Source: Phycisphaerales bacterium (lineage in GTDB: Bacteria > Planctomycetota > Phycisphaerae > Phycisphaerales > UBA1924). Taken from it: a stretch of DNA of 35,383 bases. The notes beneath the pieces were generated by a model. That model searched no databases and was not told the origin of the DNA. It saw only the letters and a list, made by a program, of their open reading frames with translations. Positions 1-35,383 of the stretch are shown here, piece by piece. Within the stretch, counting starts at the first letter, position 1; each line of letters begins with the position of its first letter. The stretch is taken from positions 1-35,383 of the forward strand of contig JAFIFZ010000034.1 of NCBI GenBank assembly GCA_020831775.1, given 5' to 3'. A program made the translations under genes and the position numbers.

Positions 1-1687
1 CGCCGCCCTCATCGCCTTCGCAGTTGGCGATGCGTGAGTCGCGGATGGCGGCGCTGCCGCGGAAGATGTAGATGGCGCCGCCGCGGTCGCCGGAGGTGCT
101 GCCGTCGATGGTGGAGCCCTCGATGATCAGGTCGGCGCCGCTGCCGATGTAGAAGGCGCCGCCTCGTCCGTTGGCGGTGTTGTTGAGCATCGTGGTGTTC
201 TGGAGGGTGAGCCTCGCCACCGGGAGTTCACTGCTGTCGCCGGTGACATAGCCGACGCCGCCGCGATCGGTCGAGGTGTTGTTGTCGAAGGTGCTGTCGG
301 CGATGCGGACATTCCCGCCGCCGACGGAGGAGCTGAGGGTCGAGTAGATGATGCCTCGGCCGCTGCCGGTGGCGACATGGTTGATGAACTGGCAGTTCTC
401 GAAGAGGATCTCGGCCTCGGGGTCTACGGCGTTGGTGCCGAGGGCGTAGATGGCGGTGCCCTGGCTGCGCTCGCCGGTGGGGGTGACATTGTTGTCGAAG
501 ATCGAGTCGCGGATGTGGGCGGTGCTGTTGGAGTTGAAGTGGATGGCGCCGCCTCGGACGCTGTTGTTGCCGCGGAAGATCGAGTCTTCGATGTCGACAT
601 GGGCGGTGAGGACGAAGATGGCGCCGCCGCGGTTGTAGCCGCTGTTGTCCTCGAAGAGGCAGCCGGAGATGAACGCCTCGGTGCCCTCGCCGGAGACTTG
701 TATTGCGCCGCCGTTGCTGCTGTTGTTATCGGAGACATTGCCGATGAACGAGCAGTCGGTGAAGAACGCGGTGCCGCTGAGGACCGAGACCGCGCCTCCC
801 CGGGAGTCATTGGAGGTATTTCCCGAGAAGAGGGTGTCGGTCACATTGGCGACGGAGCTGGCAATGTTCATCGCGCCGCCGGAGGACTCGCAGGTGTTGT
901 CGGTGAACTCGCAGCCGATGATATCGACAGCCGAGCCGATCATACCGACGCCCGCGGCCCGACCGATCGATGTGTTGTTGTCGAAGACCGAGTCTTGGAT
1001 GCTGGCGTCGGAGAGAATGACGCTGATGCTCGTGCCGGTGCCGGAGCTGAAGTTTTCGGTGAAGAGGGAGTTGGTGACGGTGAGCAGCGATCCTGAGGTT
1101 GCCGCGATGCCGGCGCCTCGTCCGGTGTTGAGTGTTGAGTTCGTGTTTGTGTCGTCGGCGGAGTTGTTGCGGAACTCCGAGCCGGAGACCTGCACGACGG
1201 AGTTGGCGAGCCATGCGCCGCCGCCGGAGCCGGTGACATCGGCGTCGCGGACGACCGAGTCGCGGATGGCCGCGGAGGAATCGATGATGTAGAGCCCGCC
1301 GCCGAAAGTGACGGTGCCGAGGCTGGGGTCTGCGGGGTCGGCAGGTTCTTCGACGCCTGCGCCGGCGATAATGGTCACGCCGCCGATCCGCGCGCCGTCG
1401 GCGATGCCGAACATCGTGACCGCGGGGGCGTTGAAGGTCGAGGCGTCGATGGTGGTCTGGCCTGCGCCTGCGCCCTCGATCGTGAGCGACTTACCGATGT
1501 AGTCGATGGATTCGTTGTAGGTGCCGGGCGCGACCTGGATCAACGCGCCGTTCGGCGCCGCGTTGATGGCTTCCTGGATGGTGGGGAAGTCGCCCGGGAC
1601 ATTGATGGTGGTCGAAAGGGCCTGGCCGCTTGCTGCGGCGAGGATCCCAGCTCCGATGACGGTGTTCCTGAGTCTGCTGTTTCGCAT
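1..1687 (-). CDS. Exported right-handed beta-helix repeat protein (3' end outside window)
   Basis: The reading frame opens with ATG at 1687, preceded by a GGAGG-type ribosome site about 10 nt away, and stays open to the left edge: 562 codons are visible and the C-terminus is missing. The first ~25 residues look like a signal peptide (MRNSRLRNTVIGAGILAAA, then GQALS). A segment like the start of pectate-lyase-type helices follows (PGDFPTIQEAINAAP, then VAPGTYNESIDYIGKSL). From about residue 100 on, short turns repeat the pattern GGAIxxxxSxxxIxxCxFxxN (for example SSGGAMNIASS, RGGAIFVLTAHVDIEDSIF), which is typical of polymorphic outer-membrane/parallel beta-helix proteins. It is probably a secreted or surface protein; no catalytic residues can be assigned. 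By analogy with its neighbours the missing C-terminus may carry a GC-type dockerin, but that is a guess. Confidence 0.85.
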   Translation of the reverse strand, partial: MRNSRLRNTVIGAGILAAASGQALSTTINVPGDFPTIQEAINAAPNGALIQVAPGTYNESIDYIGKSLTIEGAGAGQTTIDASTFNAPAVTMFGIADGARIGGVTIIAGAGVEEPADPADPSLGTVTFGGGLYIIDSSAAIRDSVVRDADVTGSGGGAWLANSVVQVSGSEFRNNSADDTNTNSTLNTGRGAGIAATSGSLLTVTNSLFTENFSSGTGTSISVILSDASIQDSVFDNNTSIGRAAGVGMIGSAVDIIGCEFTDNTCESSGGAMNIASSVANVTDTLFSGNTSNDSRGGAVSVLSGTAFFTDCSFIGNVSDNNSSNGGAIQVSGEGTEAFISGCLFEDNSGYNRGGAIFVLTAHVDIEDSIFRGNNSVRGGAIHFNSNSTAHIRDSIFDNNVTPTGERSQGTAIYALGTNAVDPEAEILFENCQFINHVATGSGRGIIYSTLSSSVGGGNVRIADSTFDNNTSTDRGGVGYVTGDSSELPVARLTLQNTTMLNNTANGRGGAFYIGSGADLIIEGSTIDGSTSGDRGGAIYIFRGSAAIRDSRIANCEGDEGG

Positions 1688-2246
1688 TCTTTTCTTCCTC
1701 CGAGTTTCAGCTCACTACCTGCGTGAACAAACATATCGCCGCGGCGTCGGCCGGGGCGGATCCTTGGGTCTCTTATTGGGTTGCCGCCGGGTGAGTGCGG
1801 CGGACCGTCTGGATGCAACGGCTCCTCTGGATGTGGCCGCGAGCAAACATCTTCCGAGGCCCTCCCGTTCTTCTCTCACCCAACACGGTCTGCGGCACCT
1901 GCCCGAGATCGGGCGTCGACATTGCCGGTGCGCAGTCGATCCTGCTCGGATGAGCGCTCCGGCAGTAAGAGGCTAGAGGGCCCAAGAGCGTGGATCAGTG
2001 AAGTTTAAGTGAATCCGGGGCACAGCGGAAGACCCGACCGCCACGGATCGTCAAGCGTCATGCTTCGGCGGCAGTGTGGGTCTTGGCTGTGTTTGTGCGA
2101 GAGTTGGTGTCGGCGGGATGCGTTAAATTAGTCTGTGCAGCGAAGTGAGAGGTCGGGTTGCGATTTCTTCAGCATCGTGCTCGCATGCAAAGACCCGCCT
2201 TTGCGGGCGGGCATCGGCGGTGTGTTTGGGGTTTGCACCGGGTTGT
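1688..2246. other. Intergenic stretch between two secreted-protein genes
   Basis: About 560 bases hold no convincing gene on either strand; short open frames here have no family resemblance or good ribosome site. It must carry the promoter of the beta-helix gene (minus strand), but I cannot pick a clear -35/-10 pair. Near 2187-2207 there is a small hairpin that could end the next minus-strand gene. Confidence 0.5.
2187..2207 (-). terminator. Weak hairpin downstream of the exported EEP gene
   Basis: GCAAAG (2187-2192) can pair with CTTTGC (2199-2204), or alternatively CCCGC (2194-2198) with GCGGG (2203-2207). It lies 40 bases after the stop of the minus-strand gene ending at 2247. No T-run follows on the minus strand, so termination here is uncertain. 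Confidence 0.3.
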
Positions 2247-3938
2247 TCAGGGGCATCCAGCGGCGAACGCGGTCAGGAATGCGAAGAAATCGTCCGCGTC
2301 GATCACGCCGTCGTTGTTGAAGTCGGCACGGCTGTCCCCCGCCGCGAAGAGCTGGAGAAAGAGGAAAAAGTCGTCCGCATCTACAACACCGTCGGCGTTG
2401 AGGTCGGCGGGCGAGGGGACGAGGAAGCTCTCGGAGCCCTGCTGGGCCGCGGTGGTTCCGCTGGGGTTCTCCGCGTCAACGGTCCAGACGAGTGTGCCGC
2501 AACTGTCGAGCACGCCCGCGGGGAGCGTGAACGAGGTGCTCCGGATGTCATGCTGCACGAAGACGATGTCGTTGAACGATGCGTCGGTGGCGATGGTGAG
2601 GGTGTAGGAGACCGCTTCGTCTGCGGCTTCCCACGCGAACACAGGCTCGGGATCGGTGACGAGTGTGCCCGAGATGGGGCCGGTGAGCATGAAGCTTCCG
2701 GGGCGGCAGTCGCCCTCGTTGGCGAGGGTGAGGATCGCGTCGAGCACCACCGGCCTGTGGTCGGAGGCGACGACCGAGATGTTCTGCGGCGGGCCTCCGA
2801 ACTGGCTGAAGAACGGGGGCAGGGCGTTGTTGGCCGAGGCGGTGGCGGAGTTGAAGATAAACGCTCTGCGACGGCCGACGATGCTGTCGGGGTAGATCAG
2901 GTAGTCGAGCTTGGTGCTGGAGCCGAAGGTGGCGCGGTTGCCCGAGAAGACATCGGTCGCGTTGTCGAAGGCGCCGTCGGAGCCGTCGCGGTCGATGCCG
3001 TCGTTCCCGCCGGTGACGGCGCCGGCCCGCATCCACTCGGCGGGGCCGCGGCGGTTGTTGGTGGCTTCGTCCTCGTTGAGGTCGCCGCCGTAGATCACTG
3101 GGGTGTAGCGGCAGGGGACGATGGCGGGCGGGTTGGAGGTGAGGACCCAGCCGTTGGGGTTGGGGACATTGGAGGCGTCGCCGTAGAAGAACTGCTGGAC
3201 ATAGGAACTGAGGTTCTGTGCGGCTTCGAGGCGCTGGGCCCGTGATGCGGGGTCGCCGAAGGCTTTGAGGTGCGCGTTGCCGATGATGATGTCGCCGGCG
3301 TAGATGTCGCCCGGGAGTTCGATCTCGGCGAACTGCATGCCCCTGATGCCGCCGTTGCCTCCCGGGGCCCATCCGGCGGGGAGGTGCGGGTGCATGTCGC
3401 TGCGGAGGGGCGAGCCGGTGGCGTTGAGGTCCTTGAAGGGATAGCGGCTGAGGATGACATTCCTGTTGAAGTTGTCGGTGATGGTGCTGACGAAGATGTA
3501 GGGCATCTCGAAGTCTGGGGCGTAGCGACGGACATAGGCGGTGACGGGCGTGTTGTTGTTGTAGATGTCGACGCCGCCGTTGATGAACATGTCCATCACA
3601 TTGGTGAGGACCTGGGGCGAGTCGACGGTCGTGTTGGGAACGATGTTGCTGTTGTCGCCGCCCTCCTGGATGATGAGGATGTCCGGTTGTGTCGCCGCGA
3701 CGATCATGGCGAGGGCGTTCCACTGGGTGGGGCCGTCGGTCTTGGTTTCCATCGACGAGATGCCGGCCTTGATGTTGTAGGTCATGACGCGCATATCGGT
3801 GTCGTGGCTCTTGGTCCAGTCGCCCTGGCCGGGGCTCCACTGCGCGCCGGCGAGCGGGGCGAAGATCGCGATCACGAGCGAGACGGTGATGCGTCGTGAG
3901 ATCTGCGTGGCTTTGGATCTGCGAGTGCTGAGATTCAT
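2247..3938 (-). CDS. Exported endonuclease/exonuclease/phosphatase-family protein with GC-type dockerin anchor
   Basis: A 563-residue protein. ATG at 3938 is chosen; an in-frame GTG three codons upstream (3947) is an alternative, and neither has a strong ribosome site. Residues 1-30 form a signal peptide ending LAGAQ. The EEP fold follows: RVMTYNIKAGI, then PDILIIQEGG (metal-binding Glu), GNAHLKA, YGGDLNEDEA (Asp/Asn pair), TKLDYLIY and a late SDHRPVVLDAIL (catalytic His). Next comes a ~90-residue domain resembling fibronectin-III/Ig-like modules (PEPVFAWEAADEAVSYTLTI). The C-terminus has two calcium-loop motifs, DLNADGVVDADD and DFNNDGVIDADD, each followed by an F-rich helix, and ends AAGCP. 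EEP enzymes cleave phosphodiesters; the real substrate (nucleic acid, sphingolipid or other) cannot be told from the sequence. It probably acts outside the cytoplasm and is retained through the dockerin-like end. Confidence 0.85.
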   Translation of the reverse strand: MNLSTRRSKATQISRRITVSLVIAIFAPLAGAQWSPGQGDWTKSHDTDMRVMTYNIKAGISSMETKTDGPTQWNALAMIVAATQPDILIIQEGGDNSNIVPNTTVDSPQVLTNVMDMFINGGVDIYNNNTPVTAYVRRYAPDFEMPYIFVSTITDNFNRNVILSRYPFKDLNATGSPLRSDMHPHLPAGWAPGGNGGIRGMQFAEIELPGDIYAGDIIIGNAHLKAFGDPASRAQRLEAAQNLSSYVQQFFYGDASNVPNPNGWVLTSNPPAIVPCRYTPVIYGGDLNEDEATNNRRGPAEWMRAGAVTGGNDGIDRDGSDGAFDNATDVFSGNRATFGSSTKLDYLIYPDSIVGRRRAFIFNSATASANNALPPFFSQFGGPPQNISVVASDHRPVVLDAILTLANEGDCRPGSFMLTGPISGTLVTDPEPVFAWEAADEAVSYTLTIATDASFNDIVFVQHDIRSTSFTLPAGVLDSCGTLVWTVDAENPSGTTAAQQGSESFLVPSPADLNADGVVDADDFFLFLQLFAAGDSRADFNNDGVIDADDFFAFLTAFAAGCP

Positions 3939-4027
3939 GTCGTGCACCGTGTGTTGCTTATCTTCGGCGGCGATCCGCCGACGGTCTTGTGTGCGTTCTC
4001 GGGCGGATGATACTCGGCAAGCAAAGA

Positions 4028-4055
4028 CGGAACCCCCGGGTGAACGGGGGTTCCG
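4028..4055 (-). terminator. Intrinsic terminator of the 4091-6253 gene
   Basis: A perfect 11-bp stem, CGGAACCCCCG (4028-4038) with CGGGGGTTCCG (4045-4055), and a 6-nt loop. On the minus strand it is followed by the T-rich GTCTTTGCTTG. It lies 36 bases after the stop codon of the gene at 4091. Confidence 0.75.
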
Positions 4056-4090
4056 CGGCGGAAGACAGGATTATCGGCCTCGAACGCGGC

Positions 4091-6253
4091 TCAGCAGCCG
4101 GCGGCGAAGGCGGCGAGGAAGGCGAAGAAGTCGTCTGCGTCGATCACACCGTCGTTGTTGAAGTCGGCGCGGGGATCGCCGTCGGCAAAGAGCTGGAGGA
4201 AGAGGAAGAAGTCGTCTGCGTCCACCACGCCGTCGCCGTTGAGGTCGGGCGGGCAGGTGGGGGCGGCCTCTTCGAGGTGGCCGATGTAGAGGGCGACCTG
4301 GTAGGTCTGGTCGACATTGCGGTCGAAGTTGCCTGTGCCAGAGCTGTCGTAGGTGATCTCGACGGGGAGGTAGACGCCGCCGGTGCCCCGGGTGTCCTGC
4401 TGGCCGATGTCGGCGGGATCGGTGTTGTTCCAGGCGGAGGCGTTGCCGTTGTTGGACCAGAGCGTGCCCGAGCGGAGCGTGCTGCCGTCGGCGACGCCGA
4501 TGAAGCTGACGCGGTACTGCGTGTCGGAGTTTTGTCCGTCGATGATGTCGCCGACTTCGAGGATCTGCTCGAGCTCGTAGCCGCCCGATGCGCTGTCCCA
4601 GACGGAGCGGAAGAGGCGTGTGCCGCCGCGGCGGAAGGGGTCGCCGTTGGGGTCGACATCGTCGACATAGGACGAGGCGACGAACCAGATGTTGCCCTTG
4701 GCGTCGATGTAGGGGGGGCTGATGGAGGGGCCGGCGAGGTTTGCGAAGTTGCCCAGGGCCTGGAGGCGGCCGAGGTTCTGGCCGCCGGGGCCGTCGCTGA
4801 TCGCCTTGCCTGCGCCGGGGAGGGTCGGGTCTGCGCCGGCGATCTGGGCGCCGGAGTAGTTGAACGCGCCGCCGTTGGCGGTGCCGAGCACGCTGTCGGG
4901 GCCGACCCAGGCGACGAGGCGCCAGTTCTGGTCGGAGGGATCGTTGGGGTTCCAGTCGACCGCGACGACATTGTTCAGCGGATTGCGCTGGTTGCTCGTG
5001 CCGAAGCCGGTCTGGTTGTAGGTGACGGCGGCGGCGATGTTGCGCCCGTTGGGCAGGCGTCCGACGGCGACTTGGCCGTTGGCGCCGCGGAAGGCGGTCA
5101 GGCTGCGGACATGATCGAACTCGCCGATCTCGGCGCCGGAGATGGAGTGACCGCTGACGGGGTCGGAGATGGTGGAGGGGAGGGTGAGCAGGCGGCTGGA
5201 TCCGCTGATGACCTCGCCGTTGGCGTCGATCTCCCAGACGAGAATGCTGTCGGTGGGTCCGCCGGTGGACTTGGTGAGGATCGCGGCCGTGCCGATCGAG
5301 TCCGGGTTAGACCCGGTGATCGGGCTGTAGGCGAGCGAGCCGCGCTGGGTTGAGACGCCGGTGGCGCCGAAGTGGCTGCCGCCGCGGCTGACGAACGCGG
5401 TGGGGGAGCCGCTGATGAACTCGTCATTGAAATTGGTGGTCATTGCGCGGGGCTCGCCGGCGCGATCCGCGGGGATGGCCGCGGGGCCGAGGACATTGGT
5501 CGTCGCGCCATCGAGCATGATGTTCGACGAGTCGAGCTCGGAGCCGTCGGAGACGACGCTGACGACGCTCGGGTTTCGGCCGAGGGAGTCGACATGGATC
5601 GATCCGGTGCCGTTGAAGATCGGGAGGCGGGTGACATTGAAGTCATCGACGCGGAAGTAGAGGTTGCCGCTGGCGTCGACGGCGCCGCCGCCGAACTGCG
5701 AGCTGCTGGAGAACTGGTCGCCGTTGACCGCGGCGTTGATGCGCCGGACATAGAGGCGTCCGGGCTCTGAGGGCTCGTAGTTCACGATGGCGACGAGCTG
5801 GGTGTTGATGCCGCTGTCGAAGCTTGAGGCCGCGATGGCGAACTGGGTGGTGGGGCCGGCGGGGGAGAGGGTCTGCGTGGCCGGGGTGTTGTTGGTGGGG
5901 TGGACACCGAAGCCCGCGGAGTTCCAGAACTGGTAGAAGGGAGCAGGGGCGCTGACGCCGATGAGGTTGGTCTGGCTGATCGAGCCTGCGCCGGGGAGGT
6001 TGTTGTAGAACTGGCCCTGGGTGGTGTTGTGCTGCTTGAGCACGGGGGCGACGCCGAAGACATTGCCCCAGCTGGTGGTCAGGGGGGCGAGGTCGACGAC
6101 ATAGTCGGCGATGACCTGGTTGGTCGCGAACGCCTCGGGCGCGTCGGAAAACGGTGGCGCGTCGGCGATGATGTTTGTGCTGTCCTGGGCTGCTGCGACG
6201 GCGCAGAGGCCTGCGGCTGCTGCGATGGCGGCGGCGGTCTTCCTGGTCTGCAT
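4091..6253 (-). CDS. Large exported protein with GC-type dockerin anchor, function unknown
   Basis: A 720-residue protein. The start is ATG at 6253, preceded by AAGGAG at good spacing; the frame is open further upstream, but that part is low-complexity Arg/Pro sequence and is not credible. Residues 1-23 are a clean signal peptide (MQTRKTAAAIAAAAGLCAVA, then AAQ). The body (about 24-665) is rich in Gly, Asn, Ser and Asp with repeated short strand patterns such as ASGNLYFRVDDF and DAKGNIWFVASSY, which suggests a beta-propeller or other all-beta fold. I do not recognise a catalytic family. The end carries DLNGDGVVDADD and DFNNDGVIDADD calcium loops and a terminal Gly-Cys. It sits between two other secreted-protein genes on the same strand. 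Probably a lineage-specific cell-surface protein. Confidence 0.8.
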   Translation of the reverse strand: MQTRKTAAAIAAAAGLCAVAAAQDSTNIIADAPPFSDAPEAFATNQVIADYVVDLAPLTTSWGNVFGVAPVLKQHNTTQGQFYNNLPGAGSISQTNLIGVSAPAPFYQFWNSAGFGVHPTNNTPATQTLSPAGPTTQFAIAASSFDSGINTQLVAIVNYEPSEPGRLYVRRINAAVNGDQFSSSSQFGGGAVDASGNLYFRVDDFNVTRLPIFNGTGSIHVDSLGRNPSVVSVVSDGSELDSSNIMLDGATTNVLGPAAIPADRAGEPRAMTTNFNDEFISGSPTAFVSRGGSHFGATGVSTQRGSLAYSPITGSNPDSIGTAAILTKSTGGPTDSILVWEIDANGEVISGSSRLLTLPSTISDPVSGHSISGAEIGEFDHVRSLTAFRGANGQVAVGRLPNGRNIAAAVTYNQTGFGTSNQRNPLNNVVAVDWNPNDPSDQNWRLVAWVGPDSVLGTANGGAFNYSGAQIAGADPTLPGAGKAISDGPGGQNLGRLQALGNFANLAGPSISPPYIDAKGNIWFVASSYVDDVDPNGDPFRRGGTRLFRSVWDSASGGYELEQILEVGDIIDGQNSDTQYRVSFIGVADGSTLRSGTLWSNNGNASAWNNTDPADIGQQDTRGTGGVYLPVEITYDSSGTGNFDRNVDQTYQVALYIGHLEEAAPTCPPDLNGDGVVDADDFFLFLQLFADGDPRADFNNDGVIDADDFFAFLAAFAAGC

Positions 6254-6627
6254 GATCTGCTTTCTCCTTCGGTGTCTGCTGGCGTTTCTGCTGGCGCCCC
6301 GGCGTCGAGTTTCGCTGGGCGATCGCTCTGCGCACACCGACCTTGCGGGCGGGTTCGAGCGTGGTCTCTTCTGTCCAAGCCCGGGCGCGGGGGCGGCGAA
6401 CGGCCGGCCTCGCGCTTGGGTCACTCCTCCGTCGCGGACCGGAACGGCCTTTTCAGCCTTCCGGCCCCTTCAGGCAATGATGGTAGCGAATGCTCCGAGC
6501 CACTCCATCGGGGGGAGGCTCGGATGGCGCGAAGAATATGTAAACCGGCCCCGCCCGGGGTTGCCAAGCGCATCGGTTACCGGACAACGAACGATCCGGC
6601 CGGTTGAGACGTGTCGGAGGTGGAATC
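6254..6627. other. Intergenic stretch with one hairpin
   Basis: It contains the ribosome site of the gene starting at 6253 and should contain its promoter. An 8-bp perfect stem, TCCGAGCC (6494-6501) with GGCTCGGA (6517-6524) and a 15-nt loop, may be a terminator for the gene ending at 6628 or a leader structure; no T-run helps to decide. One of only four ACGT sites seen in the window lies at 6609-6612. No gene is evident. Confidence 0.45.
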
Positions 6628-7068
6628 CTACCAGATCGTGAACGAGCCGCCGCGGCAGAAGGCGAGGAACTCGGCGAACCCCTGCTTGTTCCGACCGCCG
6701 AGGCGTTCGAAGGCCGTCATCTGGCGGTCCTCGGCGATGTAGAGGACGGTGGGGAAGCCCGGGGCCTCGTAGACGCGGATGCCGCTGGTGGCGTCGGGGT
6801 CGTGGTTTGGCAGGTCGTCGATGATGGCTTCGAGGGCCTCGGCGAGCAGGCGTGCGTCGCTAGCGCTGACGCGCTGGCCCCGACCGGTCACGTAGTCGGC
6901 GTTGTTCCAAGACCAGGCCTTGGCGGCGTCGTCTGGGGCGATCCAGTGCTCGGGGGCGCTGGTGCCTGCGGGGCGCCAGCCGTAGTCCCAGGCGAGGCGC
7001 AGCAGCGTCACCCAACCTGCGTTGTTGATCGTGAACTGCCCGTGATTGTTGCGGAGCACCACCGCCAT
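6628..7068 (-). CDS. Hypothetical protein downstream of psuG
   Basis: A 146-residue soluble protein. ATG at 7068 is preferred over GTG at 7080 because GGAGG lies about 11 nt before it. I do not recognise the family. Visible features are a conserved-looking N-terminus (NNAGWVTLLRLAWDYGWRPAG), an acidic helix (SASDARLLAEALEAIID) and an aromatic C-terminus (FLAFCRGGSFTIW). There is no signal peptide or membrane segment. It begins 42 bases after the psuG stop on the same strand, so the two are probably co-transcribed, but this does not prove a related function. It contains one of the rare ACGT sites (6890). Confidence 0.65.
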   Translation of the reverse strand: MAVVLRNNHGQFTINNAGWVTLLRLAWDYGWRPAGTSAPEHWIAPDDAAKAWSWNNADYVTGRGQRVSASDARLLAEALEAIIDDLPNHDPDATSGIRVYEAPGFPTVLYIAEDRQMTAFERLGGRNKQGFAEFLAFCRGGSFTIW

Positions 7069-7110
7069 CAGAATCTGCACCTCCGGGGAGCAAGCGTAGA
7101 GGGGAGGCTG

Positions 7111-8055
7111 CTAGCCGTCCTGCTCGTCTGGAAGACGGGCGCCGGGCTCGACCAGCAGCATCTCGCGGCAGAGAGCGCCGGCGAGGGCGGCGTTGGCCTC
7201 GACCAGGGCGATGTTGGCCTTCAGCGTGGCGCCTCCGGAGAGGTCGTGCAGGGCCGCGAGCAGCGCCGGGGTCACATCTCGCCCCGAGTTGATCGAGGAC
7301 GCGACGCGGGATTCGGCTTCCTGCAGCCACGCATCGAACAACGCCGGCTCGATCGCGTCGGCCTCGGGGATCGGGTTGGCGACGACGACGCCCCGGCCTG
7401 TGCGATCCAGCTCGAATCGGACGAAGCGTGCCAGGGCGCGAACATCGTCGAAGCGGGCGTCGACGTTCGCGTCGCTCTCGCGGAGGTAGAAGGCGGGGAA
7501 GGCGTCGGTCCGGAAACCGACCACTGGCACGCCGAGGGTTTCGAGGGCCTCGCGGGTCGAGACGACATCGAGTAGGGACTTGACGCCGCTGGTGACGACC
7601 GCGACGGGAAAGCGTGCGAGGGCGACGAGGTCGGCGGAGATGTCGAGCTTGCGTCCGTAGTCGCGGTGCACGCCCCCGATCCCGCCGGTGGCGAAGACGC
7701 GCAGCCCCGCGAGTGAGGCGAGCTCCATGGTCGTGCTGACGGTCGTCGCGGCGCTGGAGCCTCTGTGGATCAGCAGACCGAGGTTCGAGGTGTTGGCCTT
7801 GGGGATCTTCGGCTCGTCGAGGAGGTCGGCGAGCTCGGCCCTCGTGACGCCGACGGTCGGCACGCCCCGCACCACGCCGACGATCGCGGGGCGGACACGC
7901 TCGGCCCTGATGATCTCGTCGAGTGAGGCGGCGAGCGAGACGGAGCGGTCGCGGGGGACGCCGTGCAGCAGCAGCGTCGTTTCGAGCGCCACATGCGAGG
8001 CGGGGGTGTCGATGGCGCGGTTGTTGAGCAGGCTGGTGAACGGGGTGTTGAGCAA
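7111..8055 (-). CDS. psuG: Pseudouridine-5'-phosphate glycosidase
   Basis: A 314-residue protein, the normal length for the family. PsuG reversibly splits pseudouridine 5'-phosphate into uracil and ribose 5-phosphate in the cytosol. Family landmarks are HVALETTLLLHGVP (acid residue near E25), PTVGVTRAELADLL, KIPKANTSNLGLLI, the glycine-rich FATGGIGGVHRDYG (121-134), LDISADL, and TSGVKSLLD, where K159 is the likely Schiff-base lysine by homology with the E. coli enzyme. The apparent start is TTG at 8055, with AAGGA eight bases upstream. It is divergent from the M28 peptidase gene, with 49 bases between them. The usual partner, pseudouridine kinase PsuK, is not in the window. It contains a rare ACGT site (7463). 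Confidence 0.95.
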   Translation of the reverse strand: MLNTPFTSLLNNRAIDTPASHVALETTLLLHGVPRDRSVSLAASLDEIIRAERVRPAIVGVVRGVPTVGVTRAELADLLDEPKIPKANTSNLGLLIHRGSSAATTVSTTMELASLAGLRVFATGGIGGVHRDYGRKLDISADLVALARFPVAVVTSGVKSLLDVVSTREALETLGVPVVGFRTDAFPAFYLRESDANVDARFDDVRALARFVRFELDRTGRGVVVANPIPEADAIEPALFDAWLQEAESRVASSINSGRDVTPALLAALHDLSGGATLKANIALVEANAALAGALCREMLLVEPGARLPDEQDG

Positions 8056-8092
8056 GCGTTCGGTCCTTCGTGCAGGGTCGCGACCATATCAG

Positions 8093-8098
8093 CATAAT
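8093..8098 (+). promoter_or_regulatory. Candidate -10 element of the M28 peptidase gene
   Basis: CATAAT lies six bases before the ATG at 8105 and there is no Shine-Dalgarno sequence, so transcription may begin at the start codon (leaderless mRNA). No good -35 match is visible. Confidence 0.4.
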
Positions 8099-8104
8099 GC
8101 CCCG

Positions 8105-10300
8105 ATGCTGAGCACGACGAAATCGAAGAGCTGTCTGGCCGCCCTTGCGGCTTCTGTCCCGTTGTCCGTCGCGGTCTTCGGGTCGTCGCCGGACGGGGCG
8201 GAGCGGGCGCCGGTGATCGAGATGCCGCACTGGGGGTACGGGTACCACCGGAACCTGGACAAGGACGAGATCGACCGTTTGCTCGTGGAGATTCCGGACC
8301 CCGAGCGTCTGCGCCGGTGGCACGACCTGCTCGCCGAGCGTCCGCACCGGGCCGGCACGCCTGGGGATGAGCAGGTCGTCGATCGGCTGGTCGAGATCTT
8401 CGAGTCGATGGGGCTGAAGGTCGAGCGCCATCCGTTCTGGGCGTACCTGCCCGAGCCGGTGGACGCCGCGGTCGAGATCGTCTCGCCCGATCGGCTCTCG
8501 CTCGCCGTCTCCGAGCCGGCGATCGAAGAGGACCCCGACATGGCCCACCCCGAGCTCGACATCGGGTGGAACGCGTGGTCGGGCTCGGGCGATGTGACGG
8601 GGCGTGTGGTCTACGCCAACTACGGGACGATCGAGGATTTCGAGAAGCTCGAAGAGCTCGGCGTCGATGTCGAAGGGGCGATCGTGATCGCCCGGTACGG
8701 GCGCGGGTACCGGGGACACAAGGCGAAGTTCGCCGAAGCCGCGGGCGCCGCGGGGCTCATCCTCTACACCGATCCGATGGACTCGGGGTACATGCGTGGG
8801 CTCGTCTATCCCGAGGGCGGATGGGCGGCGGGGTGGTACATCCAGAGCGGCTCGCTCAAGACGCTGCCCTGGGCGGGCGACGCGCTGACGCCCGGGTACT
8901 ACGCCGGCGAGGATGTCGAGCGGCTCGACCCTGAAGAGCTGGACCTGCCCCGGATCCCGGTGCAGCCGATCGGGTACGACGCGGCCCACGAGATCCTCAA
9001 GCGGATGACGGGCCAGGGTGTGCCGAGCGGTTGGCAGGGCGGACTGCCGCTCGCGTACCGGGTAACGGGGGGCGACGAGCTGCGCGTGCGCGTGATGGTC
9101 GAGCAGCGGGCGGAGATCCGGCGGCAGGAGAATGTGATCGCGACGCTGAAGGGCGCGCACGAGCCGGATCGGTTCATCGTCGTCGGCGGGCATCACGACG
9201 CGTGGGGGCACGGCGCGGGCGACCCGCTCGCGGGGACGATCTGCATCATCGAAGCGGCGCGGACCTTCTCCGAGCTCGCCGAGCGCGGGATGCGCCCCGC
9301 GCGCACGATCGTCTTTGCCGCGTGGGGCGCCGAGGAGTACGGCCTGATCGGCTCGACCGAGTGGGTCGAGGAGCGGATGGGGCAGGGGCTGCGGGACAAT
9401 TGCATCGCGTACATCAACCTGGACATGTCGGCGATGGGCCCGAGGTTCCGGGCCTCTTCATCGCCCTCGCTCCGCCGCGCGATCGCGCACGCCTCGACGG
9501 TCGTGCCGACGGCCGGGAACCCGGACAAAACGGTGTACGAGGACTGGGTGGAGCGTGGCGCCGACGCGGTGTTCGACGACGAGCCGCGGATCGGCGACCT
9601 CGGGGGCGGGTCGGACCATGTGCCCTTCTGGTTCCACGCGGGCGTCCCCTCGGCGGGGTTCGGCGCGGGCCCGACCGACGGCGTGAGCTACCACTCCAAC
9701 GCCGACACGCTGACCTGGTACCGGCAGATCGTCGGCGACGATTACGAATCGGCGCTCATGGTCACGCGGATGACCAACGCGACCGTCGCACGCCTGGCGA
9801 ACCTTCGCTTCGTCCCGCTCTCGCCGGCACGCGACGGCGTTGCCGCCGGACGCGAGGCCGACAGGCTCGCACGCCTGGCGATCCAGCGCGGGATCATCTC
9901 CGACGGGACCGGCGCATCCGACGGCGCGGCGCCCGATCGGGAGCAGCTCAGGGCGTGGGTCGCGGTCCGCATGATCGGCGAGCACGACGATGTCGGGCAT
10001 GTCATCCGCTGGATGGAGGACGAGCGGATGGAGCGGTTGGCGAAGGTCGAGTCCGACGGGATCGGGGCGTTCAACCGGGACACCATCGAGCGGGCGCGGT
10101 CGTTCATCGACGACGAGGGCCTCGCCGGGCGCGAGTGGTACAAGAACTTCCTGATCTCGACAAACCCGAACACCGGCTACGGCAATGTGCTGCTGCCCTC
10201 GCTGCGCGACGCCTTGGACGCGGGCGACGGCGAGGCGTTCTGGCGCGAGCTCGTCAGGCTCAACCGGATGATGGAGCGGAGCTCGACGCCGGGCGTTTGA
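8105..10300 (+). CDS. Exported M28-family zinc metallopeptidase with PA domain
   Basis: A 731-residue protein resembling glutamate carboxypeptidase II/transferrin-receptor-like peptidases. ATG at 8105 opens a signal peptide (LAALAASVPLSVAVFG); the frame continues upstream but is antisense to psuG. A protease-associated domain spans roughly residues 130-290 (GRVVYANYGTIEDFE, GAIVIARYGRGYRGHKAKF). The catalytic domain shows the expected two-zinc ligands: H363 in GGHHDAWGHG, D373 in GDPLAG, E410/E411 in AAWGAEEYG (general base plus ligand), D440 in INLDMS and H530 in SYHSNAD. The last ~130 residues look like the helical dimerisation domain of this subfamily. It probably trims peptides or C-terminal residues outside the cytoplasm; the substrate is unknown. 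It has no ribosome site; a -10-like hexamer six bases upstream suggests a leaderless transcript. Confidence 0.92.
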   Translation: MLSTTKSKSCLAALAASVPLSVAVFGSSPDGAERAPVIEMPHWGYGYHRNLDKDEIDRLLVEIPDPERLRRWHDLLAERPHRAGTPGDEQVVDRLVEIFESMGLKVERHPFWAYLPEPVDAAVEIVSPDRLSLAVSEPAIEEDPDMAHPELDIGWNAWSGSGDVTGRVVYANYGTIEDFEKLEELGVDVEGAIVIARYGRGYRGHKAKFAEAAGAAGLILYTDPMDSGYMRGLVYPEGGWAAGWYIQSGSLKTLPWAGDALTPGYYAGEDVERLDPEELDLPRIPVQPIGYDAAHEILKRMTGQGVPSGWQGGLPLAYRVTGGDELRVRVMVEQRAEIRRQENVIATLKGAHEPDRFIVVGGHHDAWGHGAGDPLAGTICIIEAARTFSELAERGMRPARTIVFAAWGAEEYGLIGSTEWVEERMGQGLRDNCIAYINLDMSAMGPRFRASSSPSLRRAIAHASTVVPTAGNPDKTVYEDWVERGADAVFDDEPRIGDLGGGSDHVPFWFHAGVPSAGFGAGPTDGVSYHSNADTLTWYRQIVGDDYESALMVTRMTNATVARLANLRFVPLSPARDGVAAGREADRLARLAIQRGIISDGTGASDGAAPDREQLRAWVAVRMIGEHDDVGHVIRWMEDERMERLAKVESDGIGAFNRDTIERARSFIDDEGLAGREWYKNFLISTNPNTGYGNVLLPSLRDALDAGDGEAFWRELVRLNRMMERSSTPGV

Positions 10301-10838
10301 GCCGCCCTGCTGGGGCAACCAAGACAACGAAAAACCACGCCCCGGCGGGATGCGCCGGGGCGTGGTCGTTCACGCGATGTTGATGGTCCGGTTCGGCCCG
10401 GTCGGGGCCGGCCGGCCCGGGGGTTTGAAGGGGGCAGCCGAGGTCCGTGATCGCCGTCATGGGGCGGACCGTGGCGCCATTGCGGGCCGGCTTGGCCTTA
10501 AAGACGGTCTCCTCGCCGGTGAAGGGGTTGATCCCCTTGCGAGCCTTGGTGGCGGGCTTGCGCTGGACGGTGACCTTCATCATGCCGCCGAAGTTCACGG
10601 CGCCCGGACCGGTCCTGGAGAGGTCCTTCTTGCAGATCTCGGCCATGGTGTCGAAGACGGAGGCGACCTCCCGCTTGCTGATGCCGGCGCCCTCGGCGAG
10701 CAGGCCGAAGATCTCGCTCTTGGTGCGGGGCTTCTCGGCCTTGCCGATCTTGACCGAGGGGGTCGAGGCGGCAGCGCGGGTGGCGGTCTTGCGGACGGTC
10801 TTCTTCTTCGAGGTGCGTTTTGCGGTCTTCTTTGCCAT
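10260..10838 (-). CDS. HU-family DNA-binding protein, C-terminal frame suspect
   Basis: A histone-like nucleoid protein. ATG at 10838 has GGAG at proper spacing. Residues 1-40 are a Lys/Thr/Ala-rich basic arm (KKTAKRTSKKKTVRKTATR); then comes the HU core: KSEIFGLLAEGAGISKREV, an alpha-helical dimer part, GAVNFGGMMKVTVQRKPATK and the DNA-contacting arm RKGINPFTGEETVFKAKPAR. After TVRPMTAITD the frame continues as a Pro-rich tail, crosses a strong terminator hairpin (10335-10365) and stops at 10260, antisense to the last codons of the M28 gene. A shift of one base near 10440-10450 would instead give a short tail ending at TGA 10370-10372, just before the hairpin. A frameshift or base error is therefore likely; the true protein is probably about 155 residues. 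Confidence 0.85.
   Translation of the reverse strand: MAKKTAKRTSKKKTVRKTATRAAASTPSVKIGKAEKPRTKSEIFGLLAEGAGISKREVASVFDTMAEICKKDLSRTGPGAVNFGGMMKVTVQRKPATKARKGINPFTGEETVFKAKPARNGATVRPMTAITDLGCPLQTPGPAGPDRAEPDHQHRVNDHAPAHPAGAWFFVVLVAPAGRLKRPASSSAPSSG
10335..10365 (-). terminator. Strong terminator between HU and M28 peptidase genes
   Basis: A 13-bp perfect stem, CCACGCCCCGGCG (10335-10347) with CGCCGGGGCGTGG (10353-10365), and a 5-nt loop. On the minus strand it is followed by TTTTTCGTTG, the classic shape for ending the HU gene. The HU frame as read runs through it. It may also stop the convergent M28 transcript. Confidence 0.8.
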
Positions 10839-10983
10839 CACAGTCAACTCCGTGGGGTCGCGGGGTTTGGCGGGATCCTCCCGCCGTTTCCGAGCCCCGA
10901 ATAGCGTTTTGTCCTCAAAACGACGGGATTCTGCGCTCCCGCCGCCGGCGACGCAAGGGGTATCGGCCGCAAGGCCCGACAAA

Positions 10984-11760
10984 TCACACTGTTTTTGAAG
11001 GGTTTTTTGTCCCGGGGGGCCCGGAAGGCCCTTGCCCGGCCGGTTTTTTGCCCTCCGACAGCTCCAGAACCAGCGGCGCATGGTCGCTCAGGCGGGCTTC
11101 GAGCTCCCCATGCGAGAAGCGGCACGACCTCAGCAAAACACCGAGAGAACGGCTCAAAAACGCGTGATCCAGCCTGTATCCCTCGCCCCGCCAGCTCACC
11201 CACGAGGCCGCCTTCTCCCCCGGGTGCATCGTCCGCCAGGCGTCGATGAAGCCAAGGCTCTGCAGCCGGCCCATCAATCTCGAGCCGCCCCGGTGTGCCC
11301 GGCGCCTGTCGGTTCCGTCCACGCCCCAGCGTTCGGCGTTGAAATCCCCGATGACGAGGCAGTCTTGGTCGGCGTGGGCCCGGGCCGCCTCGGTCAGGTC
11401 GTGCCAGAGCAGACGCGACGCGGTCTGCCGCGTTAGCTCGGGCGTGTGCACGCCGATGACCGCGATCCCTCTGGTTCGGCAGCCGACCAGGCGTTCACGA
11501 GGCCCGGCGACCTCGATCGGCATCGGCTCCGCCGGCCGTCGGGAGGCGATGAGCACGCCGTTGACGCCCGGCTCGGGGTCGCTGCAGACCTGGTGCTCCA
11601 GCCCGTGGTCGGCGAGCACGCCCCGGAGCTGGTCTCCCAAGGAACGCCGGAACTCGGTGAGCACGACGAGGTCGGGCCGGTGGTCGAGGATCGCCAGCGC
11701 GATGCCCGGCAGCCTCGCGGCGCCGCCCCCGTGCAGGATGTTCCAGGTCATCACGCGCAT
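10984..11760 (-). CDS. Cytoplasmic endonuclease/exonuclease/phosphatase-family protein
   Basis: A 258-residue protein. The start is ATG at 11760 (MRVMTWNILHGGG); the longer open frame upstream is Pro-rich and overlaps the divergent dehydrogenase start. EEP signature motifs appear in order: MTWNILHG, LVVLTEFR (metal-binding Glu), VIGVHTPE, LVIGDFNAERWG (Asp/Asn), YRLDHAFLS and LSDHAPLVLEL (catalytic His). There is no signal peptide, unlike the EEP protein at 2247-3938, so it probably acts on intracellular phosphodiesters; whether DNA repair or another substrate is open. The last ~20 residues (GKKPAGQGPSGPPGTK) lie in GC-rich inverted-repeat DNA and look like a tail grown into the intergenic region. 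It ends 145 bases before the HU start, same strand. Confidence 0.85.
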   Translation of the reverse strand: MRVMTWNILHGGGAARLPGIALAILDHRPDLVVLTEFRRSLGDQLRGVLADHGLEHQVCSDPEPGVNGVLIASRRPAEPMPIEVAGPRERLVGCRTRGIAVIGVHTPELTRQTASRLLWHDLTEAARAHADQDCLVIGDFNAERWGVDGTDRRRAHRGGSRLMGRLQSLGFIDAWRTMHPGEKAASWVSWRGEGYRLDHAFLSRSLGVLLRSCRFSHGELEARLSDHAPLVLELSEGKKPAGQGPSGPPGTKNPSKTV

Positions 11761-11813
11761 GGTCGTCGCGGCAGAGGGGGGGCGGGCGGCGGGGGGCGGC
11801 CATACGCTCGGCC

Positions 11814-12794
11814 ATGGCACAGGCAACTTCTTCCGGCGAGCCCCGCATCGTCGTCATCCGCAAGATACCCGGCGAGCTGCGCGTCCGCGGCGCGAAGGTC
11901 GAGCAAGGGCCGGCGGAATTCTCGCCGCGCGAGCGGGTTTTGGAGCGGATCGCCGGCGCGTCGATCGTGGTGACGATGTTCACCGACCGGGTGGACGGGG
12001 AGTTTCTCGACGCCGCGGGCCCGGGGCTGAAGGGTGTCTGTCAGTTCGCGGTGGGCGTGGACAACATCGATGTGGAGCTCTGCCGCAGCCGGGGCGTGGC
12101 GGTGACCAACACGCCGCACGCGGTGACCGAGGGCACGGCGGACCTCGCGTGGACGCTGATTCTGGCTGTCGCGAGGCGTCTGATCCCCGCCGACCGCTAC
12201 GCGCGGAGCGAGGCGTTCCCCGCGGACGGCCCGCTGAATATGGCCGAGTTCCTGGGCGTCGACCTGACGGGGCGGGCGCTCTTGATCGTCGGCGCCGGGC
12301 GGATCGGCTTTGCGACGGCGATGCGTTCGTTGGGCTGGGGGATGCGCGTGCTGTACACGGCGCGCTCACGCCACTGGGACTTCGAGCTCGCGCCCTTGAG
12401 CGCGCGCCGTGTGGAGCTCGAAGAAGGGCTGGCCGAAGCGGATGTCGTCAGCGTGCACACGCCCCTGACGCCCGAAACCCGCCACCTCATCAACGCCGAG
12501 CGTCTGGCCCTGATGAAGCCCGAGGCGATCCTGATCAACACCTCCCGTGGGCCGGTGATTGACGAGGCGGCGCTGGTCGAGGCGCTCAAGGCCGGCAAGC
12601 TGTGGGGGGCGGGGCTGGATGTGTTCGAGGAGGAGCCGGTCGTGCACCCGGGCCTGATCGGGCTGGAGAATGTGGTGCTGACCCCGCACATCGGCTCGGC
12701 CGCGAGGCGATACCGCGAGGAGATGACGGCGATGGTGGGGCAGAACGCCGAGGCGATCTTGGAAGGTCGCAAGCCGCCGTTCAGCGTCGGTTGA
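11814..12794 (+). CDS. D-isomer-specific 2-hydroxyacid dehydrogenase
   Basis: A 326-residue protein of the normal length for the glyoxylate/hydroxypyruvate reductase type. It interconverts a 2-oxoacid and a D-2-hydroxyacid with NAD(P)H in the cytosol. The N-terminal substrate domain shows GVCQFAVGVDNID and NTPHAVTEGTADLAW; the Rossmann domain has GAGRIG at 160-165. Catalytic residues expected for the family are present: R245 in INTSRGPVID, E274 in DVFEEEP and H292 in LTPHIGSA. The start at 11814 lacks a ribosome site; CATACG lies seven bases upstream. The substrate cannot be fixed from sequence; D-glycerate/hydroxypyruvate is the usual guess. Its last 14 bases overlap the end of the convergent TSCPD gene. 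Confidence 0.92.
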   Translation: MAQATSSGEPRIVVIRKIPGELRVRGAKVEQGPAEFSPRERVLERIAGASIVVTMFTDRVDGEFLDAAGPGLKGVCQFAVGVDNIDVELCRSRGVAVTNTPHAVTEGTADLAWTLILAVARRLIPADRYARSEAFPADGPLNMAEFLGVDLTGRALLIVGAGRIGFATAMRSLGWGMRVLYTARSRHWDFELAPLSARRVELEEGLAEADVVSVHTPLTPETRHLINAERLALMKPEAILINTSRGPVIDEAALVEALKAGKLWGAGLDVFEEEPVVHPGLIGLENVVLTPHIGSAARRYREEMTAMVGQNAEAILEGRKPPFSVG

Positions 12795-13197
12795 TGTTGA
12801 CGCGACCGAACTCGACCTCGAGGTATCGTGCGACATAGTCGACGATGGAGCTGGCCTCGGGGATGTCGGGGTTGTTGGTCGGGCCCATCGGCTCGAAGCG
12901 CATCCCCTTGAACCGGGCGACCGCGTCTTCGACCGAGAGCCCGTACTGCAGCGCGATGCTGAAGGCGCGGCAGAACGCCTGGCACATCCCGCTGATCGCC
13001 GAGCCTTCCTTGGAGATCTTGATGAAGATCTCGCCGGGCGAGCCGTCTTCGTACAGGCCGACGGTGAGGTAGCCCTCGTGGCTGTCGATCTGGAACTTGT
13101 GGGTCAAAGACTCCCGCGTCGCGGGGAGGGCGCGGCGTTGGACGATCATCTTCTGGTCCTTGCCCGGCTGCTTCGGGTTCTGCTCGTGCTGTGCCAT
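12781..13197 (-). CDS. TSCPD-domain protein related to the C-terminus of NrdJ
   Basis: A 138-residue protein. ATG at 13197 is used; a second ATG at 13149 is preceded by AAGGA and is a real alternative. The sequence matches the TSCPD domain found at the end of vitamin-B12-dependent class II ribonucleotide reductase: YLTVGLYEDGSPGEIFIKIS, GSAISGMCQAFCRAFSIALQ, YGLSVEDAVARFKGMRFEP and MGPTNNPDIPEASSIVDYV. No catalytic barrel is present, so it is a stand-alone copy of the accessory domain. Its role is unknown; an adaptor or regulator of ribonucleotide reduction is an inference from homology only. Two cysteines occur in the core (CQAFC). It is convergent and overlapping with the dehydrogenase gene, and divergent from the small secreted protein upstream of secA. 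Confidence 0.8.
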   Translation of the reverse strand: MAQHEQNPKQPGKDQKMIVQRRALPATRESLTHKFQIDSHEGYLTVGLYEDGSPGEIFIKISKEGSAISGMCQAFCRAFSIALQYGLSVEDAVARFKGMRFEPMGPTNNPDIPEASSIVDYVARYLEVEFGRVNINRR

Positions 13198-13307
13198 GCC
13201 GGGGTGACAATATCCGGCGGAGGGTGCGGATATCGGGCCGGTGGGGGCCGTTGAGCCAGAAATGCGGCGTTCGACCCCCGCTGGCGGGGCGTACAGGAGG
13301 GTCGGGT

Positions 13308-13336
13308 TTGCTCCGGGCCTGTTCTGAGCCGATACT
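13308..13336 (+). promoter_or_regulatory. Candidate sigma-70-type promoter of the small gene before secA
   Basis: TTGCTC (13308-13313), a 17-base spacer and GATACT (13331-13336). The predicted transcript start falls at or next to the ATG at 13345, which has no ribosome site, so the message could be leaderless. It may drive the small ORF and secA together. Confidence 0.5.
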
Positions 13337-13344
13337 TCTGTCAG

Positions 13345-13722
13345 ATGGCCGTACACCGGCACGGAGATCAGAAGACGCAGCGGGCCGCGACGAGATCCGT
13401 CGGCGCGGTCGGTGTGGCGTTGGCTCTGGCTCTGCTGATGCACACGCCCACGGCGCTGGCCGGCGCCGCGGCGGCGTCTTCGGCCGGCTCGCCCAAGCTG
13501 GCGGTCAGGGGGCTGCACGAGGCGATCGCCCGTGTGGTCCGCGAGATCGTCCGCCCCGGTCGAGAGGTCATCGAGCGTTGCCCGATGGCGGGCGCCCCGG
13601 CCCCGGCCCTCTGCGGTTCTGAGCGGTCGCGTCTTGCGTCGCTTCGGTTGGCCCACGCCCCGGCGCTGCGGACTGTCGCGTCGCAGGGGTTGATCGGGCT
13701 GCCCCCGCCCTTGTTTGCATGA
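13345..13722 (+). CDS. Small secreted protein upstream of secA; candidate secretion monitor
   Basis: A 125-residue protein with no recognised family. Residues 1-20 are basic (HRHGDQKTQRAATR), 21-40 are a strong hydrophobic export signal (AVGVALALALLMHTPTALAG), then an Ala/Ser-rich linker and an amphipathic helix (LHEAIARVVREIVRPGREV). The end is Gly/Pro-rich: RTVASQGLIGLPPPLFA. It lies 187 bases before secA on the same strand, with a strong hairpin between them. In Escherichia coli the exported SecM peptide, encoded just upstream of secA, stalls the ribosome near its C-terminus (QGIRAGP) and controls secA translation. Position, export signal and a Pro-rich C-terminus fit such a role here, but homology to SecM cannot be claimed. 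That it is a real gene rests on promoter and position. Confidence 0.55.
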   Translation: MAVHRHGDQKTQRAATRSVGAVGVALALALLMHTPTALAGAAAASSAGSPKLAVRGLHEAIARVVREIVRPGREVIERCPMAGAPAPALCGSERSRLASLRLAHAPALRTVASQGLIGLPPPLFA

Positions 13723-13792
13723 AGCGGCGTTGACTGGCCCGCGGCGCTCGCGATCTTGCGAGGCGTGACGCGGACGGTTGTTCAACCCCTCC

Positions 13793-13827
13793 CCGGGGAC
13801 GGCGTGCGCGCACGCCGCTCGCCCCGG
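13793..13827 (+). promoter_or_regulatory. Strong hairpin between the small secreted ORF and secA
   Basis: CCGGGG (13793-13798) pairs with CCCCGG (13822-13827), and CGGCGTG (13800-13806) pairs with CACGCCG (13811-13817) around a CGCG loop. No T-run follows, so it is unlikely to be a plain terminator. It lies 83 bases before the secA start and could take part in translational control or partial attenuation. Confidence 0.5.
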
Positions 13828-13909
13828 CGTGCCCTGAGGCGTTACCGCCCCGGGCCCTGCAAGCAGCGACACACACCGAAGACGGTGGATCCAAGAAACG
13901 GTGACCCCC

Positions 13910-16900
13910 ATGGCCAACGAAGGCATTCCGCTGATCGGCCCTCTCCTGTACAAGCTGATCGGCTCGCGTAACGAGCGTTTCGTCAAGAAGTACACCGCCC
14001 GCGTCGAGGCGATCAACGAGCTTGAGCCCAAGATCCGCGAGATGAGCGACCAGCAGCTCCGCGAGATGATCGTCAAGTTCCGCGAGGAGCACGACAAGGG
14101 CTCGGGCCCCGAAGACCTGATGATCGAGGCGTTCGCCGTCGCCCGCGAGGCGATGGACCGCCATGTCGGCATCCGGTCGATCTTCAACCCCGAGCACAAG
14201 TTCGACCCCAAAACGCTGCCCGAGTCGCTCCGGGAGCTGTACGCCAGGACGAAGGAGCGGATGGACGAGGCCCCGGTCTATGTGCCGCGGACCTGGATGC
14301 TCCAGAACCAACACGACCAGCGCCCCGAGAACGCGCTGCCCGACGAGGACGACCGCTTCCTGGGCTCGGCCGACATCATCCGGGGCTGGCAGTATGTCGA
14401 GATCCCGCTGGAGCTCTACGAGGCGGTCCGCGAGCTCTACCCCGAGAGCCGCCCGCCCTTCCGCTCGCGCCCGTTCGATGTGCAGCTGATCGGCGGCATG
14501 GTGCTGGCCGGCGGCAAGATCTCCGAGATGAAGACCGGCGAGGGCAAGACGATCGTCGGCCCGCTGGCCGCCTACCTGGCGGCGTGCGTGCGGATGAAGG
14601 TGCATGTCGTCACGGTGAACGACTACCTCGTGCAGCGCGACCGGGACTGGACCTTCCCCTTCTTCCACGGGCTGGGCCTGACGGTCGCGGCGATCCACCC
14701 CCAGCATGTCCAGCCCGAGGACATCAAGCGGCACATGTACCGCTGCGACATCGTCTACGGGACGACCGCCGAGTTCGGCTTCGACTTCCTGCGCGACAAC
14801 ATGAAGCGCCTGGCCGACCAGCAGGTGCAGCGCCGGCGCGACTATGCGATCGTCGACGAGGTGGACTCGATCCTCATCGACGAGGCCCGTACGCCGCTGA
14901 TCATCTCGGGCCTTGCACGCGAGGACAAGCCCCGGTACGACTTCGCCGACCAGCTCGCCCGCCACCTTGTCGAAAAGCAGAAGCCCTGGGCCGCGGCCGA
15001 CAAGAAGGTCCGGGCCTGCGTCGAGACGATCAAGGGTCTTGAGGGCGATATCCGCCAGGCCAAGGACAAGGGCAAGGTGCCCGAACTCCAGGCGAGGCTC
15101 AAGGACGAGAAGGCGAAGCTGATCGAGCTGGAGCGGGATCGCGACCAGTACACCCAGTACTACGAGGTCCACGACGACCGCAAGAACGCCTACCTCACCC
15201 ACGAGGGCACCGCCGAAGCGCAGCGCAAGGCCGGCCTCGGCTCGTTTTATGTAGATGAGAACACCGACATCCCGCACCTGCTCCAGCAGGCGGTGCGTGC
15301 GCACACGGTGTACCAGCTCGATCGCGACTATGTCGTGATGAACCTGCCCGACCAGTTCTCAGGCAGGCCGAGTCCGAGCATCGTGATCGTCGACACCAAC
15401 ACCGGGCGTCCGATGGTCGGGCGCCAGTGGTCCGACGGGCTGCACCAGGCGATCGAGTCGAAGGAGGGCGTCCCCATCAAGGAGGAGACGCAGACCATCG
15501 CCTCGATCACCATCCAGAACTTCTTCAAGATGTACCGCAAGCTCGCGGGCATGACGGGCACCGCCGACACCGAGGCCCAGGAGTTCCACGACATCTACGG
15601 GCTCGATGTCGTCTCGATCCCCACCAACAAGGCCGTCGTCAGGCGCGACTACCCCGACATGGTCTACCTCCGCGCCAAGGACAAGTGGGAGCAGATCGTC
15701 GACGAGATCAAGACCTTCCACGATGTCGGCAGGCCCATCCTCGTCGGCACCACCAGCGTCGCCAAGTCAGAGATGCTCAGCCAGATGCTCACGCAGAAGC
15801 ACGGTGTCAAGCACGAGGTCCTCAACGCCAAGCAGCACGAGCGCGAGGGCCAGATGATCACCGACGCCGGCCAGCTCGGCGCCGTCATGATCGCGACCAA
15901 CATGGCCGGCCGCGGCACGGACATCAAGCTCGGCTCGTTCACCCGCGAGCAGCTCCTGGAGCACTGGTTGCGCCGGGGCATCGCCCCGCGCGGCGTCACG
16001 ACCGAAGCCTCCGAGGAAGAGCTCCGCAGCGCGATCTACCGCAAGATCGCCCCGAATGTCATCCCCGACATGCGCAAGCGCGAGGCCGAGGAGATGGACC
16101 CCGCCCAGCTCCAGCGCACGATGCTGGAGCACTGGGCCCGCGAGGCGACCTACCTCTCAGACAAGGCCATCACATCGATGAGCGACGACGAGCTCCGCGA
16201 GGCGATCAGCGAGACGGGGCGCATGCTCATCCACGACATCCGCTGGTTCAGCAACATCGAGGATCTCGGCGGCCTGCATGTCATCGGCACCGAACGCCAC
16301 GAGGCCAGGCGCATCGACAACCAGCTCCGCGGACGCTCCGGCCGCCAGGGCGATAAGGGCTCCAGCCGCTTCTATGTCTCGCTCGAAGACGAGCTGATGC
16401 AGCGTTTCGGCGGCGAGACGATGATGAAGATCCTCCCCCGCCTGGGCCTGAAAGAGGGCGACTCGATCGAGAGCCCCATGCTCTCAAAGAGGATCGAGGC
16501 CGCCCAGAAGAAGATCGAAGAGCACATGTTCCACAGCCGCAAGCAGCTGCTGGAGTACGACGAGATCCGCGAGCACCAGCGCCAGCACTTCTACGGGACG
16601 CGCCAGCGCGTGCTCGAGGGGCGCGATGTCCGCGGGCTGATCTTCGATTTCGTCGAGGAGTCCGTCAGCGAGGCCGTCGACGAGTACCTCGACCCGATGT
16701 TCCCCGCCGAGCGGGCCGCCGAGTACGCCAAGAATGTGCTCGACTGCTCGATCCTGCCCGAGAGGCTCAAGGGCAAGGACCTCGGCGAGATGGAGCAGGC
16801 CATCCGCAAGGACGCCCGCGACGACGCACGCCAGAACATCGACATCACCCTCGGCGAGTATGTCCCCATCGAGGGCTCGGAGATCTCCGTTGACTTCGAC

Positions 16901-18115
16901 TCGGCGGGGCTGGCCAACTGGGCCCGCAACCGTTACGGCGTCGAGATCGACCCCTCAGAGCTCCGCACCGGCGGGCCCGAGGAGCGCCGCCATCTCTTCA
17001 CCACGCTCTGCGAGGCCGCCGACCAGCGCATCGAAGAGGCCGAACTCTCGGGCCTGAGCGAGTTCCTCCAGCCCGACTACGGCGTGCACCAGCTCGTCGC
17101 GTGGGCGGAGCGCAAGTTCGGCTTCAAGATCCCGCCCGAGCGCATCAAGGAGGCGATCGAGGACGACGACAAGACGCCCGTCGATGTCGTCATGAACGAG
17201 GCCGAGACCCTCTACCGCAAGCGCGAGATCGAGTACCCCGTCGACTACGCCATGGAGCTCACCATGGCCCTGATGCGTCAGTCTCCGGCCGACGCGGCCC
17301 AGGGCCTGTGCGACTGGGCCAGGACCCGCTTCGGCTACCAGATGGACGCCGAGAAGCTCAAGACCACGCCGCCGGCCAAGGTCCGCGAGCAGCTCCTCGA
17401 GTCCTCGCGGCGGTTCGTCGAGGAAAACCGCATCGAGCAGGAGATCAACGACGCCCTCGCCTGCAAGGACGACGAAGAACTCGACCGCCACCTCAAGGAC
17501 CGCTTCGGCGTCGGCATCACCGACCGCATGCGCTGGCTGGAGCCCGACCGTCGTGAGGACGCGATCCGCGCCCGCGTCGAGTCCATCCTCCGCGCCGAGC
17601 TGCTAGAGCTCGAGCGGGCGATCCTGCTGGAGACCTTCGACAACACCTGGCGTGAGCACCTCTACGAGATGGACCAGCTCAACGACTCGATCCGCTTCCG
17701 CGCCTTCAGCCAGCAGGACCCGCGCATCGCCTTCAAGAAGGAGGGCTCGCGCATCTTCACCGAGATGCTCTCGACCGTCCGCGGACGCGTCACCGATGTC
17801 GTCTTCAAGGCCCGCATCAGCCCCGCCGCGATGATCCAGCAGCAGATGCAGCAGCGTCAGGCCCAGGAGCAGGCCCGGGCCCAGGCCGAGGCGAGGGCCG
17901 GCCAGCAGCGGCAGATGCCCGCCTCGGGCGCCGGCTCGGCCCCACTGGGCGGCAACATCGCAGGCCCCGGCCTGCCAGAGCATGGCCCGTCCCCCGTGAT
18001 GCCCGAGAAGGACGGGCGCAAGGCCGAGGAAGAAAAGCCCCTCACCCCCGAGGAGCAGCTCGAAGCGGCCAAAGCCGCACGCGAGGCCGACCGGGCCAAG
18101 TCACGCAAGCGCTGA
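13910..18115 (+). CDS. secA: Preprotein translocase ATPase SecA, extended form
   Basis: A 1,401-residue motor ATPase that drives exported proteins through SecYEG; E. coli SecA has 901. ATG at 13910 with GGTGA upstream is preferred to GTG at 13901. Landmarks are Walker A MKTGEGKT (207-214), DEVD (316-319), the NBD2 motif NMAGRGTDIKLG (from N664), IGTERHEARR (~792) and the end of the helical scaffold, DQLNDSIRFRAFSQQDPR. Extra material: a charged coiled-coil insertion (~360-415), about 115 residues between NMAGRGTD and IGTERH where E. coli has about 45, and a greatly enlarged wing region (about 1000-1230) with repeated L-x2-W-A units. The tail is Gln/Ala-rich, then charged, ending SRKR; the usual C-terminal zinc motif (CxCxSG...CH) is absent. 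It follows the small secreted ORF and ends in a terminator at 18167. Confidence 0.97.
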   Translation: MANEGIPLIGPLLYKLIGSRNERFVKKYTARVEAINELEPKIREMSDQQLREMIVKFREEHDKGSGPEDLMIEAFAVAREAMDRHVGIRSIFNPEHKFDPKTLPESLRELYARTKERMDEAPVYVPRTWMLQNQHDQRPENALPDEDDRFLGSADIIRGWQYVEIPLELYEAVRELYPESRPPFRSRPFDVQLIGGMVLAGGKISEMKTGEGKTIVGPLAAYLAACVRMKVHVVTVNDYLVQRDRDWTFPFFHGLGLTVAAIHPQHVQPEDIKRHMYRCDIVYGTTAEFGFDFLRDNMKRLADQQVQRRRDYAIVDEVDSILIDEARTPLIISGLAREDKPRYDFADQLARHLVEKQKPWAAADKKVRACVETIKGLEGDIRQAKDKGKVPELQARLKDEKAKLIELERDRDQYTQYYEVHDDRKNAYLTHEGTAEAQRKAGLGSFYVDENTDIPHLLQQAVRAHTVYQLDRDYVVMNLPDQFSGRPSPSIVIVDTNTGRPMVGRQWSDGLHQAIESKEGVPIKEETQTIASITIQNFFKMYRKLAGMTGTADTEAQEFHDIYGLDVVSIPTNKAVVRRDYPDMVYLRAKDKWEQIVDEIKTFHDVGRPILVGTTSVAKSEMLSQMLTQKHGVKHEVLNAKQHEREGQMITDAGQLGAVMIATNMAGRGTDIKLGSFTREQLLEHWLRRGIAPRGVTTEASEEELRSAIYRKIAPNVIPDMRKREAEEMDPAQLQRTMLEHWAREATYLSDKAITSMSDDELREAISETGRMLIHDIRWFSNIEDLGGLHVIGTERHEARRIDNQLRGRSGRQGDKGSSRFYVSLEDELMQRFGGETMMKILPRLGLKEGDSIESPMLSKRIEAAQKKIEEHMFHSRKQLLEYDEIREHQRQHFYGTRQRVLEGRDVRGLIFDFVEESVSEAVDEYLDPMFPAERAAEYAKNVLDCSILPERLKGKDLGEMEQAIRKDARDDARQNIDITLGEYVPIEGSEISVDFDSAGLANWARNRYGVEIDPSELRTGGPEERRHLFTTLCEAADQRIEEAELSGLSEFLQPDYGVHQLVAWAERKFGFKIPPERIKEAIEDDDKTPVDVVMNEAETLYRKREIEYPVDYAMELTMALMRQSPADAAQGLCDWARTRFGYQMDAEKLKTTPPAKVREQLLESSRRFVEENRIEQEINDALACKDDEELDRHLKDRFGVGITDRMRWLEPDRREDAIRARVESILRAELLELERAILLETFDNTWREHLYEMDQLNDSIRFRAFSQQDPRIAFKKEGSRIFTEMLSTVRGRVTDVVFKARISPAAMIQQQMQQRQAQEQARAQAEARAGQQRQMPASGAGSAPLGGNIAGPGLPEHGPSPVMPEKDGRKAEEEKPLTPEEQLEAAKAAREADRAKSRKR

Positions 18116-18166
18116 AAGGGTCGGCCGCGCCTTCTACCCGGCCGCAAATAGCTGGAGTCAACAAAC

Positions 18167-18205
18167 AACAACCGGCGTCGCCTCAGCGGGGCGGCGCCGG
18201 TTGTT
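18167..18205 (+). terminator. Terminator after secA
   Basis: AACAACCGGCG (18167-18177) pairs perfectly with CGCCGGTTGTT (18195-18205) around a GC-rich loop, and the distal arm runs into TTGTTTGTTC. The upstream flank ACAAAC repeats the pattern, so the reverse strand also ends T-rich; it probably works for both secA and the convergent gene ending at 18247. Confidence 0.75.
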
Positions 18206-18246
18206 TGTTCTCAATGAATTCCGTCGGCCGGGCGTTGGCAAACCGC

Positions 18247-18861
18247 TCAGCGGGCGGGCATGTATCGCCGGGCGCGGGCCTTGCCGTCGTCGGGCACCGG
18301 CGTCCCGTCGATGCGGAACTTGTCCATCTCCCCGGCCTTGCAGAGCTTGGCGAGGGCCTGGTTCACCGTCGACTTGAGCGACTTCCACGCCGCCTTTGAC
18401 TCGTACCCGACCTCGGGCAGGGCCTCGGCGATCTCGTCGGTCGTCAGGGGCTCGTCGTAATCGGAGAGCTCCCAGATCGCCATGATCGCGTCCTCGATGG
18501 TGCGGGGCTTGCCGTTGTCGTCCGTCGAAGAACGCCGAGGCGTCTGGGAGGGCTTGGCCTCCGTGACGGCGGCCAGCGGAGCGGCGGCGCCCTGCCTGCC
18601 CAGCATCCCGCTGAAGTTCGACATCCGACGATGCTGCTCGGAGATCAGGTTCGAGGCGTAGTCCTTGATCTCCTGGATTCTCGTGCGGGTGCGTTCGGCG
18701 ACGACCTCGTAGGCCTTGCGGGCCTCGCGTTCATCGACGCGTTCGGCCTCGATCCAGGCGGTGACCTTGTCCAGCCGCTCGGCGATCTCGACGAGCGACA
18801 TATTCTTCACATCTTCATCCGCATTAAAGGGCGGCTTCCATTGGCCCATATTCTCGGGCAT
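18247..18861 (-). CDS. Coiled-coil protein with C-terminal winged-helix-like domain, function unknown
   Basis: A 204-residue protein. ATG at 18861 has an excellent AGGAGG eight bases upstream; the open frame extends further but is not credible. Residues 20-85 are strongly helical and charged (SLVEIAERLDKVTAWIEAER, VAERTRTRIQEIKDYASNLI) and probably form a coiled coil. A Ser/Thr/Pro linker follows. Residues 125-204 (TIEDAIMAIWELSDYDEPLT, TDEIAEALPEVGY, AWKSLKSTVNQALAKLCKAG) have the helix order of a winged-helix or HARE-type helix-turn-helix domain. A nucleoid or transcription role is plausible but unproven. It is convergent with secA. Confidence 0.75.
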   Translation of the reverse strand: MPENMGQWKPPFNADEDVKNMSLVEIAERLDKVTAWIEAERVDEREARKAYEVVAERTRTRIQEIKDYASNLISEQHRRMSNFSGMLGRQGAAAPLAAVTEAKPSQTPRRSSTDDNGKPRTIEDAIMAIWELSDYDEPLTTDEIAEALPEVGYESKAAWKSLKSTVNQALAKLCKAGEMDKFRIDGTPVPDDGKARARRYMPAR

Positions 18862-19142
18862 GGCCACGGCCTCCTGTATATGTCTTCCGGGCTCCGGACC
18901 GATTACACATGATCCGGGAGGCTTGTCGTAGCCGATCCGGACTCGTCTGTCAAAGCAAGTTTGCCCATCTTCCCGCCGGAAGCAAGTTTTTCGTGGTTCT
19001 GGGGCCTTTTCGCCGACGCATCCGGGGCGGGGGGGCGTGCGTACCGGACCATGCCGGCCGGGAAGAGTCGCTAAACTCAAGGGGCGGGACGGGGCCGGCC
19101 GGGTCCCGACCGATTGCAGCCAGACAGCCCGGGAGGGCCGCC

Positions 19143-20009
19143 ATGCCGAAGTCAGCAGCCAGAACACGCGGGCTGGGGTCGAGAGTCCAGCGGGCCTTCA
19201 CGCTCGTCGAGCTCCTCGTGGTCGTGGGCATCATCACCGTTCTGATGGGGCTGGTGATCACCGCGGGCGTCCTCGTCACCGGGGGCGGGCGCGAGAACCA
19301 GACGCTCAACACCCTCCGCACGCTCGAGCAGACGCTCAACAGCATGTTCGCCGACCTCGGCGGGCGCGCGCCCGATCCGTTCGTCGAGATCCCCGGCCGA
19401 TCCGGGCTGATCTACCCCGTCGCCGACGCCAGAAACATGAGTTCCAACGACCGGGCGATGATCAACTCCGTCGGACTCTTCATGCTCCAGGCCGAGGCGC
19501 TGGGCCGCCCCGCCGAGAGCCTCAAGGGCCTCAGCTCCCGCATCGTCCGGCGCTACACGCCCCACGAGATCGGCGTGCACGAGAACGACGACGCCATCCC
19601 CGACATGCCGACCGTCTTCGACGGCTTCGGCAACCCCATCCGCTATGTCCACCCGGTCTTCCAGGGCGAGCTCTACGGCGACCCGGCCCGCACCGCCTCG
19701 GGCGATGCGAGCCAGCCGATCCGCTTCAGCGAGCACCGCGAGTTTTTCGAGCTCGCAGGCCTCCGCCGCCCCGCCGACAAGCAGTGGGGCATCGGCAGCA
19801 TCCGGCGCAACGCCCAGGTGACCGGCGAGGGGCTCGACGGCGCCGCCGACTCCGACGGCGGGATCACCCCCTCGCAGCGGCCCTACTTCTACTCGATGGG
19901 CCCGAGCGGGCGCGTCGGCAGCAAGAGAACGACGGGGGGCGAGATCGTTGAGGACTACAACAAGGACAATGTGTACACCTCGGCGCCGAGGTTCCAGCAG
20001 CGGCAGTAG
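19143..20009 (+). CDS. Pseudopilin-like protein with type IV prepilin N-terminus
   Basis: A 288-residue protein. ATG at 19143 has GGGAGG six bases upstream. The N-terminus is a textbook prepilin signal: basic leader, cleavage expected between A18 and F19, then FTLVELLVVVGIITVLMGLV with the conserved Glu at mature position 5 and a single membrane helix. The rest is soluble, with Pro/Gly-rich parts (VFDGFGNPIRYVHPVFQGEL, SQRPYFYSMGPSGRVGS) as in type II secretion pseudopilins of the DUF1559/GspG-like style. The late NPIRYV and YFYSMGPSG stretches resemble the loop region of GspG. It is probably an inner-membrane pseudopilin in a type II secretion or pilus-like system; no other such genes lie in the window. 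Confidence 0.85.
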   Translation: MPKSAARTRGLGSRVQRAFTLVELLVVVGIITVLMGLVITAGVLVTGGGRENQTLNTLRTLEQTLNSMFADLGGRAPDPFVEIPGRSGLIYPVADARNMSSNDRAMINSVGLFMLQAEALGRPAESLKGLSSRIVRRYTPHEIGVHENDDAIPDMPTVFDGFGNPIRYVHPVFQGELYGDPARTASGDASQPIRFSEHREFFELAGLRRPADKQWGIGSIRRNAQVTGEGLDGAADSDGGITPSQRPYFYSMGPSGRVGSKRTTGGEIVEDYNKDNVYTSAPRFQQRQ

Positions 20010-20016
20010 GCCTTGT

Positions 20017-20034
20017 CCCAGGCCTTCGCCTGGG
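20017..20034 (+). terminator. Hairpin after the pseudopilin-like gene
   Basis: CCCAGGC (20017-20023) and GCCTGGG (20028-20034) with a CTTC loop, eight bases after the stop codon. No T-run. It is one of a group of palindromes in this spacer, so it may be a repeat element rather than a terminator. Confidence 0.5.
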
Positions 20035-20075
20035 AGGATGAGCTGTCCTTAGTCCCGGGCCAGAATTGTCTGAGT

Positions 20076-20093
20076 CCCGGGCCTCCGCCCGGG
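20076..20093. repeat. Palindrome related to that at 20017
   Basis: CCCGGGC (20076-20082) and GCCCGGG (20087-20093) with a CTCC loop. It shares the layout TCCC-RGGC-CTYC-GCCY-GGGAGG with the hairpin at 20017. Confidence 0.55.
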
Positions 20094-20180
20094 AGGGGGC
20101 GGCATCGGACGGCCATCGGGCCATCGGGGCAGCGGGCGCCGGGTGGCACGGCTCGCCGAGCCGTGGCTTCCCCCGCTTCC

Positions 20181-20370
20181 CAAACTCCGGCTCACCTGCT
20201 CGCCTGCTCGACCCTCGCCTGTTCTCGCCCGCCCCAGGCGGGCGCCCCTCTCCCGCTCTCGCCCGCCCCCGGCGGGCGTCCCCTTCCCGAACTCTGGCTC
20301 GCCTGCGCACCTGCTCGCCCCTCTCCTGCTCTCGCCCGCCCTGGCGGGCGCCCCCGCCCGCCGAAAGGCG
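20181..20370. repeat. Imperfect tandem repeat with embedded GC palindromes
   Basis: A unit starting near 20181 (CAAACTCCGGCTCACCTGCT) recurs near 20288 (CGAACTCTGGCTCGCCTGCG), about 107 bases on. Each unit carries CTCGCCCGCC-N2/3-GGCGGGCG palindromes: 20226-20244, 20260-20278 and 20333-20350, plus a degenerate one near 20355. There is no coding signal. It fills the spacer before tRNA-Pro. Confidence 0.7.
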
Positions 20371-20418
20371 GCCTCGGGCTTGCTGCCGCCCCGCCGGCGG
20401 CTACCATTGGACCACAGC

Positions 20419-20492
20419 CGGGGTGTAGCGCAGCTTGGTAGCGCGTCTCGTTCGGGACGAGAAGGTCGGAGGTTCGAATCCTCTCACCCCGA
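20419..20492 (+). tRNA. tRNA-Pro, anticodon CGG
   Basis: A 74-base cloverleaf. Acceptor CGGGGTG pairs with CACCCCG; D arm GCGC/GCGC; anticodon stem TCTCG/CGAGA around TTCGGGA, giving anticodon CGG; T arm GGAGG-TTCGAAT-CCTCT; discriminator A. CCA is not encoded. The body closely resembles E. coli tRNA-Pro. It borders a lower-GC segment on its 3' side, a usual integration site for mobile DNA. Confidence 0.97.
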
Positions 20493-20604
20493 TTGAAAAC
20501 GGAAGATTGCGGCGAAGTGCCGAACCGCGAGAGCCGACAGAATGTGTCGCAAAGCTCTGGCTCGCCGACAATCATGAATTACGCCCTTGGCAGTAAGCGC
20601 CCCC

Positions 20605-20610
20605 TATAAT
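20605..20610 (+). promoter_or_regulatory. Candidate -10 element of the NYN-domain gene
   Basis: A perfect TATAAT lies 30 bases before the ATG at 20640. No convincing -35 is seen at the usual distance. AAGGG about seven bases before the start is the ribosome site. Confidence 0.45.
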
Positions 20611-20639
20611 CGCGGGGTTGCCGAGCCCAAGGGTTTTTT

Positions 20640-21374
20640 ATGCGCACAGCAATTCTCATTGACGGAAGTTTCTTTCTTCACCGGTACCGCGTGCTGAAAG
20701 GCTCGAAGCCTCCTGGCGATGTCGCCAAGGAGCTCCACGCCATGTGTCGGGAGCATCTGCGGGAAAGACCGAAGTCAAGCAAGCAGCAAGCGAATCCGGA
20801 TCAGCAGCAGAGGCAGCGTCGAAGCGAGTTGTATCGGATCTTCTTCTACGATTGCAAGCCACTGCTGAAGAAAGCCCACAACCCGGTCAGCGGCCAATCG
20901 GTAGATTTCTCAAAGACCCAGACCGCCGGTTGGCGGATTCAGTTCCACGAGGAACTGAAGAAGCTTCGGAAGGTGGCGTTGAGGCTCGGGTATCTGAACG
21001 AACGAGGGGGGCACTGGGCGATACGCCCGGAAGTTCTGAAGCGTCTGCTTTCCGGCAAGGTGGCGGTCGGCGATTTATCTTCCGATGATGTCAAGTATGA
21101 AGTTCGCCAAAAGGGCGTAGACATGCGCATCGGGCTCGACATCGCATCGATGGCGTACAAGCGTCAGGTTGACCAAATCGTGCTCGTGGCGGGCGATAGC
21201 GACTTTGTGCCAGCCGCAAAGCTGGCTCGGCGAGAAGGAATCGACTTTGTGCTGGACCCGATGTGGGCGAACATTCGAGCCGATCTGCACGAGCATATCG
21301 ACGGTTTGCGATCTGTATTCCCGAGGCCGGATCGTCGCGACGAGGGCGAGAGCCGGCAGGAAGCTGGGTGTTAG
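20640..21374 (+). CDS. NYN-domain (PIN-like) ribonuclease-type protein
   Basis: A 244-residue protein. The NYN fold is seen at both ends: the N-terminal strand TAILIDGSFF with acidic D8, and later GVDMRIGLDIASMAYK (D161, D167) and IVLVAGDSDFVPAAKLAR (D186, D188), which together form the acidic metal site of this PIN-like nuclease superfamily. Between them lies a basic Gln/Arg/Lys-rich stretch (residues 40-65). NYN proteins are predicted to cut RNA; some occur in defence islands and stress systems. It is the first gene after tRNA-Pro, with lower GC than the core genes. Its cellular target is unknown. A perfect 9-bp hairpin follows at 21401. Confidence 0.85.
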   Translation: MRTAILIDGSFFLHRYRVLKGSKPPGDVAKELHAMCREHLRERPKSSKQQANPDQQQRQRRSELYRIFFYDCKPLLKKAHNPVSGQSVDFSKTQTAGWRIQFHEELKKLRKVALRLGYLNERGGHWAIRPEVLKRLLSGKVAVGDLSSDDVKYEVRQKGVDMRIGLDIASMAYKRQVDQIVLVAGDSDFVPAAKLARREGIDFVLDPMWANIRADLHEHIDGLRSVFPRPDRRDEGESRQEAGC

Positions 21375-21833
21375 CGCCCATTGAGACACCCGTTTCTAAG
21401 TCGCTAACTCGCGTCCAGTTAGCGATGCGGAGGCGCCGGAGTGCAGCAGGGAAGTTAGCCGGACATTAGCGGCTATCTTGAAACTTCGAAAACCTCAGAA
21501 AAATCGGCTTCAAAACCGGGTTCTGAGAGAGGTTCTAGCCTATAGGTGCCAGTCGGAGTGAGACAAGGCGGGCGCATCTCGCCGGTTGTTCGGGCGGGTT
21601 TTGATCGGGTTAGCTGTGACCATCGCGACACCCAAAACATAGCGATAGAGGCCAATAACATAGTCGATTCTTGACTTTTGGCCGGGAGATGTTGGTTAGG
21701 TGTGCTTGTATAGGTCAAGAAGACTCGCTCGGAAGACGATAGTGCGTCGTGATAGCCGAAATCGGGACGCTGCTCGGGCCCGACATGGATTTTCCTCGGG
21801 CGAACCAAGTCAAGGTTGAATTGGAGTGAAGAC
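21375..21833. other. Non-coding stretch inside the lower-GC segment
   Basis: It contains the hairpin at 21401-21425 and a second small one, TAGCCG (21456-21461) with CGGCTA (21470-21475) followed by TCTTG. An open frame on the minus strand covers part of it but has no family resemblance or ribosome site. I see no integrase, transposase or second copy of the tRNA 3' end. It presumably carries the promoter of the gene at 21834. Confidence 0.4.
21401..21425 (+). terminator. Hairpin after the NYN gene
   Basis: A perfect 9-bp stem, TCGCTAACT (21401-21409) with AGTTAGCGA (21417-21425), and a 7-nt loop, 26 bases after the stop. No T-run follows. Confidence 0.5.
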
Positions 21834-22349
21834 ATGGCACTGCGTCGTTGCAAGGAATGCGGCAAGGAAGTCAGCAGTAAGGCGCGGGCCTGTGTTGGCT
21901 GTGGGGCGCCTACCAAGCGACAATCCTCTCCGTTGGCAAAGTTAGTTGCATGGATGCTTATCGGCTCAGTTGGCTTGGCCATCATTGCTTCGGCAGTGAA
22001 GCAAGAGGATGGGGTCCCGAGCCGCGCAAGTGCGCAGTCAAGCACAACTGTCGAGAAGCCTGTGAGGCCCAAGAAATCCGCTGTAGATGCCGGGATCATA
22101 TTTACTGGAACTCAGTTCGTCATCGAGAACAAAAACGAATACGACTGGACGAATGTGCGAATGATAGTAAACTCCGGTATTTTATCCGGTGGTTACGCTC
22201 TTCGGGTATCACGGCTGGCAGCCGGTGAAACATACACGGTTGGTGCGGCGCAGTTCACGAAGTCTGATGGGGAGCGGTTTAACCCATTCAGTCATAAGCC
22301 CAGAAACTTCACAATTCACTGTAATGAGGGTCTGTTCACAGGAGGGTAG
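21834..22349 (+). CDS. Zinc-ribbon membrane-anchored protein
   Basis: A 171-residue protein. ATG at 21834 has GGAG seven bases upstream. The N-terminus is a zinc ribbon with two CxxC pairs (CKECGKEVSSKARACVGCG), followed by one membrane helix (KLVAWMLIGSVGLAIIASAV, about residues 40-60). The outer part (GTQFVIENKNEYDWTNVRMI) looks like an Ig-like or FxLYD-type beta domain. Proteins of this layout are common but poorly understood. It lies in the lower-GC segment and its stop codon overlaps the ribosome site of the next gene, so the two are probably translated together. Confidence 0.75.
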   Translation: MALRRCKECGKEVSSKARACVGCGAPTKRQSSPLAKLVAWMLIGSVGLAIIASAVKQEDGVPSRASAQSSTTVEKPVRPKKSAVDAGIIFTGTQFVIENKNEYDWTNVRMIVNSGILSGGYALRVSRLAAGETYTVGAAQFTKSDGERFNPFSHKPRNFTIHCNEGLFTGG

Positions 22350-22351
22350 GG

Positions 22352-22999
22352 GTGAGCTCCATCGGCATTCAGTTCGATTGCAAGCCATGGGCGGTTCGGA
22401 TCCCGCAGCTCATCCGCTACATGGAGCGAAGATATGTAGACGAGTTTTTTTCGACGGGACGCTTGAGACTTTCGTCATGGCGAGGGTGCTGGGAAGCGGA
22501 AGACGTGGAGCGATGTGACTGGTCGGAGGGTCGATACGAAGGGATGATTGGGAACTGTGCGACAGTCGCGTTCATGCCATCTGCTTGCCTGTTGTGTGCA
22601 AGTGCGATCGAGAGCGCAGAAATGGCGCAGATTTTTCAGGCGGATGCGGGTATTCGGGTTGTTCGTCCCTTGGAGTTCGCCCATGCGATTGCTCGGCAAC
22701 TTACAGAATCAGATGTGGGATTTGAAGGCGGCGAGTTTGGGTCGTGTACATACCGTGACGGAAAGTTTAATCATCGAAATGCGGCAATGCCGAACGACTT
22801 GTCGCGTCCAAAGGAAATCATGAATGCGATCAGCCGAAGTGTCAGCCAGGTTGTTTCGGAAGCCAGTTTTGTTAAGGATGTAAAATTCAGCAGCCAGGCT
22901 GAGTGGCGGTTTGTTTGGCGGGTCCAGAGGCTTGAGTCAAAGCATCTTGTGATAGAGTGTCCGGAGGCCGCTGTCCACTGCGAGGCTGCCGCATTCTAA
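22352..22999 (+). CDS. Hypothetical protein of the lower-GC segment
   Basis: A 215-residue soluble protein starting with GTG at 22352; AGGAGG lies six bases upstream and overlaps the end of the zinc-ribbon gene. I do not recognise the family with confidence. The order of motifs (RRYVDEFFSTGRLRLSSWRG, WSEGRYEGM, GSCTYRDGKF, QAEWRFVWRV) is loosely like DUF2971-type proteins, which have an FF..G start, an acidic-EG turn and a late EWRF strand; this is a weak comparison. Codon use is less GC-rich than in core genes, and the gene contains one of the four ACGT sites (22503). Confidence 0.6.
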   Translation: MSSIGIQFDCKPWAVRIPQLIRYMERRYVDEFFSTGRLRLSSWRGCWEAEDVERCDWSEGRYEGMIGNCATVAFMPSACLLCASAIESAEMAQIFQADAGIRVVRPLEFAHAIARQLTESDVGFEGGEFGSCTYRDGKFNHRNAAMPNDLSRPKEIMNAISRSVSQVVSEASFVKDVKFSSQAEWRFVWRVQRLESKHLVIECPEAAVHCEAAAF

Positions 23000-23329
23000 A
23001 GGCGAGTCCATTGAGTAGTTGTGCAGTGCCTCTCGTTGTGATTGGCCTGGTGTGCATGGCTTAGCGAAGCCAAGTAAGAGTGTTCGGGGAAGTAGGATCT
23101 GTCCGGAGCCCGGTTAACGACCAGGCTCTTTGCGGTGTGTGCGAGATTTGCGATGGCTACATAGAGTGTTATTGATGATGCGGGCGGGCCGTAGATCCAG
23201 ATAGTCTAACGCGGGCTGTGTGTGTGCAGAGGCAAAGTAGCACGCCTTGCTGCGGGGAAGTTGCCATGTTGATTCAGTACTGGATGGGGACTCCGGCTAC
23301 CATCTCACTTGCAATGGAGTTCCGATCCT
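23000..23329. other. Non-coding stretch at the end of the lower-GC segment
   Basis: About 330 bases without a credible gene. Base composition changes back to high GC at its right end, near 23330. No direct repeat of the tRNA-Pro 3' end was found that could serve as an attachment site. Confidence 0.4.
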
Positions 23330-23725
23330 ATGCCCATCCCCAAAGACATCCTCGCCTACAACGCCGCCCAGTCGCCCGGCGACAAGCGGATCTGTGACGC
23401 TCTTTGCAGGGCCATCGGCCGCGGCCTGCCGGGCGCCGAGTGCAAGATCTGGCACCGCCACCCGGTCTGGTTTCTCGAGGGCAACCCGATCGTCGGCTAC
23501 AGCAAGCTCAAGGGCTGCGTCCGCCTGCTGTTCTGGAGCGGCCAGTCCTTCGACGAGCCCGGCCTGGCGCCCGAGGGCAGTTTCAAAGCCGCCGAAGCCC
23601 GCTACACCGACGCCGCCGAGATCGACGCCGCCGACCTGGAACGCTGGCTCGCCAAGGCGGCCGAGATCCAGTGGGACTACAAGAACATCGTGAAGCGCAA
23701 GGGCAGGCTGGAGAGGTTGAAGTAG
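23330..23725 (+). CDS. DUF1801-type protein
   Basis: A 131-residue protein. ATG at 23330 (MPIPKDILAYNA); GGAG lies 12 bases upstream, which is long. The pattern IWHRHPVWFLEGNPIVGYSK, CVRLLFWSGQSFDEPGL and AKAAEIQWDYKNIVKRKGRL matches small proteins of the DUF1801/YdhG-like fold, for which no reaction is known. These genes often lie near AHSA1/ArsR regulatory genes, as here. Cytoplasmic. Confidence 0.75.
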   Translation: MPIPKDILAYNAAQSPGDKRICDALCRAIGRGLPGAECKIWHRHPVWFLEGNPIVGYSKLKGCVRLLFWSGQSFDEPGLAPEGSFKAAEARYTDAAEIDAADLERWLAKAAEIQWDYKNIVKRKGRLERLK

Positions 23726-23810
23726 GGGCGCGGGGTGTGGGGCGCTGGGCGCAGGGTGTGGCCGCTCGCCCCGGCGCCAGCCGCCTCGACGGCGGGGGAG
23801 CGGCACCGGG

Positions 23811-24683
23811 TTACCCCGCCGCTTCCTGCGGGAACTTCTCGGCGAGCCATTCGTTCCACTCGCTCTTGGCCTGTTCCGCCGCCGCCGCGGCGTCGTCGCC
23901 GAACAAGTAGAAGCGCATCGAGACCATCGTGATCTCGCCCATGGGCATGATGAAGATGTGGGCGAAGCCCGGGGCGGGGCGGTCGAGCTTCAGCAGGAGC
24001 TCGGGGGATTCGTCGCCCATGCCGTCGAGTGCCGCGGCGATCATCGGCGAGCTCTCGCGGATGCGGAGCAGGTCCGGGTCGGTGACCTCGAGGCGTTCCT
24101 GTGTGCCTGAAAGGCTCGGGGCGCCGGCGGTCGCCTTCACCTTGAGATTGTCGTCGATGTGCACGGCGCTCTTGATCGCCTTCCATGTCTCGGGCCCCGA
24201 CGCCTTGTTGAAGGCGGCGAGGTCGAAAGCCACGGACTTCTGGCCGGCGAAGTTTGTGAGGTAGATGTTGAGCATGCGGAAGAACGAGGTCGCCCAGCCG
24301 TAGGCGTGGCCCTCGAACTCCCCGTCCCAATCGTCGGTGTCTGCGAACCAGCGGTGGACGACGCGGACGAGGCATGTGCCGCCGGATCTGGCCTCGACGA
24401 TCCACTCTGTCGCGACCTTGCCGGGGCCCTGCCCTTCCTCGCCGGCCTCGGTGGTGTAGCTGTCCGGCGGGTTCCAGGCGGTGATCTTGGAAGGTGCGTC
24501 CATGCCGGGGCCGAAACTGCTGACGGCGGCGCCGCCCTCGCGCTCCTCGATCTTGGTGGGAACAAACCATGACGAGACGCCGGCGCCGGTTGCGATCGCT
24601 CGCCAGACTTCCTCTGGCGAGCCGGGGACCTCGATTTCGGCTTGCACGGAGCGTTGGCCGTTCTTGTCTTTCCTCACTGACAT
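23811..24683 (-). CDS. AHSA1/SRPBCC-domain protein (two-part)
   Basis: A 290-residue protein. ATG at 24683 has AGGAGG four bases upstream. Residues 1-165 are an AHSA1-type START-like domain (QAEIEVPGSPEEVWRAIATG, GVSSWFVPTKIEEREGG, LVRVVHRWFADTDDW); the second half continues with another alpha/beta stretch (HIFIMPMGEITMVSMRFYLF). This superfamily binds hydrophobic ligands or acts in stress responses; the ligand is unknown. Its start overlaps the end of the ArsR-type gene at 24674-25285 by ten bases, so the pair is translationally coupled and probably one regulatory cassette. Confidence 0.85.
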   Translation of the reverse strand: MSVRKDKNGQRSVQAEIEVPGSPEEVWRAIATGAGVSSWFVPTKIEEREGGAAVSSFGPGMDAPSKITAWNPPDSYTTEAGEEGQGPGKVATEWIVEARSGGTCLVRVVHRWFADTDDWDGEFEGHAYGWATSFFRMLNIYLTNFAGQKSVAFDLAAFNKASGPETWKAIKSAVHIDDNLKVKATAGAPSLSGTQERLEVTDPDLLRIRESSPMIAAALDGMGDESPELLLKLDRPAPGFAHIFIMPMGEITMVSMRFYLFGDDAAAAAEQAKSEWNEWLAEKFPQEAAG

Positions 24684-25285
24684 GATGCCTCCTCTGTTGG
24701 GGTTTGCGGATCGGGCAACGGGTGGGCCAATATCACGAGCCGGTGCGGGCGCCCGCCCGGCGCGGACTCGTCGTGGTACTTCGAGGCGAGCTGCTTGACC
24801 GCCTCGGCGAGTTCGTTGCTGAACGCGGCTCGGTCCTTGGCCGAGCGGAACCGGATCACCGTGTCGACCGAGAGCGTGGCGAGGTGTTTGCCGGCCTTGT
24901 CGGCGCCGCGGATGAGCCCGGCGATCTCGCGGACGGCCCTTGCCGCCAGCGCGATGAGGTAGCTCGCCGAGAGCCGGTCGAGCGCGCGTTCCGGATCGAC
25001 CGCGGCCGGGCCCATGGCCTGTGGGGAAACGACATAAGCGGACGCGGTGGCCACGAGCCGACGCTCGGTCAGCCCGCCCCAGCGCTTCTCGTTCGCAAGG
25101 CGGACAAGTCCGTGCGATTCGAGGGTGCGGAGGTGGTAGTTGACCTTCTGCCGCGGCAGCCCGACCCGTTCGGCGAGGGTGGCGGCAGACGCCGGCTCGT
25201 GGAGCTCTGCGAGGAGTCTGCTGCGGACGGGGTCGAGGGCGACGGTCGCCGCGGCGGGGTCGTCGATGACGCTGACATCGATCAT
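24674..25285 (-). CDS. ArsR-type winged-helix transcriptional regulator
   Basis: A 203-residue protein, longer than typical ArsR proteins. The winged helix lies near the N-terminus: DPVRSRLLAELHEPASAATL, AERVGLPRQKVNYHLRTLES, HGLVRLANEKRWGGLTER. The C-terminal ~110 residues form a helical domain of unknown ligand. ATG at 25285 has no ribosome site; a TTGACA-N17-TACGCT promoter ends six bases before it, so the mRNA is probably leaderless. A perfect inverted repeat at 25301-25320 covers the -35 and spacer and is the likely autoregulatory operator. It is divergent from another ArsR gene at 25435. Confidence 0.88.
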   Translation of the reverse strand: MIDVSVIDDPAAATVALDPVRSRLLAELHEPASAATLAERVGLPRQKVNYHLRTLESHGLVRLANEKRWGGLTERRLVATASAYVVSPQAMGPAAVDPERALDRLSASYLIALAARAVREIAGLIRGADKAGKHLATLSVDTVIRFRSAKDRAAFSNELAEAVKQLASKYHDESAPGGRPHRLVILAHPLPDPQTPTEEASCQ

Positions 25286-25291
25286 GGGGCG

Positions 25292-25320
25292 AGCGTACCT
25301 TTGACAAATTAGTTTGTCAA
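25292..25320 (-). promoter_or_regulatory. Promoter and palindromic operator of the ArsR/AHSA1 pair at 24674-23811
   Basis: On the minus strand: -35 TTGACA (25315-25320), 17-base spacer, -10 TACGCT (25292-25297), then six bases to the ATG. The palindrome TTGACAAATTAGTTTGTCAA (25301-25320; arms of 8, centre of 4) overlaps the -35 and spacer, the standard place for a repressor site. Confidence 0.7.
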
Positions 25321-25388
25321 TGGGTTGAGCGGTCTCATCTGTCCGATTTGTCGCCGCTGGATCGTGATGCCCAGGGGTGAAAAAAGTA

Positions 25389-25427
25389 AACCAACTGGTT
25401 GACAGAGCCCCTCGGGATCCGCATACT
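25389..25427 (+). promoter_or_regulatory. Promoter and inverted repeat of the ArsR gene at 25435
   Basis: -35 TTGACA (25399-25404), 17-base spacer, -10 CATACT (25422-25427), then seven bases to the ATG at 25435. AACCA-AC-TGGTT (25389-25400) overlaps the -35 and may be the operator. Confidence 0.65.
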
Positions 25428-25434
25428 GAACCGC

Positions 25435-25824
25435 ATGGTTTCGTTTCAGCCCGAAATGCTCGATGCGGTCTTCCACGCGCTGGCCCACCCGGCGCGGCGG
25501 GAGATTTTGCGTCGGCTGACCGAGCGGGAGCGGAACCTGAGCGATCTGGCGTCGCCGCTGGAGATGTCGTTTCCGGCCGCGTCGAAGCATGTGCGTGTGC
25601 TGGAGCGTGCGGGGCTTGTCGAGCGGCGGGTTGAGGGGCGGTCGCATGTGTGCCGCATCAACGCCGAGCCGTTGCGGCAGGTCGCCGAGTGGACGGAGGC
25701 GTACCGGGCGTTCTGGGAGGCGAACTTCGTGCGTCTGGACGCGGTGCTTGAAGAGATGAAGGCGGAAGCGAAGCGGAAGCCGGGCGGGAGCGCCGGCGAA
25801 GCCGCGGGAGGAAACGAGCGATGA
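25435..25824 (+). CDS. ArsR-family transcriptional regulator
   Basis: A 129-residue protein. ATG at 25435 is chosen because a good promoter ends seven bases upstream; the longer frame would begin inside that promoter. The winged helix covers almost the whole protein: VFHALAHPARREILRRLTER, NLSDLASPLEMSFPAASKHV, RVLERAGLVERRVEGRSHVC. No Cys metal-site motif (ELCVCDL type) is seen, so metal sensing is unlikely; it belongs to the SdpR-like group that goes with AHSA1 genes. Its stop overlaps the start of the next gene by four bases (ATGA), showing translational coupling. Confidence 0.93.
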   Translation: MVSFQPEMLDAVFHALAHPARREILRRLTERERNLSDLASPLEMSFPAASKHVRVLERAGLVERRVEGRSHVCRINAEPLRQVAEWTEAYRAFWEANFVRLDAVLEEMKAEAKRKPGGSAGEAAGGNER

Positions 25825-26315
25825 AGCCCGGAGAGCCTGCAAGAACAGTCGCGCAGAACGACCGCGAGCTCGTGCTGACCAAGCTGCTCGATGCGCCGGT
25901 CTCGCTGGTGTGGGAGGCGTGGACGGACCCGGAGCGGATCGCGAAGTGGTGGGGGCCTCGGGGTTTTTCGACGCGCGTGGTCGAGATGGACCTCCGCCCG
26001 GGCGGCGTCTGGCGGTATGTGATGAGCGGGCCCGACGGGAAGGAGTACCCGGTCAGCGGCGAGTTCCGCGAGGTGACGCCGATGCGGCGCATTGTGACGA
26101 CCGACTGGTTCGACGAGGGGTTTGAGTATCCGGTCGAGGATCTGCCGCGGGGGATTGTGACGACGGTGTACTTTGAAGAGGTCGGCGAACGGACGCGGGT
26201 GACGCTGGTGATCGAGCACCAGAGCGCGGCCGACCGCGAGAAGCACGAGAAGATGGGCGTGGTCGAAGGCTGGGGCTCCAGCCTCGACAGACTGGCGGAG
26301 TATCTGTCGGGTTGA
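25821..26315 (+). CDS. AHSA1/SRPBCC-domain protein
   Basis: A 164-residue single-domain protein of the START-like superfamily: LVLTKLLDAPVSLVWEAWTD, ERIAKWWGPRGFSTRVVEMD, DLRPGGVWRYVMSGPDGKEY and the long C-terminal helix MGVVEGWGSSLDRLAEYLSG. It probably binds a hydrophobic small molecule or acts as a stress protein; the ligand is unknown. It is coupled to the ArsR gene by ATGA overlap. A DUF998 gene follows 39 bases later. Confidence 0.92.
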   Translation: MKPGEPARTVAQNDRELVLTKLLDAPVSLVWEAWTDPERIAKWWGPRGFSTRVVEMDLRPGGVWRYVMSGPDGKEYPVSGEFREVTPMRRIVTTDWFDEGFEYPVEDLPRGIVTTVYFEEVGERTRVTLVIEHQSAADREKHEKMGVVEGWGSSLDRLAEYLSG

Positions 26316-26354
26316 TCGATCGCGTGCGAACGGCATCAGCAACGGAGCAAATGA

Positions 26355-27053
26355 ATGGCGGACTCGACGCGGGGTGGAGCGGGCGTGATGACGAGGCGTT
26401 TGCTGTATTGCGGCGTAGCCGCGGGGCCGGTGTATGTCGGCGTCGGTGCGCTGCAGATGTTGCTGCGCGAGGGGTTCGACCCGACGAGACACGCGTTGAG
26501 CCTGATGAGCCTCGGCGATCTGGGCTTTATCCAGATCTCGAACTTCATTGTCAGCGGCGTGCTGGTGCTGCTCGGCGCAGTCGGGATGCGTCGTGCGATG
26601 GTCGGCGGGCGAGGGCGTTTGGCCGGGCCGGTGCTGCTGGGTGTGTACGGGCTGGGGCTGATCGCGTCGGGGGTGTTCGTGGCCGACGCGATGGACGGGT
26701 TTCCGCCGGGGACGCCGCCGGGACCGCCCGAGGCGATGAGCTGGCACGGGCAGCTGCACTTCCTTTGCGGTGCGGTCGGGTTTCTGGGCGCGATCGGGGC
26801 TTGCTTCGCGATGGCGCTCCGGTTCAAGGCCCAGAGGCTGACAGGATGGGGCGTGTACAGCGCCGCGACGGGCGTGCTGTTTCTCGCGGGGTTTTTCGCG
26901 ATCGCGTCAGGCGGCGGCGCCGCGTGGTCGATCCTCGCCTTCACCGGGGCGGTGGTGCTGCTGTGGGTTTGGATCTCGGCGGTCTCGTGGAAGCTGGCGG
27001 CTTCGACCGGAGCGGACGCGGCGGAGACCGCTGACGCAGGGGGCGAGCGATGA
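26355..27053 (+). CDS. DUF998-type integral membrane protein
   Basis: A 232-residue protein with six likely membrane segments: LLYCGVAAGPVYVGVGALQM, SNFIVSGVLVLLGAVGM, GPVLLGVYGLGLIASGVFVA, LHFLCGAVGFLGAIGACFAM, GVYSAATGVLFLAGFFAIAS and WSILAFTGAVVLLWVWISAV. The DUF998 pattern is seen in TRHALSLMSLGDLGFIQISN and PEAMSWHGQLHFL. GGAG lies five bases before ATG 26355. Function unknown; it is in one operon with the ArsR/AHSA1 pair and overlaps the next gene by four bases. Confidence 0.85.
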   Translation: MADSTRGGAGVMTRRLLYCGVAAGPVYVGVGALQMLLREGFDPTRHALSLMSLGDLGFIQISNFIVSGVLVLLGAVGMRRAMVGGRGRLAGPVLLGVYGLGLIASGVFVADAMDGFPPGTPPGPPEAMSWHGQLHFLCGAVGFLGAIGACFAMALRFKAQRLTGWGVYSAATGVLFLAGFFAIASGGGAAWSILAFTGAVVLLWVWISAVSWKLAASTGADAAETADAGGER

Positions 27054-28075
27054 GAGTGCTCGTGATCGGCGGCACGCTCTTTCTTGGGCGCCACCTGGTC
27101 GATGCGGCGCTGGCGGCTGGACACGAGGTGACGCTGTTCAATCGCGGCAAGACCAACCCGGGCTTGCATCCGCATTTCGAAACGATCAAGGGCGATCGCT
27201 CGACCGATCTGGCGTTGCTCGACGGTCGCCGGTGGGATGCGGTGGTCGATACCTGCGGCTATCTGCCGGGCGTGGTCCGAGCATCGTGCGAGAAGCTGCG
27301 CGACGCAACCGATCACTACACATTCATCTCCAGCATCAGCGTCTACGCACACCCGATCGCGCCGGGGTCCGGCGAAGACGCGCCCGTGCACGAGATCGAC
27401 GATGCGCTGACGCACGAGTTCAAGGCGGAGCACTACGGCGGCCTGAAGCTCCGGTGCGAGCGCGAGGTCGAGGCGGTGTTTCCGGGGCGATCGCTGATCG
27501 TGCGTTCGGGGCTGCTGGCTGGGCCGCACGACCCGACGGGGCGGCTGGCGTACTGGATCCGGCGGATCGACGAGGGGGGCGAGGTGCTCGCGCCCGGCGA
27601 TCCGGACGGGCCGGTGCAACTGATCGACGCGCGGGATATGGCCGAGTGGGTGTTGCAGATGGCCGCGGGCGGGCGTGGCGGCGTGTTCAATGTCACGGGG
27701 CCAGAAAACCCGCTGACCATGCGCGGGGTGCTGGACGGCATCGTCCGTGTCGCGGGCTCGGGGGCTCGTCTGGCGTGGACGCCCGAGTCGTTCCTGCTTG
27801 AGCAGGGCGTTGCGCCGTGGACGGAGCTGCCGCTGTGGATCCACGCCGAGCGGTGCGGGATGCTGGATGTCGGGATCGGTCGGGCGCTCGATGCGGGGCT
27901 TCGCTGCCGCGAGCTCGAAGAGACGGTCCGAGACACGCGGGCCTGGCTCGCGCAGGAGCGAAAGGCCGGCGCCGCGCTGGCCAGCGGCGTCGATCCGTCC
28001 GCGACGCTCTCCCGGGAGAGAGAGCGAGCGCTGATCGAGCGCTGGCGATCGATGACAGAGAGCCGTGATGGCTGA
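27050..28075 (+). CDS. NAD-dependent epimerase/dehydratase-family protein
   Basis: A 341-residue extended-SDR-like protein. The Rossmann start is MRVLVIGGTLFLGRHLVDAA (GGTxFLGR, the nucleotide site of the CsP41/isoflavone-reductase-like group). WDAVVDTCGYLPGVV, TFISSISVYA and the later GPENPLTMRGVLDGIV (substrate domain) follow. The active-site Tyr-x3-Lys appears as YGGLK at about residue 127. It may act on a nucleotide sugar or be a reductase-like binding protein; the substrate cannot be fixed. ATG overlaps the DUF998 stop (ATGA). The last ~45 residues are polar and helical. Confidence 0.88.
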   Translation: MRVLVIGGTLFLGRHLVDAALAAGHEVTLFNRGKTNPGLHPHFETIKGDRSTDLALLDGRRWDAVVDTCGYLPGVVRASCEKLRDATDHYTFISSISVYAHPIAPGSGEDAPVHEIDDALTHEFKAEHYGGLKLRCEREVEAVFPGRSLIVRSGLLAGPHDPTGRLAYWIRRIDEGGEVLAPGDPDGPVQLIDARDMAEWVLQMAAGGRGGVFNVTGPENPLTMRGVLDGIVRVAGSGARLAWTPESFLLEQGVAPWTELPLWIHAERCGMLDVGIGRALDAGLRCRELEETVRDTRAWLAQERKAGAALASGVDPSATLSRERERALIERWRSMTESRDG

Positions 28076-28101
28076 GAAACCACGAAGACGGAGGATTCCA
28101 G

Positions 28102-28590
28102 ATGAGCACGATGAAGAAGCTGAGAGTCAGCACACCGAGCGACACCGAGATCGTCATGACCCGTGAATTCAACGCGCCGCGGCGGATGGTGTTTGAGGCG
28201 CTGACCACGCCAGAGTTGCTGAAGAAGTGGATGGGCCCGCCGGAGTGGCCGCTGGTCTCCTGCGAGATCGATCTCCGCGTCGGGGGCAAGTACCGGTTCG
28301 TCGCTTCGGGGCCGGACGGGATGGAAATGGGGTGGGGCGGCGAGTACCTCAAAGTCGTCCCGCCCGAACGCTTCGTCGCCACCGAGCAGTTTGACCAAGC
28401 CTGGTACCCCGGCGTCGCCCGTGTCACGACGGAACTGTCCGAACGCGACGGCAAGACCACCGTGACAACCACCATCCGCTACGAGAGCAAGGAAGCACGC
28501 GACATGGTCCTCAGCTCGCCGATGGAGCAGGGCGTCACCATCAGCTACGACAGGCTGGAGAAGCTGCTGAGCGAACGCGCGGAGGTGTGA
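28102..28590 (+). CDS. AHSA1/SRPBCC-domain protein (last gene of the operon)
   Basis: A 162-residue protein. ATG at 28102 has GGAGG seven bases upstream. START-like features are EIVMTREFNAPRRMVFEALT, TPELLKKWMGPPEWPLVSCE, DLRVGGKYRFVASGPDGMEM and VTISYDRLEKLLSERAEV. It is the second AHSA1 gene of the 25435-28590 cluster and resembles the one at 25821 in its core pattern, so an old duplication is likely. A strong terminator follows at 28658. Confidence 0.92.
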   Translation: MSTMKKLRVSTPSDTEIVMTREFNAPRRMVFEALTTPELLKKWMGPPEWPLVSCEIDLRVGGKYRFVASGPDGMEMGWGGEYLKVVPPERFVATEQFDQAWYPGVARVTTELSERDGKTTVTTTIRYESKEARDMVLSSPMEQGVTISYDRLEKLLSERAEV

Positions 28591-28657
28591 CCCCGCCGGG
28601 TCCGGGCCGAGGCCTGTCCCTGCGTGCCGTATAGCCCGATTCGAATCATTACCCGAG

Positions 28658-28694
28658 CCCCGGTGCGCGTCCCCGAACCCCACGCGCACCGGGG
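28658..28694 (+). terminator. Terminator of the ArsR/AHSA1/DUF998/epimerase operon
   Basis: A 13-bp perfect stem, CCCCGGTGCGCGT (28658-28670) with ACGCGCACCGGGG (28682-28694), followed by TCTTTC. It lies 68 bases after the AHSA1 stop and only 22 bases before the next start codon. Confidence 0.8.
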
Positions 28695-28704
28695 TCTTTC
28701 GCTG

Positions 28705-28710
28705 TATGCT
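28705..28710 (+). promoter_or_regulatory. Candidate -10 element of the ankyrin-repeat gene
   Basis: TATGCT six bases before ATG 28717, just after the terminator hairpin. No -35 match; no ribosome site. The spacing fits a leaderless transcript. Confidence 0.3.
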
Positions 28711-28716
28711 CCCGTC

Positions 28717-30513
28717 ATGGGATCAGAATCAGAGCAGAACGCGGGCCGGGTGTCGGAACTTCCTCCGTTTGTGCGGGCGTTGCTCACCGGCGACGCGGTG
28801 GCGATCCGTGGATTGGTTGCGAAGGGGCGGGACCCGAGCCGGCCGATCGAGGTTGATCTGGATGACCTCGATGAGTTCGAGGACTTCACGCCGCTGATGC
28901 TCGCGGCGGGGTCGGATCGCGGGGCCGACGCGTGGACGCTGCGTCTGTTGCTGGAACTCGGGGCGGATCCGGGTGTGTTGGTGGAGGGCGATTCGGCGGT
29001 GTTTGCCGCGTGCATCGGGCTGGGGTGGGACGAGGAGGCGGGTCGGAGGCGGGGTGGTGACGCCGCGAGGCTCGGCGTGCTTCTGGAGGCGGGGTGCCCG
29101 CTGCCGCAAGATCCGGACGACGCCAACCGCCTGCTCTGCAAGACGGCTGCGACTGGAGACCCGGAGCGGCTGGGGATGCTGCTTGAACGCGGACTGTCGC
29201 CCGAGCCGTACTTCGATCCGGACAAGGAGGAGGCGGGGTATCGGGAGCTCAGCCGCCGAATCCGAGAGATCTCAGAGCAGACGGCTCGGGAGGTTGGTGA
29301 AGAGTCCGAGCCGTGGATCGCCGAAGCGAAGGCCGAGATGGATCGGATGGAAGAGGAGGACATCGCGCGGCGGCGGAGTGCCCCGAGCTCGTACCAGATC
29401 CCGTTGTTCCGTGCGGCAGAGTCCGGCAGCGCCGAATGCGTCAAGCTGCTGCTCGACGCGGGCGCCGACCTCGAGCAGCGTGACAGCGAGAACCGGACGG
29501 CGTTGTTCCACGCCGCTTCGACCGAGGTTGCGCGACTGCTGATCGAGGCCGGTCTGCCGCTCGATGATCGGGACCGCTGGGACAGCACGCCGCTGATGTC
29601 GGCGTTGGGCGATCTGGAAAGTCCGCTTCGTCGCGTTCGAGCGCTGCTGGAGGCCGGGGCCGATCCGAACGCAACGAGCGATCACGGTTTTACGGTCTTC
29701 ATGAATGCGCTCATCACGGAGGAAAGAAGCGTCGAGCTGCTGCGATTGCTTGTCGAGCACGGCGCCGACCCGCGCGCGGTCAGCGACTACGGCTTCAACG
29801 CTTTCCACGCGGTGACCGATGTCAGCTTCGTCGGCGACGACGAGGAGAATGTCCGCCCGATCATGTCGTATCTGAAGGAGCTCGGCGTCGACATCGAGCA
29901 CCGCAACAAGAACGGGCAGACGCCGCTGGCCCACGCGGTCGAGGAGGGGTTCGTGCCCGAGGTCGCGGTGCTTTGCGAGCTCGGGGCGGATCCGAACGCG
30001 GTCTGTTCGAGGCGTCGATGGAACGGCGAGAGTCACGAGGAAGTAGAAGAGCCGCTGCTGTTTCACGCCGTCGACGGCCCGTGCGCGTGTTCGGTGGAGA
30101 AGACCGAGCTTCTGCTCCGCTCTGGCGCGGATCCAACGGCGAAGAACCGCGAGGGCCATACGCCGCTGTCGATCGCGGTCAGTGATGTGGCTTCCGACGC
30201 GGGCGAGGAGGGATTCCGAGAAGCCTTTCGATCGTTCTTCGAGGCGATCAGGGCGTTGCAGCCGCCGAAGGAGTTGCCTAAACAAAGGGAGGGCTTCATC
30301 GCGACGGTCACCCCCGGGATCCGTCAAGCGGTGGAGCGCTGGGTGGAGAAGATCCCCGCAGACGAGGAGAGTAACGAAACAGTTGACGATCTTGACGACG
30401 ACCTTGAAGGATACGACGAGCGAGCCGAGCAGCTATCGATTATCGTGCTCCTGGTCGCCTATGAGGTATGGCGGCATCACACGGAATCTGGCCCGGCAGC
30501 GCCGGGCCAGTGA
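28717..30513 (+). CDS. Ankyrin-repeat protein
   Basis: A 598-residue protein. ATG at 28717 is chosen; the open frame upstream passes through the terminator hairpin and is not real. At least six ankyrin units are seen, for example FTPLMLAAGS...LRLLLELGADPG, PLFRAAESGSAECVKLLLDA, TPLMSALGDLESPLRRVRAL...EAGADPNA, NAFHAVTD and TPLAHAVEEGFVPEVAVLCE. The last ~80 residues are helical and acidic (NETVDDLDDDLEGYDERAEQ). There is no signal peptide or membrane segment. Ankyrin proteins bind other proteins; the partner is unknown. It is followed 14 bases later by a DUF4259 gene, probably co-transcribed. In polymorphic-toxin loci, ankyrin and DUF4259 proteins are often immunity factors; no toxin is seen here. 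Confidence 0.9.
   Translation: MGSESEQNAGRVSELPPFVRALLTGDAVAIRGLVAKGRDPSRPIEVDLDDLDEFEDFTPLMLAAGSDRGADAWTLRLLLELGADPGVLVEGDSAVFAACIGLGWDEEAGRRRGGDAARLGVLLEAGCPLPQDPDDANRLLCKTAATGDPERLGMLLERGLSPEPYFDPDKEEAGYRELSRRIREISEQTAREVGEESEPWIAEAKAEMDRMEEEDIARRRSAPSSYQIPLFRAAESGSAECVKLLLDAGADLEQRDSENRTALFHAASTEVARLLIEAGLPLDDRDRWDSTPLMSALGDLESPLRRVRALLEAGADPNATSDHGFTVFMNALITEERSVELLRLLVEHGADPRAVSDYGFNAFHAVTDVSFVGDDEENVRPIMSYLKELGVDIEHRNKNGQTPLAHAVEEGFVPEVAVLCELGADPNAVCSRRRWNGESHEEVEEPLLFHAVDGPCACSVEKTELLLRSGADPTAKNREGHTPLSIAVSDVASDAGEEGFREAFRSFFEAIRALQPPKELPKQREGFIATVTPGIRQAVERWVEKIPADEESNETVDDLDDDLEGYDERAEQLSIIVLLVAYEVWRHHTESGPAAPGQ
30488..30510 (+). promoter_or_regulatory. Hairpin at the end of the ankyrin gene
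   Basis: A perfect 10-bp stem, CTGGCCCGGC (30488-30497) with GCCGGGCCAG (30501-30510), a 3-nt loop and the TGA stop directly after it. No T-run. It may protect or attenuate the message before the DUF4259 gene, 17 bases on. Confidence 0.45.
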
Positions 30514-30527
30514 CGAGGAGCACAGAC

Positions 30528-30932
30528 ATGGGCGCATGGGGCCATGGAATTTTTGACAACGACGACGCGGGGGACTGGGCGTTCGGGCTCGAGGAGACCG
30601 ACGACCTCTCGCTTGTAGAAGAGGCGATCGACACTGTGCTGGAGGCCGAGGGCTACCTCGACGCCCCAGACGCCAGCGTCGCTCTCGCGGCCTGCGAGGT
30701 GATCGCCCGCCTCCAGGGTCGCTACGGCACACGCGATTCCTCTACCGAAACCGTGGACGCGTGGGTCGAGGCCCACCCGCTGCGCGTGCCGCCGGAGCTT
30801 GTCGAGCGTGCCGACCTCGCGATCGACCGGATCATCGGGCCCGAGTCGGAGCTGCGCGAGCTCTGGGACGACGCGGGGTCCGAGGCGTGGCTGGCGGCGG
30901 TGGAGGAGCTGCGCGGGAGGGTGCGGGGGTGA
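30528..30932 (+). CDS. DUF4259-domain protein
   Basis: A 134-residue protein. ATG at 30528 with GAGGAG eight bases upstream fixes the start. The family signature MGAWGHGIFDNDDAGDWAFG opens the protein; helices follow (EEAIDTVLEAEGYLDAPDAS, VALAACEVIARLQGRYG) and a C-terminal LWDDAGSEAWLAAVEELRGR. Function is unknown; DUF4259 proteins are small cytosolic proteins, some of them in immunity-gene clusters. Its stop overlaps the GTG of the next frame. Confidence 0.88.
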   Translation: MGAWGHGIFDNDDAGDWAFGLEETDDLSLVEEAIDTVLEAEGYLDAPDASVALAACEVIARLQGRYGTRDSSTETVDAWVEAHPLRVPPELVERADLAIDRIIGPESELRELWDDAGSEAWLAAVEELRGRVRG

Positions 30933-30934
30933 GC

Positions 30935-31456
30935 ATGGCAGCGGAGAACGGCGGAGGCCAAGTCTCTGACGAAGGCTGGCGGTGCGTCGTGCTATTGCTG
31001 GATCGCTTCAAGCGAATCGAGCCCGAAGAGGTGCGTCCGATCGTCGAAGCGGTCGTGGGCAGCGAAGCGGCGGCATCCGCTTTCGGCGGGCACACGGACT
31101 CCTCCGGCTCGATGATGTTTATGTGGCGTTGTCCGCAAGGGCATCAGGCCTTCGGTTCCTACGACGCACCATACCCTCAGGAATTGTTGGATCATCAACT
31201 GAGCATCGGCCGCGGACAATCGCTTCTGAGTGCCCCGGAGCTCCGACGCAGGTGGGGTGCGCACACGGCGTGGTTGTACGCTGATGGTTGGCGGGGTGAC
31301 CCTGACGCCCTGGAATCGAATGTGCTTCGGATCCTGAGCCACTTTTTGGACGAGCGATGTCTGCTCGTGCATCGGAGAGCGCCGCCACCCTCGGAGTTGG
31401 TGATCCCGTCCGATTCGCTTGCCGCGGCGTGGCGGGAGGGAAAGTGGCCGGATTGA
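30935..31456 (+). CDS. Hypothetical protein after the DUF4259 gene
   Basis: A 173-residue soluble protein from ATG 30935; an in-frame GTG at 30929 overlapping the DUF4259 stop is an equally possible start. I do not recognise the family. Notable parts: a helical N-terminus (GWRCVVLLLDRFKRIEPEEV), a CxxGH turn in MFMWRCPQGHQAFGSYDAPY that may bind a metal or be structural, and the conserved-looking WLYADGWRGDPDALESNVLR. It is coupled to the DUF4259 gene, so the three genes from 28717 act as one operon. Confidence 0.65.
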   Translation: MAAENGGGQVSDEGWRCVVLLLDRFKRIEPEEVRPIVEAVVGSEAAASAFGGHTDSSGSMMFMWRCPQGHQAFGSYDAPYPQELLDHQLSIGRGQSLLSAPELRRRWGAHTAWLYADGWRGDPDALESNVLRILSHFLDERCLLVHRRAPPPSELVIPSDSLAAAWREGKWPD

Positions 31457-31475
31457 ACGGTTCGCGCCCGGGCGT

Positions 31476-32195
31476 TCAATTCTGTTTCGGCTTCATCCAG
31501 ACTTCGCCATCAACCTCGACCGTCTCAAAACCCTCCGGGTCCGAGAGGCAGGCGCGGCAGGCTTCGAGGGTCTCGGGCTCGCCATCAGGAAGACGGATGC
31601 CGCCGAATGGCGCCCGTGGGACCTCGGCGCGGAACTCGAAGGCGAAGCCGAGCGTTGAGCCGCCGTAGACCAGCGCGATCTTGCCCGTCCACCCGACCGA
31701 ACAGTGGCCTCTGTCGCCCGGGCCCTTGAGCGGGGTGAGTTCGAAGCGGTGGTCGGCGACGGCGTCGTGGCCGAGGATGTACGCGCCGAACGCGCGGGGC
31801 CAGTCGTTTGGGTCTTCGGGGGCGGGGGCGGCCGTCAGGTCGAGCGGCTCGGAGAAATCGAGCGGGTTTGCGGGCGTTGCGGCGAGGAAGCCGGGCTTGC
31901 CGTTGGCGTCCTTGATGTCTCTTGCGTAAAACGAAGACGAGATAATGCTTCGCGAATAGTTGTGCCAGAGATCAGTGCACTCCCAGTCGTACCGCTCGTT
32001 TTCGTAGTCTTCCTCTGGCGGCTCCTCGTAGCCTTCGGGCGGATCGATGCTTCGGAACTCGATCGTCTCAAGATGGAAGTCGAACCAGATGCCCGAGCCG
32101 GGAACGAAGCGGGCGGACCACTCGAATGTTTCGAGCGGGTGCCCGTCCGGCCACGGGTTTCCGGGGAAGTAGACGCGCCCAATTGCCTCGCTCAT
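31476..32195 (-). CDS. Hypothetical protein, acidic and soluble
   Basis: A 239-residue protein. ATG at 32195 has AGGAG seven bases upstream and is preferred to GTG at 32198. I do not recognise the family. It is rich in Asp, Glu, Pro and aromatic residues (WSARFVPGSGIWFDFHLETI, YEEPPEEDYENERYDWECTD, FRAEVPRAPFGGIRLPDGEP), which suggests an all-beta fold; there is no signal peptide. It is convergent with the gene ending at 31456, 19 bases apart. The neighbourhood suggests an immunity-type or accessory protein, without direct evidence. Confidence 0.65.
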   Translation of the reverse strand: MSEAIGRVYFPGNPWPDGHPLETFEWSARFVPGSGIWFDFHLETIEFRSIDPPEGYEEPPEEDYENERYDWECTDLWHNYSRSIISSSFYARDIKDANGKPGFLAATPANPLDFSEPLDLTAAPAPEDPNDWPRAFGAYILGHDAVADHRFELTPLKGPGDRGHCSVGWTGKIALVYGGSTLGFAFEFRAEVPRAPFGGIRLPDGEPETLEACRACLSDPEGFETVEVDGEVWMKPKQN

Positions 32196-32222
32196 CACTC
32201 GTCTCCTGTGCCAGTTGGAAGA

Positions 32223-32624
32223 CTACACGGATTCGTCTCGATCCGCTCGTGCTCGGAAGAACTCGGTGACTTCCGCCTTGGTCGCAGTGCCCTCGGCGAC
32301 CCTGAGCGTGATATCGACGAGCGCGTCTTCATCGGGCTCGATGAGTACCCCGTTCATATCAAGAAACACGATTGCTGAGGCCGCCCCGGTCCGTTTGTTT
32401 CCATCGAAGAATGGATGGTTCTTGACGATGTGGAACAGATACGCCGAGGCCATCTCGAAGAGGTCGGCATGCAGGTATTGACCCGCAAAGGTTGCCTGCG
32501 GTTGGTCGATCGTGGATGAGAGCAAGCCGATGTCACGGATGCCGCCCATGCCGCCGTAAATCTCGATGAGTTCGGCGTGGAGTTTGGCGATCCGCCCGAG
32601 ATCAAGAAAGTATGGGTCCGGCAT
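32223..32624 (-). CDS. doc: Doc/Fic-family toxin of a toxin-antitoxin pair
   Basis: A 133-residue protein, the usual size for Doc. The Fic core motif is HPFFDGNKRTG (residues 70-80), containing the catalytic His and the ATP-binding GNKR. IYGGMGGIRDIGLLSSTIDQ and EMASAYLFHIVKN are typical of death-on-curing proteins. Doc transfers phosphate to EF-Tu and stops translation. It starts 12 bases after the antitoxin gene with no clear ribosome site, so translation is likely coupled. All core residues are intact. Confidence 0.93.
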   Translation of the reverse strand: MPDPYFLDLGRIAKLHAELIEIYGGMGGIRDIGLLSSTIDQPQATFAGQYLHADLFEMASAYLFHIVKNHPFFDGNKRTGAASAIVFLDMNGVLIEPDEDALVDITLRVAEGTATKAEVTEFFRARADRDESV

Positions 32625-32636
32625 GGAGCGCCAAGC

Positions 32637-32864
32637 TTACTCGGCGAGTCGTTTCATCGCTCGCCCGAAGCGTTCGTGCACCCGGGCAACGGCGTCGTCG
32701 AACTTCTTGGTCGTCTCTTCATCGTGGACCGGTGTCAGGACGAGACTTCGACCGTCAGACACGATCTCGAACGGTGTGTCCGGGCCTGCGCGGAGCAGTT
32801 CCAGAACGGGCTTATCGAGGATGATCGCGTAGCTGTTGCCGTGCTTTACGAGCCGCTTGACCAT
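32637..32864 (-). CDS. AbrB/MazE-like antitoxin
   Basis: A 75-residue protein. ATG at 32864 has AAGGAG five bases upstream; the longer open frame is not real. The N-terminal half is a swapped-hairpin DNA-binding fold (MVKRLVKHGNSYAIILDKPV, LELLRAGPDTPFEIVSDGRS); the basic/acidic helix at the end (DDAVARVHERFGRAMKRLAE) is the expected toxin-binding part. It is first in the operon before doc and probably represses its own promoter. Confidence 0.88.
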   Translation of the reverse strand: MVKRLVKHGNSYAIILDKPVLELLRAGPDTPFEIVSDGRSLVLTPVHDEETTKKFDDAVARVHERFGRAMKRLAE

Positions 32865-32904
32865 TGGAACTCCTTCGGGCACACCATGTGCTATCAAAGG
32901 ATAT

Positions 32905-32923
32905 ACAATGGTAACACAATGGT
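32905..32923 (-). promoter_or_regulatory. Direct repeats upstream of the antitoxin gene
   Basis: ACAATGGT occurs at 32905-32912 and again at 32916-32923, eleven bases apart (about one helical turn), 41 bases before the antitoxin start. On the minus strand the area reads ACCATTGTGTTACCATTGTA with an AT-rich -10-like TATATC next to it. Likely operator/promoter of the toxin-antitoxin operon. Confidence 0.45.
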
Positions 32924-32958
32924 CTATTCCGTCGGGTACCTTTATCGAGAGCGGAATG

Positions 32959-33483
32959 TTATCCGGACCGCACCCGCAACTGCATGTGCACCTCGCCGTA
33001 CTCCACGCCGTCGACAATCAGCATCGCGGGCTCGACGCCCCAGGCCTTGAAGCCGACCCGCTCGTAGAGGCGGATCGCGGCGGGTTGCTCGGCGTTGGCG
33101 CTCAGGCAGAGCACCCGGAGATCGGACCAGCCTCGGGCCGTCTCGATCGTTCTGCGGACGAGTTGTTCTCCGATGCCCCGCCCCCGGCGGTCGGGCCTGA
33201 CCCAGACACCCCAGATGTACGCGCGGTGCATCAGCTTGCGCCCGCTCTGGCGGATGATCCCCGCCGCGCCGATCAGTGCTTCGCCCTCGAACGCGCCGAC
33301 GATCGCGTAGCCCGGCCCGGCGAGGCTTGTTCGCACACCGGCTTCGTCGCTGCCCCGGTCGGTCTCGGGGTCGGCGGCGAAGGCGCGGGGTGTGTCGAGC
33401 AGCATCGCACGGCGCAGCGCGACATACGCCGCGGCGTCGGACGGGGTCAGTGCGCGGACTGTGGGCAAGGGCGTCGGGTTCAC
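32959..33483 (-). CDS. GNAT-family N-acetyltransferase
   Basis: A 174-residue protein starting with GTG at 33483; there is no ribosome site, and GATAAC lies five bases before the start. The acetyl-CoA motif is WVRPDRRGRGIGEQLVRRTI (RxxGxG/A type), preceded by YAIVGAFEGEALIGAAGI and followed by RVLCLSANAEQPAAIRLYER, VGFKAWGVEP. It transfers an acetyl group to an amine; the substrate is unknown. It is convergent with no neighbour and stands apart from the toxin-antitoxin pair. Confidence 0.92.
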   Translation of the reverse strand: MNPTPLPTVRALTPSDAAAYVALRRAMLLDTPRAFAADPETDRGSDEAGVRTSLAGPGYAIVGAFEGEALIGAAGIIRQSGRKLMHRAYIWGVWVRPDRRGRGIGEQLVRRTIETARGWSDLRVLCLSANAEQPAAIRLYERVGFKAWGVEPAMLIVDGVEYGEVHMQLRVRSG

Positions 33484-33526
33484 GCGGAGTTATCCCGGGC
33501 GGCCGGGGGCCGGGTTGCGATGAAAA

Positions 33527-33558
33527 GCGCCCCCGCCGCGCGGCGGCGGCGAGGGCGC
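33527..33558 (-). terminator. Terminator of the DUF1579 gene
   Basis: GCGCCCCCGCCGC (33527-33539) pairs with GCGGCGAGGGCGC (33546-33558), one G-T pair, and the minus strand continues with TTTTC. It lies 41 bases after the stop at 33599. Confidence 0.75.
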
Positions 33559-33598
33559 AGGGGGTAACGCTCCGTGGTTCGGTCTGCGTTGCGTCGGC

Positions 33599-34135
33599 TT
33601 ACTTCACGCGCTTGTAGTCGGCCTTGACCATCTGGGTCCACTTGCCGTCGTCGCCCTGGACCTCCGAGCGCATGACCCTGTGGTCCGGTGAGACGAACTC
33701 GATGATGTCGCGGTACTTGGAGGTCTTGGTCGGGTCCATGAAGTGTGGGCCCTCGGTTTCGAGCGGCAGCACCTTCCCCGCGCTGTCGAGCTTGCCCTCG
33801 TACACGAACATGTGGTCCATCATCGAGCAGAGCCAGCTCCCGACATAGTGCTTCCTGCGCGTGTCGTAGCCAACATTGAGGATCGATGTCATTTCGCTGC
33901 CGTCGGGCGAGGTGCCCTTGCCCTCGGCCTGGATCCACAGACCGCCGATCGAGCGGACCTTCTCTACGCCCTTGAAGGACATCGGGGGCTGGTCGGGCCC
34001 GCCGTCGCAGGACCCTTCGTACGACCACTCGCCGACGAACTGATCGAGCCAGTTGTGCTCCTTCTGCGGCTTGGCCATCATCGGGCAATCGTCGGTGCTC
34101 TGCTCTTGCGCCTGCTTCTTCGTTTCCGTCGCCAT
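33599..34135 (-). CDS. DUF1579-domain protein
   Basis: A 178-residue protein. ATG at 34135 has GGAG seven bases upstream. The DUF1579 pattern is clear: HNWLDQFVGEWSYEGSCDGG, SFKGVEKVRSIGGLWIQAEG, MTSILNVGYDTRRKHYVGSW, MMDHMFVYEGKLDSAGKVLP and YRDIIEFVSPDHRVMRSEVQ. It has a lipocalin/calycin-like beta fold; no enzyme activity is known. DUF1579 genes often lie beside AHSA1 and ArsR genes, as here. It has its own terminator. Confidence 0.92.
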   Translation of the reverse strand: MATETKKQAQEQSTDDCPMMAKPQKEHNWLDQFVGEWSYEGSCDGGPDQPPMSFKGVEKVRSIGGLWIQAEGKGTSPDGSEMTSILNVGYDTRRKHYVGSWLCSMMDHMFVYEGKLDSAGKVLPLETEGPHFMDPTKTSKYRDIIEFVSPDHRVMRSEVQGDDGKWTQMVKADYKRVK

Positions 34136-34214
34136 GGGTGGCTCCTCTCTCGCAATTGGGAACGGGGTTCAGCGGCCCGGGCCGCCTCGTGGTGGGCCCG
34201 GGGTGCAATGGGGT

Positions 34215-34679
34215 TTATGGGCGTGAAGCGGCCATGCGCTCGGCGATTTGGCGGACGCGGCCGAGGCCGTGCGCCCAGCCCTCGTCAACGCCTTCGAGGT
34301 CTTCGGGCGGGATCTGCCCGAACGCGCGGTGCACGAGCTTGAGCAGCGTGCCCCCGCCCTCGGGCGTCAGCCGGTACTGCACATGCGAAACGGCCGGGTA
34401 CGACATGAACATCGGGCCCGTCAGCTCCAGGAGCGACGGCGGCTTGATCACCTGCACATGGCCCCACAGGTGCCCGGCGTCATCGCCCAGGTCGCGGTAC
34501 CAGCGCCCGCCCGGGCGGGGCTCGATCTTCATCGGGAAGGGCGTGCCGTCGGGCAGCTCGCTCCCAGGCCCCAACTCCTCCAGCAGGGCTTCGAACGAAA
34601 TCTCGACCGGTGCGGCGATCCGGATCTCCTGGCGGACATCGAGGGTCTGGATCTCGCGATGGGCGGCTTCTGTTGGCAT
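34215..34679 (-). CDS. AHSA1/SRPBCC-domain protein
   Basis: A 154-residue protein. The second of two adjacent ATGs (34679) has GGGGA six bases upstream; the first (34682) is almost as likely. START-like features are IRIAAPVEISFEALLEELGP, KIEPRPGGRWYRDLGDDAGH, LWGHVQVIKPPSLLELTGPM and GWAHGLGRVRQIAERMAAS. The core is like the AHSA1 proteins at 25821 and 28102 but more distant. It lies 25 bases after the ArsR gene on the same strand: a third ArsR/AHSA1 cassette. Confidence 0.9.
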   Translation of the reverse strand: MPTEAAHREIQTLDVRQEIRIAAPVEISFEALLEELGPGSELPDGTPFPMKIEPRPGGRWYRDLGDDAGHLWGHVQVIKPPSLLELTGPMFMSYPAVSHVQYRLTPEGGGTLLKLVHRAFGQIPPEDLEGVDEGWAHGLGRVRQIAERMAASRP

Positions 34680-34704
34680 CATCTGTCCCCAAAGTGTTTG
34701 GATA

Positions 34705-35085
34705 TTACGATTCGACAGTCCTGTTTGCAAGCGGGTCTTCGGACCGCTGCGGGCTTTCCTGCGCCATCCGCTCGGCCCGGGCCTTCACGCGGTCGAGTTT
34801 GTGGCTCCAGAACCGCTCGAACTCTCGGATCCAGTCGTGGACCGGCTTGAGGGCCTCGGCCCGGAGCTCGTAGACCCGACGGCGTCCCTGACGCTGCACA
34901 GAGACGATCCCAACCTCCCGCAGCACGCCGAGGTGCTTGGAGACCGACGGCTGCGGCAGGCTGAGGGCGTCGGCCAGCTCCCCGACCGGCATCGCGCCCG
35001 TCTCGGCCAGGGCCATGAGGATCTCACGCCGGCGGGGCTCGGCGATGGCGTTGAAGGCGTCGGCGGTGGAGAGGGCTCGGGGCAC
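34705..35085 (-). CDS. ArsR-family transcriptional regulator
   Basis: A 126-residue protein starting with GTG at 35085. There is no ribosome site; a clear TTGACA-N16-TATATT promoter ends six bases before the start, so the transcript is probably leaderless. The winged helix is intact: AFNAIAEPRRREILMALAET, MPVGELADALSLPQPSVSKH, LGVLREVGIVSVQRQGRRRV, and the C-terminal helix VHDWIREFERFWSHKLDRVK is the SdpR/AHSA1-associated type. It probably represses this pair in the absence of an unknown signal. Confidence 0.93.
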   Translation of the reverse strand: MPRALSTADAFNAIAEPRRREILMALAETGAMPVGELADALSLPQPSVSKHLGVLREVGIVSVQRQGRRRVYELRAEALKPVHDWIREFERFWSHKLDRVKARAERMAQESPQRSEDPLANRTVES

Positions 35086-35091
35086 TCGATC

Positions 35092-35119
35092 AATATATGC
35101 TTGGATAAGAATATGTCAA
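35092..35119 (-). promoter_or_regulatory. Promoter of the ArsR/AHSA1 pair at 35085-34215
   Basis: On the minus strand: -35 TTGACA (35114-35119), 16-base spacer, -10 TATATT (35092-35097), six bases, then GTG. The spacer is AT-rich, unlike the surroundings; a clear palindrome is not seen. Confidence 0.7.
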
Positions 35120-35157
35120 GAGGATCCCAAGATCCCGATGTCGGATGCGCAAGAAAA

Positions 35158-35186
35158 CGCCCCCGCCGGAAAGCCCGGCGGGGGCG
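35158..35186 (-). terminator. Terminator of the GC-dockerin gene at the right edge
   Basis: A 12-bp perfect stem, CGCCCCCGCCGG (35158-35169) with CCGGCGGGGGCG (35175-35186); the minus strand then reads TTTTCTTGCG. It begins 32 bases after the stop. Confidence 0.8.
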
Positions 35187-35217
35187 GATGTGACTCAGTA
35201 GTGCTCGGGTCGAGCGA

Positions 35218-35383
35218 TCAGCAGCCAGCGGCGAAGGCGCCGAGGAAGGCGAAGAAGTCGTCGGCGTCGATCACGCCGTCGTTGTTGAAGTCGGCGCGGG
35301 GATCGCCTGAAGCGAAGAGGCTGAGGAAGAGGAAGAAGTCGTCGGCGTCAACCACGCCGTCGCCGTTGAGGTCGGGCGGGCAG
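35218..35383 (-). CDS. C-terminal end of a GC-type dockerin-anchored protein (5' part outside window)
   Basis: 55 codons are visible, ending at TGA 35218-35220. They encode CPPDLNGDGVVDADDFF, then FLFLSLFASGDPRADF and NNDGVIDADDFFAFLGAFAA before the terminal Gly-Cys. This is the same module as at the ends of the proteins at 2247 and 4091, nearly identical in protein and DNA. The rest of the gene, and so its function, lies to the right of the window. Confidence 0.85.
   Translation of the reverse strand, partial: CPPDLNGDGVVDADDFFLFLSLFASGDPRADFNNDGVIDADDFFAFLGAFAAGC

Follow-up and report, generated by a model that had tools for sequence, protein, structure and literature searches.

The window, by which we mean the whole 35,383-nucleotide stretch analysed, is a contig of a 3.55-Mb Phycisphaerales bacterium genome in 84 contigs. 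Its forward strand carries secA at 13910-18115, which encodes 1401 amino acids from an ATG at 13910 and scores above the NCBIfam cut-offs for PRK12904 and TIGR00963; there is an in-frame GTG at 13901, and the SecA proteins of relatives align from the ATG at 13910. The SecA of REET01000190.1 ('MAG: Phycisphaerales bacterium isolate PLM2.Bin57') matches that of the window at 96%. Directly upstream on the same strand lies a 125-codon frame with an ATG start (13345-13722), our predicted arrest-peptide gene, whose C-terminus, RTVASQGLIGLPPPLFA, reads GLPPPLFA before the stop codon; a 187-nt spacer (13723-13909, forward strand) holding a hairpin at 13793-13827 separates it from secA. A sequence-only reading of this DNA had taken the frame, with its export-signal-like N-terminus, for a SecM-like secretion monitor, and we confirmed the frame at the position that it gave. 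On the other side, a promoter-like sequence occupies 13308-13336 of the forward strand and, further upstream, a stand-alone gene whose product resembles the C-terminal region of B12-dependent ribonucleotide reductase lies on the reverse strand at 12781-13200; because this gene is divergent from the frame, the frame probably has no other gene ahead of it on its transcript. Searched at gathering thresholds, the window gave only a tRNA from Rfam.

The genome holds three separate SecA-DEAD genes (G000:C64:14378-15589, G000:C47:48221-49399 and G000:C83:19880-21073), of which the window's SecA is long (1401 residues) and the other two lie in 786- and 807-codon frames. At these two other SecA-like loci, none of the 13 and none of the 14 sense-strand frames of at least 60 codons end in PPP. 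A sister genome, G001, has the same small frame with 95% protein identity. The 22 of 378 bases that differ fall 6, 1 and 15 on codon positions one, two and three (15 synonymous and 6 non-synonymous codons), as expected of a real gene; in nucleotide identity to G001, the frame (94.2%) stands between the spacer (88.1% over 13723-13890) and the start of secA (97.0% over 300 bases). The small protein has no Pfam family match (E up to 1) and no NCBIfam family match, and searching 61 genomes with all 125 residues returned, at E < 0.001, only its own copy, that of G001 (95%) and one in G019 (38%, E 4e-4), a sign of how fast the body of the protein diverges.

We assembled 137 secA loci, 57 from the window's own genome and genomes of the same family and order and 80 others; leaving out three unusable loci (L080, L126 and L149) and merging 16 duplicates gave 118 distinct regions, 56 and 62 from the two genome sets, with the window's own included. 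A frame was counted if it had at least 60 codons, ended between -450 and +30 of the secA start and had PPP in its last 15 residues. Such a frame precedes secA in 115 of the 118 regions (114 of 117 without the window), and LPPP is present in 102 of the 118, whereas the reverse strands of these regions gave 7 with PPP and none with LPPP. PPP is absent from three regions: that of G030, which has a frame with GLAPPCQTRT, that of G023 (VSPPAVA) and L148, which has about 320 nt of upstream sequence. The same small frame is thereby found in relatives with its C-terminus conserved and its body variable, which was the check that the sequence-only reading had itself proposed.

Aligned on PPP (n = 115), the conserved columns across the family read L-L-[DNSA]-L-P-P-P. 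Leucine occupies position -4 in 63 frames, -3 in 55 and -1 in 102 (the remaining 13 of 115 have PPP without a preceding Leu), and position -2 is D, N, S or A in 50, 21, 16 and 16 frames, respectively. Column information is 0.14-0.21 bits from -16 to -10 and reaches 1.3, 1.4, 2.2 and 2.7 bits at -4, -3, -2 and -1; between PPP and the stop codon lie 2-3 residues in 95 of 115 frames. Polyproline, which the sequence-only reading had named as a known stalling sequence, is the conserved part of the family and the place at which a published member of the class stalls. The likeness that had been drawn from a Gln-Gly to the QGIRAGP of SecM is no feature of the family, the conserved core being LL[DNSA]LPPP. 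In the window, the predicted L-P-P-P arrest motif is encoded at 13699-13710 on the forward strand (residues 119-122 of 125), with the register taken from published toeprints.

Two observations stand beside this survey. Near the end of the frame, LAPP replaces LPPP in L049 (from G030), L193 and L201, and these frames are possibly intermediate between LPPP and RAPP arrest codes. L120 (QWIH01000027.1) is titled 'Leptolyngbya sp. PLA1', a cyanobacterial name, yet its SecA is 64% identical to the window's and it has an LPPP frame 5' of secA; it is probably a mislabelled Planctomycetota MAG.

The N-terminus of the window frame consists, by hydropathy, of a basic N-region followed by the hydrophobic core of a signal sequence, AVGVALALALLM (13405-13440, forward strand; mean hydropathy 2.7). 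A 12-residue core with hydropathy above 2.0 is present in 113 of 115 regions. From the core to the second proline of PPP there are 88 residues in the window; the median distance is 84, and 106 of 115 regions fall in the range of 70-100 residues.

The promoter-like sequence comprises a -35-like TTGCTC (13308-13313) and a -10-like GATACT (13331-13336) separated by N17, with 8 nt between GATACT and the ATG. That the frame has a promoter-like sequence of its own was part of the sequence-only reading, and it recurs among relatives: the two-box pattern TTGNNN-N15..19-[GTC]ATA[ACG]T lies 5' of the frame in 50 of 113 regions, the window included, and the other 63 have no fit (two of the 115 regions were left out for short upstream sequence). 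Controls gave a mean of 0.33 and a maximum of 3 in resampled sequence, and no hit in 113 regions either within secA or within the small gene; here, as for the spacer hairpins and the GLYGP frames below, shuffled sequences are first-order Markov resamplings. The box spacing is 17 in 45 of the 50, the commonest -35-like boxes are TTGCCC (14), TTGCTC (13) and TTGCTT (8), and GATACT is the -10-like box in 42 of 50, so the recurring promoter can be summarised as TTGCYY-N17-GATACT. This pattern, which misses weaker boxes, supersedes a less strict count of -10 boxes, which gave 84 of 113 regions and, within secA, 11 of 113. TTGCTC-N14..20-GATACTT occurs once in the window's own genome, at the 13308-13336 site, and GATACTT-N4..10-ATG occurs five times and its reversed pattern twice; GATACT alone is found in the window about as often as chance predicts (4 against 3.56 expected). 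A scan for the strict sigma-70 consensus returned no promoters and did not report the boxes at 13308-13336.

Transcription usually begins 6-8 nt 3' of a -10 box, so that the 8-nt gap would place the 5' end of the mRNA on the ATG or only a few bases from it; the window's mRNA is probably leaderless or nearly so. An in-frame ATG follows the -10 box in 39 of the 50 regions at a median distance of 11 nt (quartiles 8.5 and 14), a distance made uncertain by the rule that began each small gene at the first ATG in the vicinity of the core (GTG or TTG is all that some loci offer), and a Shine-Dalgarno-like word precedes 4 of 35 such starts; most of these other regions would likewise have at most a very short leader. 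The recurring promoter was not found described in searchable papers, and the word 'leaderless' is absent from the text of PMC10987492.

The spacer between the small gene and secA has a median length of 156 nt (70-318) in the 115 regions and favours C over G (38.1% against 28.3%), the corresponding values being 36.1% and 35.3% for the uORF and 33.1% and 32.5% for secA. Two words, CCCGGCGT and CGGCGTGC, are enriched, with each found in 11 spacers against about 1.2 expected. The strong hairpin that the sequence-only reading had noted exists at 13793-13827, and 34 of its 35 bases are kept in G001, but it is no stronger than shuffled sequence: 13788-13832 folds at -24.4 kcal/mol, a stability reached by 44 of 200 shuffles (z -0.75), and we rejected it as a regulatory element. 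Over the 115 spacers, the best local hairpin has a mean z of -1.06 against resampled sequence, with 15% below -2 and the window at -0.90, and no hairpin sequence or position is common across genera among the spacers listed.

The window feature matches an arrest-peptide class that is already published, uA_LPPP, and is not a new class. Fujiwara et al. 2024 (PMC10987492) describe 52 secA uORFs with XPPP, 45 of them LPPP, with hosts in the Planctomycetota orders Phycisphaerales, UBA1161 and WQYP01 (GTDB); the idea that no such monitor had been described for this phylum is superseded by that work. One member arrested B. subtilis ribosomes fully in vitro (fAP 1), the arrest on these ribosomes was lowered by L and P mutations, and toeprints placed the stall with the second proline in the P site. 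The same member gave a TAI of 22.4 in B. subtilis and 1.59 in E. coli in vivo, and this weak E. coli arrest indicates that polyproline alone is insufficient there; release by export is the model given for such arrest peptides (PMC10987492). From sequence and published counterparts, we consider it very probable that the frame at 13345-13722 is a self-arresting secretion monitor of the uA_LPPP class that heads a common transcript with secA, the common transcript being suggested by the layout.

Other readings of the frame fit less well. Long chance frames are common in this GC-rich DNA (48 open reading frames of at least 60 residues overlap 8 kb), yet the codon-position pattern, the promoter and 115 of 118 regions against 7 in the reverse-strand control leave a spurious frame with practically no credibility. 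A small exported protein that does its work once secreted and not through arrest, with PPP as a protein-binding or structural tail, would account for both the signal-like sequence and the conserved tail, and the lack of a Pfam or NCBIfam match means that homology does not exclude a product function; it is nonetheless improbable, given that hardly any of the mature body is conserved whereas the last seven to eight residues are fixed and mostly end 2-3 residues from the stop, that the gene lies 5' of secA in nearly every region, and that the published class member stalls ribosomes (PMC10987492). Descent from SecM would explain why position before secA and architecture are both the same, but we regard it as very improbable because the conserved core is LL[DNSA]LPPP rather than the GIRAGP end of SecM (PMC11669330) and no Pfam match appears at E up to 1. 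What stands of the proposed SecM-like monitor is a signal-bearing, fast-diverging peptide in which the C-terminus alone is conserved; the likeness to SecM itself, the novelty for the phylum and the special hairpin do not stand.

In the mechanism that we favour for the uA_LPPP peptide, the frame's own promoter would give a leaderless or nearly leaderless mRNA, and peptide synthesis would start at or near the 5' end. The signal sequence would then leave the ribosome and presumably engage Sec during synthesis of the C-terminus; at a measured 88 residues from the stall codon, the core is far enough away to clear the exit tunnel. The stall register, L-P-P|P, would be that of R-A-P|P, in which the A-site proline is held and cannot attack (PMC10951233), and we infer that LPPP arrest uses the same chemistry as RAPP, with which the LAPP variants are compatible. 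Active export would pull the nascent chain and free the ribosome quickly, whereas slow export would leave it parked five codons short of the stop, and secA, just downstream, would be translated or transcribed more.

How the stall might act on secA was addressed by computing base-pair probabilities in the 115 regions for the free and the stalled state. Mean pairing of the Shine-Dalgarno sequence was 0.568 free and 0.550 stalled (p 0.29), and that of the initiation region went from 0.505 to 0.486 (p 0.057); shuffling the spacers raised the pairing of the initiation region from 0.505 to 0.533 (p 1e-5), which speaks against selected occlusion. In the window itself, Shine-Dalgarno pairing changes in the wrong direction for unmasking (0.40 free, 0.65 stalled). 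A weak positive is that the initiation region pairs with sequence within or 5' of the stall footprint more than it does when the spacers are shuffled (0.238 against 0.188, p 2.5e-4). Unmasking of the Shine-Dalgarno sequence by a stalled ribosome had no clear folding support across the 115 regions and was rejected as a demonstrated mechanism, though it may still operate. The same arrest could have another output, in which the stalled ribosome shields the C-rich spacer from Rho or acts through transcription-translation coupling. In tnaC, a stalled ribosome keeps Rho off, and the length of the spacers and their excess of C over G led us to keep Rho blocking as a rival, along with the want of clear support for unmasking; against it, intergenic DNA in these genomes may be C-rich in general, and the excess of partners around the stall footprint leaves room for unmasking. 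We hold this output as a tentative possibility, somewhat on the doubtful side; it is a variant of the secretion-monitor reading, so that the chances of the two are not exclusive.

The class and phylum were sampled at 22 loci from the families labelled here f1, f9 and f11, 27 from other families of the same class and 26 from other classes. PPP-ending frames lie 5' of secA in 3 of 3 loci of f1, 10 of 10 of f11 and 6 of 9 of f9 (one without a core above 1.8), and in 1 of 4 of f20 (no core above 1.8); the other families of the class gave 0 of 23 and the other classes 0 of 26, the secA starts being less certain in distant loci.

Families f8 and f19, which belong to another order, have a secA-upstream frame with a different end, [RH]-[ILV]-G-G-L-[YH]-G-P-stop. 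GGLYGP- or GGLHGP-stop was first noticed by eye in 6 loci and then sought in 62 loci of that order (75 of its 81 genomes have a SecA match; L343, with little upstream sequence, was taken out of an initial 63 loci). The loose motif was found in 13 of 16 loci of f8 and 19 of 22 of f19, and exact GGL[YH]GP in 10 of 16 (L237, L253, L260, L344-L347, L349, L352 and L354) and 17 of 22; L357 (G215, GGLHGP), outside the script's bound and added by eye, raises the f19 counts to 20 and 18 (L246, L251, L255, L291, L321, L323, L325-L330, L341, L342 and L356-L359) and brings the totals to 33 and 28 of 38. Without the 6 discovery loci (n = 32), 26 loose and 21 exact matches remain, or 27 and 22 with L357. 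The motif is absent from all 24 loci of the other families of that order (f17, f21, f22, f69 and f71), and 5 of 407 reverse-strand frames end in GP. The GGL[YH]GP-stop string occurs 12 times in 12 genomes, 11 times before secA by coordinates and not at all in G207; the single occurrence elsewhere, in G125, is antisense to a 1154-codon frame, and the pattern read backwards occurs once in the 12 genomes. At five loci of f17 (L278, L279, L281, L282 and L283), a third kind of frame before secA was seen by eye, with the end SAGxLAL..GMAVVxLAxWLxxMRxxG.

The 13 f8 hits have two hydrophobic segments each, except for one with three, and in all 13 one segment ends 36-45 and one 85-94 residues from the end of the frame; all 19 f19 hits have a segment ending 73-84 residues from the end, and 8 have further ones. 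Two or more segments at near-fixed distances (about 89 and 41 residues) suggest that what the f8 peptides monitor may be insertion into the membrane and not export. In 15 of 32 GLYGP frames, an in-frame ATG follows a -10-like box at 5-14 nt, against 0.06 in resampled sequence. We found no description of a GLYGP-stop peptide among the matches listed from the searchable papers, none of which, in any year, mentions LYGP together with arrest peptides or SecM, and 'LYGP' does not appear in the main text of PMC10987492.

Taken across orders, we think it likely that in part of the class a leaderless secA-upstream monitor has exchanged its arrest code, with LPPP in the window's order and two further families and [RH]-[ILV]-G-G-L-[YH]-G-P-stop in two families of another order; the patterns suggest that monitors change arrest code while position and length stay. 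If so, GLYGP-stop would make up a new class of arrest peptide, in which the ribosome halts at Gly-Pro, as on SecM, or else on the stop codon, with proline in the P site. The near-constant distance from signal to stall together with interchangeable codes would then be a natural experiment in arrest-peptide evolution and would open the question of where in such a peptide selection acts. The window supports the published class in one more lineage, to which our analysis adds the recurring promoter, the near-constant signal-to-stall distance and the finding of no sign of a common hairpin, the last of which questions the E. coli SecM model for secA control here.

Known arrest peptides whose last residue before the stop is proline share this feature with the GLYGP-stop frames but have another motif and come from another phylum; they have been shown to stall when the stop codon occupies the A site, as the GLYGP frames may do. 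The RAPP-type peptides (ApdA, ApdP and the RQH family) resemble the window's in having proline in both the P and A sites, which puts LPPP in the RAPP register, but the Arg critical in RAPP is replaced by Leu and, in most uA_LPPP members, the Ala by Pro; the window has LPPP and no R/Q/H-A-P-P-like motif, and LAPP occurs only in a few relatives. E. coli SecM is likewise encoded by an exported-peptide gene 5' of secA, with arrest near the C-terminus, but its arrest motif is unrelated, the window's C-terminus having no GIRAGP, and the promoter close to the start codon and the long spacer to secA set the present genes apart. The closest likeness is to uA_LPPP itself: the window's frame is a secA uORF of unknown function directly upstream on the same strand in the Planctomycetota, with LPPP/XPPP within the last 15 residues (here at 119-122 of 125), an N-terminal signal (here a hydropathy core and basic N-region), a spacer of more than 30 residues from signal to arrest (here 88), and a C-terminus conserved among homologues beside a variable body.
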